Below, piece after piece: positions 1-64,000 of a DNA stretch of 64,000 nt; within the stretch, counting starts at the first letter, position 1; each line of letters begins with the position of its first letter. The stretch is from the NCBI RefSeq assembly GCF_029815055.1, contig NZ_JAPPWA010000002.1:868001-932000 (forward strand). Reading direction: 5' to 3'. This DNA is from Ignatzschineria sp. RMDPL8A (GTDB taxonomy: Bacteria > Pseudomonadota > Gammaproteobacteria > Cardiobacteriales > Wohlfahrtiimonadaceae). A program made the position numbers and the translations under genes. The notes beneath the pieces were generated by a model. The model had not been told where the DNA came from. It was given only the letters and a program-made list of their open reading frames with translations, and searched no databases.

Positions 1-592
1 AGCCAATAATCGGATTGCGATAGGCGCTGGTATTCCAGACGGTCGCGTTAAAAGCTTCAAAGAATTTCGCTTGTGGACTGCTGTCGGTGCGTTGACGGCG
101 CTCATTGGCCACCACTAATCGCTCCGGCGTAAAATCGTCCTCCGTCAGCACGAGATTTTGCATGCGATCCGCTTCTAGTTTAAGAGCGGTTTCAAGCTCC
201 CAACTGGGAAGATTTTCAAAGTAAGCGGTGTAATCGTAGGAGGTAAAGGCGTTATCTCGACCGCCTAAATTCGCGATGATGGTGGAATGTTCATTCGGGC
301 CCAAGGTATCGGTCCCTTTAAACATCATATGCTCGAGCATGTGGGAGATGCCGCCAAGCCCGCGAGGTTCGTCCACCGAGCCGACTTTATACCACACCAT
401 GGTGGTGACAACTGGCGCGCGATGATTTTCGCGTACGATAATTTTTAAGCCATTGTCGAGCTGATGCTCAAACGTGTTTTCGGCAAAGCTCGAGGGAGCA
501 GTAGGGCTTGCGCCCGCAAAATTAACCATGCTAGAAACAAAAACGGCGCCACACAAGGTAAGCGCTGTTTTAGTGAATTTTTTTAATCTCAT
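1..592 (-). CDS. M16 family zinc metallopeptidase, N-terminal part (cut by window edge)
   Basis: The gene reads leftward and runs off the window, so only about 197 N-terminal residues are visible. The start ATG at 592-590 has an excellent ribosome site (AGGAGG seven bases upstream). The protein opens with a Sec signal-like stretch (basic MRLKKFTK, then a hydrophobic core and an Ala-rich end), so it is probably periplasmic. The inverted zinc motif HxxEH is present as HMLEHMMF near residue 75, followed by the GRDNAFTSYDYT segment typical of pitrilysin-type peptidases. The catalytic N-terminal domain is therefore intact as far as it can be seen. It lies 43 bases after the SDR gene on the same strand. 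Substrate unknown. Confidence 0.85.
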   Translation of the reverse strand, partial: MRLKKFTKTALTLCGAVFVSSMVNFAGASPTAPSSFAENTFEHQLDNGLKIIVRENHRAPVVTTMVWYKVGSVDEPRGLGGISHMLEHMMFKGTDTLGPNEHSTIIANLGGRDNAFTSYDYTAYFENLPSWELETALKLEADRMQNLVLTEDDFTPERLVVANERRQRTDSSPQAKFFEAFNATVWNTSAYRNPIIG

Positions 593-635
593 AAAACCTC
601 CTATAGATGATAGTCGGGTTTGACGAACGGATGAA

Positions 636-1361
636 TTAGAGCGTGAAGGTCTCTCCGTTAATGTACTCACGCTCGGTATCGCACAGTTTTTCAACGAGAT
701 TGCAGACATCGCGAAGGCTCTTCGGATTCTCTGCGCCCGTAGGCGATACACTAAATTGTAGTGCAGAATTGATACGAACGGGGTCGATGCTGTTAAATTG
801 GATCGCTTGGCTCGCTTCATACTCCTCGGCAAAGAGGTGTTTTAAGGTGGCAATGCCCGCTTTGGCTACGGCGTAACTGCCCCAATAGGCTTTACCGCTT
901 GCCACTTCATTGTGTTCAAAGAAGATCACCGACGCACGAGGCTCTGCCTTATGAAGAAGGGGAAGCATCGCTTGGGTGAGATAGAAGGGCGCATTGAGCG
1001 CTAAATTGATGCTTAAATCCCATTTTGCGGGCTCGGTATGCGCAAGGGGCGCGAGATTTCCAAGGTTGACCGCAGTGTGGATAATGCCATCGATTTTCGG
1101 GAATTCTTGGGCAATATTGTGCGCAAGCCCGTAATAATCTTCCGAGGTCACTTTATTGAAATCCATGCTGACAATTACCGGCTCTGGGTTACCACGGGCG
1201 ACGATAATGTCGTAAATTTGATTGAGTTTTTCCTCTTTACGCCCCATTAAAATCACGGTTGCGCCTAAATTGGCAAGGCGAAACGCCGACTCTTTCCCGA
1301 TTGCGCCCGATGCGCCGGTCACAATAAATACTTTTCCAGTAAACTTTTTCGTATCGCTCAT
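636..1361 (-). CDS. SDR-family oxidoreductase, YciK-like
   Basis: 241 residues with a Rossmann fold. The cofactor motif TGASGAIGK is at residues 16-24 and the catalytic YAVAK (YxxxK) at about residue 163. The usual NNAG motif is replaced by HTAVN, which is the kind of variation seen in YciK-type members. The substrate cannot be told from sequence. The start codon overlaps the ubiG stop codon (ATGA at 1358-1361), so the two are almost certainly co-translated. YciK homologues are often found next to ubiG and phosphatase genes in other gammaproteobacteria, which supports the subfamily call. Confidence 0.8.
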   Translation of the reverse strand: MSDTKKFTGKVFIVTGASGAIGKESAFRLANLGATVILMGRKEEKLNQIYDIIVARGNPEPVIVSMDFNKVTSEDYYGLAHNIAQEFPKIDGIIHTAVNLGNLAPLAHTEPAKWDLSINLALNAPFYLTQAMLPLLHKAEPRASVIFFEHNEVASGKAYWGSYAVAKAGIATLKHLFAEEYEASQAIQFNSIDPVRINSALQFSVSPTGAENPKSLRDVCNLVEKLCDTEREYINGETFTL

Positions 1362-2050
1362 GATTGCTCCTTCACAGCGCAGAGTAGGTAATTAATGCTC
1401 ACATCATCTTTTAAATAGGCGACGCGGGTAAAGGGATTGTAGTGCATGCCTTTGATACTTTTCACTTTAAGCCCGGCCATTTCGCACATCTCATAGAGTT
1501 CAAGCGGGGTGATAAATGAATCGGGGTTATGGGTGCCTTTCGGAACGATGCGAAGGAGGTGTTCCGCCGCAAAAACCGCGAGCATTTTTGATTTCATGTT
1601 GCGGTTAAGCGTGGATAAAAAGAGCATTCCGCCCGGTTTTAAGGTCTCCGCGCACGCTTTAACAATGGAGCCCGGCATCGGCACATGTTCGAGCATTTCA
1701 AGACAGGTCACCACATCAAATTTCTCAGGGTTCTCTTTTGCAAACTCTTCCACAGTAGTGACGCGATAATCGATAGTAAGATCGTTCACTAACGCATGCG
1801 CTTTAGCAGTTTCAATGGCATTTGGCGCCATATCAATAGCGGTCACTTTCGCACCGCGAGCGGCTAATCCTTCAGAAATAATGCCGCCGCCGCAACCGAC
1901 ATCCAGTGCGGTTTTGCCATGGAGATCGATCTCGGAAGTGATATATTCAAAGCGGGTCGGATTGATGTCGTGAAGGGTTTTAAGATCACCATCTTCATTC
2001 CACCAATCTTGGTCGTTAAATTTGTTAATTTCGTCGTGTGAAATATTCAT
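1358..2050 (-). CDS. ubiG: Ubiquinone biosynthesis O-methyltransferase UbiG
   Basis: S-adenosylmethionine-dependent methyltransferase that performs both O-methylations in ubiquinone biosynthesis. The SAM-binding motif I is DVGCGGG, and the N-terminal FNDQDWWNEDGDLKTLHDINP matches the UbiG signature of Trp-Trp followed by an acidic segment and LHxINP. An ATG at 2068 is in frame, but I chose the ATG at 2050: it gives the normal UbiG N-terminus and has GGAGAG about ten bases upstream, whereas the upstream ATG has no ribosome site. Overlaps the following SDR gene by four bases. A terminator-like hairpin separates it from cvpA. Confidence 0.92.
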   Translation of the reverse strand: MNISHDEINKFNDQDWWNEDGDLKTLHDINPTRFEYITSEIDLHGKTALDVGCGGGIISEGLAARGAKVTAIDMAPNAIETAKAHALVNDLTIDYRVTTVEEFAKENPEKFDVVTCLEMLEHVPMPGSIVKACAETLKPGGMLFLSTLNRNMKSKMLAVFAAEHLLRIVPKGTHNPDSFITPLELYEMCEMAGLKVKSIKGMHYNPFTRVAYLKDDVSINYLLCAVKEQS

Positions 2051-2091
2051 ACTGATTAGTCTCTCCATCGCTCAGCAGAGTAAAAACAAGT

Positions 2092-2111
2092 AATGAGGGC
2101 GAACCCTCATT
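2092..2111 (-). terminator. Hairpin between cvpA and ubiG
   Basis: An eight-base perfect stem (AATGAGGG/CCCTCATT) with a four-base loop, TTCG as read on the minus strand. On the plus strand it runs directly into six T; on the minus strand a five-T run follows after a short gap. It probably ends the accD-folC-dedD-cvpA transcript, though the T run is better placed for the opposite strand. Confidence 0.6.
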
Positions 2112-2171
2112 TTTTCAAGCGCAAGGCAGGGGTTCTACGATGTTCGCAGAACCATCAGTCCTTATCGATGC

Positions 2172-2852
2172 CTATTGATCACTTTGTTCCATCAGGCGCT
2201 GATTGAGTGTTGAATCGGCAGGGGCAGAGGTGCCATCCTGATCGAGTAAACCGCGAGTGTGTTCAGTGCTCGTGCGGACTTTTTCAATGTCTTCGAGCAG
2301 GCTGCGGCTATTAATTTTGCTTAAGAAATCTTCCGGAATAATGGTCGATAAGCTGTTTGCCCACTCCGTCACCGTTGGTGAGAGGCGCGCTTCTTGCCAA
2401 TAAGGATGATCGCTTAAGGGGGATGTAATGATAAACATCGAGATAAACGCCACAATCAAAATCCCGCGAAGAACGCCAAATGCAGCGCCGAGCAGGCGGT
2501 CGATAAAGTTGATTTTAAAGTGACGAATAAAGAGTGAGATCACTAAATTGACTAGCCCCAAAATGAAAAGAAGGCCAAAAAAGGTGATCAGAAAACTTAA
2601 AATCGAGGTGAGAATCACATCGTTTCGATTATTTGGATCGGTGGCATCGGCAAGGTTTGAGGCAGGGCTATCGTATAAAATATTGGGAAGCATTTTCGCC
2701 ACATCTTCAAAATAGAGCGTTGCCCCAATGATGGCGCCAATCCAGACAAGTAACGACAGTACCTCGGTAATCACGCCACGGGTATACGCAACGAGCACCG
2801 AAATCAGCATGATGCCTAAAATAATGTAATCGATGATATTTAATTCTTCCAC
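2172..2852 (-). CDS. cvpA: CvpA family inner-membrane protein
   Basis: 226 residues with four predicted membrane segments (about residues 8-28, 33-50, 82-108 and 122-145), the Pfam CvpA arrangement, and a hydrophilic C-terminal tail. In Escherichia coli CvpA is needed for colicin V production and for bile-salt resistance; its molecular role is unclear. It follows dedD by 27 bases in the conserved accD-folC-dedD-cvpA order. The purF gene that normally follows cvpA is not here; ubiG is. Confidence 0.88.
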   Translation of the reverse strand: MEELNIIDYIILGIMLISVLVAYTRGVITEVLSLLVWIGAIIGATLYFEDVAKMLPNILYDSPASNLADATDPNNRNDVILTSILSFLITFFGLLFILGLVNLVISLFIRHFKINFIDRLLGAAFGVLRGILIVAFISMFIITSPLSDHPYWQEARLSPTVTEWANSLSTIIPEDFLSKINSRSLLEDIEKVRTSTEHTRGLLDQDGTSAPADSTLNQRLMEQSDQ

Positions 2853-2879
2853 TATTTGGGTCCTTTATTGAGAGTCAGA

Positions 2880-3764
2880 TTATCGAGATAAGATGGTGGT
2901 ATCGATTTTATTAGCGCGTAGGCGACTTTGAATTCGCTCAGCCTCATCGCGGGTGCGATATGGGCCAATTTGAACCTTGTTAAACTTTCCTTCTACAAAG
3001 ATGACCGCCGGTAAATTTTGGCGTTTAAACTCGGCATGGCGAGCGTTTGCATTTTGGCGACTGCCAAAGCTTCCCACTTGCACATACCAGCCTTTGCCGC
3101 CGCTTGATACTGCGGCCGTTTGAGCGGGTTTGCTTGCTTGCGCGGTTTGTGTCTTTGTAGCCGGTTTATTCTCTTGTACCGAACGGAGTTTAATCGCCGG
3201 CGGTTTCACTTCCGCTTTAGGTTTTGTTTGGGCTTGAGCCTGCTTTTGTGTGTTGGTAGCAGGATTGCCATTGTGTGCGTTATTTGTCCCTTGTTGAGCA
3301 TTAGTGGTCTCTTTTTTCGCAAGGGAATGGCCAGCCGGAAGGGGATCCGGGCGTTTATTGGTGATGACTGTTTTGGGCGTTTCTGCCACAGTTTTGGGCT
3401 CGCTCTCGATCTTATCCCAAAGCGATTCAGGCACTACCGATTTATTGCCGCCCTCGACCATCGGATCTGGGAATTCTTCCGTCATTGGGGGAAGCGCAGG
3501 TTTGGTCTCTTTGGGCTTAAATTCAACCGTAGGGGGTTTGACGATAATGGTGCTTGAGCCATCGTCATTTTTGGTGGTCATGGGGATCACTAAGCGATTG
3601 GTCTTCTCGTTTTTAAGATCATTTTCGCTGAGCATCTGCGTGCTTTGCCCCGGTAAATTGGGATTTGGTTTAAAGACGAGCGGCGAGAGCAATAACGCGA
3701 TTGCCACAATAAATAGAAGCCCAATCAGGCGACGTAAGAGTGTTTTATTAATCGTGATAGCCAT
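2880..3764 (-). CDS. dedD: SPOR-domain protein, DedD-like
   Basis: 294 residues: a short cytoplasmic N-terminus, one membrane helix at about residues 11-27, a long Pro/Lys/Thr-rich periplasmic linker, and a C-terminal SPOR domain (about residues 222-294, starting GKGWYVQVGSF) that binds denuded septal peptidoglycan. DedD is a non-essential division protein that localises to the septum. The start overlaps the end of folC by 17 bases, and its place between folC and cvpA is that of dedD. The linker is low in complexity and not expected to be conserved. Confidence 0.85.
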   Translation of the reverse strand: MAITINKTLLRRLIGLLFIVAIALLLSPLVFKPNPNLPGQSTQMLSENDLKNEKTNRLVIPMTTKNDDGSSTIIVKPPTVEFKPKETKPALPPMTEEFPDPMVEGGNKSVVPESLWDKIESEPKTVAETPKTVITNKRPDPLPAGHSLAKKETTNAQQGTNNAHNGNPATNTQKQAQAQTKPKAEVKPPAIKLRSVQENKPATKTQTAQASKPAQTAAVSSGGKGWYVQVGSFGSRQNANARHAEFKRQNLPAVIFVEGKFNKVQIGPYRTRDEAERIQSRLRANKIDTTILSR

Positions 3765-5082
3765 AGTCGTTAAGCCAATTTATTCCTGCAGAAACAATGT
3801 GAAATGAGCCAAATACGATGATTATATCATCTTTAGAGGCGTCCTTTAATGCTTTTTCGCAAGCGGATGGCACATCGTGAGTGAGGGTATAACGGTGATC
3901 AATTTCGGTGGCAATTCGCTCAAGCAACGCCGCTTCCGTTTGGCCACGTTCGCCATCAATTCCGGTTAAATACCAGTGATCGATGTGGGAGTTTAATTCA
4001 TGGGTGACCGCAAACGGGTCTTTATCAATGAGCATACCAAAAACCGCTAAAACACGGCCTTTAGGTGGATAGCTCTCAATGAGGTCTTTTAAAACGCGTG
4101 CCCCTTGGCGATTGTGAGTGACATCGAGATAGAGATCCGGTGAACCCTCTTTTTTAAGCGGTTGAAAGCGCCCTTTGAGCGACACATGGGAAAGCCCTGA
4201 GCCAATTTTTTCTAGATCGACGGGGAAGGGCGAGAGCAGAAGCGCACTAATCGCCGTTACCGCATTTTGATATTGATGTCGGCCAAGGAGACTTAATTTA
4301 GGCAGCGTCAGTTCGATCGTTTCCTTTGAGTTTGCTTGGTTGCTTGCGAGATTCTGGGCGGTGGAATTCTGGGTGAGCGAATAGGTAAAACGCCCATCTT
4401 CTAAAATCTCATACGTAATTGCATCGCCTTGGGAATAACGCGTCGCCCCCATTTTTTCGCATTGGGTGATGATCGGTTCAGGCGGATTGACTTCGCTGGT
4501 AATCACGATCGCGCCCTCTTTAATTACGCCTGCTTTTTCAAAGGCAATTTTCTCAATGGTATCGCCCAAAATGTGAGTGTGATCAAGGTCGATCGGGGTA
4601 ATCAGCGCCATATCGGCACGGGTGATATTGGTTGAATCCAGGCGGCCGCCTAAGCCCACCTCTAAAATCGCCACATCGACATTTTCTTTTTTAAAGCAGT
4701 AAAACGCCGCTAAGGTTGCAAACTCAAAGTAGGTGAGCGTGATCTCGCCACGAGCGGTTTCAATCGCGTTAAAGGCTTCCATAATGAGCGCATCACCCGC
4801 TTCTTTTAAATTAAGGCGAATGCGTTCATTAAAACGATTGATGTGAGGCGAGGTAAAGAGGCCGGTTTTATAGCCTTGCTCGGTAAAGAGCGTCGCCGTT
4901 GTGGTCGCGGTAGAGCCTTTACCATTGGTGCCCGCAACGATAATAACGTGCGGGGCAATGGGTTCGATTGCGAGCGTTTTGAGCACAGCACGGATACGCT
5001 CTAATTTAAAATCCATCGATAATGGGTGAATGGACTCAAGGTGGCTAAGCCACGCATCGAGCGTATCGAGCTGTTTACGCAT
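3748..5082 (-). CDS. folC: Bifunctional folylpolyglutamate / dihydrofolate synthase FolC
   Basis: Mur-ligase fold enzyme that joins dihydropteroate to glutamate and extends the polyglutamate tail. The P-loop GTNGKGST lies near residue 54 and the HTHILGDT segment carries the conserved second-domain histidine region. An open frame extends to 5175, but that part lies inside accD; the ATG at 5082 (MRKQLDTLDAWL) gives the normal FolC N-terminus and leaves seven bases after the accD stop. 444 residues, slightly longer than the usual 420-430; a Ser/Asn/Gln-rich insertion near residue 250 accounts for some of this. Confidence 0.93.
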   Translation of the reverse strand: MRKQLDTLDAWLSHLESIHPLSMDFKLERIRAVLKTLAIEPIAPHVIIVAGTNGKGSTATTTATLFTEQGYKTGLFTSPHINRFNERIRLNLKEAGDALIMEAFNAIETARGEITLTYFEFATLAAFYCFKKENVDVAILEVGLGGRLDSTNITRADMALITPIDLDHTHILGDTIEKIAFEKAGVIKEGAIVITSEVNPPEPIITQCEKMGATRYSQGDAITYEILEDGRFTYSLTQNSTAQNLASNQANSKETIELTLPKLSLLGRHQYQNAVTAISALLLSPFPVDLEKIGSGLSHVSLKGRFQPLKKEGSPDLYLDVTHNRQGARVLKDLIESYPPKGRVLAVFGMLIDKDPFAVTHELNSHIDHWYLTGIDGERGQTEAALLERIATEIDHRYTLTHDVPSACEKALKDASKDDIIIVFGSFHIVSAGINWLNDYGYHD

Positions 5083-5089
5083 AATAGGT

Positions 5090-5962
5090 CTATTGAACCT
5101 CTGCAATCGATTCAGGTAAGTGTGATAATTTTGCAAGTAGACGTGAAATTTCGTTACGAAGTTCACGGCGGTCAACGATCATATCGATCGCACCTTTTTC
5201 GATTAAGAATTCACTCTGTTGGAAACCTTCCGGTAATTTCTCACGCACGGTTTGTTCAATGACGCGAGGGCCAGCAAAGCCGATCAGCGCTTTCGGTTCA
5301 GCGATAATCACATCGCCCAGCATCGCAAAACTTGCCGATACTCCACCAAAGGTTGGGTCGGTTAACACAGAGATAAAGGGAAGTCCTTTTTCATTCATTT
5401 TTGCCACAACAGCGGAGGTTTTGGCCATCTGCATCAGTGAGGTTAAGCCCTCCTGCATACGCGCGCCGCCACTTGTGATAAAGACCACAAAGGGAATGCC
5501 AAGCTCCATCGCACGATTTCCGGCGATTTTAAAACGCTCACCCACAACCGATCCCATCGATGCGCCCATAAAGCTAAAATCAAATGCGCCTGCCACGATC
5601 GGAAGTCCTTTTACAGAGCCTTCCATCACAATGAGCGCTTCAGTTTCGCCCGTGGATTTTTGCGCCGCGGCTAAACGATCTTTATAGCGTTTACTATCTT
5701 TAAAGCCTAAAAAGTCAACGGAGGCTAAGTTTGCACCGAGCTCTTTTCCGCTTGTTTCATCTAAGAATGATTCAAGACGATTGCGCGCCGAAAGACGCAT
5801 GTGGTGATCACATTTAGGGCAGACATTTAAGTTCGCCTCGAGCTCTTGTTGATAGAGGATCGAATCACATGAATTACACTTTGCCCAGACACCTTCTGGA
5901 ACTTGTTTTTTAGCACTTTGTGTGCGAATCCGCATGGGATTAAGACGTTGGAACCAACTCAT
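5090..5962 (-). CDS. accD: Acetyl-CoA carboxylase carboxyltransferase subunit beta
   Basis: 290 residues. Transfers carboxyl from carboxybiotin to acetyl-CoA together with AccA, in the first step of fatty-acid synthesis. The N-terminal zinc ribbon is complete (C29, C32, C48, C51 in CNSC and CPKC). The crotonase-fold body has SGGARMQEG, which forms part of the acyl-CoA site. It leads a minus-strand operon with folC, dedD and cvpA. The partner accBC genes are in this window at 58632-60475; accA is not. Confidence 0.96.
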
Positions 5963-6149
5963 TCGTAAACACCTTTTAATAAACTTTTTAGAAGGATGAT
6001 TTTCTCATAAAAAAGAGAAATAGCCAATCGTAAGATTAGCGGGCATGACCCTGTCACGCCGATCAGAATTTTTAAATATAGGCTATCTTACCATGAAATG
6101 ATTTTGGAGATATTTTTCCAATCATTCTCGAATTTTTGTCAATTTACGA

Positions 6150-6177
6150 TATAATTAGTACGTTTTTAGTGCTAATT
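6150..6177 (+). promoter_or_regulatory. Possible promoter and operator dyad of sufU
   Basis: A consensus -10 hexamer TATAAT (6150-6155) is overlapped by an inverted repeat, AATTAGTAC (6153-6161) and GTGCTAATT (6169-6177), with a seven-base loop; eight pairs are Watson-Crick and one is T-G. No good -35 hexamer is visible. The dyad would cover the transcription start, as expected of a repressor site, and ends 23 bases before the sufU start codon. The regulator is unknown. Confidence 0.35.
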
Positions 6178-6200
6178 ACACGAGCTGAAAGAATTTTGTT

Positions 6201-6662
6201 ATGAGTGTTGATATTAAAGAGCTGTATCAGGAAGTGATTCTTGATCACAATAAGCGTCCGCGCAACTTCCGAGTGATCGATCCGGCAACGCATACGGGCA
6301 AGGGTTTTAATCCGCTCTGCGGCGATCAGATTGAGGTCTATCTCTCAGTCAATTCGGCGGGCATTGTGGAAGCGGCGGCCTTTCAAGGGGAAGGATGCGC
6401 GATATCAACGGCCTCAAGTTCCATTATGACAGAGCTTGTGATTGGGAAGTCGATCGGCGAGATTGAGGCGCTTTTTACCGCATTTGAAATGGCAGTGAAG
6501 GCGAATGAAACGAGTAATGAACTTGCTCATCTTGGCGATCTAAGTGCATTGGTGGGCGTACGGGAGTATCCGGCGCGCGTTAAATGTGCAACGCTTCCTT
6601 GGCACGCTTTGCAAGCGGCGATCCATCACGCATCGGGCGCGGTAGAGAGCGAAAAAGAATAA
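6201..6662 (+). CDS. sufU: SufU-type iron-sulfur cluster scaffold / sulfur-transfer protein
   Basis: 153 residues of the IscU/NifU N-terminal family. The three ligand cysteines are C40 (NPLCGD, with D42), C66 (GEGCAIS) and C129 (RVKCATL). The 18-21 residue insertion before the third cysteine, with GVREYPARVKCATLPW, and the lack of the IscU LPPVK motif mark it as SufU rather than IscU. In Firmicutes SufU accepts sulfur from SufS and works with SufBCD. Here no sufB, C, D or S is adjacent; the next gene is sufT. No strong ribosome site is visible, apart from GAAAGAA about nine bases upstream. Confidence 0.85.
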   Translation: MSVDIKELYQEVILDHNKRPRNFRVIDPATHTGKGFNPLCGDQIEVYLSVNSAGIVEAAAFQGEGCAISTASSSIMTELVIGKSIGEIEALFTAFEMAVKANETSNELAHLGDLSALVGVREYPARVKCATLPWHALQAAIHHASGAVESEKE

Positions 6663-6746
6663 CCGAGATACACACGTTACAATTGAAATAACTTGAAATA
6701 AAAACGAGTCGCCCAGCGGCTTTATTGGTTTAGGAGACACAATAAA

Positions 6747-7148
6747 ATGGAGATTAAAACCGACGATCCCAATTTTCCACGCATCTTATTTGCAGAAGGG
6801 GTGGAGCAGACGGAAGCGAATACACGCGCGGCGGAAGAGATGGTTCCGAAAATTATCGAAGCGATCAAAAAAGTGTACGACCCTGAGATTCCGGTGGATA
6901 TTTATGAGCTAGGTCTTATTTATGCGATTGAATTTAACGAGCTAACCGAGGATAATGTGCGCGTTCAAATCGACATGACGTTAACCGCGCCAGGGTGCCC
7001 TGTTGCCGGTGAAATGCCGAGCTGGGTAAGCAACGCAATCTACTCAATTCCGCAAATTAAAGAGTGTTTAGTGGATCTTGTATGGGAACCCTTCTGGACA
7101 CCCGAGCGCATGTCGTTGCGTGCTAAATTGGAACTCAATATGTTCTAA
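6747..7148 (+). CDS. sufT: SufT / DUF59 (MIP18-family) iron-sulfur maturation factor
   Basis: 133 residues. The family helps mature Fe-S proteins by an incompletely known mechanism. Family marks are KVYDPEIPVDIYELGLIY, the TLTAPGCPVAGEM segment with its conserved cysteine, and VDLVWEPFWTPERMS near the C-terminus. Preceded by TTTAGGAGACAC, a good ribosome site. It lies 84 bases after sufU on the same strand, and sufU-sufT adjacency is a common suf-operon pattern. The stop is 39 bases before the secreted pilin-head protein, so all three are likely one transcript. Confidence 0.88.
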   Translation: MEIKTDDPNFPRILFAEGVEQTEANTRAAEEMVPKIIEAIKKVYDPEIPVDIYELGLIYAIEFNELTEDNVRVQIDMTLTAPGCPVAGEMPSWVSNAIYSIPQIKECLVDLVWEPFWTPERMSLRAKLELNMF

Positions 7149-7187
7149 ATAAACAATAAATTGGCAAATGCCAAAGGAGCTGTACCT

Positions 7188-9356
7188 ATGAAACGACCAC
7201 TTTTTAAAGTGACCTTATTAAGCTCGTTACTTGCAACGAGCATCGCATTGGCAGCTCCTTCTGGGGCACTGTTACGGGAGCATATCGAAGAGGATACGCT
7301 CCTTTATTTACGCGTTCCAGAATTAGTGAGCGGCGGCACGCTGAGCAATAATCATAATGAATTAAACCGCCTCTACTCCAATAAAGAATTCCAAAAAACC
7401 ACCAAAGCGCTTGCGGCAGCCATCCAAAATCCTAAAACGGTGGAAGGCGCGTTAAAACGTCTTGGGGTAAACCGCAATGCCGCTGAATTTAGCTACGCAA
7501 TTGCGCTATTAAGCCGCATTAATTCACCGCTTGAAGTGGCCGTTGTGGGGCAAAGCATTGAAAATCTCTCAGGTTATCTAACGGCCGGCGTTGAATTTGA
7601 ATCGGTCCGTGAGATCAATCAATTTCTGCAAACGTTAGGCGTTCCGCCGACCATTCAATTAAGCCCTGAAGGCGATCTTGCTGCTGGCGCTGTAGCGATC
7701 CATTTTGACACCAAAGCAAAACGTCTATATTTAATGGGATCATCGAAAGGGGCGGGACTTACCGAGCTTGAAGCGTGGAAGAAAACTTTAAATAGCCGCG
7801 CTAATAAAGAAGGGAATGTAATGAGCGTTGCCGAGTCGCGCATTGATCCCTCGGGCGATGGACTCTTTTTCTGGATGAGCGCGCCTAAGGGACAATTGGC
7901 CGAAGAGCTCGCCTTTTTTATTATGATGATGGATGAAAATCCGCTCTTCCCAATGCTGTTGCATCCGGATTTTAAAGGTCTCTCATTTGGCGCAGGTAAA
8001 ACCGATGAAAATCGCGGGCAAATTCGCTTTGTAATCGAAGGAGATACGCAAAAAGTATTAGGGTATTCTGGCAGCGAAAAAACGCCATTAAATTTTGAAA
8101 CGCTCGGAACGCCGCAATATATGGCGCATCAAACGCTTCCCTCAATTGCGGAATGGAACAGCTTTGAAAATCACATTCTTAATTTTCTAGAAGTTGATCA
8201 GCAAGAGGCTTATCGCATTGGCAAAGAGAAATTCAAAGCTGAATTGGATAAAAAACTTGGCTTTGATAGTGCGCTCTTTGTGAAAGCCTTTGGCCCGGAT
8301 ATTGCCGTCTATAAAGATGATTCAGGCGATAATACCGCTATCCGCATTCGTGATAAAGCGGCCTATAAAGAGCTCGCAAGCGCACTTGAAAAATCGGCAG
8401 AATCCGCTGAGAAAAAATCCGGCGTGACTCATTACCATTTTAATAATCAAAGCTACCGCGAACTGATTGATTTTGCTTTTTCAGAGGCGGAGCCCGAAGC
8501 GCGTGATGGGGTGATTGTGGCGCGTTTCTTATTGGCTAAATGGGTTGACCTCGGCGTTATGAATCAATTTTTCACCCCGGATAGCCATCTCTATTTAGTG
8601 GAAGATAATGATTGGGTATTTGTGAATTCGATTCCACAGCCATTAATTGAGCGTAAAAAAGCGAAATTTAAAGTAGCGCCATGGTTAAAAGAGAATAGCT
8701 ACCGCTCCGAGAATGCATTCTTAGGCAGTACAATCAATGTCAAAGGCGCGTATCAGAAGTATTATTACGGCCTGCTTGAGCGTCTCCAAGTTTTTGGCGA
8801 TGAGATGAATGTGCCGGTGAATTTAAATGAATTCCCGCTCTACAGCGATCTTCGCGTGAAAGAGTCGTCACAGGTTAATATTTCGCTCGATTGGACCAAA
8901 GAGTATCTCGGCTGGAGCTATCAATATGAATTGTTGCCTACCGATTACGATTATGGCTACGGTTCGACCTATGCGCAGCTCTATATGGTGGACGTTGCGG
9001 GCATGTTTGCGATTCCGGCGTACCAAGATTATGGTAAGCGTCAAATGGTGGCGGAAGGATTGATGCTCTCGGCAGCGGCAAAAGCGGCGGCGACAGAGTA
9101 TTACGCAACCATGGGTGAGTGGCCTGCGGATAATCAAACCGCGGGACTTTTACCGGCAGATACGATTCGCAGTAATGCGGTGCGCGGCGTAGAGATTAAT
9201 GAAAATGTGATTCTAATTCACTTTGATGAAATGCTCGATTATGGTTCGGTTATTTTGGAAGGCAGCGCGACTGAGGATGGCTGGGGCTCGGTAGTTTGGA
9301 ATTGCTATTCCATCGACATCGCCGATCGTTATCTTCCTGCGAATTGCCGTTTTTAA
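7188..9356 (+). CDS. Secreted protein with C-terminal type IV pilin head domain
   Basis: 722 residues. An in-frame TTG at 7161 exists, but the ATG at 7188 has AAAGGAG eight bases upstream and begins a typical Sec signal peptide (MKRPLFKV, hydrophobic core, AxA near residue 22). Residues ~25-600 are a large globular region I do not recognise with confidence; the start (DTLLYLRVPELV) recalls DUF3352-like periplasmic proteins, but this is a guess. From residue 606 the sequence becomes pilin: MFAIPAYQDYGKR, VAEGL, TEYYA, GEWPA, SNAV, and two cysteines (C706, C720) in WNC...LPANC. By hand, 28 of the first 40 residues equal the pilin encoded at 46767. The hydrophobic half of the pilin helix ([11 protein letters not shown]...) is missing and there is no prepilin cleavage site. 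Terminator follows at 9385. Function unknown. Confidence 0.85.
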   Translation: MKRPLFKVTLLSSLLATSIALAAPSGALLREHIEEDTLLYLRVPELVSGGTLSNNHNELNRLYSNKEFQKTTKALAAAIQNPKTVEGALKRLGVNRNAAEFSYAIALLSRINSPLEVAVVGQSIENLSGYLTAGVEFESVREINQFLQTLGVPPTIQLSPEGDLAAGAVAIHFDTKAKRLYLMGSSKGAGLTELEAWKKTLNSRANKEGNVMSVAESRIDPSGDGLFFWMSAPKGQLAEELAFFIMMMDENPLFPMLLHPDFKGLSFGAGKTDENRGQIRFVIEGDTQKVLGYSGSEKTPLNFETLGTPQYMAHQTLPSIAEWNSFENHILNFLEVDQQEAYRIGKEKFKAELDKKLGFDSALFVKAFGPDIAVYKDDSGDNTAIRIRDKAAYKELASALEKSAESAEKKSGVTHYHFNNQSYRELIDFAFSEAEPEARDGVIVARFLLAKWVDLGVMNQFFTPDSHLYLVEDNDWVFVNSIPQPLIERKKAKFKVAPWLKENSYRSENAFLGSTINVKGAYQKYYYGLLERLQVFGDEMNVPVNLNEFPLYSDLRVKESSQVNISLDWTKEYLGWSYQYELLPTDYDYGYGSTYAQLYMVDVAGMFAIPAYQDYGKRQMVAEGLMLSAAAKAAATEYYATMGEWPADNQTAGLLPADTIRSNAVRGVEINENVILIHFDEMLDYGSVILEGSATEDGWGSVVWNCYSIDIADRYLPANCRF

Positions 9357-9384
9357 TTTTTAATTAAAGTAAAACAGAAACAAT

Positions 9385-9432
9385 AAAAAGCCCGTAACGA
9401 AGACTCTTAATTGAGGTCGTTACGGGCTTTTT
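9385..9432. terminator. Bidirectional intrinsic terminator
   Basis: A 16-base perfect inverted repeat (AAAAAGCCCGTAACGA and its complement) with a 16-base loop, flanked by A5 on one side and T5 on the other. It ends the sufU-sufT-fusion transcript on the plus strand and uvrA on the minus strand. Confidence 0.9.
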
Positions 9433-9475
9433 CATATCCGGTATCCGGTTATTTGATTTTTATATGCTTACTCGT

Positions 9476-12301
9476 TTACTTTTTAAGGAATGGCGCAAGG
9501 AATTTCCCGGTATAACTCTTTTTGCATTTTGCTACCGCTTCCGGTGTGCCTGAAATAAGAATTTCACCGCCTTTAGCGCCGCCCTCAGGGCCAAGATCGA
9601 TAATCCAATCGGCGGTTTTAATCACATCGAGATTGTGCTCAATAATGATAATGGTATTGCCTTGATCGCGAAGATGATGAATCACTTGTAATAGCTCAGC
9701 AATGTCATCAAAATGGAGGCCAGTTGTGGGCTCATCGAGGATATAGACCGTTTTTCCGGTATCGCGTTTGGAGAGTTCGCGCGAGAGTTTGACCCGCTGC
9801 GCTTCACCGCCGGATAAGGTGGTCGCATTTTGCCCGAGAGTAATGTAGCTCAAGCCCACATCCATCAAGGTTTTAAGGCGACGATGCACCACAGGAATCG
9901 CTTCGAAAAATTCGCACGCATCTTCCACGGTCATATCGAGCACTTCATTAATCGCTTTTCCCTTATATTTGATCTCAAGGGTCTCACGATTGTAGCGTTT
10001 CCCGTGACACTCATCGCACATCACATAGATATCGGGAAGGAAATGCATCTCCACTTTAATGAGGCCATCGCCCTGACAATGCTCACAGCGGCCGCCTTTC
10101 ACGTTAAAACTAAAACGCCCCGGTTGATAGCCCCGTGCCCGCGCTTCTGGTGTGCCGGCAAAGAGCTCACGAATGGGGGTGAAAAGTCCGGTGTAAGTAG
10201 CGGGATTGGAACGCGGCGTTCGCCCAATCGGGCTCTGGTCGATATTGACAATCTTATCAATATGCTCAAGGCCATTAAGCGCCTTATGCGGGGCAATCTC
10301 AACGCTATGATTATCGTTGAGCGCACGAGCAATGGCGCCATAGAGCGTGTCATTGACGAGCGTTGATTTCCCCGATCCTGAAACACCGGTAACGCAGGTT
10401 AAGAGTCCGAGCGGGAATTTTGCGGTGACATTTTTAAGGTTGTTGCCGGTTGCGCCCACAAGTTCTAAAAATCGTTCAGGATCGGGCGCGGTGCGCTCTG
10501 TGGGCACCTCAATTTTTTTACGCCCTGAGAGATAGGCGCCGGTGAGGGAATGTTTATTTTTCTTGATTTGAAGTGGGGTGCCTTCCGCAACAATATTTCC
10601 GCCGTGAACCCCTGCACCAGGGCCAATATCGACGATATAGTCTGCGGCGTTAATGGCATCTTCGTCGTGCTCCACCACAATGACGGTATTGCCAAGATCG
10701 CGGAGGTGAATAAGCGTTTTTAAGAGGCGATCATTATCGCGCTGATGAAGGCCGATCGACGGCTCATCGAGTACATAGAGAACGCCCACCAGTCCCGCAC
10801 CAATTTGAGAGGCAAGACGAATCCGCTGCGCTTCACCACCTGAGAGGGTTTCCGCCGAACGGGAGAGATTGAGGTAATCGAGCCCCACATTGACTAAAAA
10901 GCCAAGGCGTTCGACGATCTCTTTAAAGATCTTATCGGCAATTTCCGCTTTCGCCCCTTTGAGTTCGACAGTTTTAGCCCAGTCGAGCGCTTCATCGATG
11001 GGAAGGGCGGTAATTTGATGGATCGCTTTATTGGCAATCAAGATATTTTGCGCAGCTTCCCCTAATCGGCTCCCGTGACATTTCGGGCAAGGGCGCGTCG
11101 CTAAAAATCGGGTAAGATTTTCACGCACCACCTGCGAATCGGTCTCATGATAGCGGCGCTCAAGATTGGGTAAAATCCCCTCAAATTCATGAATGCGAAT
11201 AGAGCGTTTGCCTTGATTGGTCACATAGTGAAATTCGATCTCTTCACTGCCACTGCCGTAAAGCACGATCTCTTGGATCTTTTTCGGCAATTCCTCAAAG
11301 GGCGTATCGATATTAAATTGATAGTGCGCCGCAAGGGATTGGAGCATGGCAAAATAGTAGGCGGAATTTTTATCCCAGCCACGAATCGCGCCATCAGAGA
11401 GCGGAAGCGAGCGCGAGGTGATCACTTTATCCGGGTCGAAAAATTGGCTCACGCCTAACCCTTCACAACTCGGGCAAGCACCGGCAGGATTATTAAACGA
11501 GAAGAGACGCGGCTCAAGCTCCGGAATGGAAAATCCGCACTCAGGACAGGCGTAATTGGCGGAAAAACTGAGCTCTGTTTCACCGCTTTGCATATCGACA
11601 ATTTGCGCCAGCCCATCGGAAAGATCGAGCGCAATTTCAAGCGATTCCGCCAGACGTAGCGCAAGATCGGGACGAACGCGGAAGCGGTCAACCACCACAT
11701 CAACGGTGTGATTTTGCTTGGGATTGATCGTGGGAATTTGGTCGATCTCATAGACCTCACCATCAATGCGCACTCGCAAAAATCCTTGCGCTTTGAGCTC
11801 ATCGAAGAGTTTTGCGTGCTCGCCTTTTCGATTTCGAATAATGGGCGAAATCAGCATGAGGCGCTTTTCATCGGAGAGTTCGAGCGTCATATCCACCATC
11901 TGGGTGATGGTTTGGGCATTGAGCGGGAGTTTATGCGTTGGGCAATGGGGCGTACCGATCCGCGCGAAAAGGAGGCGAAGATAGTCGTAAATTTCAGTAA
12001 CCGTGCCCACCGTTGAGCGCGGATTATGGGAGGTGGATTTTTGCTCAATGGAGATCGCGGGCGATAATCCGGCAATGTGATCAACATCGGGTTTATCCAT
12101 CATTGAGAGGAATTGGCGCGCGTAAGCCGAGAGCGATTCCACATAACGGCGCTGCCCTTCGGCGTAGAGCGTATCAAAGGCGAGCGACGATTTGCCCGAT
12201 CCCGAAAGCCCGGTAATCACGATCAGTTTATTGCGCGGCAGGGTGAGATTGATGTTTTTAAGATTGTGGGTGCGAGCCCCTTGAATGATAATATCGTCCA
12301 T
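9476..12301 (-). CDS. uvrA: Excinuclease ABC subunit A
   Basis: 941 residues, the usual UvrA length. DNA-damage recognition ATPase of nucleotide excision repair. Two ABC modules are visible: Walker [15 protein letters not shown] near residue 31 and [14 protein letters not shown] near residue 640, and two LSGGEAQR signature motifs. Zinc-binding cysteine pairs CPECGF and [16 protein letters not shown] are intact. Single-gene unit: a ctpA terminator lies upstream and a bidirectional terminator downstream. I see no SOS box at its start by eye. Confidence 0.98.
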
Positions 12302-12317
12302 AAATTATCCTTAAATC

Positions 12318-12340
12318 AAAATCCCCGCACCGAGCGGGGA
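12318..12340 (-). terminator. Intrinsic terminator of ctpA
   Basis: Read on the minus strand: TCCCCGC, loop TCGGT, GCGGGGA, then TTTTGATTT. Lies between ctpA and uvrA, so it ends ctpA just before the uvrA start. Confidence 0.75.
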
Positions 12341-12394
12341 ATCTGACGTTGAATGTAGAAATCTACAGGTCTGTTCTTCGTGTGTTTGTTGCGT

Positions 12395-13756
12395 TTAGAT
12401 CAGCTGATTTTCTTTGGTCACCATCAGCGCTTGTAAAATATTGAGCGCCTCGTAGAGATAGTAATCGGTCTCCGCATGTTTGCTGTTATCGATGTAGTGA
12501 ATCTCAGCGGGCGCGTTGCCATTTTCATTTTCAAGATGGCCTTTAATGTCTTGCTCGCGGATCGATAAGAGTTGCGTTTGCAGCTCTACATTGACTGGCG
12601 CCACCATCACATCGGGGATAATCCCGGTGGTTTGAATGGAGGTGCCGTTGGGCGTGTAGTAGCGCGCGGAGGTATATTTTAACCCTTGACCGTCCGCAAG
12701 ATCGATCACTGTCTGCACCGAGCCTTTTCCAAAGCTCTTTTCACCAACGACTAACGCACGTTTTTGGTCTTGAAGGGCTCCAGCAACGATCTCGGAGGCG
12801 GACGCTGAACCTGAGTTAATCAGCACAATAATCGGCGCTCCGGCAAGAAGATCGCCTTTGGTCGCGCTAAAGGATTCTTGCGCATGTTCGGCGCGGCCTT
12901 TGGTGTAGACAATCAGTCCATTTTGAATGAAGAGATCCGAGAGCGATACCGCTTCATCAAGGAGTCCACCGGGGTTATTGCGCAGGTCAAGAATCATCCC
13001 TTTAATCGCCCCTTTTTTGGCAATCGCATGGGTTTGCATCTCTTTGATGGCGCTTTCCACCTCTTTGGTGCTGCCTTCTTGGAATTGGCTGAGGCGCACA
13101 TAGGCGATCGAATCGTTGAGCGTTTCATATTGCACGCTTTTCGTTTTGATCACATCGCGGATAATCTCAAAGGTGAGCGGGGTGTTTGATTGATCACGAA
13201 GCACTTTAATGGTAACCGTCGTGCCCACATCGCCGCGCAGCATTTTAATCGCTTTATCGGTATCGATGGTTTGAACGGCAATGTCGTCGATCTGAATAAT
13301 ATTGTCGCCCGGTTTGATTCCCGCTTTTTCCGCAGGACTGCCATCAATCGGAGAGATCACCTTGATAAATCCGCGATCGGCAGTGACTTCAATGCCAAGG
13401 CCGGCAAATTCACCAGAAGTGCTCTCTTTGGCGGACTCATATTCATCTTGAGTATAAAACGTCGAGTGTGGATCAAGCCCTGAGAGCATTCCTTTAATGG
13501 CGTTGGTCATGAGGTCTTTATCGCTAATTGGGTCGACGTAATTTTCTTTGAGTTGTTCTAAAGTTTCAATAAAAAGACGCACATCGTCAATGGGAAGAGG
13601 ATCGTGCGACGAAGCACTTGGCATCGCCGGAACGGTGATCGGAGCATCACTAATATCGCTCTGCGGAGTCTCGTCTGCAAGGGGTGAGCCTTGGGCGAGT
13701 CCGAGTGTGAGCTGTCCGGTTAAAAATAGGGCAAGCCAGAGACGTTTGAATTTCAT
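12395..13756 (-). CDS. ctpA: C-terminal processing peptidase, S41 family
   Basis: 453 residues with a Sec signal peptide (about residues 1-22), a PDZ domain (about 112-190, starting FAGLGIEV) and an S41 peptidase domain. The Ser-Lys dyad is intact: by analogy with the E. coli Prc spacing of 25 residues, the nucleophile is S329 in GSASASE and the base is K354 in SFGKGS. Periplasmic CtpA proteases trim or degrade envelope proteins, including peptidoglycan hydrolases, from their C-termini. Transcribed after gpmI with an 81-base gap that holds an inverted repeat. Confidence 0.92.
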   Translation of the reverse strand: MKFKRLWLALFLTGQLTLGLAQGSPLADETPQSDISDAPITVPAMPSASSHDPLPIDDVRLFIETLEQLKENYVDPISDKDLMTNAIKGMLSGLDPHSTFYTQDEYESAKESTSGEFAGLGIEVTADRGFIKVISPIDGSPAEKAGIKPGDNIIQIDDIAVQTIDTDKAIKMLRGDVGTTVTIKVLRDQSNTPLTFEIIRDVIKTKSVQYETLNDSIAYVRLSQFQEGSTKEVESAIKEMQTHAIAKKGAIKGMILDLRNNPGGLLDEAVSLSDLFIQNGLIVYTKGRAEHAQESFSATKGDLLAGAPIIVLINSGSASASEIVAGALQDQKRALVVGEKSFGKGSVQTVIDLADGQGLKYTSARYYTPNGTSIQTTGIIPDVMVAPVNVELQTQLLSIREQDIKGHLENENGNAPAEIHYIDNSKHAETDYYLYEALNILQALMVTKENQLI

Positions 13757-13772
13757 CGTTATATCCTCTTTT

Positions 13773-13826
13773 GTGTTGCAGGGTCTGATACGGCCTTATT
13801 AGTAAGTGTTGCAGCGCGTATCAGAC
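13773..13826. repeat. Paired direct and inverted repeat between gpmI and ctpA
   Basis: Direct repeat GTGTTGCAG at 13773-13781 and 13806-13814; inverted repeat GTCTGATACG at 13783-13792 with its exact complement CGTATCAGAC at 13817-13826. No T run follows on either strand, so it is not an obvious intrinsic terminator. It could be an operator, an RNA-processing hairpin or a small repetitive element. Confidence 0.7.
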
Positions 13827-13837
13827 TCCCAGCTTAA

Positions 13838-15367
13838 TTATTGAAAATTCACTAGGTTTTTCCCAGTCATCTCAGAGGGCTGTTTTACCCCGATGAGACT
13901 TAAAATCGTCGGTGATAGATCGCAGAGCGAACCATCGGGCGAAAGGGTGGCTTTACGTCCAAGATAGATTAAGGGAACCGGGCCTGTGGTATGCGCTGTG
14001 TGAGGTTGCTCCGTTGCAGGGTCCCACGTTTTTTCCGCATTGCCGTGGTCGGCGGTAACGAGCATTTCACCGCCCATCGCTTTCACCGCTTCATATACTT
14101 TACCAATGCCACTATCCACCGCTTCTACCGCTTTCACGATCGCGTCAAATACGCCGGTATGGCCGACCATATCAGGATTGGCGTAGTTACAGATAATCAC
14201 ATCAAATTTACCCGAATGAATCGCTTCAACAAGCTTTTCAGTCACTTCCGGCGCACTCATTTCAGGCTGAAGATCGTAGGTTGCCACCTTCGGTGAGCTC
14301 ACTAAAATGCGCTCTTCATTGGGGAAGACTTTCTCTTCACCGCCATTAAAGAAGAAGGTCACATGCGGATATTTTTCCGTTTCAGCAATGCGAAGTTGCG
14401 CTAAGCCTTCATGAGCAAGGACTTCCCCTAAACCGTTTTTAATCTCAACGGGAGGGTAAGCGATCTCAACATTGAGCCCTTCTTGATATTGAGTAAGCGT
14501 AATGTAATGAGAGAGTTTCGGGCGATATTTTGGAGTAAAGCCTTCAAAATCATCTTCAGTAAAGGGGTAGGTGATTTCGCGAGCACGGTCGGCGCGGAAG
14601 TTCATAAACACCACGGCATCGCCATGATTGATTTTTACTTTTTCACCGATCACGGTTGGCTCAACAAATTCATCGTTTTCGCCACGCTCATACGCGGCTT
14701 CAAGCCCTTCAAGTGTGCTCTCTGCATGATATTCCCCAAGGCCTTGGCTAATGAGATTGTACGCTTTTTCCACGCGATCCCAACGTTTATCACGGTCCAT
14801 CGCAAAGTAGCGACCGATCATGGTGGCAACGCGGCCTTTGCCTAAAGATTTAAAGAGTGCGTCGGCTTTTTCGAGCGAGGCTTTCGCTGAGCGTGGAGGC
14901 ATATCGCGGCCATCTAAGAAAGCGTGAAGATAGATCTCTTCCACCCCTTTTTCCACCGCTTGTTTAATGAGCGCGAAGATGTGCGCTTCATTGGAATGAA
15001 CGCCACCGGGGGATAAAAGACCAAAGACGTGAAGGGCTTTGCCTTCCTCTTTAATGTCGCTAAATGCGCTATTGATCACAGGATTTCGGCCAAGTTCGCC
15101 GGTTTCAATCTCTTGGGTGATGCGGGTGAAATCTTGATATACCACGCGTCCCGCGCCGATATTCATATGCCCAACTTCAGAGTTACCCATCTGACCATCG
15201 GGGAGGCCGACAAACTCACCAGAGGTATTGATTAAGGTGGTCGCACCGATTTCTAAAAAACGATCCCAATTGGGCGTATTCGCTGCCGCAATTGCATTAT
15301 TTTCCGTTTCCTTACGGAAACCCCAACCATCTAAGATACAGAGAACCAAGGGTTTTGGCGTGTTCAT
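13838..15367 (-). CDS. gpmI: 2,3-bisphosphoglycerate-independent phosphoglycerate mutase
   Basis: 509 residues, the normal length for the manganese-dependent alkaline-phosphatase-fold enzyme that interconverts 3- and 2-phosphoglycerate. The catalytic serine S63 is in GQMGNSEVGHMNIG. Metal ligands are visible in CILDGWG, the HAFLDGRD segment, CNYANPDMVGHTG and TADHGNAE. Start ATG at 15367 gives the standard N-terminus. First gene of a minus-strand pair with ctpA. Confidence 0.97.
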   Translation of the reverse strand: MNTPKPLVLCILDGWGFRKETENNAIAAANTPNWDRFLEIGATTLINTSGEFVGLPDGQMGNSEVGHMNIGAGRVVYQDFTRITQEIETGELGRNPVINSAFSDIKEEGKALHVFGLLSPGGVHSNEAHIFALIKQAVEKGVEEIYLHAFLDGRDMPPRSAKASLEKADALFKSLGKGRVATMIGRYFAMDRDKRWDRVEKAYNLISQGLGEYHAESTLEGLEAAYERGENDEFVEPTVIGEKVKINHGDAVVFMNFRADRAREITYPFTEDDFEGFTPKYRPKLSHYITLTQYQEGLNVEIAYPPVEIKNGLGEVLAHEGLAQLRIAETEKYPHVTFFFNGGEEKVFPNEERILVSSPKVATYDLQPEMSAPEVTEKLVEAIHSGKFDVIICNYANPDMVGHTGVFDAIVKAVEAVDSGIGKVYEAVKAMGGEMLVTADHGNAEKTWDPATEQPHTAHTTGPVPLIYLGRKATLSPDGSLCDLSPTILSLIGVKQPSEMTGKNLVNFQ

Positions 15368-15746
15368 TTAAATGAAATCCTTCTTAATTAAAATCAAATA
15401 CTCCAATATTATAGGTGAAAGTAGAGAAAATATCAGAAGAGATCGACCGAAAAAGGAAAGTTTTCCACGCAAAAAACCATTTTAATTAAAGGGCGTTTTC
15501 CGTGATAGGGGGGAAAGCGTTTACCCGGAGCGCCAAAAAATGGACAAAGCTTGCTAAACTTAGGTCACAAAAAGGTCATACTGGCCTGATAAAAGAGTAC
15601 GATCGCATCGTATTTTGTCACGATTTTGTGAATATTTCGCGAGGGTTTCGCGGGAGAAAAGTGCAGACGAACGGCGCGAGATAAGGTATGATATAGGCAA
15701 TTTTCATGAAATGTTTGTTAGATTTGCAAATAAAGGAAACAGAAGC
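15368..15746. other. Divergent intergenic region gpmI / tatA
   Basis: 379 bases with no gene I can support. A 60-codon frame (15502-15684) has no ribosome site or recognisable product. A TATGAT hexamer at 15687-15692 could be the tatA -10 box, but no convincing -35 box accompanies it. Confidence 0.5.
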
Positions 15747-15986
15747 ATGGGTGCATTAAGTATTTGGCATTGGTTAATCGTTTTATTAGTGGTGGTTTTA
15801 GTCTTTGGTACCTCAAAACTCCGCAATATGGGTAAAGATTTAGGTTCGGCGGTAAAAGGCTTTAAAGAAGCGGTCGGCGAAGGCGAAAAAGAAGCGGAAC
15901 AAGCAAAAATCGCACAGAAAAAATCTGAATTAGATGACACCGTTGTTAACGAACACGCAGAGAAAAAAGACGAGCACAACGCGTGA
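15747..15986 (+). CDS. tatA: Sec-independent translocase subunit TatA
   Basis: 79 residues; forms the protein-conducting oligomer of the Tat system for folded proteins. One N-terminal membrane helix ([16 protein letters not shown]), the FGTSKL hinge, an amphipathic helix with [12 protein letters not shown], and a charged tail. The open frame extends upstream, but the ATG at 15747 gives the normal TatA start and follows AAAGGAAAC. tatB is 44 bases downstream. Confidence 0.95.
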
Positions 15987-16030
15987 TCGTTTTGGCGTTT
16001 TAATCAAATAACGGGATTAAAAAATAGAAT

Positions 16031-16870
16031 ATGTTTGGCATTAGTTCGTTTGAGCTGCTGATCATTTTTGTGGTGGCCTTGATTGTGATCGGGCCCCAAA
16101 AAATGCCAGAAGCAGTGCGCAGTGTAGGTCGATTTATCGGGAAGGTGAAAAACTACACTGATAATATTCGTTCAGAACTTGAGCGGGAGCTTCACGTTGA
16201 TGAGGTGAAAGAGTCGCTCAATGAGCTTAAAAATAGCGAGAGTATGAAATCGCTGCAAAAAGAGCTCACCAGTTTGAAATCGGATACCGAATCGGCTGTT
16301 AGCGGCATGAAATCGCAGTTAAACGATGGCTTAAACACCGTTAAAAATCCGCTCGATGCGGCTACTTCCCATCTTAAAAAAGATTTAACGGAGCTTGAAA
16401 GCTCGGTGAAAAAACCGCTCTTTAGTAAGCATGCGCCCAGCAACTTACTTGAAAGTGGGGGTGAGGATGTCGAGGCGCTCCATGACGAGGATCTTATGGA
16501 TGAGCTCTATCACGATAGCGACCTTCCCGAGCTTCCTTTAAGTGAGGCCGATCTTGCAGGGGCGAAAGCTGAAATCGAGGCTTTTGAAGCGGATAACTTC
16601 TCTCACAGTAGCACTATTGTGGAGGAAGATGACACCATTATGACGGCGCCACCAAAAGGATTTAATCCGATTAAATCAACCGATGGCGTTGAAGTGGATT
16701 GGCAGATGCGTCTTCGTGAACGTCAGCTTGAAATTGCGGCGAAAAACAATGAGAGCGCCAATGCGATGTATGAGTTTTTAAAACGTCAGAAAAATCGTAA
16801 ACTTCTCACCGAGCGGGAGCGTCACGAGCGCTATCTTGAGCGGTTAGAGGAGATTAATCGCGCATCATGA
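16031..16870 (+). CDS. tatB: Sec-independent translocase subunit TatB, extended
   Basis: 279 residues; substrate receptor of the Tat translocase. The N-terminal helix with the TatB marks ([22 protein letters not shown], here quoted only as its type: FGIS...[11 protein letters not shown]) and [10 protein letters not shown] are clear. It is much longer than the ~170 residues of E. coli TatB: after a long helical region comes an acidic stretch (about 145-205) and a highly charged Arg/Glu helix at the C-terminus. The stop overlaps the cmoA start (ATGA). The tatC gene that normally follows is absent. Confidence 0.92.
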
Positions 16871-17622
16871 ATTCACTATTTTTAGATTGTAAAAAAGACG
16901 ATCTCTTTTCCGTTCGCCGTGAAAAAGGGAAATTCTCCTTTAATGAAGAAGTGGTGAGCGTTTTTCCCGATATGATTCGTCGCTCGGTGCCGGGCTATAC
17001 CACCATTGTGGAAAATATCGGCCATCTCGCGCCCTATTTTGCCACCGAAAATAGTCATCTGTATGATTTGGGAAGCTCGCTTGGTGCGGTTTCGATGGTG
17101 CTTCGCGCAGCGGTCAATAAGGCCAATTGCCGGGTGATCGCGCTTGATAGTTCAGCGGCGATGGTGGAAAAATCGAAAGAGTATTTTAAAGCGCAAGAGA
17201 TGATGGTGGAATCCCTGCTGCCGATCGAGGTGGTTGAGGCAGATATCACCGACTTTGAGTATGAAAATGCCTCTCTTATGACGATGAATTTCACCTTGCA
17301 ATTTATTCCGCCCGAGAAACGGTTAGCGCTCTTAACCAAACTCCGCAAGGGTTTAAATCCGGGCGGCGCGCTCTTTTTATCGGAAAAGTTACGCCTTGAA
17401 GACCCCGAAGAGCATGAGTTTATCAATGCGCTGCATCTAGAGTTTAAGCGGGCAAATGGCTACTCCGAGCTAGAGATTGCACAAAAGCGCGATTCGCTTG
17501 TGGATGTGATGAAGATTAACACCTTTAGCGAGCATCGTGAACGCCTGCTTGCAGCGGGATTTAGCAAAGTATATCTCTGGAGCCGAACCCTTAATTTTGG
17601 CTCAATTTTAGCGATCGCTTAA
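16867..17622 (+). CDS. cmoA: Carboxy-S-adenosyl-L-methionine synthase CmoA
   Basis: 251 residues. Converts SAM and prephenate to carboxy-SAM, used by CmoB to make 5-oxyacetyluridine at the tRNA wobble position. Methyltransferase fold with [11 protein letters not shown] as motif [13 protein letters not shown] and LFLSEKL are typical of CmoA. Starts inside the tatB stop codon and is followed by cmoB after 30 bases, the conserved cmoAB pair. Confidence 0.94.
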
Positions 17623-17652
17623 TTTTATAAAGTTCAACATAATAGATTAATC

Positions 17653-18606
17653 ATGATTAGTTATGAAAATTTAACGCGCGGTTTAGATGAGACCCATCTC
17701 CGCGCTTTTATTCGTTCATTAGAACCCGTTTTAGCCCCGATTTTAGCGAAAAAGCATGGCGATAGCCCGCGTTGGGAGCATGCCGTTCTCGATCTTCCAG
17801 AGATAAATGCGCTCGAGGTTGAGCTAAAAGAGGCGTTTAAACTTGTGGGCGAGACCGATGAGATTGCCCTTAAAGATGCGTTAAAGCGTTTAATGCCGTG
17901 GCGCAAGGGCCCCTTTACCTTTGCCGGCGTGCACATTGATACGGAATGGCGTTCGGACTTTAAGTGGGCACGGGTTGCACCGCATATCGATTTGACGCAA
18001 AAGAGCGTGCTCGATGTGGGATCGGGAAATGGCTATTACGGCTACCGCATGCTTGGTGCAGGGGCGGCGCGCGTTGTGGGGATTGATCCGAATTGGCTCT
18101 TTCTCTATCAATTTTTAGCGGCAAAAACCTATCTGCCTGAGGCGCCGATTTGGCAATTGCCACTCACCCTTGAAGATCTGCCCGCGGATAGTGAAACTTT
18201 TGATGTCACTTTTTCCATGGGCGTTCTCTATCATCGCCGCTCGCCGATGGATCATTTTTATGATCTCAAAGCGACGTTGAAACCGGGCGGAGAATTGGTG
18301 CTTGAAACGATCGTGATTGATGGCGATGAAAATACCGTGTTAGTGCCGGAAGATCGTTATGCACAGATGCGTAATGTCTGGTTTTTACCCTCAGTTGCGG
18401 CATTAACCCGTTGGCTTGAGCGTTGCGGATTTAAAGAGGTGCGTTGCGTGGATCTATCGGTCACAACCCTTGATGAACAGCGCACCACCGAGTGGATGGA
18501 TTATCTCTCACTGCCGGATTTTTTAGACCTCAATGATCGCACTAAAACGATTGAAGGTTATCCCGCGCCAAAACGTGCGGTGATGATTGCGCGAAAACCG
18601 AAGTAA
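17653..18606 (+). CDS. cmoB: tRNA U34 carboxymethyltransferase CmoB
   Basis: 317 residues. Transfers the carboxymethyl group from carboxy-SAM to 5-hydroxyuridine-34 of tRNA. Shows the CmoB segment [24 protein letters not shown] motif [13 protein letters not shown], and [13 protein letters not shown]. Last gene of the tatA-tatB-cmoA-cmoB run; a bidirectional terminator follows. Confidence 0.95.
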
Positions 18607-18625
18607 TCGCTAAATAGGCGGTAAG

Positions 18626-18674
18626 AAAAAAGCGAATCCCGGATTCTTTTATGAAAGAGGAGATTCGCTTTTTT
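18626..18674. terminator. Bidirectional intrinsic terminator
   Basis: Thirteen-base inverted repeat AAAAAAGCGAATC ... GATTCGCTTTTTT with a 23-base loop, between the convergent cmoB and the membrane-protein gene at 18689. Confidence 0.85.
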
Positions 18675-18688
18675 GTATCTGATGCTTT

Positions 18689-19216
18689 TTACGCGAGCGC
18701 GGGAATAATATAGATCTCTACAAACTTACGCATGCCGTAGATAATGCCGGCAAAGAGTAGGGCGTTGGCGAGAATCGAAATGATAATCCCGCGAGGACGA
18801 TTGAGATAACGAAAGAGTACCGGGCCGATCGTCATAAAGTTCGCCGCATTTAAAAAGGCAAAAAGATAAAAGAGAGTGACATAGAGAGTTGGCGCTTGAA
18901 TATCAAGAAGATTTGTTACCGGATATTCAAGTAAAATTGTGCCCACATAGGTCGTTGAGATAAATGCAATTGCCGTAATACCAGCAAAGAGTGCAAAGGG
19001 GCGCAGATTTTTCCGTTCTTTAAAGAGAGCGCCGGCCAAAAAGATCATAAAGACGGCGATAATCGACACCGGCACCATCATTTTCGGGCGGGTAAAGACG
19101 AAATTAAAGATAAACATCAAGATCCAGATCACCGCATAACCGCCCGCTGTTTTTGGCGGAGGTGTAGAGGATTTGATCGGCGCTTGATCGGTTTTATTGG
19201 GTTGTGTTTGGGTCAT
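18689..19216 (-). CDS. Membrane protein of unknown function (five helices)
   Basis: 175 residues, not recognised. A polar, Thr/Pro/Lys-rich N-terminus of about 25 residues is followed by five likely membrane helices (about 26-42, 46-64, 72-95, 109-133 and 143-161). No motif suggests an activity. It is the last gene of the phoH-ybeY unit, 22 bases after ybeY, with AAAGGAG before the start. In many proteobacteria this place is taken by ybeX (corC) and lnt; this protein resembles neither. Confidence 0.75.
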   Translation of the reverse strand: MTQTQPNKTDQAPIKSSTPPPKTAGGYAVIWILMFIFNFVFTRPKMMVPVSIIAVFMIFLAGALFKERKNLRPFALFAGITAIAFISTTYVGTILLEYPVTNLLDIQAPTLYVTLFYLFAFLNAANFMTIGPVLFRYLNRPRGIIISILANALLFAGIIYGMRKFVEIYIIPALA

Positions 19217-19238
19217 AAAACTCCTTTATCAGCATTGA

Positions 19239-19703
19239 TTAACGTTCAAGATAGGGATTGGGTAGACCGAGTTCCGCCAAAATTTGAATCTCAAGCCCTT
19301 CCATCTCCTCAGCTTCCTCATCGGTAATATGATCAAAACCTAAAAGGTGGAGCGTTCCGTGCACGGTCATGTGGGTTAAATGGGCGTTCACGGTTTTTTC
19401 TTGTTCGGCCGCCTCTTGAATGATTACATCCATGGCAATAATAATATCGCCGAGCGTTGGAATATGTTCGTCGATAAAATCGGGTACTTCAAAGGGAAAG
19501 GAGAGCACATTGGTGGGTTTATCTTTATCGCGATACTCCCGATTGAGGGTTTGAATTTCTTCATTTTCCACAAAGCGGATCGCCACATCGCTTGGCTTAT
19601 CATACTCAGCTGTTTTAAGTGCCGTTTCAATCCAGCGCTTAAACTCAGCCTCTTCCGGAAGGGTATGCTCGGTGTCGTTAATGAGATCGAGGGTTAATTC
19701 CAT
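19239..19703 (-). CDS. ybeY: Endoribonuclease YbeY (16S rRNA maturation)
   Basis: 154 residues. Zinc-dependent single-strand endoribonuclease involved in 16S rRNA 3' end maturation and ribosome quality control. The signature HxxxHxxxxxH is present as HGTLHLLGFDH, and the NREYRDKDKPTNVLSFP segment is characteristic. Overlaps the end of phoH by ten bases, in the conserved phoH-ybeY order. Confidence 0.95.
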   Translation of the reverse strand: MELTLDLINDTEHTLPEEAEFKRWIETALKTAEYDKPSDVAIRFVENEEIQTLNREYRDKDKPTNVLSFPFEVPDFIDEHIPTLGDIIIAMDVIIQEAAEQEKTVNAHLTHMTVHGTLHLLGFDHITDEEAEEMEGLEIQILAELGLPNPYLER

Positions 19704-20728
19704 GTCGGTTCCTCATTGTGTTCTTTGCGCATCGCCTCACGGCGAAGTTTACGGGCTTCTCGTTCGGCCTCGTCATTCGCTTCTGCAATTTCGTAAGCGT
19801 TAATAATTTTAGCAACGAGCGGGTGGCGCACAACGTCCACGGCGGTAAAGTAGCTAATGCCGATACCATCAACGTCATCCAAGGTTTTAATCGCATGATT
19901 AAGCCCCGAGGTGAGATGGCGCGGCAGGTCGATCTGGGAGGCATCCCCTGTTACAACAGCGGTTGAGCCAAACCCGATTCGCGTTAAAAACATCTTCATC
20001 TGTTCGATAGTGGTATTTTGCGCTTCATCGAGAATAATAAAGGCATCATTTAAGGTGCGACCACGCATAAAGGCGAGCGGTGCAATCTCGATGGTGTGGC
20101 GCTCAATCAGTTTATGAACCGTTTCAAACCCGAGCATTTCATAGAGCGCATCATAAAGGGGGCGCAGATACGGGTCGATCTTTTCCACAAGATCCCCCGG
20201 CAGGAATCCAAGTTTTTCCCCAGCCTCAACGGCAGGGCGAACGAGGATAATGCGGCGCACTTCATCTTTTTGGAGTGCTTCAACGGCAGCGGCAACGGCG
20301 AGATAGGTTTTCCCCGTTCCGGCAGGCCCGATTCCGAAGTTAATATCATTAGTTGCGATCGTATGCAGATACTCTTTTTGCGCGAGCGTACGCCCTTTAA
20401 TGACGCCGCCTTTGGTCTTAATTACATGCTCTTTAAAGTGGGTGAGCGTTGGCGCTGCGACGGTATCATTCCCGATTTCGGCGATCATCAGATGCACGTC
20501 ATCGGGGGTGAGTTGTTTGGTGGGGGTCTCTTTAAAAAGTGCCTCAATAATGGCTTGGGCGGTCTCTACATTACGACTGTCGGCGCCGGTAATTAAAAAT
20601 TTGGCACCGCGGTTGGCAATTTCAACGAAACAGCGCTTCTCAATTAAGCGAATATGTTCATCAAGATTGCCGGCTAAATTGGCAAGTCGGCGGTTGTCCG
20701 ATTCCAACTCAAAGTTTTTTGTTTCCAT
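19694..20728 (-). CDS. ybeZ: PhoH-family ATPase (YbeZ)
   Basis: About 344 residues. P-loop NTPase with GPAGTGKTYLA, followed by VRPAVEAGEKLGFLPGDL and the Walker B region FIILDEAQN. YbeZ works with YbeY in rRNA processing. A TTG at 20758 would add ten residues, but the ATG at 20728 (METKNFELE) aligns better with the family; neither has a strong ribosome site, so the start is uncertain. Confidence 0.93.
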   Translation of the reverse strand: METKNFELESDNRRLANLAGNLDEHIRLIEKRCFVEIANRGAKFLITGADSRNVETAQAIIEALFKETPTKQLTPDDVHLMIAEIGNDTVAAPTLTHFKEHVIKTKGGVIKGRTLAQKEYLHTIATNDINFGIGPAGTGKTYLAVAAAVEALQKDEVRRIILVRPAVEAGEKLGFLPGDLVEKIDPYLRPLYDALYEMLGFETVHKLIERHTIEIAPLAFMRGRTLNDAFIILDEAQNTTIEQMKMFLTRIGFGSTAVVTGDASQIDLPRHLTSGLNHAIKTLDDVDGIGISYFTAVDVVRHPLVAKIINAYEIAEANDEAEREARKLRREAMRKEHNEEPTWN

Positions 20729-20862
20729 TTTTTTAATATTGCTCAAATAACGGTTCAATCCTCTTATGATACCATGCTTTCAAGGAGTTCTTTTATTAAC
20801 TAATCTATAGTAAAATGAGCTCTTACAAAGAATTGTCTAATTAGATATAAGGTTCAACACCA

Positions 20863-22569
20863 ATGGATGAAAAAGTATCGGTATTGGAGAGTAATGCTCT
20901 CGTTCGCTCGCTGATGGCGGGAGGGGAACTTTCGAGAGAAAAGCTTGAGAAAGTCGAAAACGCGATGACGGTAACCGGATTATCGCTGGTGCGGGCGTTA
21001 TTAAATAATGCGATTAGCAGTAAAACGATCTTAAAACATGCGATGAAGATCTCAACGGCGCCGGTGTTTGATCCAAAATCGATGGAGATGGATATCAATA
21101 ACAAGGAGCTTAACTCCTTGGTATCGATGGCAGAGATGGAGAAAGATTTTATCTATCCGCTCCGTAAAAGTAACGGGGTGCTCTATTTGGCCGTCGTTGA
21201 TCCGACTAACACGCAAACGATCGATCGATTACGCTTTAAGTCGCGCTCAATTGTTCAGCCGATCTTAGTTGATGCCAGCAGTTTTGACTATATGCTTTCG
21301 GCAACGGGCGGGGTTGACCGCCGTGTGATCGAAGGGGAGCTTGCCAAAGCGGGGACCGAAGGCGCAAGTACAGGCGCATCCGATGTGGTCTCCTTTAACC
21401 TTGCGATTAAACGCGATGACCCGCCGATCGTTAAATTTATTAACGGGGTGTTAGCGGACGCCATCAGTAAAGGCGCGTCGGACCTTCACTTTGAACCTTA
21501 TGAAAAATCCTATCGCATTCGTTTTAGAATTGACGGGGTATTGCAAGAGATGTATGCGCCCCCAGAATCCCATCGTGACCAGATCTCTGCGAGAATTAAG
21601 GTGATGTCACAGCTGGATATTACCGAACGCCGTAAGCCGCAAGATGGTCGGATTAAGGTGGTCTCCGGGAACCGCGTGATTGACTTCCGGGTCAGTATTT
21701 TGCCAACTCTTTGGGGTGAAAAGATCGTAATGCGTATTCTCGATAGTTCGGCGTCGAAATTGAATATCGATATTCTCGGATTTACCGATGTGCAAAAACA
21801 GGCGATTTTAGAAGGGATTCATCGTCCGCAAGGGATGGTGCTGGTAACAGGGCCAACGGGATCGGGTAAAACCGTAACGCTCTATACCTGTATGGGAATT
21901 TTAAATAATCCACAGCTAAATCTCTCCACCGCGGAAGACCCGGTAGAGATCAACTTGGAAGGGATTAATCAGGTGGCGGTGAACCCCGGCATTGGCTTTA
22001 CCTTCGCCGAAGCGCTGCGTTCATTCCTCCGTCAGGACCCGGACGTGATCATGGTCGGGGAGATTCGTGACTTAGAAACCGCCGATATCGCGATTAAAGC
22101 GGCGCAAACGGGGCACTTGGTACTCTCGACTCTGCATACAAACTCAGCGCCTGAAACCTTAACCCGTCTCATTAACATGGGGGTTGAACCATTTAACATT
22201 GCCTCAACGGTGCATCTAATTATTGCGCAACGTCTTGCCCGTCGCCTCTGTTCTTGTAAAGAGGAAGTGCTCGTGGATGCGGATTATCTTGAGCGTTTAG
22301 GCTTTAGCCGAACCCAAGCCACCTCGCGTATTTACGGGCCAGTGGGCTGTGATAACTGTACGCGCGGCTATAAAGGCCGTGTTGGTATCTATGAAGTGAT
22401 GCCAATCTCTGAAACGATGGAGCGTCTCATTTTAAGTGAGGCAACGGCGCTCGATATTGCTGATCAAGCCCGTGAAGATGGCGTTGACAGTATTCGTCAA
22501 TCAGCAATTAAAAAAGTGCTCGAAGGGGTCACCAGTATTGAAGAGTTGCTCCGCGTTACCTCTGATTAA
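20863..22569 (+). CDS. pilB: Type IV pilus extension ATPase PilB
   Basis: 568 residues. Cytoplasmic hexameric ATPase that powers pilin polymerisation. The N-terminal T2SSE domain is followed by the ATPase core: Walker A GPTGSGKT near residue 329, Asp box, Walker B VIMVGEIRDLETA, and the His box TLHTN. The tetracysteine zinc motif (CSC ... CDNC near residues 463-508) is typical of PilB and GspE, and absent from PilT. pilC and pilD are 15 kb away, not adjacent. Start ATG follows TAAGG and is divergent from phoH. Confidence 0.94.
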   Translation: MDEKVSVLESNALVRSLMAGGELSREKLEKVENAMTVTGLSLVRALLNNAISSKTILKHAMKISTAPVFDPKSMEMDINNKELNSLVSMAEMEKDFIYPLRKSNGVLYLAVVDPTNTQTIDRLRFKSRSIVQPILVDASSFDYMLSATGGVDRRVIEGELAKAGTEGASTGASDVVSFNLAIKRDDPPIVKFINGVLADAISKGASDLHFEPYEKSYRIRFRIDGVLQEMYAPPESHRDQISARIKVMSQLDITERRKPQDGRIKVVSGNRVIDFRVSILPTLWGEKIVMRILDSSASKLNIDILGFTDVQKQAILEGIHRPQGMVLVTGPTGSGKTVTLYTCMGILNNPQLNLSTAEDPVEINLEGINQVAVNPGIGFTFAEALRSFLRQDPDVIMVGEIRDLETADIAIKAAQTGHLVLSTLHTNSAPETLTRLINMGVEPFNIASTVHLIIAQRLARRLCSCKEEVLVDADYLERLGFSRTQATSRIYGPVGCDNCTRGYKGRVGIYEVMPISETMERLILSEATALDIADQAREDGVDSIRQSAIKKVLEGVTSIEELLRVTSD

Positions 22570-22570
22570 G

Positions 22571-23290
22571 ATGAGCCGTGACGTAGAGCGAATGCGGCTC
22601 GATCAATATTTGCAAAAGAGCTGTGAAATCTCTCGGAAAGAGGCGCGCGACCTGTTAAAACGTGAATCGGTGACTATCAATGGTGAGCGGGAACGGCAAA
22701 GGAAGCGCATGATTGATCCGGTCTCTGATCGAATTGAACTTAATGGCGAGCGACTCATACTAGAGACCTCACTCCGTTATTTTGCGCTCTATAAACCGAG
22801 CGGATATGTCTCAAGTCACCGCGATGATGGGCATCCGTCGCTCTTTCGTTTACTCGATGAACCGCGCGTGATGGAGCTTCATATTGCAGGGCGGCTCGAT
22901 GCTGATACCACGGGGCTGACGCTCATTACCGATGATGGCGATTGGTCGCACAAAGTTGCTCATCCGAATCGAAAAATCAATAAACGTTATCGAGTCACGC
23001 TTGAAAATCCGCTTACCGAAGCGATGATTAAATCCCTTGAAACGGGAGTTTTACTTCGCAATGATCCCGATCCGACACTTCCCGCAATGGTAGAGAAACT
23101 GAGTGATACTGAATGTTATCTCACCATTTCAGAAGGGCGTTATCATCAGGTCAAACGCATGATGGCGGCCGTAGGAAATTTAGTGGTCGCGCTTCACCGC
23201 GATCGTGTGGGAATCATTGATCTTGAGGGGCTATCTGTGGGAGAATATCGCCCCTTAACCAACGACGAAATAGAAGGAATATTAGCATGA
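22571..23290 (+). CDS. rsuA: 16S rRNA pseudouridine-516 synthase RsuA
   Basis: 239 residues from the ATG at 22571, one base after the pilB stop. An S4 RNA-binding domain (about 10-60) precedes the pseudouridine synthase domain, whose catalytic aspartate is in GRLDADTTGL; GRYHQVKRM is the RsuA/RluB-family C-terminal motif. It modifies U516 of 16S rRNA. The open frame extends upstream into pilB, but that part is a shadow. Overlaps rsmC by four bases. Confidence 0.92.
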   Translation: MSRDVERMRLDQYLQKSCEISRKEARDLLKRESVTINGERERQRKRMIDPVSDRIELNGERLILETSLRYFALYKPSGYVSSHRDDGHPSLFRLLDEPRVMELHIAGRLDADTTGLTLITDDGDWSHKVAHPNRKINKRYRVTLENPLTEAMIKSLETGVLLRNDPDPTLPAMVEKLSDTECYLTISEGRYHQVKRMMAAVGNLVVALHRDRVGIIDLEGLSVGEYRPLTNDEIEGILA

Positions 23291-24339
23291 TCGATCCAGC
23301 CATAAGCGCGCTCTTTCATAATTTAGATGCATTAACCGGGCGTGGGCTGTGGCTTGCCGATGAAAATGTGGAGCCAATCAAACTCTCGAATCTCACCCTT
23401 GATCTTGTGAGTAATCGTTATGATTTAGTCACCTCATTTAAAGCTCTGAATCAAAAAAATGAGCAGGTGACGGCGGCGCTGCACGACTTTGATTTCGAAA
23501 AAATTGAGCAGGGCGCCTATGATTATGTGTTGCTTCGTGCGCCAAAATCAAAAATCTTGCAACATTATCTCGTGCATGTGGCGCAAATGGCGTTAAAATC
23601 AGCAGGGAAAATCATTGTCACCGGTAATAATGATGAGGGCATTAAGAGCCTCATTAAAAACTTAGAGAAATGGTGCGCGGGTCATGCAGAAGGGGAGTTG
23701 CTTGGTAAAGGCTTACGCTACGCGGCGATTACTGTTGGAGATGTAGCGGAGTTTGAAACGCCCAAACGGGTAGCTGAATATAATGTTATTCATACGCTTG
23801 AAACGGAGAATGGTATTCAATTTACCTCAAAACCGGGCGTTTATGGCTTTGATAAGATCGATTCCGGCAGTGCCTTTTTAATTGAAACCTTGATTAAAAC
23901 AAAGGCGCCGATTAAAGGGAATGTAGTCGATTTAGGTGCAGGCTATGGCTATTTGAGCGTGATGCTGAAAGCGCATTTTGAGTTTGATTCGATCATTGCA
24001 ACGGACAATAATATTACCGCGATTAGATGTTGCGAGCAAAACTTTGCCCAAAATGGGGTTGAAGGCGAGGTATTAATCGATGATTGCGGCAGCACACTTT
24101 TAGACCGCTCAGCGCATGTGGTGATCTCCAATCCCCCATTTCATCAAGGCTTTTCAACCTCAACAGAGTTGACAGAAAAATTTGTTAATCGCGCAAAAGC
24201 ACTGCTTAAATTTAAAGGCGTGGCATATTTTGTGGTGAACCGCTTTATCGGAATTGAAGAGTGGATTGAAAAGGCAGGGCTTAAAAGTGAATGCCTTGCG
24301 CAAAATGGACAGTTTAAAGTATTGGCCATGAGGATTTAG
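23287..24339 (+). CDS. rsmC: 16S rRNA guanine-1207 N2-methyltransferase RsmC-like
   Basis: 350 residues. Two-domain architecture of RsmC: a degenerate N-terminal methyltransferase-like half and a C-terminal catalytic half with SAM motif VDLGAGYGYLSV and the catalytic NPPFHQG. GVYGFDKIDSGSAFLIE just before it is a family segment (compare GVFSxxxLDxGSxLLL). RsmG- or RlmG-type specificity cannot be excluded from sequence alone. Starts in the rsuA stop (ATGA), so the two rRNA modification genes are coupled. Confidence 0.85.
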   Translation: MIDPAISALFHNLDALTGRGLWLADENVEPIKLSNLTLDLVSNRYDLVTSFKALNQKNEQVTAALHDFDFEKIEQGAYDYVLLRAPKSKILQHYLVHVAQMALKSAGKIIVTGNNDEGIKSLIKNLEKWCAGHAEGELLGKGLRYAAITVGDVAEFETPKRVAEYNVIHTLETENGIQFTSKPGVYGFDKIDSGSAFLIETLIKTKAPIKGNVVDLGAGYGYLSVMLKAHFEFDSIIATDNNITAIRCCEQNFAQNGVEGEVLIDDCGSTLLDRSAHVVISNPPFHQGFSTSTELTEKFVNRAKALLKFKGVAYFVVNRFIGIEEWIEKAGLKSECLAQNGQFKVLAMRI

Positions 24340-24368
24340 TTAGCGGGACTGATAGGAAACTTTGAAGG

Positions 24369-24395
24369 GCGCGAGTGAATCACTCGTGCTTTTTT
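24369..24395 (+). terminator. Intrinsic terminator after rsmC
   Basis: Nine-pair stem GCGCGAGTG/CACTCGTGC (one G-T pair), three-base loop AAT, then six T. Confidence 0.85.
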
Positions 24396-24521
24396 ATTGT
24401 CACTTTATTTAATTCGTATTATCTTGTTTTATACCCGTTCACCGTTGTGTCATAAATGGGTGATATAAGGGGATTGATGGTCCCTCATAATATTAATAAT
24501 TCACCATCTAAGGAGATAGAT

Positions 24522-25103
24522 ATGAGTACGAAAAAGATTTTACTATTAGCGGGCGATTACGTTGAAGATTACGAGATCATGGTGCCGTTTCAGGCATTAA
24601 CGATGCTCGGCTATGAGGTGCATGCGGTCTGTCCTGAAAAAAAATCGGGCGATACAGTATTTACCGCGATCCATGATTTTGAGGGAGCGCAAACCTATAG
24701 CGAAAAACCGGGGCATAATTTTGTTTTAAATTACGATTTTGATGCGGTTAATCCCGATGATTATATCGGGCTTGTGATTCCGGGTGGGCGTGCGCCAGAG
24801 TATCTTCGGTTAAATCCGCGCATTATCGAGATTGTAAAAACCTTTAATATGGCGAAAAAGCCCATTGCAGCGGTGTGTCATGGCGCGCAAATTTTAGCAG
24901 CTGCCCGAATTATTGAAGGGCAAAAGGTGAGTGCTTATCCAGCATGTGGCCCAGAGGTAACGCTTGCCGGTGGGATCTATTGCGATATTCCCGTCGATGG
25001 AGTGGAAGTAAGCGATCATCTCATTACCGCGCCGGCTTGGCCTGCTCATCCTGCATGGCTTGCCGCCTTTGTGAAAAAGCTCGGAGCCACGATCGAGATT
25101 TAA
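24522..25103 (+). CDS. DJ-1/PfpI family protein (class I glutamine amidotransferase-like)
   Basis: 193 residues from the ATG at 24522, chosen for its AAGGAG eight bases upstream; an upstream in-frame start at 24456 has none. Flavodoxin-like fold with the nucleophile elbow AVCHGAQIL; the cysteine near residue 117 is the catalytic residue of the family. The upstream glutamate is present in the DYVEDYE segment. Members include stress chaperones, deglycases (disputed) and proteases; which applies here is not visible. Single-gene unit between two terminators. Confidence 0.85.
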
Positions 25104-25165
25104 GCGGTCTTGGTAAATAGTTTTGGAAACAGTTTTTGCAGGTGGTAACGGTTTTAGCAGGCAAT

Positions 25166-25195
25166 AAAAAAGCACGGTGATCAGCCGTGCTTTTT
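25166..25195. terminator. Bidirectional intrinsic terminator
   Basis: AAAAAAGCACGG, seven-base loop, CCGTGCTTTTT, between the convergent DJ-1 family gene and pckA. Confidence 0.88.
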
Positions 25196-25238
25196 GTTTT
25201 AGTTAAGTCGTTTAATTAAACCAGTGACTCTGCTTTAA

Positions 25239-26846
25239 TTATTTTTTAGGACCCACTTTCGCAAGTTCTTTACCAAGATCTGTATCAGTGTACTGATCGA
25301 AGTTGTTGGTGAAGAGTTCTGCTAAGTGTTCCGCTTTTTCTTGCCACTCAGATGCTGCTGCATAAGTGCTGCGTGGGTCAAGAAGTTTCACGTCAACGTC
25401 TTTAACTTCAGTTGGGATTTCAAGATTGAAAACAGGAACGGTTTCCGTTGCTGCTTCATCGATATCGCCACGAAGGATTGCGTTGATGATGTTACGAGTA
25501 TCTTTAAGTGAGATACGGTTGCCTGTACCATTCCAACCGGTGTTCACTAAGTATGCAGTCGCACCAGATTCTTGCATGCGTTTTACTAATACTTCAGCGT
25601 ATTGAGTTGGGTGAAGGAGTAAGAACGCCGCCCCGAAACATGCTGAGAAGGTTGGGGTTGGTTCAGTGATACCGCGCTCAGTACCAGCAACTTTCGCTGT
25701 AAATCCTGAGAGGAAGTAGTATTGCGCTTGCTCTGGGGTTAATTTTGATACCGGAGGTAATACACCGAATGCGTCTGCCGTTAAGAAGATCACTTTTTTC
25801 GCAGCGCCCGCCTTAGAGACTGGCGTTACGATGTTATCGATGTGATAGATCGGGTATGAAACACGAGTGTTTTCAGTTTTTGAACCGTCGTTGAAATCAA
25901 CAACGCCATCATTAACTACAACGTTTTCTAAAAGCGCGTCACGACGGATTGCACCGTAGATTTCTGGCTCTGAATCTTTAGAAAGGTTGATGGTTTTCGC
26001 ATAACAGCCACCTTCAAAGTTGAAGATACCGTCATCGTCCCAACCGTGCTCGTCATCACCGATTAATTTACGGTTAGGGTCGGTTGAAAGGGTGGTTTTA
26101 CCAGTACCTGAAAGACCGAAGAAGATTGCAGTATCGCCTTCTTCACCTACGTTCGCAGAACAGTGCATTGCCGCGATGCCTTTAAGGGGAAGGAGGTAGT
26201 TCATTACAGAGAAGAGACCTTTTTTCATCTCACCGCCGTACCATGTACCGCCGATTAATTGCATGTTTTCAGTTAAGTTAAATGCAACGAATGTTTCTGA
26301 GTTTAACCCGTGTTCTTTGTAGTTCGGGTTATTGGTTTTCGCACCGTTTAATACAGTGAAGTCTGGCTCGAAGGTTTCGAGTTCTTCTGCTGATGGGCGA
26401 ATGAACATATTTTTAACAAAGTGTGCTTGCCATGCAACTTCTGTTACGAAGCGAACGCTTAAGCGAGTATCTTTGTTTGCGCCACAATAGCCATCGACGA
26501 CGAAGAGACGTTTGTCTGAAAGTTGATCAGTAACGATTTTTTTAAGATCAGCCCAAACTTCTGGTGAAAGAGGTTTGTTATCGTTTTTACCTTTACCTGA
26601 GTCAGCCCACCAAACGGTATCTTTGGTAGTTTCGTCGCGGACAATGTATTTGTCTTTCGGTGAACGACCTGTATAGATACCAGTATCAACGGCAACTGCG
26701 CCTAAGTCAGTAAGAGTTCCTTTTGCATAACCTTCTAAGGATGGATCGAGCTCTTCTTCAAAGAGTAGTTCATAACTTGGGTTATAAACGATTTCTGTAG
26801 CAACAATACCTTTCTCTTGTAATGCATCTATGATCTTTTGTGACAT
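25239..26846 (-). CDS. pckA: Phosphoenolpyruvate carboxykinase (ATP)
   Basis: 535 residues. Converts oxaloacetate and ATP to PEP, CO2 and ADP at the start of gluconeogenesis. The kinase-1a motif [11 protein letters not shown] (P-loop), kinase-2 region [12 protein letters not shown] and the [12 protein letters not shown] substrate segment identify the ATP-dependent class. The codons look biased towards high expression compared with its neighbours (many GCT/GGT, CTT read from the minus strand), which is my impression and not a count. Single-gene unit. Confidence 0.97.
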
Positions 26847-26974
26847 CTAATAAATTTCCTAATAAATGTGTAATAAAATAGTAAACCAACTAAACGGCTG
26901 GAGCATATCATAACGAAAAAACTACAAAAAGACTACATATTTTGTAAATCTTTTCGGTGCAGCCTGAGCTCTCT

Positions 26975-28171
26975 TTAGAGAGCTGCCTTAAATTTCATAT
27001 ACTTATTGTGTAACTTAAATTTGAAGTCGTCCCAGATTTGTTTCACAAATCCAGCTTTTTCGACCGATTCAAGGGCCACAAGCGGTGCTGAATAGATCAG
27101 CTGGTCATCGAGATGAATCTCAAGAGATCCAAGTTCCGATCCCTTTTCGATAGGAGCGACAACATTATTTTTGATGCGAATTTGGCTTTTGACATTGTCA
27201 TAGTCAAGGAGCGGTAAAGTGGCTTCAATTTTTCCGGCTGTACCTACCGCGACGCTCTGCGCCGTGCCTTTACGCACATTGATGGTTTGAAGTGGCTCAC
27301 CGGCATCAAAGAGATGCTGTTTGCTAAAATTTTGGAACCCAAAGTTTAAAATGTTTTGGCTAATGCGATCGCGATCATGGACGCTCTGTGTCCCGAGTAC
27401 CACGGCGATAAAGCGGTGATTATTACGCTCAGCACTTGAGGCTAAACAATATCCCGCACTATCGGTATGGCCAGTTTTAATCCCATCAACGCTTGGATCT
27501 TCACGGAGAAGATTATTGCGATTCGGTTGAGTGATGGGGCGACCGGTACGGGTATCGACGTTCCAAGTAAAGGATTTTTCCGCGTAAATGCCGTAATGGC
27601 TTGGGTAATTTTTAATGAGCTCGCGCGAAAGCACCGCTAAATCATAGGCGGTACTAAAGTGATTGGGGTCAGGTAGACCGCTTGGATTCATAAAGTGTGT
27701 GTTTTTCATGCCAAGTTCGCGCGCTTTTTGATTCATACGAAACGCAAAGGCATCGGATGATCCGGCGACATATTCCGCAAGCGCCATAGCTGCATCATTA
27801 CCTGATTGAATCACAAGGCCTTTGACGAGATTTTCCACCGACACTTTAGAATTTTCCTCAAGATACATGCGCGAACCGCCTTGACGATAGGCATTATTTG
27901 AGATGGTCACCAGTGCGTCAGATTGGATCGTGTTTTTCTCAATCTCTTCGGCGATAATGTAGCTCGTCATCACTTTGGTAATGCTCGCAGGCTCGAGCTT
28001 TTGATGCATATTTTTTTCTGCAAGCACGGCGCCGGTTTCGTAGTCCATTAAGATCCATGAGGCGGCGTTATATTCAGGAATATAGAGCTGGTTTTGGACC
28101 GGTTGAGCAAAGGCCGTAGATGTCACGGTTGCAACCCATAAAATGGCGGTGATAAATCGTTTTTTCATCAT
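26975..28171 (-). CDS. dacA: D-alanyl-D-alanine carboxypeptidase, PBP5/6 type
   Basis: 398 residues with a Sec signal peptide (about 1-22). Penicillin-binding serine peptidase that trims the terminal D-Ala of stem peptides. Catalytic motifs: S63-x-x-K66 in ASITK, SGN at 123-125, and KTG in GIKTGHT. A PBP5-type beta-sheet C-terminal domain and a terminal amphipathic helix (KQIWDDFKFKLHNKYMKF) for membrane anchoring follow. Last gene of the elongation cluster; its stop codon sits in the loop of a seven-pair hairpin (26967-26984) without a T run. Confidence 0.96.
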   Translation of the reverse strand: MMKKRFITAILWVATVTSTAFAQPVQNQLYIPEYNAASWILMDYETGAVLAEKNMHQKLEPASITKVMTSYIIAEEIEKNTIQSDALVTISNNAYRQGGSRMYLEENSKVSVENLVKGLVIQSGNDAAMALAEYVAGSSDAFAFRMNQKARELGMKNTHFMNPSGLPDPNHFSTAYDLAVLSRELIKNYPSHYGIYAEKSFTWNVDTRTGRPITQPNRNNLLREDPSVDGIKTGHTDSAGYCLASSAERNNHRFIAVVLGTQSVHDRDRISQNILNFGFQNFSKQHLFDAGEPLQTINVRKGTAQSVAVGTAGKIEATLPLLDYDNVKSQIRIKNNVVAPIEKGSELGSLEIHLDDQLIYSAPLVALESVEKAGFVKQIWDDFKFKLHNKYMKFKAAL

Positions 28172-28248
28172 AGTTTATCTATTGTTTGAATCGTTTGTAG
28201 AAAGTAGATCGTATCGTAACGCGTTAAAAAACAGAAGGATCACGACCG

Positions 28249-29031
28249 TTAAATCGTGATCACTGTATTCGGTAGACCGAGGCGATACGAGGCCTCTTTG
28301 GCAGCGTTATAATTTTGATATTGTCCAATTATAACACGATATAGCCCTTTATTCGGGACGATTTTCGCATCATTAAGGCCGTGATATTGCAGCGAGTTTT
28401 TAAAGTTCACTGCATTTTGTTCATCGCCAAAGGCTCCAACTTGTAGATAGTAGTTATGGCCCGATAAAACATTACTCGGTAGCGGTTTACTATGGGTGTT
28501 CGGATAAACGGTACTCTTATTGGTGAGCGATTGATGCGGAGGAATGGCGGTTACGCGAACTTTAGCCGTTCCATTTTGGAGTACGCCAAGCTCTTTTGCC
28601 GCGCGAAATGAGAGATCAATAATGCGGTTTTTCACAAATGGTCCACGGTCATCGACGCGTAAAATGAGGCTCTTGCCATTTTCAAGGTTGGTCACGTTGA
28701 CATAACTTGGAATGGGGAGCGTTTTATGCGCCGCTGAATAGGCATGCATATTATATGGCGTCCCGCTTGAGGTGGCTTTCCCGTGGAAATCTTTACCATA
28801 CCAAGAGGCAACGCCCACTTCAGAGTAGCCCTTTGTGGTATCGCGAAGGGTATAGTTTTTTCCAAGTACCTTGTAGGTTTTAGGATTTCCCGAGCGGCTT
28901 AAGGGCTCTTCTGTTGGTACAGCGCCTCCGCCTGGAATTTCCTTGATGCGATGCCCTTTTGAAGCGCACCCCGTTAAAATGAGTGAGGCGATCACACACG
29001 CCATCACTCGTTTATTGAACAATACCCCCAT
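28249..29031 (-). CDS. rlpA: Septal ring lytic transglycosylase RlpA-like lipoprotein
   Basis: 260 residues. Lipobox LTGC with C22 as the lipidated residue; double-psi beta-barrel RlpA domain (about 75-160) with GVASWYG, the catalytic-type aspartate in RVDDRGPF and the family end RIIDLSFRAAKELG; C-terminal SPOR domain (about 188-260, YYLQVGAFG) for denuded glycan binding. In Pseudomonas RlpA cleaves such strands during daughter-cell separation. Follows mltB by five bases on the minus strand. Confidence 0.93.
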   Translation of the reverse strand: MGVLFNKRVMACVIASLILTGCASKGHRIKEIPGGGAVPTEEPLSRSGNPKTYKVLGKNYTLRDTTKGYSEVGVASWYGKDFHGKATSSGTPYNMHAYSAAHKTLPIPSYVNVTNLENGKSLILRVDDRGPFVKNRIIDLSFRAAKELGVLQNGTAKVRVTAIPPHQSLTNKSTVYPNTHSKPLPSNVLSGHNYYLQVGAFGDEQNAVNFKNSLQYHGLNDAKIVPNKGLYRVIIGQYQNYNAAKEASYRLGLPNTVITI

Positions 29032-29036
29032 ATCGT

Positions 29037-30218
29037 CTATTTCCTTGCTTTAATGCCCTCAGCTAACTGATGCACGGCAAGCGCATAGAGAGGGGAGTGG
29101 TTGTATCGGGTGATGGAGTAGAAGTTTTGAAAGCCAAGCCACCATTGAGACGCAGCTGGATTATTCTTTTCCATCTCAAATTCAAAAAGATTGGCCTTAT
29201 TACTATTGTGCGCGTAGGTCTGTACACCTGCCGCTTTAAGCGTGGCCACTGAGTATTTTGGCGGCACTAATCGGCCGGTATGTTTATATTGAAGGTGAGC
29301 GGTATTGCCTGTAGGAATTTTTACCTCAAGCGCAACCGTCCCATCTTGCACCCAACCATGTTTGGCTAAATAGTTCGCGACCGATCCGATCGCATCAACG
29401 GGATTATTCCAAAGATCGCGTAGGCCATCACCATCAAAATCCACCGCATAAGCTAAATAGCTCGATGGCATAAATTGTGGAAAGCCCATCGCGCCGGCAT
29501 ATGAGCCTTTGTAACTAAAGGGTTCAAGTTTGGTCTCATTTAAGATGACAAAGAAATTTTCCAGCTCTTTACTGAAAAACTCAGCACGGCGCGGATAATC
29601 AAACGCAAGGGTGGCAAGGGCATCTAATACGGCCCAGTTGCCGCGATTTTGTCCGTAACTGGTTTCAACACCGATAATCGCCACAATCACCTCAGGAGCA
29701 ACACCATATTGATTGTAGGCACGCTCTAAGGCTTTTTGATGGGTGTGATAGAATTTCACTCCATCATTGATGCGTTTATCGGTAATGAAGATTGGGCGAT
29801 ATTGGCCCCAAATCATTCCTTCCGCCGGGCGATTCATCGCTTCAACAATTTTAGGCTTAAGTTCAGTACGGCTTAAGATATCGAGTACCCAATCGCGGTC
29901 GAGATTATTATTGCGCGCAACGCGATCGGCAAAGGCTTGTACATCTTTACGATTGGCAAGGCCGGATTTTGCGCTGCGAGAAGGCGTTGGCTGAGCACTT
30001 GATTTCGCGTTTGTTGATTTAACTTGTGAGGGAGAGGTTCCTTGGGTATAAGGCACATTCGGTGAGCCAGTTTCAGGGAAAATAATCTCATTTGTGGGCG
30101 CGGTGATGCCGCGACTCGTTGCCTGATTGCCCCCTTCTGGAGCATTTGAGGTCGCACACCCGGTAACAAACGCGGTGACAAGAAGAGAACTTACGGCCCA
30201 ATTAATTTTTTTCTGCAT
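29037..30218 (-). CDS. mltB: Membrane-bound lytic murein transglycosylase B
   Basis: 393 residues. Lipobox VTGC with C21. A Ser/Pro-rich linker of about 60 residues is followed by the SLT_2 domain; the catalytic glutamate is in IIGVETSYGQN, and GAMGFPQFMPSSYLAYAVDFDGDGLRD-type sequence (residues ~250-280) is characteristic. It cleaves the MurNAc-GlcNAc bond to 1,6-anhydroMurNAc. The start abuts the rodA stop with no gap, in the conserved mrdA-rodA-mltB-rlpA-dacA order. Confidence 0.94.
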   Translation of the reverse strand: MQKKINWAVSSLLVTAFVTGCATSNAPEGGNQATSRGITAPTNEIIFPETGSPNVPYTQGTSPSQVKSTNAKSSAQPTPSRSAKSGLANRKDVQAFADRVARNNNLDRDWVLDILSRTELKPKIVEAMNRPAEGMIWGQYRPIFITDKRINDGVKFYHTHQKALERAYNQYGVAPEVIVAIIGVETSYGQNRGNWAVLDALATLAFDYPRRAEFFSKELENFFVILNETKLEPFSYKGSYAGAMGFPQFMPSSYLAYAVDFDGDGLRDLWNNPVDAIGSVANYLAKHGWVQDGTVALEVKIPTGNTAHLQYKHTGRLVPPKYSVATLKAAGVQTYAHNSNKANLFEFEMEKNNPAASQWWLGFQNFYSITRYNHSPLYALAVHQLAEGIKARK

Positions 30219-31355
30219 TTACTCAATCCTTTTTCGCTTAGGAAGGGGGTTGGAATAGATATTCATTAATATACCAAAAGAGACAAATAGAGTCACAATC
30301 GAGGTGCCTCCATAACTGATAAAGGGGAGCGGAATTCCCACAATGGGTAAAATGCCACTCACCATGCCGATGTTAACGAAAATATTGAAGAAAAAGTAGA
30401 GGCAAATGGTCCCGCCGATCAGCCGGTAAAAATCATCCCGCGCTTTCAAGGTGATAAAGATTGATCGATAAATGATCAACAGATAGGTGAGCAATAATAA
30501 TCCACTTCCCATCAGGCCAAACTCTTCGGCGGTGATGGCAAAAATAAAGTCGGTAGTGGATTCCGGCAGAAATTGGAGTGAGGCTTGCGTTGAATTTTGC
30601 CAGCCTTTTCCATAGGTTCCGCCCGATCCGATGGCAATTTTCGATTGGATAATCTGATAGCCTTTTCCAAGCGGATCCGATTCAGGATTGATCAGCGTAA
30701 TGACGCGATCTTTCTGATAAGGTTTCATGCCAAATGCCCAAAACGCCGGCAGACTCACCGCTAATATGAGCGCGGTAATAATAATGTAGCGCCAATAGAG
30801 CCCGCCTAAAAAGAGCACCGCAACACCGGAATAGGCGATAATAAGCGCGGTTCCAAGGTCTGGCTGAATGAGCACCAGCATAAAGGGAATCGCAATTAAG
30901 GTGAGCGCGACTACAAGCGAGGTAAAGCTTCGCGGGAGATTAAATCGATCTAAGAAGTAGGCCACCATGAGCGGCGTGGCGAGCTTCATAATCTCAGAGG
31001 GTTGGAATTTAAAAATATAGAAATTGATCCAGCGGCGCGCCCCTTTAATCTCAAGGCCAATCACAAAAATCAGCAGCAATAAAATTACGCCCCCAATAAA
31101 GATAATCGGGGTGAGACGTTTTAACAGATCCGGTGGCATCATCGCCACAAGCGTCATTAAAATAAAGCCGACGACAATCTTTTTCCCCTGCGACATCACA
31201 TAATCGGCATTAAAATTTGAGGCGCTAAATAAGATCGCAAGCCCGACGGCGCAAAGGAGCAAAATCAGAAGAGTGAGTGTCGTATCGAGGCAAAAAATGC
31301 GGAGAAAGCCACTTGGGCGCACCTCTTCATTTTCATAAGCGGATTTAATCTCCAT
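30219..31355 (-). CDS. rodA: Peptidoglycan glycosyltransferase RodA
   Basis: 378 residues, about ten membrane helices. SEDS-family polymerase of the elongasome; works with PBP2. Family marks: QPSEIMKLA, LVLIQPDLGTALI, and PFISYGGTSIVTLF. The aspartate in QPDLGTAL corresponds to the catalytic Asp of SEDS polymerases. Lies two bases after mrdA and directly before mltB, so translation is likely coupled. Confidence 0.97.
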   Translation of the reverse strand: MEIKSAYENEEVRPSGFLRIFCLDTTLTLLILLLCAVGLAILFSASNFNADYVMSQGKKIVVGFILMTLVAMMPPDLLKRLTPIIFIGGVILLLLIFVIGLEIKGARRWINFYIFKFQPSEIMKLATPLMVAYFLDRFNLPRSFTSLVVALTLIAIPFMLVLIQPDLGTALIIAYSGVAVLFLGGLYWRYIIITALILAVSLPAFWAFGMKPYQKDRVITLINPESDPLGKGYQIIQSKIAIGSGGTYGKGWQNSTQASLQFLPESTTDFIFAITAEEFGLMGSGLLLLTYLLIIYRSIFITLKARDDFYRLIGGTICLYFFFNIFVNIGMVSGILPIVGIPLPFISYGGTSIVTLFVSFGILMNIYSNPLPKRKRIE

Positions 31356-31357
31356 CG

Positions 31358-33262
31358 CTATTCTCCTGCATTTTCGTTAAGTTGTAGGCTGTTTGAAACC
31401 TCTCTAAAGTCCGTAAGCCACGCGTGAATCACCTCTTTGGCAATGGGCGCGGCAACTCCGGAGCCTGATCCGCCATTTTCAACCACCACCGAGATCGCAA
31501 TTTTAGGCTGATCGGCGGGAGCAAAGGCGGTAAAGAGCGCGTGATCTCGATGACGTTTATCGAGTGCTTTCTCATTATAGCGCTCCCCTTGGGCGATGGT
31601 TTTGACCTGCGCCGTTCCGGTTTTTCCGGCGATCTTATAATTGATGCCTTTATTGATTCGGCGCGCAGTTCCGCGATTGCCATGAACCACCGCCACCATC
31701 GAATCGATAATGGTATCCCAATGTTTGGTGCTACTCACTTGCATCGGCTCAATTGGTTCGAGCGGCTTTGTAATGCGTTCATCACTATTGGCGTGACTGT
31801 GAGAATGTAAAATATGGGGCACATAGGTTTCACCACGCATAGCGGTAATTGAGACCATCTGCGCGAGCTGAAGCGGGGTGGTGAGCCAGAAACTTTGGCC
31901 AATTCCCGCGGTAACCGAGTCGCCGGCATACCACGCTTGCTTAAAGGTGCGCTGTTTATAAGCGGGCGTTGGCAGGACGCCAGGGGATTCCCCAATCAGA
32001 TCAATGCCGGTTTTACGCCCTAAATAAAATTGGGTTAAAAAATCGGTCATCGAGGTGATGCCCATCTCATAGGCAAGGCTATAGAAAAAGACGTCGCAGG
32101 AACGCTCGATCGCCTTATGTGCATTGGTTGGGCCGTGAACCCCCATATCGCGAAAACGGTGGGTATTTCCGGGTACTTGAAACGATCCATTACAATTGAC
32201 GGTGCTTGATGAAGTGATAAAATCATTGCTGAGGCCCGCAAGGGCAATTTGGGGTTTAATCACCGATCCAGGCGGATATCTACCTTGCATCACGCGGTTC
32301 AGAAAGGGACTATCGGCGGTATGGAGACGATTATAATCGCTCTGGCTAATCCCTTTGACAAAGAGGTTGGGGTCATACATCGGTTTGGAGACAAAGGCTA
32401 AAATATCGCCGGTATTGGGGTCAATCGCCACCACCGAGCCGTTATAATCACCAAGCACTTTTTCCGCAAGTTTTTGGAGTCTTAGGTCGATGGTGAGATA
32501 GATATCTTTTCCAGGCGTTGGCGGGTGCTCTTCAATCACGCGAACGATTCGCCCATTGGAGTTAGTTTCCACCTTTTCATAGCCCGCTTCACCGCGAAGA
32601 AGATCTTCAAAACTCTTTTCACTGCCGCGTTTACCGATATGAGAGATATTCATATACTCGCGCGTGAGGTGATTCTCTTCGATCTCCTCCATATCTTTTT
32701 GGTCAATACGGCCAACGTAGCCGATCGCATGCACCGCCACCTCTTTATGGGGATAGATGCGCACCATTTCAGGGTTGATATAGACCCCGTTTAAGCGATA
32801 AAGATTGACCGATAGGAGTGCAATCTCCTCTTGAGTGAGCTCACTTTTCAGCACCACCGGATCTTGCGGAAGGCTCCGCGCGAGTTGGCGTTTAAATTGG
32901 CTGATCTCATCATCGGTGAGTGGAATAATTTCGTGAATATCCTCAAGAAGCGCATCAAGATGATTGCGGTCGATATCTTGTTTAATGAGCTCAATATTAT
33001 AAACCGGATAGTTGGTGGCTAACACCTCGCCATTACGGTCAAAAATTTGGCCACGAGTCGGCGGAAGCGGGACGAGTTTTATACGGTTTGAGTCGGACAG
33101 TGTCGCATACTTATCGTAATGGGCGATTTGAAGGGAAAAGAGATGATAAAAAAGACCGCAAAAGGCGAGTGTAATCAGGAGTCCCCCAATTAAGAGGCGA
33201 TTTCTGAAAATATGACGATTGGCATGATCGCTATGTTTTTTCGGTTTCTTTAACGGTTTCAT
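31358..33262 (-). CDS. mrdA: Penicillin-binding protein 2 (elongation transpeptidase)
   Basis: 634 residues. Class B PBP that crosslinks lateral-wall peptidoglycan with RodA. One N-terminal membrane helix (about 24-46), the pedestal with PPTRGQIFDRNGEVLA, then the transpeptidase domain: PPGSVIKPQ (SxxK), ERSCDVFF (SxD) and GKTGTAQ (KTG). Overlaps the mreD stop by four bases. Confidence 0.97.
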   Translation of the reverse strand: MKPLKKPKKHSDHANRHIFRNRLLIGGLLITLAFCGLFYHLFSLQIAHYDKYATLSDSNRIKLVPLPPTRGQIFDRNGEVLATNYPVYNIELIKQDIDRNHLDALLEDIHEIIPLTDDEISQFKRQLARSLPQDPVVLKSELTQEEIALLSVNLYRLNGVYINPEMVRIYPHKEVAVHAIGYVGRIDQKDMEEIEENHLTREYMNISHIGKRGSEKSFEDLLRGEAGYEKVETNSNGRIVRVIEEHPPTPGKDIYLTIDLRLQKLAEKVLGDYNGSVVAIDPNTGDILAFVSKPMYDPNLFVKGISQSDYNRLHTADSPFLNRVMQGRYPPGSVIKPQIALAGLSNDFITSSSTVNCNGSFQVPGNTHRFRDMGVHGPTNAHKAIERSCDVFFYSLAYEMGITSMTDFLTQFYLGRKTGIDLIGESPGVLPTPAYKQRTFKQAWYAGDSVTAGIGQSFWLTTPLQLAQMVSITAMRGETYVPHILHSHSHANSDERITKPLEPIEPMQVSSTKHWDTIIDSMVAVVHGNRGTARRINKGINYKIAGKTGTAQVKTIAQGERYNEKALDKRHRDHALFTAFAPADQPKIAISVVVENGGSGSGVAAPIAKEVIHAWLTDFREVSNSLQLNENAGE

Positions 33263-33744
33263 TTCTTCTCATCGATCTGCAACATAAAACTGAGCTCGCT
33301 TAAAAGTCCGCTTAAAAGGGGCCATAAGATGCTCGAAAGGATGATCGGAATCGCGGCAAGCGCCACATGTACGTTGGGAATATTTAAAAAGCCATTCATC
33401 ACAATCACCGCTAAGCCTTGGAAGGCAAAGAGCGACACCACAAGGAGTGATTGCTCGACAATCGAAAGCTCGCGGAGCCAGTGATAATTGCGTTTAATTA
33501 AATAGGCGGTGAGCGCAAAGATAAATCCGTGTGCGCCGAGCAGATAATTTTTACTAATATCGAGGATTAATCCCGCGAGCCATGCGCTGCCGATCCCAAA
33601 ACTGTTACGCAGATAGAGCGCCCAAAAAATCACGATCATCAACGTCCAATAGGGGCGAAAGAGCGCCAGATATTTTCCAAGGGGCATGATATCGAGAATG
33701 ATGCCAAGAAGAATGGTAAAACTGATAAAGAGCGTTTTTTTCAT
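33259..33744 (-). CDS. mreD: Rod shape-determining protein MreD
   Basis: 161 residues, about five membrane helices. MreD links MreC and the cytoplasmic MreB to the synthetic enzymes. RPYWTLMIVIFWALYLRNSFGIG is spread over residues 30-52 and is typical of the family. Nine bases after mreC and overlapping mrdA by four. Confidence 0.92.
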   Translation of the reverse strand: MKKTLFISFTILLGIILDIMPLGKYLALFRPYWTLMIVIFWALYLRNSFGIGSAWLAGLILDISKNYLLGAHGFIFALTAYLIKRNYHWLRELSIVEQSLLVVSLFAFQGLAVIVMNGFLNIPNVHVALAAIPIILSSILWPLLSGLLSELSFMLQIDEKK

Positions 33745-33753
33745 AAGGGCATT

Positions 33754-34614
33754 CTACGGTAACGTGGATGAGGCGCGTTCCGCAGGCGGTTGCGGTTGGA
33801 GCACGAGAACCTCGCGAATGCGTTCAAGATTCGCGGTGGGTGTGGCAGTAATTTTAGCAAAGAATCCGGTTGAATCAATATCGATCGAATCGATGGTGGC
33901 AACGGGATAGCCGTGGGGGAAAATCCCATCAAGCCCCGAAGTGACAAGGAGATCGCCGACTTTAAGATCATCGCTATAGGGAATATTGGTTACATCGAGC
34001 TGATTGATCTTGCCATTGCCTGACGCAATTCCGCGCACGCCATTGTGATTGACCTCAATGGGAAGCGAATGGTGTGGATCGGTAATGAGGATCGCTTTGC
34101 TCGAAAAGGGGGAGATCTCAATAATCTGCCCGATAATGCCACTATTATTTAAGATGGGGCTATTGTTGTGAATCTCTTGGCGCTCGCCCTGATTGAGCAT
34201 AATAAGATGGCGGTACGGATCTGAGGTAATATTAAGGAGCTCTGCTGTTGTTGTCGGGTGCTCAACATTGACCGATGAGCGCATCAATAGACGCAGACGC
34301 CGGTTTTCCGCAATCACCGTAGACATCTTTTGCAGCTCAAAGGAGAGGTAGAGCTCGCGATTTTCAAGGGCTTCGATCTGCTTGATTAATTCCGAGCGAT
34401 CTTCAAACCACGATTTCACCACGCGAGTAACGTCGCCCGGAGTTTTTGCGGTGGCTTGAAGCGGGTAGACTGCGCCATTTAGATAGTATTTGATGCTTTC
34501 CAAATAGGCGGTGCGGTGATCTAAAAAGATCAACAGTAGGGAAAAAAGACAAAAAAACAGCGCCTTCATCTTCATGAGGGAGCTGTTTACGGTGATATCT
34601 TTATTTCTCGACAT
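33754..34614 (-). CDS. mreC: Rod shape-determining protein MreC
   Basis: 286 residues. A membrane helix (about 13-30), a coiled coil (about 70-110) and two beta-barrel domains that scaffold PBP2 and RodA. Family segments include NSPILNNSGIIGQI, LITDPHHSLPIEVN and GDLLVTSGLDGIFPHGYPV. 57 bases downstream of mreB on the same strand. Confidence 0.94.
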   Translation of the reverse strand: MSRNKDITVNSSLMKMKALFFCLFSLLLIFLDHRTAYLESIKYYLNGAVYPLQATAKTPGDVTRVVKSWFEDRSELIKQIEALENRELYLSFELQKMSTVIAENRRLRLLMRSSVNVEHPTTTAELLNITSDPYRHLIMLNQGERQEIHNNSPILNNSGIIGQIIEISPFSSKAILITDPHHSLPIEVNHNGVRGIASGNGKINQLDVTNIPYSDDLKVGDLLVTSGLDGIFPHGYPVATIDSIDIDSTGFFAKITATPTANLERIREVLVLQPQPPAERASSTLP

Positions 34615-34671
34615 AGAACCTTTGTATAAAATCGGCCCGAATGGATAAACGAGGGGTGAAACGAGATGGGA

Positions 34672-35733
<1,062 letters not shown>

Positions 35734-35791
35734 TCAAAATAACAAGTTAAACTACACAAAGTTTCACAAACTTTCCACAAAATAAGGTATG

Positions 35792-35800
35792 ATTATACCA
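35792..35800 (-). promoter_or_regulatory. Probable mreB promoter (extended -10)
   Basis: TGGTATAAT on the minus strand, an extended -10 element about 60 bases before the mreB start. No good -35 hexamer is seen at the expected spacing, as is common for extended -10 promoters. Confidence 0.45.
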
Positions 35801-35891
35801 ATTTATATGGGCGAATGATTAATTATTTATTCTCCGCTTCAGATCGATTTATCTATCGTATTGATTCACGAAAAATGAGTAGAGGTATTAG

Positions 35892-36644
35892 ATGACAGCA
35901 ATCAAACCATTGGTAGCAGGTAACTGGAAAATGAATGGCTCAATGGCCGAGAATGATGCACTTTTAGACGCGCTTTTAACCAAAGTGACAGCGGAAAATG
36001 TTGAGGTTGTTGTGTTTCCTCCCGCGGTCTATCTTCCCCAAGCGATTGCCAAAACAAAAAATAGTCTCATTAAAGTGGGCGCGCAAGATGTTTCAAGCCA
36101 AGAAAAAGGGGCGTATACCGGTGAGGTGTCAGGGGCGATGCTGAAAGATATCGGTTGCGAATACGCCATGATTGGGCACTCTGAGCGTCGTCAATATCAC
36201 GGTGAAACCGATGCGGATGTGGCTGCAAAGATGGTGAAAGCCCTTGAGCACGGATTAACGCCGATTATCTGTATCGGCGAAACCTTAGATGAGCGCGAAT
36301 CGGGCAATATGGAAAAAGTGATCGAGCGTCAACTCTCAACGGTGATCGATATTGTCGGGATTGAGAAATTTGAGACAGCCGTGATCGCGTATGAGCCTGT
36401 GTGGGCCATTGGTACAGGCAAAACGGCAACCCCTGAACAGGCCGAAGAAGTGCACCAGTTAATCCGCTGTACATTAGAAAAGTATGATGATAAAATAGCC
36501 GGCTCAATCAGAATTTTATACGGTGGCAGTGTCAATGCGGGCAATGCCAAACGCCTGTTTGAAGAGAAGAATATAAATGGGGCGCTCGTGGGCGGTGCTT
36601 CACTTAAAGCGGACGATTTTAATACCATTATCGCTGCACGCTAA
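35892..36644 (+). CDS. tpiA: Triosephosphate isomerase
   Basis: 250 residues, TIM barrel. Catalytic residues are present: Lys in GNWKMNG, His in IGHSERR, Glu in AYEPVWAIGTG, and the phosphate-gripping LYGGSVN and GALVGGASL. Interconverts DHAP and glyceraldehyde-3-phosphate. Divergent from mreB and followed by secG after 48 bases, an order shared with many gammaproteobacteria. Confidence 0.98.
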   Translation: MTAIKPLVAGNWKMNGSMAENDALLDALLTKVTAENVEVVVFPPAVYLPQAIAKTKNSLIKVGAQDVSSQEKGAYTGEVSGAMLKDIGCEYAMIGHSERRQYHGETDADVAAKMVKALEHGLTPIICIGETLDERESGNMEKVIERQLSTVIDIVGIEKFETAVIAYEPVWAIGTGKTATPEQAEEVHQLIRCTLEKYDDKIAGSIRILYGGSVNAGNAKRLFEEKNINGALVGGASLKADDFNTIIAAR

Positions 36645-36692
36645 GCTCACTTGAGTTGTTCATTTAATTTATAGTTTTTAGGAAAGTGTGGA

Positions 36693-37016
36693 ATGCTTAC
36701 TACATTAATCTACGTCGTACACATTGTTTTATGTCTTTGCATTATTGCTCTTGTGATGGTTCAACAAGGGAAAGGCGCGTCTGCAGGGGCGGCTTTTGGT
36801 AGTGGTGCATCGGGCACTGTTTTTGGTGCGGCGGGGAAGACAAACTTCTTAGCAAAGCTCACCAAATGGTGTGTTGTATTATTTTTCATCACAAGTCTTG
36901 CAATGATGTTTAATTCTGGTAAGATTACCACCACTGGAAGCGTACTAGACGAGAAACAAGTCGAGTCGGTGATTGAAGACACAGATAAGAGTGGCGCAGA
37001 TCACATTCCAAACTAG
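36693..37016 (+). CDS. secG: Preprotein translocase subunit SecG
   Basis: 107 residues, two membrane helices (about 3-23 and 52-70). Accessory subunit of SecYEG. The loop QQGKGASAGAAFGSGASGTVFG is the family signature (positions 27-48). A hydrophilic tail follows. Preceded by TTAGGAAAG. The tRNA-Leu gene starts four bases after its stop. Confidence 0.95.
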   Translation: MLTTLIYVVHIVLCLCIIALVMVQQGKGASAGAAFGSGASGTVFGAAGKTNFLAKLTKWCVVLFFITSLAMMFNSGKITTTGSVLDEKQVESVIEDTDKSGADHIPN

Positions 37017-37020
37017 TTTT

Positions 37021-37105
37021 GCCGGCGTGGTGGAATTGGTAGACACGCTACCTTGAGGTGGTAGTGCCTAACAGCATCCCAGTTCAAATCTGGGCGTCGG
37101 TACCA
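37021..37105 (+). tRNA. leuU: tRNA-Leu (anticodon GAG)
   Basis: 85 bases with encoded CCA. The acceptor stem GCCGGCG pairs with CGTCGGT (two G-T pairs). The D arm GGAATTGGTAGAC, anticodon stem-loop CTACCTTGAGGTGGTAG with GAG at the anticodon, a long class II variable arm, and T loop GTTCAAATC are all present. secG followed by tRNA-Leu(GAG) is also the E. coli arrangement. Confidence 0.97.
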
Positions 37106-37112
37106 TACAGAG

Positions 37113-37149
37113 ACCCAAACTGATATAAGTCATCAGTTTGGGTTTTTTT
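37113..37149 (+). terminator. Intrinsic terminator after tRNA-Leu
   Basis: Twelve-base perfect stem ACCCAAACTGAT/ATCAGTTTGGGT with a seven-base loop, followed by seven T; ends the tpiA-secG-tRNA unit. Confidence 0.92.
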
Positions 37150-37191
37150 ATGCCTCATTGATTGAGGATAGTGCGTACTTAATTAAGAGTC

Positions 37192-37200
37192 TGGTATAAT
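37192..37200 (+). promoter_or_regulatory. Probable promoter of pilC
   Basis: TGGTATAAT, an extended -10 element about 100 bases before the pilC start and just after the tRNA terminator. The leader to pilC holds nothing else I recognise. Confidence 0.4.
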
Positions 37201-37301
37201 TGACGCCGTCAATAATTATAGATATTTCAACGAAAATTAATCTTTCTTAGTCGATTCGATGGGTATCAGCCCACAATTCACAGTCGATAGATGAGGCAAA
37301 T

Positions 37302-38519
37302 ATGGCTACAGATATAAAACGAGAGTATGATTTTAAGTGGGTAGGGCGCGATAAAGCCGGAAAGCGAATAGAAGGAACGCATCGTGCAACCTCTCAAGCG
37401 GTTATTAAAACGCTTCTAATCGAGCAGGGCATCCAACCAATCCGTATTACTAAGAGTAAAGGTAAGCGCGGACGTGGCGGTAAAGTTACCAACGAAGATA
37501 TTATGAACTTCTCGCGCCAGATGACTACCATGATGTCAGCGGGGATTCCGATCTCTGAGGCGCTTGGGATGCAGGCGGCGGGGATGGATAAGCTCAGTAT
37601 GCGCGAATTGCTCCTTGGGCTTCGCGCCGACGTTGACCGTGGGGATGGGTTATCAGGCGCGCTCAATAAACGCCCAACTATTTTTTCACCCATGTTTCGT
37701 GGGCTGGTAGCGGCCGGTGAAGAGTCAGGTACACTCGAAACGGTATTTGAGCAATTAGCAACGTTCTTAGAAAAATCAGAGAGTACGAAAAAAGCGATCA
37801 AAAAAGCGATGATCTATCCGATCGCGGTAATTGTCATTGCTCTCAGTATCACGGCGCTTATCTTAGTTAAAGTCGTTCCTGTGTTCCAAGATATGTTCGA
37901 ACAAGGGGGGCAAGCGCTACCAACGCCAACGCAAGTGGTGATTAATATTTCTGAATTTATTCAATCTGTTGGATTTATCGCGTTTCTCTTTATCGCAGGA
38001 CTGGCCATTTTTGCCTTTAGACAGATGGTGAGAACCAATGAGGGATTACGCTATAAAGTTCATAAGTTTTTACTGCGTCTCCCGGTAATTGGTAAATTAT
38101 CAGAGCTTAGTAATAGCTCGATTTTTGCTCGTACCCTTGCAACCATGTATGACTCCGGTACACCGATGATTTCAGCGCTTGGAACCGTTGCCGGTGCAAC
38201 GCCGAACGAGCTCTTTAAAGAAGCGACATTAAAAATGCGTCAAAACGTTTCGATTGGTCAGGAGCTTAACTTTGCGATGCGTCAATCAGGGCTCTTTCCA
38301 GAGCTTGTTGTGCATATGGTCGGGATTGGTGAAAAATCCGGTAACTTATCGGATATGCTCTACCGCGTTGCCGAGACCTATGAAGAGGACGTTGATAACG
38401 CCATTGATGGAATGATGTCGCTTATTGAGCCGATTTTGATCGTTGTGCTCGGGGTTCTCGTTGGGGGAATCGTCGTTGCGATGTATCTGCCACTCTTCAG
38501 TATGGGAGACATGGTGTAA
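37302..38519 (+). CDS. pilC: Type IV pilus inner-membrane platform protein PilC
   Basis: 405 residues with two GspF/T2SSF domains (about 70-195 and 275-395) and three membrane helices (about 173-195, 225-245 and 378-400). It forms the platform that couples PilB to pilin assembly. Family marks: FSRQMTTMMSAGIPI, FSPMFRGLVAAGEESG and GEKSGNLSDML. Heads pilC-pilD-coaE-zapD. Confidence 0.95.
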   Translation: MATDIKREYDFKWVGRDKAGKRIEGTHRATSQAVIKTLLIEQGIQPIRITKSKGKRGRGGKVTNEDIMNFSRQMTTMMSAGIPISEALGMQAAGMDKLSMRELLLGLRADVDRGDGLSGALNKRPTIFSPMFRGLVAAGEESGTLETVFEQLATFLEKSESTKKAIKKAMIYPIAVIVIALSITALILVKVVPVFQDMFEQGGQALPTPTQVVINISEFIQSVGFIAFLFIAGLAIFAFRQMVRTNEGLRYKVHKFLLRLPVIGKLSELSNSSIFARTLATMYDSGTPMISALGTVAGATPNELFKEATLKMRQNVSIGQELNFAMRQSGLFPELVVHMVGIGEKSGNLSDMLYRVAETYEEDVDNAIDGMMSLIEPILIVVLGVLVGGIVVAMYLPLFSMGDMV

Positions 38520-38522
38520 ATA

Positions 38523-39467
38523 ATGAATGATCTGTTATTCATGTTACAAGAAGAACCTGCTATCGCCACGTTTGTGGCGGTAGTTTTTGGTTTATTGGTA
38601 GGCAGTTTTTTAAATGTGGTGATCTGTCGTTTGCCGGTGATTATGAAGAGTCAGTGGTACGCCAATATTAAAGAGATTTTAGATGATGCGGTGGTAAATA
38701 AAGAGAAGACCGGGATTGAGATGGTTGATAATGGCACCTATCAAGCAACCCCCGATGCGCCACTTGCAGCTAAACCTTATCGTTATCTGGCGTGGCCGCC
38801 ATCTGCGTGCCCAAATTGCAATTATAAAATTAAGAGTTATGAGAATATTCCTGTCTTAAGTTGGCTTTTTTTACGCGGTAAATGCAAGGGGTGTCATACG
38901 CCGATCTCGATCCAATACCCGATTGTGGAAGCGCTTACCGGAATTTTAGTGGGACTCGTGGTGTGGCTCTACGGGGCGAATCTTGAGACAGGGCTCTTTA
39001 TTGTGCTGTTACTCGGATTAATCACCGCGACTTTTATTGACCTTAAACATTACCTGCTTCCTGATGAAATTATGTTGCCACTTTTGTGGTTAGGATTGGT
39101 CGCAAGCTTTGCAGGATGGGTGTCGATGCCCTTTGAGGCGTCGTTTTTAGGCGCGGTCGTTGGCTATCTCTTTTTCTGGATCGTTAACTTTGTTTATAAA
39201 ACGCTCTTTCGTAAAGAAGGGATGGGGCATGGCGATTTTAAGTTGCTCGCCCTTTTAGGGGCTTGGCTTGGTGTTAATGCGATTTTACCGATTATTCTGA
39301 TCTCCACCATTGTGGGATCAATTGTCGGAATTTCGTTAATGCTCTTTTTCCGTCACGAGCGCAGTAAGCCAATTCCATTTGGGCCTTATTTAGCGCTTGC
39401 CGGGGTGATTTATCTATTGTTTGGTGCCTCGTTTATCCATCAATGGGTGCCGCCGCTTTGGCTCTAA
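38523..39467 (+). CDS. pilD: Prepilin peptidase / N-methyltransferase PilD
   Basis: 314 residues, polytopic aspartyl protease. It cleaves prepilins after the Gly of the G/F site and methylates the new N-terminus. Four cysteines in CPNC and CKGC form the cytoplasmic zinc site. The catalytic aspartates are in FIDLKHYLLPDE and GHGDFKLLA. It should process the three prepilins at 46767-48749 but not the fusion at 7188, which has no G/F site. Three bases after pilC. Confidence 0.96.
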   Translation: MNDLLFMLQEEPAIATFVAVVFGLLVGSFLNVVICRLPVIMKSQWYANIKEILDDAVVNKEKTGIEMVDNGTYQATPDAPLAAKPYRYLAWPPSACPNCNYKIKSYENIPVLSWLFLRGKCKGCHTPISIQYPIVEALTGILVGLVVWLYGANLETGLFIVLLLGLITATFIDLKHYLLPDEIMLPLLWLGLVASFAGWVSMPFEASFLGAVVGYLFFWIVNFVYKTLFRKEGMGHGDFKLLALLGAWLGVNAILPIILISTIVGSIVGISLMLFFRHERSKPIPFGPYLALAGVIYLLFGASFIHQWVPPLWL

Positions 39468-39474
39468 TAACGAT

Positions 39475-40140
39475 ATGTCACACGATCGTAACGCCTTCTT
39501 AGATACTTCAATCTCGCATGCGCCACCAGTGATCTTACTTACAGGCGGTATTGCTACAGGGAAAACCTTTGTCTCTGAGTATTTAGGCTCACTTGGCGCG
39601 AATATTGTCGATACCGATCTTCTTGCTCGCGAGGTGGTGTCACCTGGTAGCGAGCGGGGGCGTAAAACCTTAGCGCTGCTTGCGGAAAAGCTCGGGGCAG
39701 AGATATTAACGTCCGATGGAAATTTAGATCGGGCCTATCTTAGAAAACGAATTTTTAGTGACGTAAACGCTAAAAAAATATTAGAATCGATACTTCACCC
39801 ACAAATTTTATCGCTCACCAAAGAGCGTATTGCAGAGCCCGTTTCCACCTATCACTTGATGGTTGTACCGCTTTTGCATAAAGGTTCACCCTATTTAAAC
39901 CTTGCCGATTTCACCATTGGCGTAGAGGTGTTTGAAGCGGAGCAGAAAAAACGTTTAATGGCGCGCGATGGGATTACTGAGGCGCTTGCCGATGAGATGA
40001 TGGCATCACAAATCTCGCGGTTAGAACGGCGAAAATTGGTGGATGTTATTATTATTAATCACGATCGAGGAGGCGTTGTGCGAAAATTAGACCAACTACA
40101 TGCACGCATTATTCACCACACATTAGGGGGCGGACGATGA
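39475..40140 (+). CDS. coaE: Dephospho-CoA kinase
   Basis: 221 residues from the ATG at 39475, seven bases after the pilD stop. The longer frame from 39421 lies inside pilD. Last step of CoA synthesis. The P-loop is GGIATGKTFVSE (usually GGIGSGKS), and DTDLLAREVV is the family substrate segment. pilD-coaE-zapD is a conserved order. Overlaps zapD by four bases (ATGA). Confidence 0.93.
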   Translation: MSHDRNAFLDTSISHAPPVILLTGGIATGKTFVSEYLGSLGANIVDTDLLAREVVSPGSERGRKTLALLAEKLGAEILTSDGNLDRAYLRKRIFSDVNAKKILESILHPQILSLTKERIAEPVSTYHLMVVPLLHKGSPYLNLADFTIGVEVFEAEQKKRLMARDGITEALADEMMASQISRLERRKLVDVIIINHDRGGVVRKLDQLHARIIHHTLGGGR

Positions 40141-40853
40141 TTTATGAATACCCTTTAAGTGAAGGTGCACGCCGTCTGCTTCGCATTGAAATGCTCGTTG
40201 ATCAGGCGCGTAACTGCATTGAACTTGATTCCCCTTACGCAACGCTTGCTGCGATTCGTACACTCCTTGATACCGTGGGATTAGTGACTAAAAACGATCT
40301 TAAAGTGAGCATTTTGCGGGTGCTCGATGATTTTTCATTCAATGAGAATCTCACCGATGAGGTGAAAGAGCACGCTAAAACGCTTAAAACCGAGCTGACG
40401 ATGCAGTCGGTGCGCGCCTACGATGAGATCAAAGAAAATGCCTTTTTAAATATTTTACGCCAGCGGATCCATATTCCTGGCGGCACCTGTGGCTTTGATG
40501 TCCCCCTTTTACACAATTGGCTCGAAAGACCACATGAAGTGCGTAAAGATCACTTTTATCGTTGGTTTTCAGCACTCGATAAGATGGTGGGAACGATCGA
40601 ATTTACCCTACAGACCATCCGCAGTTTAAAGCGTGAAGAGCATTGCCAGTTTAAACGTGGATTTTATTACAGCAGCATTAAATGGGATGCGGCGCTGGTG
40701 CGCTTAGAGATCGATGATCCCAATATCTATCCTGAATTTAGTGGAAACCGCCATCAGCTGAGTGTGAGGCTATTTCAACAAGAATTTCCTTGGGAGCGCG
40801 CGACACAAATCCCCGATGATTGCCAATATGTTGTAGAGATTTGTGGCGAATAA
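40137..40853 (+). CDS. zapD: Cell division protein ZapD
   Basis: 238 residues, mostly alpha-helical and then beta. ZapD (YacF) crosslinks FtsZ filaments. YEYPLSEGARRLLRIE at the start and IHIPGGTCGFDVPLLHNWL near residue 115 are family marks. The small zinc protein gene yacG that often follows is not present. Starts within the coaE stop codon. Confidence 0.92.
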   Translation: MIYEYPLSEGARRLLRIEMLVDQARNCIELDSPYATLAAIRTLLDTVGLVTKNDLKVSILRVLDDFSFNENLTDEVKEHAKTLKTELTMQSVRAYDEIKENAFLNILRQRIHIPGGTCGFDVPLLHNWLERPHEVRKDHFYRWFSALDKMVGTIEFTLQTIRSLKREEHCQFKRGFYYSSIKWDAALVRLEIDDPNIYPEFSGNRHQLSVRLFQQEFPWERATQIPDDCQYVVEICGE

Positions 40854-40914
40854 GAGAAAACTTGCCTCAATTGTGATTGAATAACGCTCGAATATTGATG
40901 GAAAAAGCGATTAA

Positions 40915-40936
40915 AAAACTGATCTAGGTCAGTTTT
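40915..40936 (+). promoter_or_regulatory. Inverted repeat upstream of fabG
   Basis: Eight-base perfect dyad AAAACTGA-TCTAGG-TCAGTTTT between zapD and fabG. It may be a short terminator for zapD (only four T) or a regulator site; its layout resembles an FNR/CRP-type dyad (TGA-N6-TCA), like the one at 46444. Confidence 0.4.
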
Positions 40937-41028
40937 ACAGAGTAAACCCCGCTCGAAACAGTGGATTGTTTTTGATAAAAACGGATAATTTTTTAACATT
41001 CTCATCGATTAGAGAATTAGGAGAGACT

Positions 41029-41763
41029 ATGAATTTTGAAGGAAAAGTTGCTTTAGTAACTGGGGCAACCCGTGGGATTGGTAAGGCGATTGCCGAGAGT
41101 TTAGCTGGCGCTGGCGCGTTTGTGTATGGTACGGCCACCTCTGAAAATGGCGCCAATACCATCTCTGCCTATTTAGGCGATAAAGGCCGTGGTTTAGTGC
41201 TCGATGTTACCGATAATGAGAATATTGAAGCGGTATTAAAAACGATCGCCGATGAAAAAGGTGCACCGCTTATTGTGGTCAATAACGCCGGAATCACCAA
41301 AGATCAGCTCTTAATGCGCATGAAAGATTCGGACTGGATGGATGTTATCCAAACCAATCTAACGAGCGTCTATACCATCTCAAAAGCAGTGATGCGTCCG
41401 ATGATGAAAGCACGTTTTGGCCGTATTATTAATATTAGCTCTGTGGTGGGAATTACCGGTAATGCGGGGCAAACCAACTACGCAGCTGCAAAAGCCGGTG
41501 TGCTCGGTTTTACTAAATCGATGGCAAAAGAGGTGGGTTCGCGCGGGATTACAGTGAACGCTGTAGCGCCGGGTTTTATCGATACCGATATGACTAAAGA
41601 TCTACCAGAATCAGTGAAAGAGGCACTGCTAGCGAACATTCCCCTTGCACGCTTAGGAGCCCCTGAAGAGATCGCCAATGCGGTCACTTTCTTAGCCTCT
41701 GAAGGTGCGGGATATATCACCGGAGAAACGATCAATGTCAATGGCGGCATGCTGATGGATTGA
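41029..41763 (+). CDS. fabG: 3-oxoacyl-[acyl-carrier-protein] reductase FabG
   Basis: 244 residues from the ATG at 41029, which has TTAGGAGAG upstream; the longer frame from 40966 has no ribosome site. SDR fold: cofactor motif TGATRGIG at about residue 12, NNAG near 86, catalytic Ser in INISSV, and YAAAK. NADPH-dependent reduction of beta-ketoacyl-ACP. Followed by acpP and fabF, the conserved fab order; fabD and fabH are not upstream. Confidence 0.96.
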   Translation: MNFEGKVALVTGATRGIGKAIAESLAGAGAFVYGTATSENGANTISAYLGDKGRGLVLDVTDNENIEAVLKTIADEKGAPLIVVNNAGITKDQLLMRMKDSDWMDVIQTNLTSVYTISKAVMRPMMKARFGRIINISSVVGITGNAGQTNYAAAKAGVLGFTKSMAKEVGSRGITVNAVAPGFIDTDMTKDLPESVKEALLANIPLARLGAPEEIANAVTFLASEGAGYITGETINVNGGMLMD

Positions 41764-41769
41764 TTAATC

Positions 41770-41830
41770 GAAATATTCAGATTATAATCATACTTCAAGA
41801 AATAAGTTTGGACTTTAATCTGAATATTTC
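41770..41830 (+). repeat. Fifteen-base inverted repeat between fabG and acpP
   Basis: GAAATATTCAGATTA (41770-41784) and its exact complement TAATCTGAATATTTC (41816-41830), separated by 31 bases. Followed by TTAAAATGC, with no real T run, so not a standard terminator. It would make a long AU-rich hairpin in the fabG-acpP mRNA. Confidence 0.8.
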
Positions 41831-41889
41831 TTAAAATGCATTTTGGCGATTGTGCCTATTGTTAAATTAGTTTAAGGATTTATATAGTT

Positions 41890-42123
41890 ATGAGCGACAT
41901 CGAAACACGTGTCAAAAAAATTATTATGGAACAACTTGATGCTAAAGAAGAACAAGTTGTAAATACAGCATCTTTTGTTGACGATTTAGGTGCAGATTCA
42001 CTCGATACTGTTGAATTAGTTATGGCTCTTGAAGAAGAGTTTGAGTGCGATATTCCTGATGAAGAAGCTGAAAAAATTACAACAGTTCAGCAGGCTATTG
42101 ACTACGTTAACGCAAACTTATAA
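41890..42123 (+). CDS. acpP: Acyl carrier protein
   Basis: 77 residues, strongly acidic, with the phosphopantetheine-carrying serine S37 in [11 protein letters not shown]. Carries growing acyl chains in fatty-acid synthesis. Strong start signal TAAGGATTT upstream. It has its own hairpins on both sides (41770-41830 and 42189-42245), which fits the usual need for far more AcpP than FabG or FabF. Confidence 0.98.
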
Positions 42124-42188
42124 GAAGCTAGTTTAACGTTGTGATACAAAGAGATTTGTAATCAATAGTCACAATTTAAGAATTTTGG

Positions 42189-42245
42189 GCGACTGTATTT
42201 AGGCTTTGTAGTATATGAAGTCACTAAATCAGTCGCTTTATTTTT
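42189..42245 (+). terminator. Terminator or attenuator between acpP and fabF
   Basis: Stem GCGACTGTATTTAG / CTAAATCAGTCGC (13 pairs, one bulged T) with a 21-base loop, followed by TTTATTTTT. Probably lets only part of transcription continue into fabF. Confidence 0.75.
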
Positions 42246-42282
42246 ATCTACGAGCGCTAAAATATTTTGTAAGGAGTTTTGG

Positions 42283-43527
42283 ATGAAACGCCGTGTTGTA
42301 GTAACTGGATTAGGGGCGGTAACGCCCGTTGGAAATAACGTAACCGAATCATGGGCGAATATCGTTGCAGGGAAGAGCGGGGCGAAAACTATCGATCTCT
42401 TTGACCCTACAGGATATGCCGTCACGTTTTCGGCACCTGTTAAAGAGTTTGATCCTTCACATTATATTAGTGCTCGTGAAGCACGTCGTATGGATAAGTT
42501 CATTCAATACGGATTGGTGGCAGGCCTTGAGGCGCTCGATGACTCAGGACTGGAAGTGACCGATGAAAATGCCACACGTATCGGTGCGATGATCGGTTCG
42601 GGCATTGGCGGATTACCAGGGATTGAAGAGAGCCACTCAACGCTTTTAAACAAAGGTCCCGGACGCATCAGCCCATTTTTCGTGCCTGGTGCAATTATCA
42701 ATATGGTCGCAGGACAGCTCTCCATTATGCGAGGTCTTAAAGGGCCTAACTTAGCGGCGGTCACCGCGTGTGCGTCAGGTACCCATTCAATCGGGCTAGC
42801 GGCGCGTTTAATTGCGTATGGTGATGCCGATGTGATGGTGGCAGGTGGCGCTGAAATGGCAACATGCCCAACCGGAATTGGCGGGTTTGCGGCAGTGCGT
42901 GCACTCTCTAAACGCAATGATGATCCAGAAGCGGCATCACGTCCGTGGGATCAAGATCGTGATGGATTTGTATTAGGTGATGGTGCGGGCGTTCTGGTAC
43001 TTGAAGAGTATGAGCATGCCAAAAAACGGGGCGCTAAGATTTATTGCGAGCTCACCGGATTTGGTATGAGTTCCGATGCCTATCACATTACCAGTCCAAC
43101 GCCAGACGGCAGCGGCGCAATGCAATGTATGGTGGCAGCGCTTAACGATGCGGGCATTGATGCAAGTGAGATTGATTATATCAATGCGCACGGGACGTCA
43201 ACGCCAGTTGGTGATGTGATGGAGATAGCAGCGGTAAAAGGCGCGCTTGGCGATCATATCTATAAAACCGCGATTAGCTCAACAAAATCGATGACGGGGC
43301 ATCTTTTAGGTGCGGCCGGTGGGATCGAAGCGGTATTTACCATTCTTGCCATTCGTGATCAGATCGCGCCTCCAACCATTAACTTAGACAATCCAGCTGA
43401 AGAGTGTGAAGGAATCAATCTCGTGCCTAATACTGCACAGAAGATGGAGATTAACTACGCACTATCGAACTCATTTGGATTTGGTGGTACCAACGGGTCA
43501 CTGCTCTTTAAAAAAATTGACGAGTAG
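42283..43527 (+). CDS. fabF: 3-oxoacyl-[acyl-carrier-protein] synthase II (FabF)
   Basis: 414 residues. Elongating condensing enzyme. Cys-His-His triad: nucleophile in TACASGTHS, histidines in [11 protein letters not shown] and [11 protein letters not shown]. The C-terminal [14 protein letters not shown] is characteristic. Preceded by GTAAGGAG. Follows acpP after a hairpin and is itself ended by a terminator. Confidence 0.98.
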
Positions 43528-43541
43528 AACGCCTTACCTGT

Positions 43542-43591
43542 AAAAGATATGGTGTGGATGTGTCAAAGGCGCATTCATCCATATCTTTTTT
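43542..43591 (+). terminator. Intrinsic terminator after fabF
   Basis: AAAAGATATGG (43542-43552) pairs with CCATATCTTTT (43579-43589), with further pairing inside (GGATG/CAT-CATCC type), then T run. Confidence 0.8.
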
Positions 43592-43627
43592 AGTGTATAA
43601 GACAAACGGATAAATAAAGGATATAGC

Positions 43628-44686
43628 GTGTTGCGATTGATTCGACGTTGGATATTTTCCATCATCAAGTATCTCTTTTCACGGGGCCTCTTTTTAGTGG
43701 TGGTCTTCGCAATTTTTGGCAGTGTGGTGGGCTTTGCTTATAATCTTGGCAACTTTTTAAAAACGCCTCTTAATATGACCGAAGAGGTTCGTCTTGAGAT
43801 TCCAAGTGGCACATCGCTCGCCTCACTCACGCAAAAACTCACCAAGCAAGCCGGTTTGCATGATGAACGCTATTTCCAAATCTACAGCCGCCTAACCGGG
43901 CAATCCGGTAAATTAAAAGCGGGCGAATATCTCTTAAAACCGGGGATGACGGCGCAAGATATTCTCTCCCTTGTCACAAGCGGGCAATCAATTCAATATA
44001 GTTTTACCCTCATTGAAGGGTGGACTTTTAAACAGCTCATTGCCGAGCTTAAAAAAGATCCCGATATCACCTTTACCTTAGAGGGATTATCGCCCGATGA
44101 AATTATGACGGCGCTTGGTTTAGATGGTGCGCATTATGAGGGGTATTTCCTCCCGGATACCTATTTTTTCCCGAAAGGGTATGAAGATCGAGCGCTCTTA
44201 AAACGCAGTTACACCGCAATGCAACGTGTGGCGGAAGATGCTTGGAGACGTAAAGATGGCGATCTTCCGATTAAATCACTTCACGAACTGTTAACGCTTG
44301 CCTCCATTATTGAAAAAGAGACCGGCGTTGCCTTTGAGCGCCCTGAAATTGCCGGTGTCTTTGTCCGTCGCCTCAATCTTAATATGAAGCTTCAAACTGA
44401 CCCGACGGTTATTTACGGCCTAGGGGATAATTATCGCGGCGATATCTATCTGAGTGATCTAAAACGTGATACCCCGTATAATACCTATACGCGCGCGGGA
44501 TTACCGCCGGGGCCCATTGCGATGCCAAGCCGTGCGGCGATCTATGCGGCCGCCAATCCTGCAACGGGGAAAAGCCTCTACTTTGTGGCAAAAGGCGATG
44601 GATCGGGCGAGCATGTCTTTAGTAATACGCTCGATGAGCATAACCGCGCCGTGCAGGCATATCGCAAAGCGATTAAGAAACAGTAA
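43628..44686 (+). CDS. mltG: Endolytic murein transglycosylase MltG
   Basis: 352 residues. One membrane helix (about 18-40) followed by a LysM-like subdomain and the YceG domain. The catalytic glutamate is in LASIIEKETG; TDPTVIYGLG and YNTYTRAGLPPGPIAMPS are family motifs. It cuts nascent glycan strands and helps set their length. The start is read as GTG at 43628, so a weak start codon is used. tmk begins directly after its stop. Confidence 0.95.
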   Translation: MLRLIRRWIFSIIKYLFSRGLFLVVVFAIFGSVVGFAYNLGNFLKTPLNMTEEVRLEIPSGTSLASLTQKLTKQAGLHDERYFQIYSRLTGQSGKLKAGEYLLKPGMTAQDILSLVTSGQSIQYSFTLIEGWTFKQLIAELKKDPDITFTLEGLSPDEIMTALGLDGAHYEGYFLPDTYFFPKGYEDRALLKRSYTAMQRVAEDAWRRKDGDLPIKSLHELLTLASIIEKETGVAFERPEIAGVFVRRLNLNMKLQTDPTVIYGLGDNYRGDIYLSDLKRDTPYNTYTRAGLPPGPIAMPSRAAIYAAANPATGKSLYFVAKGDGSGEHVFSNTLDEHNRAVQAYRKAIKKQ

Positions 44687-45358
44687 ATGGATAATGATGT
44701 AGCAATGACGATAACGATGACGCAGGGAAAATTTATCACTTTTGAAGGCTCAGAAGGAGCGGGGAAAACCACTCAAATGACCAAGCTTGCCTGCTTTTTA
44801 GAGGCAAATGGGATCGATGTAGTCATAACCCGTGAACCCGGTGGCACACCGCTTGGGGAAAAAATTCGCGCGCTTTTATTAAATGATGAGATGGACGAGG
44901 TAACCGAACTTCTTTTAATGTTTGCCGCACGCCGTGAACATTGGATCACGAAAATAAAACCCGCACTCGATGCCGGAACGTGGGTAATAAGTGATCGGTT
45001 TACCGAATCGAGTTTTGCCTATCAAGGCTTTGCGCGAGGTCTCTCACTTGAAATGATTGAAACGCTTGAGCGCGTCACGCTTGAAAAACCGCGCGCGGAT
45101 CTCACCTTTTGGTTTGATATCCCGGTTGAAGTGGGCTTAAAACGGGCACGTTCCCGCGATGTGACTGATCGATTTGAGCAAGAGAAAATCACCTTTTTTG
45201 AAAAGGTCAATGCAGGATTTAAGACGCTCTACGAGAGTGGTAAGCGGCCAATTGTACGGATTGATGCAACGCAAACCATCAGCGAGATTGAAGCGGATAT
45301 TATACGCGGGATTGATGCACGCTTTCCACGAGCGTTAGGAGTGGCTCATGAGTCGTAA
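44687..45358 (+). CDS. tmk: Thymidylate kinase
   Basis: 223 residues at most. P-loop FEGSEGAGKTTQ, DR motif ISDRFTESSFAYQG and a TREPGGTPLGE segment; phosphorylates dTMP to dTDP. The ATG at 44687 abuts the mltG stop; in-frame ATGs at 44705 and 44717 are alternatives and none has a clear ribosome site, so the first 6-10 residues are uncertain. Overlaps holB by 11 bases. mltG-tmk-holB is a conserved trio. Confidence 0.94.
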   Translation: MDNDVAMTITMTQGKFITFEGSEGAGKTTQMTKLACFLEANGIDVVITREPGGTPLGEKIRALLLNDEMDEVTELLLMFAARREHWITKIKPALDAGTWVISDRFTESSFAYQGFARGLSLEMIETLERVTLEKPRADLTFWFDIPVEVGLKRARSRDVTDRFEQEKITFFEKVNAGFKTLYESGKRPIVRIDATQTISEIEADIIRGIDARFPRALGVAHES

Positions 45359-46352
45359 AAAAGAGGGCGCACCGCAAATATTAGCGCTCACCAAGCAATA
45401 TCCCAATGCCTTTCACAAAGCAACGTGGCTTCATGACTATTATCGTTCTATCCTCTCGCGCTTTGAGATGGGGAGAGCACCCAACGCCATTTTATTAAGC
45501 GGTGAAAAAGGGGTAGGGCAACGGGAGCTCGGGCTTGAGCTCGCAAAAGCCTTATTATGCCAAGCGCCAAATCAAGCTGATTTACCGCAAGCCTGTAATG
45601 CCTGCCAAAGTTGCGCTTGGTTTAATGCAGAACATCACCCGGATCTTATTTATCTTGGGGGCGGGCGTGAGATTAAAGTGGATGAAATTCGGACGATCCA
45701 AAAATTCTCCGTCACTAAAGGGGAATCAGCACGGAAAATTGTTTTTCTAGATGAGGCAGAGCGGATGAATGTGAGCGCTGCCAATAGCCTCCTTAAAATT
45801 TTAGAAGAGCCGCCAAGTCATCTTACATTTATTTTAACGGTGGAGCGCCCGCGGGAATTGCCAGCAACCATTTTAAGCCGCTCGCAACACTATCCTATTC
45901 TGAGTCCAAGTGAAAACAGCGTGGTTACTTGGTTACAAAATGAATTAACTCTAAATGCCGATACGGCAACGCTCCTCTATAAGCTCTGTTTTAATTCCCC
46001 TTTCGGCGCGCTTGCGCGATACGACGTTAATTTTTTTAGTGGTGTCGAGGAGATGGCAACAAAACTGCTCAATTTTCTCGCGGTGCCAAGTCACGCCGTT
46101 AAAGAGCTTGAGATGCTCGTTAAAGATGAGGTTAAAGCAACGCTCCTCTTTGAGCTCCTCTTTCTTGCCCTTCGTGATGCGCTCTATAAAATGCCCACAC
46201 TCCCAGCATTGGAGGGAATGGTGCGCTACTTTTCCCGTATTCCCGCGAAAAATTGCCTTACCCGTTATGAAAGACTCGTTAATATCTACGCAGATCGCCA
46301 TAAACAGACCCGTTTAGATTACGCTTTAGAAGCTTGGTTTTTAAGTCGTTAG
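45348..46352 (+). CDS. holB: DNA polymerase III subunit delta' (HolB)
   Basis: 334 residues. Clamp-loader subunit. P-loop-like GEKGVGQREL (degenerate, as usual for delta'), zinc cysteines in CNACQSC, KVDEIRTIQKF and SLLKILEEPPSHLTFIL. In Pseudomonas holB is followed by pilZ; here it is followed by the pilin locus and no pilZ is seen. Confidence 0.93.
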   Translation: MSRKKEGAPQILALTKQYPNAFHKATWLHDYYRSILSRFEMGRAPNAILLSGEKGVGQRELGLELAKALLCQAPNQADLPQACNACQSCAWFNAEHHPDLIYLGGGREIKVDEIRTIQKFSVTKGESARKIVFLDEAERMNVSAANSLLKILEEPPSHLTFILTVERPRELPATILSRSQHYPILSPSENSVVTWLQNELTLNADTATLLYKLCFNSPFGALARYDVNFFSGVEEMATKLLNFLAVPSHAVKELEMLVKDEVKATLLFELLFLALRDALYKMPTLPALEGMVRYFSRIPAKNCLTRYERLVNIYADRHKQTRLDYALEAWFLSR

Positions 46353-46766
46353 AAATTTCTCGATTATTTCTATACCCATCAGAGACACATATAGAGCGTT
46401 ATAAAGCTGGCACTTTAAGTCACTTTTGGGAACAAAATTAAAAACTTGATTCGGGTCAAGTCTAAAATTGCCTGGTATGACAAATATTGGCACCTTTTTG
46501 TGGCCAATATGGCATTTCCCCGATTTAATTAAGGTTGAATTTGGCTTTTCAGCATCTTTACAAAAATATTTTTTGATTGTTATCCTTTATAAAAACAGAT
46601 GTGTAACCATAAAAATCAATCATCTAAATTAACATCGCTTTACATTCTTAACAAAAAATAAGAGAATATCTTCCGTTGGCACGAAGCTTGCATCTAATAG
46701 AGGCAAGACATTCGTCAAACGCAGTTATTAAACTGTGATTCATTCCATAGAAAAAAGGTAGTAAAG
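46353..46766 (+). other. Intergenic region upstream of the first pilin gene
   Basis: 414 bases, AT-rich, no gene. It holds a six-base dyad ACTTGA-TTCGGG-TCAAGT (46444-46461) that fits an FNR/ANR box (TTGAT-N4-GTCAA) with one mismatch, an eight-base inverted repeat ATATTGGC/GCCAATAT (46484-46491 and 46503-46510), and the sigma-54 promoter at 46676-46692. A TATGAC with upstream TGG at 46474-46481 could be a sigma-70 -10 box. Confidence 0.6.
46676..46692 (+). promoter_or_regulatory. Sigma-54 (RpoN) promoter of the first pilin gene
   Basis: TTGGCACG-AAGC-TTGCA matches the consensus TGGCAC-N5-TTGC, with GG (46678-46679) and GC (46690-46691) separated by exactly ten bases. The start of transcription would be near 46703, about 64 bases before the pilin start. 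PilS/PilR with RpoN drives pilA in Pseudomonas and relatives; no pilS or pilR is in this window. Confidence 0.88.
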
Positions 46767-47318
46767 ATGAAAAATTTACAAAAAGGTTTTACATTAATCG
46801 AGTTAATGATCGTTGTTGCGATCATCGGTATTCTTGCAATGTTCGCACTTCCTGCGTACCAAGACTACACTAAACGTACTCACGTTGCAGAAGGTCTCTC
46901 TTTAGCAGCATCTGCAAAATCTGCAGTAACAGAGTATTATGCATCGAATGGTGTTTGGGTTAAAGCAGTTGATGGTGGTGAAGAAGATTTAAATAAAGTT
47001 GCAGGATTAGAGTCTGCCACATCTATTAAAGGAAATGCTGTAGATTCAGTGGCTATTGGTGGTACTGATACTGTAACTGGTGGGGAAGGTAACACGATTA
47101 CGATCACTTATAATGAAAAAGTAGGAAAGGTAGATGGAGGTAAAGATTCTGATAACAAACCTCTTACTGTTGGTGCAACTGTTATCTTAAAGGCAAAAGA
47201 TGCAGGTGGTTCTGTGATTTGGGCTTGTGACAAAGGTACTGCTGGTGGTACTGTAGATGCTAAATATCGCCCAGCGAACTGTCGTACAGCACCAGCTAAT
47301 TGGGCTGATAAGCCATAG
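46767..47318 (+). CDS. pilA: Type IV prepilin (first of three), probable major pilin
   Basis: 183 residues. Seven-residue leader ending in Gly, cut before Phe (KG/FTLIE), Glu at mature position 5, and the hydrophobic assembly helix. The C-terminal disulfide pair is C154 and C172 (WAC ... ANC). Head-domain marks: TEYYA, GNAV and a variable middle. The sigma-54 promoter, good ribosome site region and codons that look like those of a highly expressed gene make this the best candidate for the main pilus subunit. A terminator follows at 47370, so it is probably transcribed alone. Confidence 0.95.
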
Positions 47319-47369
47319 GAAGTTTGTATTCTTATTAAAATAAAGAATATATTTGATTGTAGATAAATT

Positions 47370-47398
47370 AAAGAGCTCGAATTTCGGGCTCTTTTTTT
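47370..47398 (+). terminator. Intrinsic terminator after the first pilin
   Basis: AAAGAGCTCGA pairs with TTCGGGCTCTTT-type sequence (11 pairs including one T-G), then seven T; ends just 20 bases before the second pilin start. Confidence 0.88.
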
Positions 47399-47418
47399 GT
47401 AATGAGGAATTATCACTT

Positions 47419-47940
47419 ATGCAAAAAACTAAAACAAAAGGCTTTACCTTAATTGAGCTAATGATTGTAGTGGCGATCATCGGTATTTTAGCGATGTTTG
47501 CGCTCCCTGCGTACCAAGATTATGCACGCCGTGCGCATGTGTCGGAGGGGTTGACGCTGGCATCGACTGCGAAAATGGCGGTGGTTTATCATTATATTAC
47601 TAATGATGGTAAGTGGCTCATGAAGAGTGATTTATCCGCTGGGCAAACGTCCCTCAATGAAATCGTGGGGCTTGCAAAACCTACTGAGATTACAGGCGGC
47701 GCGGTGAATTCTGTGGAAATTTTAGAGGCGGAAAAAGCGCAAGGCATCTCTGGTAACAAAGTAGTGGTACGCTTTAATCAAAAAGTGACGAAAACGCCCA
47801 ATGCATTTGTCACGATGCAAGCGTGGGATAATGGAACGACGATGCAGTGGTCGTGCGGGAGTGAGGATCAAGATGCGATTCCTAATAAATATCTTCCGGT
47901 CGTATGTCGTGATTTAACTAATCCTGCTACGCGCTCTTAG
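47419..47940 (+). CDS. Type IV prepilin (second of three)
   Basis: 173 residues from the ATG at 47419, which has GAGGAA upstream. Eight-residue leader (MQKTKTKG) cut before FTLIE; assembly helix identical in type to the first pilin. It differs early in the head ([22 protein letters not shown]) and has the disulfide pair in WSC ... VVC. It lies between terminators or AT-rich gaps, so expression may depend on read-through or a weak own promoter. It may be a minor or alternative subunit. Confidence 0.92.
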
Positions 47941-48191
47941 ATAATAATTATATAATAAGATTATTAGTTTATTGGTTTGTTAGATTGTTTTGATTGTTAT
48001 TAATAATATTATCGTGAAGCATCGTTAATTATTAACGTTTCTTTATCTGTAAGTTATTGAAAATATTAATGGTGGTTTGCGAACTCAGCTAGGTGAATGA
48101 TTGATTCTTGGCATGATTTTCTCTTTAATAGTTAATGTCGATTCTATATTTATTGTCGATAAAAATTATAACTAGTTAATTGGAGTAATTT

Positions 48192-48749
48192 ATGAGAAGT
48201 AATCTACAAAAAGGGTTTACCTTAATTGAGTTAATGATCGTTGTGGCGATTATTGGTATTTTGGCAATGTTCGCACTGCCTGCGTACCAAGATTATACAA
48301 AACGGACGCACGTTGCCGAAGGGATTCAATTAGCCGCATCTGCTAAATCAGCGGTCACGGAATATTTTGCTTCCAATGGTAAGTGGCCAGCTAAGAAACA
48401 AGGAGACACTACTACGAATAAACAGGCTGGAATTGCTGAGCCTAGTGATATCACAGGGAATGCGGTTAAAAGCATTACCGTGTTAGATGCTCCAACTGAT
48501 TCAGCCGGTCAAGTAGGAACGATTACAACACCTATCCAAGGTAATGATATTGAGATCAAATACAATACTAAGGTTGAGGATAATGCAATTGTAGTGCTTA
48601 GAGCATGGGATACCGGCGGTGCAGTACGCTGGTCATGTGATGGTAAAGAAACTGAGACAACTAGCGGTAGTACAACGACTAAGCAGAAATTGCAGACTAA
48701 ACATCTTCCTTCAAGTTGCCGTGATTTAACAGCACCTACTGCAAGCTAA
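48192..48749 (+). CDS. Type IV prepilin (third of three)
   Basis: 185 residues; leader MRSNLQKG cut before FTLIE, Glu5 present. The head opens like the first pilin ([20 protein letters not shown]) and then diverges, with a Thr/Ser-rich insertion (residues ~160-172) inside the disulfide loop between WSC and SSC. The 251-base AT-rich gap before it has no clear promoter; TTGGCATG at 48108 lacks a matching -12 element. GGAGTAA precedes the start. Its GKWPAKKQ segment is the closest of the three to the GEWPADNQ of the fusion protein at 7188-9356. Confidence 0.93.
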
Positions 48750-48787
48750 GCACGAACGACTCTTTTTCTATGGAATGAATTATAAAG

Positions 48788-48809
48788 CTCACCTTAGGGT
48801 GAGTTTTTT
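48788..48809 (+). terminator. Intrinsic terminator after the third pilin
   Basis: CTCACC, loop TTAG, GGTGAG, followed by six T. Confidence 0.88.
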
Positions 48810-49120
48810 ATTGTCCACAGTTTTTAGCTTTCCTAGAGTCTCCCACTTTTTACCGCATCGAAGCTTCCTCTTTTTTGTCAGTTTACACTTCTTGAAATTA
48901 GCCAGTAAAATTAACGACTAAGATCAATAAATAGTGATATAAATCTTGCCTGTTTACAGATCTATAGATTCGTTCACCACTTTTTCCCCGCGATTTTCCA
49001 CTTTTATCCCTTATTTAAATTATGCCAAACTCTCGATATTGACGATTGTAGAGGCGATTTTTGGCGGATGGGTTTTATGTCGGGGAGATGAAAGGGAAGA
49101 AAGTGGTTTTTTATTAAACG

Positions 49121-49150
49121 CCTTGGTGGTAAAAAATGGTAAAAAGTGGT
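49121..49150 (+). repeat. Three tandem TGGT boxes with ten-base period (MraZ-box-like)
   Basis: Ten-base units ending in TGGT at 49130, 49140 and 49150 (CCTTGGTGGT, AAAAAATGGT, AAAAAGTGGT), followed by TATATA. MraZ binds three or more short G-rich direct repeats spaced by one helical turn in front of dcw clusters; these have that spacing and place. Confidence 0.6.
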
Positions 49151-49208
49151 ATATATAGTTACTCAATCATATTGATAACTGTTTTCCTCCCTAATTGAAG
49201 GCTTGCCC

Positions 49209-50150
49209 GTGAGTAATGATTCCTTTAAACATAAAAGTGTCTTAGCTGACGAAAGTTTAGCGGGGCTTGATATCAAACCAGATGGCATCTATGTCGATGC
49301 AACATTTGGTCGAGGAGGGCACTCACGTCTGATTTTAAATGAGTTAAAGGGGGCGGGGCGACTCATTTCGATTGACCGAGATGAAGCGGCGGAAGCCCAT
49401 GCCAAACTCCATTTTGCTGATGATGACAATTTTACCTTTTGTCGGGGCAATATGAGTGGCATTGAAGCGCATTTAAAATCGATTGGCATTGAAAAAGTCG
49501 ACGGCGTACTGATGGATATCGGGGTGTCGTCGCCACAGCTTGATGATGCGAGCCGTGGATTTAGCTTTATGCGAAATGGGCCGCTCGATATGCGGATGAA
49601 TCAGGCGGAAGGAATGACCGCCGTCGAGTGGGTGATGACAACGCCGCTTGAGACGATGATTCAAGTATTTCGCGATTATGGGGAAGAACGGTTAGCCGCA
49701 AGGATTGCACGTGAAATTGTCAAGGAGCGAGAAGAGCGAGAGATTTCCACCACATTTGATCTGGTTGAAATCATCACCCGAGTGAATCCGCTAAGGCAAG
49801 GGCGTAAGCAGAAACATCCCGCAACGCGCGTCTTTCAAGCGATTCGGATTGCGATAAATAGTGAGCTCGATGAGCTTCGTTTAGCGTTATCAGGGGCGGT
49901 GAATTCCTTAGCCGTTGGTGGGCGTTTAGTGGTGATCTCGTTTCACTCGTTAGAAGACCGAATTGTGAAGAATTTTATGCGCGATCGCTCGGAGGTGAAG
50001 GATCTATTTCCCGACCTTCCTATCTTAATTACCGATTCGAATCCGGATCTGAAATTAATTGGCAGAGCGATTAAAGCGAGTGATGAAGAGTGCGAGCGGA
50101 ATATCCGTGCGCGAAGTGCAGTTTTGAGAATAGCAGAGAAAATAAAATGA
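49209..50150 (+). CDS. rsmH: 16S rRNA cytosine-1402 N4-methyltransferase RsmH
   Basis: 313 residues from the GTG at 49209, which has GAAGG eight bases upstream; a TTG two codons earlier is the alternative. SAM-binding DATFGRGGHS, the family DGVLMDIGVSSPQLDDASRGFSF (residues ~95-117) and QAIRIAINSELDEL. Methylates C1402 of 16S rRNA. First gene of the dcw run; overlaps ftsL by four bases. Confidence 0.95.
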   Translation: MSNDSFKHKSVLADESLAGLDIKPDGIYVDATFGRGGHSRLILNELKGAGRLISIDRDEAAEAHAKLHFADDDNFTFCRGNMSGIEAHLKSIGIEKVDGVLMDIGVSSPQLDDASRGFSFMRNGPLDMRMNQAEGMTAVEWVMTTPLETMIQVFRDYGEERLAARIAREIVKEREEREISTTFDLVEIITRVNPLRQGRKQKHPATRVFQAIRIAINSELDELRLALSGAVNSLAVGGRLVVISFHSLEDRIVKNFMRDRSEVKDLFPDLPILITDSNPDLKLIGRAIKASDEECERNIRARSAVLRIAEKIK

Positions 50151-50479
50151 TTACGGCAAGATTTACAATGATACTTGGGGTTATGGTGATGGCTCTTGGC
50201 ATGTACAGTGTTGCGAATACGCAGCAGTCTCAGGAGCTTGTGCGCGAGATTGAGAGCGTCGCAAAAGAGAATCATCGATTAACGGAAGATTATAAAAAGC
50301 TCAAACTTGAAGAGAGCACGCTCATTACCGAGGCGCTTTTAGATGAGAGCAGTCGCGAACAGCTTGGCATGGTCGTTCCGGAGTCAAGCGCGATTGTATA
50401 TGTGATCGAAGCACCGGCGATGGGCAATGTTGCAGCGCGTAACGCTCAAGAGGCAGAGCAATATTCGATGAGAAATTAA
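50147..50479 (+). CDS. ftsL: Cell division protein FtsL
   Basis: 110 residues starting inside the rsmH stop (ATGA). A short N-terminus, one membrane helix (about 5-22) and a periplasmic coiled coil (about 25-60) that would pair with FtsB; the end is Ala/Gln/Glu-rich. FtsL varies a lot in sequence, so position between rsmH and ftsI carries much of the weight. Confidence 0.88.
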   Translation: MITARFTMILGVMVMALGMYSVANTQQSQELVREIESVAKENHRLTEDYKKLKLEESTLITEALLDESSREQLGMVVPESSAIVYVIEAPAMGNVAARNAQEAEQYSMRN

Positions 50480-50483
50480 TGGT

Positions 50484-52256
50484 ATGAAGGCAGCTTCAAA
50501 GCGAACAGGAACCCCTAAAAAAAAGGGTGATAAACCGGCGCTACTTCAACGTATTGGGCAATTTAATTTACCCAACTGGCGCAGACAACTGGTGTTGTTT
50601 GCGCTTTTTGTTGTGGCGGGAATTTTATTAACCGGCTCTTTTTATCGTCAAGTGACGCAAGCGGATAAGCTGATCGCTGAGGGCAATAAACGCTACCGTA
50701 AAATTGAGAATACTAACGCGGTGCGCGGTTCCATTTATGATCGCAATGGTAACAGTATCGCGGTATCGGTCGATGTGGAATCGATCGCAATTAACCCTAA
50801 ACAGCTCATTCATAATCCCTATAAGATTGCGCTGCTTGCGCATGTTTTAGAGCGTGATCCCAATGAGTTTTATCAGGCGGTGCAAAAACGTCAAAACACT
50901 CACTTTCTTTGGATTGCGCGCCACATCTCTCCAAAAATGGCCCATCTCGTCCGTCAAATTGAGGGCGATGGTATTTCGCTAATTAAAGAGTATAAACGCT
51001 ATTATCCCGATGCGGAGATCACCTCGCACCTGCTTGGATTTACCAATATTGATGATGAGGGAATCGAAGGGGTGGAGCTCTCGTATGATGAGTGGTTAAG
51101 TGGAACGAATGGGAAATATCGCCTGACGCGCGATGGTCGCGGGCGACTGTTAGATCGTGAGGTATTAACGGCGGAAGAGCCTGGGCGCGATCTCACCTTA
51201 ACGATCGATCGTCAAATTCAGATTGTTGCTTATCGAGCACTTAAAGCGGCAGTGATTAAACATAAAGCCAAAGGCGGAACGGTGGTGGTCGCCAATGCTA
51301 AAACCGGTGAAATTCTCGCAATGGTGAATCAGCCAGCGGGAAATCCGAATCGTGCCAAAGATCGCGCTACGCCCGGGTTACTGCGAAATCGTGCGATTAC
51401 CGATGTCTTTGAACCGGGGTCAACCATGAAGCCATTTGTGGTGGCAACGGGATTAGAAACGGGAAAATGGCGCCCTGATACCACCATTAAAATTGGCAGT
51501 TATTTCCGCGTTGGCCGGCATGTAGTACGCGATGTTGGGTATGCCAAAGAGCTTGATGTGGCCAGCGTTTTGATTAAATCGAGTAACATTGGCGTGGCGA
51601 AAATTGCGCTCTCGATGGATCCTGATATTTTATGGCGTAAATATAAAATGCTCGGCATTGCGGAAAAGAGCCATCTTGGCCTTGTTGGAGAGGTGCCGGG
51701 AACGGTGACCGATCTTTCGGCATGGAAGCGCAATGAATTTGAATATGCGACAAAATCGTTTGGATACGGTTTGAGCGTCAACACGCTGAAACTTGCGCAG
51801 ATGTATACGGTTTTTGCCAATAAAGGCGTTTATAAACCGCTTCGCATCGTGCGCAGTAATTATCAATTGCCGGAAACTCGGGTTTTCTCGCCAGAGAGTG
51901 CGGAGACGGTGCTCTATCTGCTTGAAGATGTACTTAATAAAAGTAAGGGCGGCAGCGGTTGGCGTGGGCAGGTGGATAAATTCCGCGTCGCTGGAAAGTC
52001 CGGAACGGTACGAAAATTGGAAAATGGGCGCTATAGTGATAATAAGCATCGCAGCTTTTTTGTCGGCATTGCGCCGGTGACGGACCCTGAGTTTATTATC
52101 GCTGTGATGATTGATGAGCCTACTGAAGGCGGGTATTATGGAGGGCTTGTGGCCGCTCCGATATTCTCTGAAGTGATGGGAAATACGTTACGAATTATGG
52201 GGATAAGGCCTGATGGAATGATGAGGATGCCGAAACTGCAACTCATCTCACAATAA
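50484..52256 (+). CDS. ftsI: Penicillin-binding protein 3 / FtsI (septal transpeptidase)
   Basis: 590 residues. Class B PBP of the divisome. Membrane helix (about 36-56), pedestal NAVRGSIYDRNGNSIA, and transpeptidase motifs FEPGSTMKPF (SxxK), KSSNIG (SxN) and GKSGTVRK (KSG). Four bases after ftsL. No truncation. Confidence 0.97.
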   Translation: MKAASKRTGTPKKKGDKPALLQRIGQFNLPNWRRQLVLFALFVVAGILLTGSFYRQVTQADKLIAEGNKRYRKIENTNAVRGSIYDRNGNSIAVSVDVESIAINPKQLIHNPYKIALLAHVLERDPNEFYQAVQKRQNTHFLWIARHISPKMAHLVRQIEGDGISLIKEYKRYYPDAEITSHLLGFTNIDDEGIEGVELSYDEWLSGTNGKYRLTRDGRGRLLDREVLTAEEPGRDLTLTIDRQIQIVAYRALKAAVIKHKAKGGTVVVANAKTGEILAMVNQPAGNPNRAKDRATPGLLRNRAITDVFEPGSTMKPFVVATGLETGKWRPDTTIKIGSYFRVGRHVVRDVGYAKELDVASVLIKSSNIGVAKIALSMDPDILWRKYKMLGIAEKSHLGLVGEVPGTVTDLSAWKRNEFEYATKSFGYGLSVNTLKLAQMYTVFANKGVYKPLRIVRSNYQLPETRVFSPESAETVLYLLEDVLNKSKGGSGWRGQVDKFRVAGKSGTVRKLENGRYSDNKHRSFFVGIAPVTDPEFIIAVMIDEPTEGGYYGGLVAAPIFSEVMGNTLRIMGIRPDGMMRMPKLQLISQ

Positions 52257-52272
52257 CAACAAAAGGATCTTT

Positions 52273-53796
52273 ATGCGACTTGCCGAATTATTAAAACCGT
52301 TTGTGGATAATGCTGTTTTAAAGGCTGATTGGGGGGCGCTCGAAATTGGCGGGCTCTCGTCTGATAGCCGTTACGCAAAAGCGGGCGATCTCTTTTTTGC
52401 ACTGCGGGGCGAGCATTCTCATGGACTAGCCTTTCTTGATGCGCTACGCGAGAAAGAGGTGAGCGCAATTGTTTATGAAGCGGCAGAAGGGTATGAGATT
52501 CCAAGCGATCTTCCTGCCATTGAGATTGAAAATCTAACCGCGCTTCTTCCTAAAATTGGCTACGCCTTTTATCAAAACGCCATTGAAAGTTTAACGCTGA
52601 TGGGGGTGACGGGAACGGAAGGGAAAACCTCGGTGACCCAATTTGTCGCGCAAGCCTTTGAGCATTTAGGGCAATCCTGTGCGCTCATTGGCACCAACGG
52701 GATTGGATTTTTAGGTGAGCTCAAAGAAAATACTCATACAACCCCGGATCTTCTTGCTCTCTACCGCTCCCTTAGTGAGATTAACCAAGCCTTTGATGTC
52801 AAGTATAAGGGTGAAGAAGGAGCATGCAAAAGGCCTTGCACGCTGGAAGTCACCTCCCATGCACTTGCGCAAAAACGTGTGGAAAATTTACGTTTTTTAG
52901 TCACCGCACAGACCAATTTAACTCGCGATCATCTCGATTATCACGGCACGATTGAAGCTTATGCGGCGGAAAAAGCGAAGCTCTTTTATGAGTATGAGTC
53001 GGTTTCGTCGGTGTTAAACATCGATGACGGGTTAGGAAAATCGCTCTATCACGGGCTGCAAGAACGGATTCCAAGTCGGATTTTATATCCCTACGGGCAA
53101 GGCAAGTGCGATCACCCTAATTTTTTACAGATTCAAGCTCTCACGCTGACTCATAGCGGCCTTGCGTTTACGCTGCAATTTCAAGGCAAGCAGTATGCGC
53201 TTGAAAGCCCGCTCTATGGCAGTTTTAATGCCTATAATCTCACCGCGATGGTGGGGATTTTATTAAGTTATGGCATTGAGATGGAGGCGATTGTCGGAAT
53301 TTTACCGAGGATTACCCACGTCAAAGGGCGCATGGAGCGAGTTGAGCTTAAAAATGGTGCGGTGGCACTGGTGGATTATGCCCATAAACCCAATGCATTA
53401 TTGCAGGCGTTAAAATCCTTGCGGGAACACCTTTCGGAGGGGCAATTGACCGTGGTCTTTGGTTGCGGTGGCGATCGCGATCGTGGGAAACGCCCCCTTA
53501 TGGCCGAAATTGCTGAAGCGCACGCGGATCGTGTCGTGATCACGAGCGACAATCCCCGTAGTGAAGATCCGCAGGCGATTATCGATGAGATTAAAACCGG
53601 GCTAAAAACGCCTGAAAGCAGTTCTATTTTAGAAGAGATTAGCCGTCAAAAAGCGATCGCGATGGCGTTATCAGAGACTCAAAAAGGCGACATTGTCCTC
53701 GTTGCGGGGAAAGGGCATGAGGATTACCAAATTTTAGCCGATCGCGTCATCCACTTTTCAGACATCGAAGAGATCGAACGTTTTAATAGAGAATGA
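52273..53796 (+). CDS. murE: UDP-MurNAc-L-Ala-D-Glu:meso-DAP ligase MurE
   Basis: 507 residues. Adds the third stem residue. ATP loop GTEGKTSVTQF, the carbamylated-lysine region after DYHGTIEAYAAEKAKLF, and DNPRSED (the DNPR motif of meso-DAP enzymes), so the wall is of the DAP type. Before the conserved TLEVTSHAL there are about 14 extra residues (KYKGEEGACKRPC) compared with typical MurE. Overlaps murF by four bases. Confidence 0.95.
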   Translation: MRLAELLKPFVDNAVLKADWGALEIGGLSSDSRYAKAGDLFFALRGEHSHGLAFLDALREKEVSAIVYEAAEGYEIPSDLPAIEIENLTALLPKIGYAFYQNAIESLTLMGVTGTEGKTSVTQFVAQAFEHLGQSCALIGTNGIGFLGELKENTHTTPDLLALYRSLSEINQAFDVKYKGEEGACKRPCTLEVTSHALAQKRVENLRFLVTAQTNLTRDHLDYHGTIEAYAAEKAKLFYEYESVSSVLNIDDGLGKSLYHGLQERIPSRILYPYGQGKCDHPNFLQIQALTLTHSGLAFTLQFQGKQYALESPLYGSFNAYNLTAMVGILLSYGIEMEAIVGILPRITHVKGRMERVELKNGAVALVDYAHKPNALLQALKSLREHLSEGQLTVVFGCGGDRDRGKRPLMAEIAEAHADRVVITSDNPRSEDPQAIIDEIKTGLKTPESSSILEEISRQKAIAMALSETQKGDIVLVAGKGHEDYQILADRVIHFSDIEEIERFNRE

Positions 53797-55139
53797 TTAT
53801 TATGAAACTATCAGAAGCAAGTCACATTATTCATGGCACTTTGCATGGCGAAGATGCTCACTTTTTTGGTGCAAGCTCTGACACGAGGCTTCTCGCACCG
53901 GGTGAACTCTTTTTTGCGTGGAAAGGCGATAATTTCGATGCACACCAGTTTTTAGAAAGTGCGGCGGCAAAAGGCGCAATTGCGGCGGTTGTTGAGCGAT
54001 TTATTCCATCGGCAGAGCTCGCGCAAATTGTGGTGGACGATAGCCAAAAAGCCCTCGCCGTTTTAGCCAAAGCGTGGAAAAAAGAGTGGCAAGGTACCAC
54101 CATTGCGCTTACCGGATCAAATGGTAAAACAACGCTCAAAGAGATGATCCGCTCCATTTTAAGTCTGCGCCATTCGGTGTTAGCGACTGAAGGCAATTTT
54201 AACAATCATGTGGGCTGTCCATTAACGCTCTTAAAACTGAGTGAAAAACATGACATTGCCGTGATCGAAATGGGCGCAAATCACGCCGGTGAAATTGCTT
54301 ATTTAACCGACTTGGTTGGGCCTGATATCGCCATTATCAATAACGCAGGCCCTTGTCATTTAGAAGGGTTTGGCTCCATTGAAGGCGTTGCGAATGCGAA
54401 AGCGGAGATCTATCAAGGGTTAACCGATAATGGCGTTGCCGTTATTAATAGCGATGATACCTATGCACCGTTGTGGAAAGAGAAAGCCGCGGGGCACAAG
54501 CAGATCACGTTTGGCGTCTATGAAAAAGCGCAAGCGGATTTAACTTACGAGATTATCGAAGGAATGACCTTTGTGCTTCGCTATCAAGACAAATCCGTTG
54601 AAGTTTCGCTTAATCTCCTTGGCGCGCACAATATTCGTAACAGTGCGGCAGCGGCAGCGGCGGCGCTTATGGCGGGGGCAACCTTTGAGGATATTAAACA
54701 AGGGCTCGAGGCATTAATGCCGGTGAAAGGGCGCTTGGAACCCATTGCCTATCGCGATCACATCACCTTAATTAATGATGCCTATAATGCCAATCCCAAT
54801 TCGCTGAAAGCGGGGATTAATGCCCTTAAATCCCCCGATCGTTGGGTGGTGTTAGGGGATATGCGTGAGCTTGGCAGTGATGAGATTAAGCTCCATAAAG
54901 AGTGCGGTGTTTACGCGAAAGACGCGGGCGTAACCAGACTTTTCACCTTGGGCGATCTTTCCAAACATATGACGCTTGCCTTTGGTGAGGGTGCGGCGCA
55001 TTATAACTCGCACGATTCGCTCTTTAATGCGCTACAAGCGGCGCTCAATGATTATTCAGGGGAGGCGCTTGAAGTGCTATTTAAAGGTTCAAATAGTATG
55101 AATATGCCTCTTGTTATTAATGCGCTGTTAAAGCGTTAA
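53793..55139 (+). CDS. murF: UDP-MurNAc-tripeptide:D-Ala-D-Ala ligase MurF
   Basis: 448 residues. ATP loop [28 protein letters not shown] and [16 protein letters not shown] identify MurF. Completes the UDP-MurNAc-pentapeptide. Two starts are possible, the ATG at 53793 in the murE stop and an ATG three codons later; the choice does not alter the domain. Confidence 0.96.
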
Positions 55140-55170
55140 TCGTCTCTATTTAGTTGGTTTAAGGATTCCC

Positions 55171-56253
55171 ATGCTTTACGCATTACTCTCATATCTCTCA
55201 GAATCGTGGGGCGCGTTGCGTCTCTTTCAATATATCTCAATGCGCGCAATTATGGCGGCGTTGACAGCACTGATCTTAAGTCTCTTTTTGGGCCCCGCTT
55301 TCATCCGTTATCTACAACGCCTGCAGATTGGGCAATTTGTCCGTACCGATGGGCCCGAATCCCATCTTTCAAAGCAAGGGACGCCGACCATGGGTGGACT
55401 TCTCATCATTTTTAGTATTTTGGTGAGCACGCTGTTATGGGGCGATCTAACCAGTTTTAATGTCTGGATTGTGCTCTTTGTTCTGGTGAGTTTTGGTTGG
55501 GTGGGCTTTTTAGATGATTACCGTAAGGTGGTGAAAAAACAATCGCTCGGGCTAACGGCGAAAGAGAAATATCTCTATCTAAGTCTCTTTGGGCTGATTG
55601 CCACCTGTGCACTCTATTTTACCGCGAAAACCCCGCAAGATACGGCGCTCCTCATTCCTTATTTTAAAAACTTAGCGATTCCACTTGGAATTGCGTTTAT
55701 TCCCTTTGTCTATTTAGTGATTGTGGGGGCGAGTAATGCGGTTAATATGACCGACGGGCTCGATGGGCTTGCGATTATGCCGACCATTATGATCGCTGGC
55801 GCGCTTGCGATTTTCAGTTATGTCGCGGGGCACTCAGTCTACGCGGCTTACCTTGCGCTTCCTTATGTAGAAAATGGCGGTGAGATGGTTATTATCTGCG
55901 CTGCGATGGTGGGTGCGGGCCTTGGATTTTTATGGTTTAACACCTATCCTGCACAAGTCTTTATGGGCGATGTGGGTGCGCTATCCCTTGGGGCAACGCT
56001 TGGGGTGATTGCGGTGATTGTGCGTCAAGAGCTCGTCTTTTTCATCATGTCGGGGCTCTTTGTGATAGAGACCTTGTCGGTGATGATTCAAGTGATCTCA
56101 TATAAAACTCGCGGGAAACGCGTGTTCCGCATGGCGCCGATCCATCATCACTTTGAATTAAAAGGGTGGCCTGAACCGAGGGTGATCGTTCGTTTTTGGA
56201 TTTTAACGGTGATTTTAGTCCTGATTGGGCTCGCATCGTTGAAGATTCGCTAA
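55171..56253 (+). CDS. mraY: Phospho-N-acetylmuramoyl-pentapeptide transferase MraY
   Basis: 360 residues with about ten membrane helices. Makes lipid I from undecaprenyl phosphate and UDP-MurNAc-pentapeptide. Catalytic aspartates are in GFLDDYRKV and [10 protein letters not shown]; the HHHFE-type motif [13 protein letters not shown] is near the end. Preceded by TTAAGGATT. Last dcw gene here: murD, ftsW and murG do not follow. Confidence 0.98.
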
Positions 56254-56322
56254 CGGCCAGAATTTATCCTACATTTTTACTACCTTTTTTCGTGCAATAG
56301 GGGTATAAAGGTAGGATCGCTA

Positions 56323-56351
56323 TTAAAAAGCTTTTATGATTAGCGTATAAT
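56323..56351 (+). promoter_or_regulatory. Possible mdh promoter
   Basis: TTAAAA (56323-56328), 17-base spacer, TATAAT (56346-56351), 64 bases before the mdh start. Confidence 0.45.
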
Positions 56352-56415
56352 GAATTTTATAACATGTATCTCGCATGTAGGTTAATTATACTGAAACGAC
56401 AGAAAGGAGAAAGGA

Positions 56416-57396
56416 ATGAAAAAGCCAGTAAGAGTCACGATTACCGGTGCCGCTGGGAATATTGGTTATGCGATGGCCTTCAGAATTGCAGCAGGTGATA
56501 TGCTCGGTCCTGACCAACCTGTAATTCTACAGTTATTAGAAATTACCCCTGCGCTTGAAGCGTTAAAAGGTGTGGTAATGGAGATCAATGACTGTGCATT
56601 CCCACTTGTACAAGATGTGATTGCAACGGACGATTTAAACGTTGCATTTAAAGACGCAGACTACGCAATGTTAGTGGGTGCGCGTCCACGCGGTCCAGGA
56701 ATGGAGCGTAAAGATCTTTTAGAAGCCAACGGCGCAATCTTTGGCCCTCAAGGTAAAGCGCTTAACGATCACGCAAGCCGTGACGTTAAAGTATTAGTGG
56801 TCGGTAACCCAGCGAACACCAACGCACTAATCGCGATGAAAAATGCTCCGGATTTAAACCCAAGACAATTCACTGCGATGACTCGTTTAGACCATAACCG
56901 TGGTTTAAGCCTCTTAGCTGAGAAAACTGGAACCCACATCAATGATATTAAAAATCTTATCATCTGGGGTAACCACTCATCGACACAATATCCTGACCTT
57001 TCAAAAACCACTGTAAACGGTAAACCTGCACTTTCGCTCGTTGACCGCGAATGGTATCAAGATAGCTATATCCCACAAGTTCAACAACGTGGTGCAGCGA
57101 TTATCGCAGCGCGTGGTGCATCATCAGCAGCATCAGCCGCCTCTTCAGCGATCGATCATATGCGCTCATGGGCACTTGGCACACAAGAAGGTGACTGGGT
57201 GAGCATGGCGGTTCCTGCAGATGGTTCATACGGCGTTGAAGAAGGCATCATCTATTCATACCCATGCGTATGTAAAGATGGTGGCTATGAGATCGTTCAA
57301 GGGTTAGAGATTGACGAATACTCACAAGCGAAAATGGATGCAACTGAAAAAGAACTTCGCGAAGAAGCGGATGCAGTTAAAGCACTTTTAGGTTAA
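56416..57396 (+). CDS. mdh: Malate dehydrogenase, cytosolic type
   Basis: 326 residues. NAD-dependent oxidation of malate to oxaloacetate. Rossmann motif TGAAGNIGY, substrate arginines in [21 protein letters not shown], and the catalytic histidine in [12 protein letters not shown] place it in the eukaryote-cytosol/Thermus-type MDH group rather than the E. coli type. AGAAAGGAGAAAGG precedes the start. With pckA in the same window, the cell has a malate-oxaloacetate-PEP path. Own promoter and terminator. Confidence 0.95.
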
Positions 57397-57455
57397 TCCT
57401 TGTTAAAAATAAGGCGAAAGAGTTCGATAAATAAGAACAATTCGCAAATCAGTAG

Positions 57456-57486
57456 AAAGGCTATATAATATTGTATAGCCTTTTTT
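57456..57486 (+). terminator. Intrinsic terminator after mdh
   Basis: AAAGGCTATA pairs with TATAGCCTTT, eight-base loop, then six T in all. Confidence 0.88.
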
Positions 57487-57532
57487 CTTGCCTAAAATAA
57501 CAGACCCAATCAGAAGGATTTAGAAGGATTAT

Positions 57533-58498
57533 ATGGACAGTCGAAAAAAAGTCGGAGTGCTTTTAGTTAATCTCGGAACCCCCGATGCACCAACAGCGCC
57601 TGCCTTAAAGCGCTATTTAGCAGAGTTTTTGAGTGATCCGCGCGTTATCGAGGAGCCCAAATGGAAATGGTATCCCATCTTGTACGGCATTATCCTTCAA
57701 GTAAGGCCTAAAAAGTCGGCGGCCAAGTATCAAACCGTTTGGACCGATGAAGGCTCACCGCTTCTCTATATTACTCAGCATCAAGCGAATAAAGTGCGCG
57801 AGCTACTTCCAGACAATTATGTGGTCGATATTGCGATGCGTTACGGGGAGCCGTCCATCGATCAAGGTATTACAAAAATGATTGAAGCGAACGTCGATGA
57901 AATTGTGCTATTTCCGCTCTATCCGCAATATTCAGCAGCAACCACTGCAACGGTAATGGATAAAGTAGGCGAGGTGTTAAAAGAGAAGCGCTATTTCCCC
58001 GCGATTCGAGTGATGGGCGCGTACTATAAAAATCCGCTTTACATTCAAGCTTGTGCCGAGCGCATTCGTGAAACCCTAGGCGATAGCTTCGATACGCTCG
58101 ATAAGATTGTTTTCTCCTATCATGGCATGCCAAAAGCAACCTATGATCTTGGTGACCCGTATTTTGATCAATGTATGGAAACCACAAAGCTCATTGCGGC
58201 GGAGTTAGGGGAATCGCTCGACCGATTTGAAACGGTCTTCCAATCCCGATTTGGAAGTGCAGAATGGCTTCAACCCTATGCGGCAGAATATTTTAATGAA
58301 GCGCCGAAAAAAGGCATCAAAAAAATTGCGGTGTTCTGCCCCGGATTTAGCGCGGACTGTTTAGAGACGATCGAAGAGATGGCCGATGAAAACTATGAGG
58401 AATTTATGAATGCCGGCGGTGATGCCTATCACTTTGTGCCGTGCCTCAATGAAGATCCACGCCACATTGAGATGATGGTCGATGAGATCTTAAATTAA
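57533..58498 (+). CDS. hemH: Ferrochelatase
   Basis: 321 residues. Inserts iron(II) into protoporphyrin IX. Family marks: LVNLGTPDAP, GSPLLYITQ, PLYPQYSAATT, the catalytic His in FSYHGMP and the Glu in CPGFSADCLETIEE. Single-gene unit between two terminators. Confidence 0.97.
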   Translation: MDSRKKVGVLLVNLGTPDAPTAPALKRYLAEFLSDPRVIEEPKWKWYPILYGIILQVRPKKSAAKYQTVWTDEGSPLLYITQHQANKVRELLPDNYVVDIAMRYGEPSIDQGITKMIEANVDEIVLFPLYPQYSAATTATVMDKVGEVLKEKRYFPAIRVMGAYYKNPLYIQACAERIRETLGDSFDTLDKIVFSYHGMPKATYDLGDPYFDQCMETTKLIAAELGESLDRFETVFQSRFGSAEWLQPYAAEYFNEAPKKGIKKIAVFCPGFSADCLETIEEMADENYEEFMNAGGDAYHFVPCLNEDPRHIEMMVDEILN

Positions 58499-58552
58499 TC
58501 TGGCCCAGCATGATGCGTTAAAAATGACGTAATAAAAATGTAGGGATAAAAG

Positions 58553-58589
58553 AAAACCCCAAGTGAACTTGAGTCAACTTGGGGTTTTT
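58553..58589. terminator. Bidirectional intrinsic terminator
   Basis: Twelve-base stem AAAACCCCAAGT/ACTTGGGGTTTT with a 12-base loop and T5, between convergent hemH and accC. Confidence 0.9.
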
Positions 58590-58631
58590 CTGTTTACGCT
58601 TACTAAATGCTAAACGCTATTAAATGCGATC

Positions 58632-59972
58632 TTAGTTTTTAAGCATTTTTTCGAGGTAGTGGATATTTACGCCACCCTCTAAGAATTTTTTATCTTCTAA
58701 AATGCGTAAGTGAAGATCAGCGTTTGTTTTAATCCCTTCGATTACGAGCTCATTGAGCGCGTTTTTAAGACGAGCAATCGCCATCTCACGGGTAGGGCCG
58801 TGCGCAATAATTTTTGCGATCATCGAATCATAGAACGGAGGAACTGTATAGCCCGCATAGATGTGGGTATCGATACGAATTCCAGGACCGCCTGGGGGAT
58901 GATAAGTGGTGATTAAACCCGGTGAAGGGATAAAAGTGTTCGGATCTTCCGCATTGATACGGCACTCGATCGCATGCCCTGTGAAGTGAATATCTTCTTG
59001 TGAAATTGAGAGTTTTTGACCGCTCGCAATTTTAAGCTGTTCACGCACAAGGTCGACACCGGTTAACATTTCCGTTACTGGGTGCTCAACTTGGATACGA
59101 GTATTCATCTCGATGAAGTAGAATTCGCCATTTTCATAGAGGAATTCAAAGGTTCCCGCACCGCGATAATTGATGCGCTTACACGCTTCAACGCACGCTT
59201 CACCAATGCGTTCACGCTCTTCTTGAGTGATGCCAGGCGCTGTGGCTTCTTCAAGCACTTTTTGGTGACGACGTTGCAATGAACAGTCACGCTCACCGAG
59301 ATAGATCGCATTTCCTTGACCATCGGCTAAGACTTGAATCTCAACGTGACGGGGGTTTTCAAGGTATTTTTCCATGTAAACCATGTCATTGTTGAACGCC
59401 GCTTTCGCTTCCGATTTGGTTAAAGAGATCGATTTAATGAGCTCTTCTTTTGAGTGAACGACACGCATACCGCGTCCGCCACCTCCGCCGGAGGCTTTGA
59501 TAATCACCGGATAACCCACTTCTTCAGCGAGTTTGAGGTTCTCTTTATCATTATCGCCAAGCGCTTCTTCAGACCCGGGAACGCAAGGAACGCCGGATTC
59601 GATCATCGCTTTTTTCGCTGAAACTTTATCACCCATAATGCGGATTGTTTCAGGGCGAGGGCCGATAAAGACAAACCCAGAGGTTTCCACTTGTTCGGCA
59701 AAATTGGCATCTTCTGCAAGGAAGCCATAACCGGGGTGAATTCCATCACTTTCGGTCAGTTCCGCGGCAGAAATAATGCGAGGAATATTAAGATAGCTCT
59801 CAACCGGTGACGATGGGCCGATACAGACAGATTCGTCGGCTAAACGCACATGTTTGAGATCTTTATCGCCTGTGGAGTGGACGGCAACAGTTTTGATGCC
59901 GAGCTCCTTACAGGCTCTTAGGATACGAAGCGCGATTTCACCGCGATTCGCAATCAGAACTTTTTTAAGCAT
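58632..59972 (-). CDS. accC: Acetyl-CoA carboxylase, biotin carboxylase subunit
   Basis: 446 residues. ATP-dependent carboxylation of the biotin on AccB. ATP-grasp fold with the glycine-rich [23 protein letters not shown], and the [16 protein letters not shown] catalytic segment. Start is 11 bases after the accB stop on the minus strand, in the conserved aroQ-accB-accC unit. Confidence 0.98.
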
Positions 59973-59983
59973 CGATACGCTCC

Positions 59984-60475
59984 TTATTCAAGGATCATAA
60001 GTGGTTGATCGTATTCAACGGGTTCGCCGTTCGCAACTAAGATCTGAGCCACTTTACCTGAGATTTCGCTCTCGATTTGGTTAAACATTTTCATCGCTTC
60101 TACGATACAAACCACATCGCCCACTTTAACGTCTTGACCAACGCCGGTGAATGGGTCTGAGGTAGGAGATGCTGCGGTGTAGAACGTTCCAACCATTGGT
60201 GAACGGATCACTTTCCCCGCAGGAAGTGCATCGGGATCGGCCGCTACATCTGCAGCAGGCGCGGATTGTGGAGCTGCTTGAGGTGCTTGCATTTGAGGCA
60301 TCTGTTGCATCATCATTTGCGGCATCATCATTTGGGGCATGTTCCCTTGAACAAAGGTGCCCTCTTTAGGGGTACGGCTGATGCGGAGAGATTCTTCACC
60401 TTCCGTGATTTCGATCTCTGCGACGCTTGAATCGTCTAATAATTCAATGAGTTTTTGTATTTTTTTGATATCCAT
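59984..60475 (-). CDS. accB: Biotin carboxyl carrier protein (AccB)
   Basis: 163 residues. N-terminal segment, a flexible linker and the C-terminal biotinyl domain (about 86-163). The biotinylated lysine is K129 in [11 protein letters not shown], where the second Met of the usual MKM(M/L) context is Phe-preceded by KM. The linker is unusual: nine Met in the 17 residues 46-62, mixed with Gln and Pro, before the more common Ala/Pro part. First in front of accC, 52 bases after aroQ. Confidence 0.95.
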
Positions 60476-60527
60476 AAACAGTCTACTCCTTAAAATTGAC
60501 TCTGTAATTGTACCGTATTGTAACGAA

Positions 60528-60980
60528 CTATTCTTTGATTAAATCGATCGCCTTCATGAGTGCGAGTTCATATCCAAATGTGCCACAACCAATAATAACG
60601 CCCGCTGCAATATCGGAAAGATAGGAGCGGTGTCGGAAGGGCTCACGTTGATAAATATTGGAGATATGAATTTCGACGAAGGGGATATCGGTGCCTAAAA
60701 ATGCATCTCGAATGGCGATGCTGGTATGAGTAAAGGCACCAGGGTTGATAATAATTGCGCGAACACCGTCCTGTTTCGCTTGGTGAATCGCCTCAATAAT
60801 TTCATATTCACGGTTGCTCTGCATGCATAAAATTGAATAATTATTACGCACTGAAAGATCGGTCAAACGGGATTCGATGGACGCAAGAGTATCGTTACCG
60901 TAGGTCTCGGGTTCTCGCATTCCCAGAAGGTTTAAGTTCGGCCCGTTGATTAAGAGCAGTGAATGATTTGTCTTTTGCAT
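60528..60980 (-). CDS. aroQ: 3-dehydroquinate dehydratase, type II
   Basis: 150 residues. Third step of the shikimate path. Family marks: LINGPNLNLLGMREPETYG with the catalytic Tyr near residue 27, IINPGAFTHTSIAIRDA, VEIHISNIYQREPFRHRSYLS and IIGCGTFGYELAL. Leads aroQ-accB-accC, a common operon. Confidence 0.96.
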   Translation of the reverse strand: MQKTNHSLLLINGPNLNLLGMREPETYGNDTLASIESRLTDLSVRNNYSILCMQSNREYEIIEAIHQAKQDGVRAIIINPGAFTHTSIAIRDAFLGTDIPFVEIHISNIYQREPFRHRSYLSDIAAGVIIGCGTFGYELALMKAIDLIKE

Positions 60981-61106
60981 AATCGGATTTTGCTATATTT
61001 ACACCGAGTTGTCCATTAAATTAATTGAATTGATAATGGAATTTTATTAATAAATTCATTGGGTATTGCTATAATGACTGATTAATTACTACAAATTGTT
61101 TTTTCA

Positions 61107-61994
61107 ATGAATCTATTTTTGCCAAAGTGTCATTATAGCATTAGATCGATTCGGCAATCACTGTTATTTATTCTCTTTATTGTGATGGCCGTCATCCCGC
61201 AGATGGTTTACGCGGGTGGGCGTGATAAAGCGCCTCTATTGCTGACCGATATTTTAGCAGATGGACTCTCGTTAGAAGAGCGTGAGCATCGTCATGTTAA
61301 AAGTCATATGGAGAATTATCGCAAACATAGCGTCTCCATCTTTAGTCATTTAGACGAAGATCGTTTAGTGATCTTTAATTACGTCTTAAATGAAGTGAAA
61401 TCCCGTGGCATGCCACTTGAGCTGGCCTTTATTCCGCTCGTTGAGAGCAGTTATCGCCCCAATGCATCAAATCGTGGTACGCACGTCGGTTTATGGCAGA
61501 TGGGTGAAGCAACGGCGAAAACCTTTGGCGTTCCTGTAACGCGGGTCTTTGATGGGCGTTACGATATCGAGCGTTCAACGCAAGGGGCGCTCAATTATTT
61601 AGAATATCTGCATAACCGCTTTGATGGGGATTGGTTACTGGCGATTGCCGCCTATAACGCCGGAGAAGGGCGGGTGCTTCGTGCCATGAAACGCAATGAA
61701 AGGGAGGGTAAAAAAACCGACTTTTGGTCACTCTCCCTTCCGCGAATTACCCAAGCCTATATTCCCAAAGTGCTCGCACTATCGCGTTTAGCGCAAGAAG
61801 AGAGTCGTTTAAAAGTCCCACGCCGTAATGTCTCTAAATTGGTGAAAATTGAAGTGTTAAAGCCGACGCAACTCTCAGCGATTGTGAGTGAATTCTCCAT
61901 TGAACAGCCGTCGATTGAGTTTTATAACCCCAATTATAAACGCCATAAAGATCATGTCCGCACCATCATCGTTCCGGAGAAGTATCTTAAATAA
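61107..61994 (+). CDS. Lytic transglycosylase, short MltD-like
   Basis: 295 residues. Signal-like hydrophobic N-terminus (about 18-36, ending YAGG), then an SLT domain. The catalytic glutamate is in LAFIPLVESSYRP; GLWQMGEATAKTFG and YNAGEGRV are family motifs. MltD of E. coli is about 450 residues with LysM repeats after the catalytic core; here the protein stops without a clear LysM, after a segment ending IIVPEKYLK that resembles the end of the MltD core. No lipobox is seen. The start has no good ribosome site and may be further in. Confidence 0.85.
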   Translation: MNLFLPKCHYSIRSIRQSLLFILFIVMAVIPQMVYAGGRDKAPLLLTDILADGLSLEEREHRHVKSHMENYRKHSVSIFSHLDEDRLVIFNYVLNEVKSRGMPLELAFIPLVESSYRPNASNRGTHVGLWQMGEATAKTFGVPVTRVFDGRYDIERSTQGALNYLEYLHNRFDGDWLLAIAAYNAGEGRVLRAMKRNEREGKKTDFWSLSLPRITQAYIPKVLALSRLAQEESRLKVPRRNVSKLVKIEVLKPTQLSAIVSEFSIEQPSIEFYNPNYKRHKDHVRTIIVPEKYLK

Positions 61995-62013
61995 ATTAAG
62001 GTTTAGTTAATAA

Positions 62014-62044
62014 AAAAACGCCTCGAGTCAATCGGGGCGTTTTT
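62014..62044. terminator. Bidirectional intrinsic terminator
   Basis: AAAAACGCCTCGA pairs with TCGGGGCGTTTTT (one T-G pair), five-base loop; between the convergent transglycosylase gene and dnaQ. Confidence 0.9.
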
Positions 62045-62072
62045 GTGTGAGCATGTTTTAAATGTGGGAGTA

Positions 62073-62747
62073 TTAATCTTTATTAAAAAAGGCTTCGTGG
62101 GCTGCAAGCTCTTCAGTGTTGGCGTAGATCACTCGTGTACCGCCGGAAACCTTTTTCGCCGTTGCCATTAAAAGATCCTCATCGGCATCGCTCTCTTTTT
62201 GGCTACCATCATCAAAGAGCAACAGCGATTCCTGACCGCCCGTCATCTTTAGATAGACTTGCGCGAGAAGCTCCGAGTCAATCAGAGCGCCGTGAAGCAC
62301 ACGATTGGAGTTGTTCACATCTAAACGGCGACAGAGTGCGTCAAGAGTATTACGTTGCCCGGGATACATATCGCGCGCCATAATTAAGGTATCGATAACG
62401 CTCGAGGTTTTACTCACTGGCGGAAGGCCCATGCGCTCAAGCTCAAAATCGAGGAATCCCACGTCAAACGCGGCGTTATGAATGATCAGTTCATCTCCAT
62501 TGACGTAATCTAGAAAGGATTGTCCAACCGCTTCAAAGAGAGGCTTGTCGCGTAAAAACTCATCGCTCAACCCATGAACTTTAAACGCCTCTTCCGGCAT
62601 ATCTCGCTCAGGATTAATATAGACATGGTAATGATTGTCGGTGATTTGGCGGTCGATCATCTCGATGCAACCGATCTCCACAATACGATCACCAGTTGCG
62701 TGATCAAACCCTGTGGTTTCCGTATCGAGCACAATTTGTCTACTCAT
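62073..62747 (-). CDS. dnaQ: DNA polymerase III epsilon subunit (proofreading exonuclease)
   Basis: 224 residues. DEDDh exonuclease: D-x-E in LDTETTGFD, IHNAAFDVGFLDFE, and the H-x4-D in HGALIDSELLA. A C-terminal polymerase-binding tail follows. 18 bases after rnhA on the same strand; in E. coli these two genes are adjacent but divergent. Confidence 0.95.
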   Translation of the reverse strand: MSRQIVLDTETTGFDHATGDRIVEIGCIEMIDRQITDNHYHVYINPERDMPEEAFKVHGLSDEFLRDKPLFEAVGQSFLDYVNGDELIIHNAAFDVGFLDFELERMGLPPVSKTSSVIDTLIMARDMYPGQRNTLDALCRRLDVNNSNRVLHGALIDSELLAQVYLKMTGGQESLLLFDDGSQKESDADEDLLMATAKKVSGGTRVIYANTEELAAHEAFFNKD

Positions 62748-62765
62748 GAATCTCTCCTTTTTTCG

Positions 62766-63224
62766 CTATTGTTCGCTACGAGCTTGTGCGATTGCGCCGG
62801 TCGCGAGATCGTCGGCCCGTTCATTTTCAGGATGGCCAGCATGGCCTTTAACCCAGCGCCAATCCACCGATAGATGGCGTTTTTCGGCCTCTAATAGGCG
62901 TTGCCATAGATCTTGATTGCTCACCGGTTTATTGCTCGCCGTTTTCCAGCCCTTTTTAATCCAGTTTTGCACCCAATTTAAGATGCCTTGCTGAACGTAG
63001 CGGGAATCGGTAGAAAGAGCCACATGACAAGGGCGATTGAGCGCTTCGAGCGCCATAATGGCGGCCATAAGTTCCATGCGATTGTTGGTGGTTTCAGGGG
63101 CAAAGCCTGAGAGCTCTTTTTCATGCCCTCGATATTTTAATAGAACGCCCCAACCGCCTGGGCCAGGGTTTCCACTGCAGGCGCCATCGGTGTAGGCGTG
63201 TACAAGATTATTTTCGTCGATCAT
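62766..63224 (-). CDS. rnhA: Ribonuclease HI
   Basis: 152 residues. Cuts RNA in RNA-DNA hybrids. Catalytic acidic residues in [33 protein letters not shown] and [19 protein letters not shown] contains the catalytic histidine. Lies between thyA and dnaQ, six bases after thyA. Confidence 0.96.
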
Positions 63225-63230
63225 GATGAT

Positions 63231-64000
63231 TTATACGGCTACTTGAGCGCGAATGGCAGGGTGAGGATCGTACTCTTCGATGACAAAATCCTCAAATTCA
63301 AAGCTAAAAATATCGGTCGCTTGCGTATCGATTTTAAGTTTCGGCAGCGCGCGGGGTGAGCGAGAGAGCTGAAGATCCACCTGCTCTAAATGATTGCTAT
63401 AGAGATGGCAATCGCCCCCGGTCCAGATAAAATCACCCACCTCTAAGCCAGTCACATGGGCGACCATATGGGTTAAGAGTGAGTAGCTCGCGATATTAAA
63501 GGGCACGCCCAAAAAGAGATCGGCAGAGCGTTGATAGAGTTGGCACGAGAGTTTGCCATCGGCAACGTAAAATTGAAACAGAAGATGGCACGGTGGAAGC
63601 GCCATATTAGCAAGCTCGCCCACATTCCACGCACTGACAATAAGGCGGCGGGAATCGGGGGTGTGTTTTATCTCGTGAATGAGATTGGCGATCTGGTCGA
63701 TCGTTTTTCCATCACGGGTAGGCCAGCTGCGCCACTGCGCGCCGTACACCGGGCCTAAGTTCCCCGCTTCGTCAGCCCATTCATTCCAGATCCGTACGCC
63801 ATTATCTTGGAGATATTGCACGTTGGTATCGCCGTTTAAAAACCATAATAGCTCATAAATAATGGAGCGCAGATGAAGTTTTTTCGTGGTAACAAGGGGA
63901 AAACCCTCTTGCAGGTTGAAGCGCATCTGATGACCAAAGATCGAATAGGTGCCAGTTCCGGTGCGATCGTCCTTGAAGGTCCCTTCGTCGCGCACTTTTT
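63231..64000 (-). CDS. thyA: Thymidylate synthase, N-terminus cut by window edge
   Basis: 256 residues are visible; about the first 10 lie outside the window, since the frame stays open to base 64000 (… [17 protein letters not shown]). Methylates dUMP to dTMP with methylene-tetrahydrofolate. The nucleophile cysteine is in [40 protein letters not shown] and [14 protein letters not shown] are family motifs. Likely first of thyA-rnhA-dnaQ within view. Confidence 0.96.

Follow-up and report, generated by a model that had tools for sequence, protein, structure and literature searches.

Type IVa pilins (PF00114), such as PilE of Neisseria and PilA of Pseudomonas, are regarded as subunits whose only role is in the filament, where the start of the pilin helix faces the base. 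Pilin sequence without its N-terminus occurs in Neisseria at the pilS loci, silent donor cassettes for pilin antigenic variation that carry no start or export signal of their own and lie near the expressed pilin. TP0453 of the spirochaete Treponema pallidum is an outer-membrane-associated lipoprotein that has been described as being placed on the inner face of the outer membrane. Here, we describe a gene in a window of 64,000 nucleotides (the whole stretch of DNA that was analysed) from Ignatzschineria sp. RMDPL8A, whose product resembles each of these systems in part. It shares with type IVa pilins the second half of helix 1, the four-stranded sheet, and the C-terminal cysteine pair, but lacks the prepilin peptidase site, has a shortened helix, and begins with an exported domain almost 600 residues long. 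The likeness to TP0453 lies in the fold of this N-terminal domain (N-domain) and in the lipidated appearance of several family relatives, although the aligned rows are 5 to 8% identical, the N-domain is about twice as long, TP0453 has no pilin tail, and the window protein has no lipobox. Like pilS, the gene holds pilin sequence without its N-terminus; unlike pilS, it has its own start and signal and an in-frame exported domain, and it is conserved across families. The features of the locus are as follows:

7188 to 9356, + strand: gene of the 722-residue fusion protein, stop included (open reading frame and translation; full-length relatives)
7188 to 7253, + strand: Sec-type signal peptide, residues 1 to 22, cleavage place judged by eye
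7257 to 8951, + strand: N-domain, residues 24 to 588, predicted TP0453-like fold, no Pfam or NCBIfam family over cut-off
8970 to 9002, + strand: remnant of a degraded pilin assembly helix, residues 595 to 605, from the alignment of relatives, low model confidence
9003 to 9353, + strand: pilin head, residues 606 to 722, rest of helix 1 and four-stranded sheet (PF00114; AlphaFold2 model)
9303 to 9347, + strand: pilin cysteine pair C706-C720, present in 32 of 32 tail-bearing proteins, putative disulfide
46767 to 47318, + strand: genuine prepilin (PF00114 and PF07963), the one compared with the head
47419 to 47940, + strand: genuine prepilin (PF00114 and PF07963), ATG chosen by eye, reading frame listed from the TTG at 47353
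48192 to 48749, + strand: genuine prepilin (PF00114 and PF07963)

The fusion gene is a single uninterrupted open frame of 722 residues, both in the list of reading frames and in translation, with a TTG at 7161, 27 bases upstream of the ATG, as an alternative start. A 96% identical record (L031) has the same frame and the same tail. The N-terminus, MKRPLFKVTLLSSLLATSIALA, reads by eye as a Sec signal, and the product would accordingly be an exported envelope protein, with Sec as its probable route. No lipobox pattern was found in the window protein, whereas a loose version of the pattern was matched by 12 of the 32 tail-bearing proteins (two of them, L014 and L045, doubtful); a lipid anchor is thus probably present in some relatives, and not in the window protein.

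The first-pass annotation, made from the letters alone, had proposed that residues 606 to 722 are pilin-like and sit on an exported protein that lacks a prepilin site. PF00114 (Pilin) indeed matched residues 621 to 721 with an E value of 3.9e-11 (44.3 bits versus a cut-off of 22), and the count made by hand, 28 of the first 40 residues from position 606 equal to the pilin at 46767, was exact. The local score between the tail and this pilin was 200, against a maximum of 51 in 1000 shuffles of that pilin, and C706 and C720 were found where they had been placed. Pfam names the tail alone in the window protein, and a plain Pfam search would just label members of this family as Pilin. PF07963, the prepilin motif, gave no match in the window protein, nor did the motif appear within the 30 residues before the head in any of the 32 tail-bearing proteins, a set that includes the window protein and its close kin L031 as well as seven extra proteins of family f36. 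Structure prediction, which had been suggested as a check, came out in favor of the pilin fold. We modeled full-length proteins with AlphaFold2 for the window protein (23 aligned sequences, mean pLDDT 76.8) and for a 21% identical relative, L043 (pLDDT 81.9). In the former, residues 606 to 722 were predicted as a pilin head that aligned to 4v1j with a Z score of 16.0 over 110 residues (pLDDT 77 to 94 for residues 621 to 720, as averages per block of ten), and the head of the L043 model matched pilins with a Z score of 13.1. The junction between the two domains was weak in both models, with pLDDT below 50 at residues 588 to 613 of the window protein.

The complete hydrophobic N-terminal half of helix 1 that typifies type IV pilins was found neither in the window protein, where it is degraded, nor in its relatives, where it is shortened. 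The segment LYMVDVAG had been suspected to be what is left of a pilin helix, and we can read it as such because relatives keep a clearer form (e.g., VAVVGILAAIAIPAYQDY). The accompanying claim, that the assembly helix is missing, needs to be narrowed: it suits the degraded window sequence, but in most relatives the helix is shortened, not absent. Most tail-bearing proteins retain a hydrophobic stretch corresponding to approximately pilin residues 9 to 24 (e.g., TVAVVGILAAIAIPAY), whose starting point is roughly constant even between distant families, and the window remnant is the least hydrophobic of all (mean hydropathy 0.93 versus 1.07 to 2.32 in the other 31). In the alignment, the junction between N-domain and head is likewise common to distant families.

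The N-domain did not resemble any named family. NCBIfam gave nothing over its cut-offs in the window protein, Pfam returned only E values of 0.03 or worse for 14 N-domains, a PHROGs search gave no match, and a profile of the N-domain (A2) run against PDB sequences yielded chance-level rows, with no TP0453 chain up to E 1. The profile search that had been put forward as a check thus delivered tail-bearing relatives (see below) but no Pfam or NCBIfam name. In the models, by contrast, TP0453 was the best non-pilin match of the N-domain for both proteins, with Foldseek E values of 7.8e-4 (window) and 4.9e-5 (L043). The window N-domain aligned to TP0453 with a Z score of 9.5 (215 residues, 5.8 Å; next unrelated row 6.3) and that of L043 with a Z score of 11.2 (218 residues, 5.5 Å; next unrelated row 5.9). 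The N-domain is therefore predicted to have a TP0453-like fold, a finding that, together with the kinship between heads and lineage pilins and with the other pilin-head fusions described below, adds to the earlier account. Since the match exceeds 5 Å rmsd and its 200 to 218 residues are spread over a domain of ~560, we take it as a likeness and not as proof of kinship, and a likeness of fold does not amount to a function.

That the fusion is an event peculiar to this genome was not supported by the comparison with relatives. When the whole protein was searched against the own genome and its relatives, 57 in all, 35 gave matches, a large share of which were plain pilins, and full-length tail-bearing relatives were found in the same family (L002, L003, and L004), order (L014, L019, and L024), and class (L010). 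With profile A2, built on the N-domain only, 14 of 369 class genomes (own included) were detected, and all 14 carry the pilin tail. In a phylum sample of 398 genomes, a wider profile (A3) found the N-domain in two, G394 and the own genome. Within the order, the count was 19 of 32 genomes, and 13 of the 19 have the tail (the head of G010 is cut by a contig end, and G774 was counted by its frame length and by L031, whose position on its contig is identical). Five genomes of genus g4 have the N-domain without a head, while the frame of G002 is cut too early to judge its tail. A head-less paralogue with a 646-residue frame (L047, G000:C2:1556128-1556595) lies outside the window in the own genome. 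Because the N-domain occurs without the head in this paralogue and in the five g4 genomes, it would appear to work on its own. A second N-domain fragment, L066 (G011:C8:8544-8822), is apparently broken, with one internal stop. A scan of named genome contigs for relatives returned one record, a Lysobacteraceae MAG, and we found no description of such a protein in the titles and abstract starts of a limited literature coverage. As judged from these sequences, the fusion architecture has a long history and a patchy distribution across the class. We reject an artefact of assembly or annotation, since full-length relatives in many separate assemblies carry the tail; nothing was found in its favor.

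We compared tails and genuine pilins in three head trees of ~115 columns each, with many open forks. The first held 23 tails, 32 pilins, and three heads of DUF805 proteins; the second added six f36 tails and nine pilins (29 tails in total); and in the third, 10 of 73 rows were dropped for length or doubt, the tail of G023 among them. Pilins came from 25 of 40 loci, the others being off pattern, with two of these dropped (L132 and L137), and 17 f36 loci were scanned for pilins, yielding nine sequences that fit the pattern; none of the trees includes the tails of L062 and L146. A single clade of tails was rejected each time, with p-AU values of 5.4e-4 (23 tails), 3.0e-6 (29 tails), and 5.2e-6 (10 rows removed). 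In the 29-tail tree, four f1 tails and five f1 pilins formed one set (support 98/92), which reappeared in the reduced tree at 94/88, unstarred, within a starred f1 set. The five pilins in this set belong to the sister genus g2, and the three pilins of the window fall just outside, such that the window tail groups with g2 pilins and not with its own in the 23- and 29-tail trees, and with weaker support in the third. Similarly, in the 29-tail tree, eight f36 tails clustered with seven f36 pilins (95/86), the remaining five of the twelve falling outside, and tails paired with the pilin of their own genome in G206 (100/99, inside the f36 set) and in G023 (100/100). Tails of f5, f47, and others grouped with each other and not with their own pilins, with partly weak support.

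Across the whole set, tails were more similar to pilins of their own genome than in permuted pairings (p = 1e-4, or 9e-4 without f1; shared ancestry is uncorrected in both). Own-genome pilins ranked first for only 4 of 18 tails, with the three f5 tails at ranks 12, 13, and 19 of 20, G073 at 12, and the window at 5. In the whole-protein tree, which includes the tail columns, the proteins of f1, f3, f36, f5, and f47 each stay together. We read this pattern of sequences as the outcome of a single ancient fusion, in which resident pilins have taken the place of the head several times over. Alternatively, independent fusions could have occurred at the same junction in each lineage, and we prefer replacement because the junction is shared.

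Pilin heads were also found at the C-terminus of other non-pilin proteins, whose N-terminal parts differ and some of which are membrane proteins. Long frames with PF00114 included DUF805 proteins (L091, L092, L093, and L134), DnaJ/TM2 proteins (L170 and L171), and DUF945 proteins (L168 and L169), and a leucine-rich protein (L167) was recognized by eye; Pfam agreed with the domain assignment for L093, L170, and L169, the other fusions being assigned by eye. By eye as well, approximately five tandem heads follow a DnaJ-like membrane protein (L144, G781:C55), an exported protein has two heads (L136, G025:C2), and so does one member of the present family (L147, G811:C185). A tentative generalization, which we consider possible but rather doubtful, is that pilin heads serve in this class as a portable addressing module. 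Freed from the polymerizing helix, they would be attached to envelope proteins of unrelated kinds, at times several in a row, with repeated replacement or gene conversion holding them close to the resident pilins in some lineages; the carrier would thereby be brought to the pilus of its own cell or to the pilus machine.

For the window protein, our leading reading, to which we assign a probability of roughly 0.45, is that the head, borne by an exported TP0453-like carrier, acts as a module for docking onto the type IV pilus of the same cell or onto the pilus machine. Without a prepilin site, with a shortened helix, and with a large domain in front, the head would not be processed or polymerized like a normal pilin, which makes docking its most likely use. 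It would bind the pilus or its machine through its pilin surfaces, and the bound protein may then anchor, cap, or sense the pilus at the envelope. Pilin addition is placed at the filament base in one report (PMC12603735). Sitting behind a large domain, the head should find no fit inside a filament and might instead bind at the proximal end, or contact pili or the secretin from the side; this expected geometry and the lineage kinship of the heads are what lead us to favor docking on the own pilus. The f5 tails, together with two genomes that have no other PF00114 pilin, speak against strict mimicry. In these two (G066 and G225), the tail was the sole PF00114 match in a search of long frames at E 0.001, which recovered the tails in 19 of 25 tail-bearing genomes, although both nonetheless have prepilins, as do all 7 of the N-domain genomes tested for them. 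PilQ was matched in 31 of 31 N-domain genomes (30 over cut-off), but also in 37 of the 38 genomes where the N-domain was not found (over or under cut-off), and its co-occurrence hence does not discriminate. If docking holds, a widespread non-polymerizing head that in some lineages has come to match the resident pilins would point to a hitherto unknown level at which pili are anchored, sensed, or controlled. With its pilin head mounted on an exported scaffold, the protein also offers a natural reagent for finding pilin-head binders.

The head could also be a plain structural or membrane-tethering module that makes no contact with the pilus, its pilin likeness being a by-product of neutral gene conversion among similar sequences, which we consider unlikely but deserving of weight. 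The tracking of own pilins in some lineages only would fit this, as would the hydrophobic stretch retained in most relatives and the similar heads placed behind the membrane domains of DUF805 and TM2 proteins. Differences between the window gene and L031 are twice as dense in the tail (35 of 351 bases) as in the rest (85 of 1764; p = 3.5e-4), as conversion could give, and a comparison of the window tail with its own pilins showed no clear conversion tract. Yet tail dN/dS was low, 0.08 to 0.28 in the five scorable pairs out of six; dS exceeded 1 in four of these, and the window-L031 pair, the only one with dS well under 1, gave 0.08. Furthermore, each lineage replacement left a head with its cysteine pair, and the window protein keeps its head even though its hydrophobic stretch is degraded.

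Display at the surface, with the head as an adhesin-like binding domain for a target other than the own pilus (host, DNA, or other cells), strikes us as improbable. The protein is exported and probably lipid-anchored in some relatives, and the tandem heads of L144 and the two-headed L147 resemble display arrays, but the N-domain resembles TP0453, whose described position is the inner side of the outer membrane, and Pfam and NCBIfam gave no adhesin family match in the window protein. That the tail is a pilS-like silent cassette is very improbable: the missing pilin N-terminus and the likeness to lineage pilins would fit, but the tail stands in frame with an exported domain at the same junction in distant families, keeps its cysteine pair at low dN/dS, lies ~37 kb from the pilins, and is by PF00114 the sole such head in its genome.

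Docking on the pilus finds no echo in the neighborhood of the gene, where no pilus-assembly gene was seen to adjoin it among the neighbors that could be named, a minority of all. We compared rough lists of reading frames for 27 stretches, comprising the window, L031, the stretch of the paralogue (L090), and 24 stretches around family members (for L075, the list took another frame over the fusion gene). Besides the family itself, no cluster recurred in more than 4 of the 27, and between families neighbors were shared only as scattered pairs or triples, such as amt and glnK genes in G062 and G188 and pyruvate kinase in G073 and G075. Named neighbors were housekeeping genes, a LysR regulator, UPF0029, and, in f47, a YcgR-like PilZ gene. 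In the window, the fusion gene is preceded on its strand by genes for NifU_N (6201-6662) and FeS_assembly_P (6747-7148); the second of these stops 39 bases short of the fusion ATG.

Several further observations were made along the way. At both f47 loci (L079:3673-4335 and L084:3195 onward), a gene of one cluster adjoins the fusion gene, in L079 YcgR-like PilZ by Pfam. PilQ frames were short in all nine g4 genomes (G003, G005, G007, G009, G011, and G013-G016), at 334 to 514 amino acids (a contig end may have truncated the shortest), compared with 684 to 703 in eight f1 genomes outside g4; the five g4 genomes with a head-less N-domain are among these nine. Lastly, at 46767-52256 of the window, the three prepilin genes are closely followed by mraW and ftsI-like genes, and in genus g2 (L067-L069), the fusion gene is located beside mraY and relatives of the window's dcw genes.
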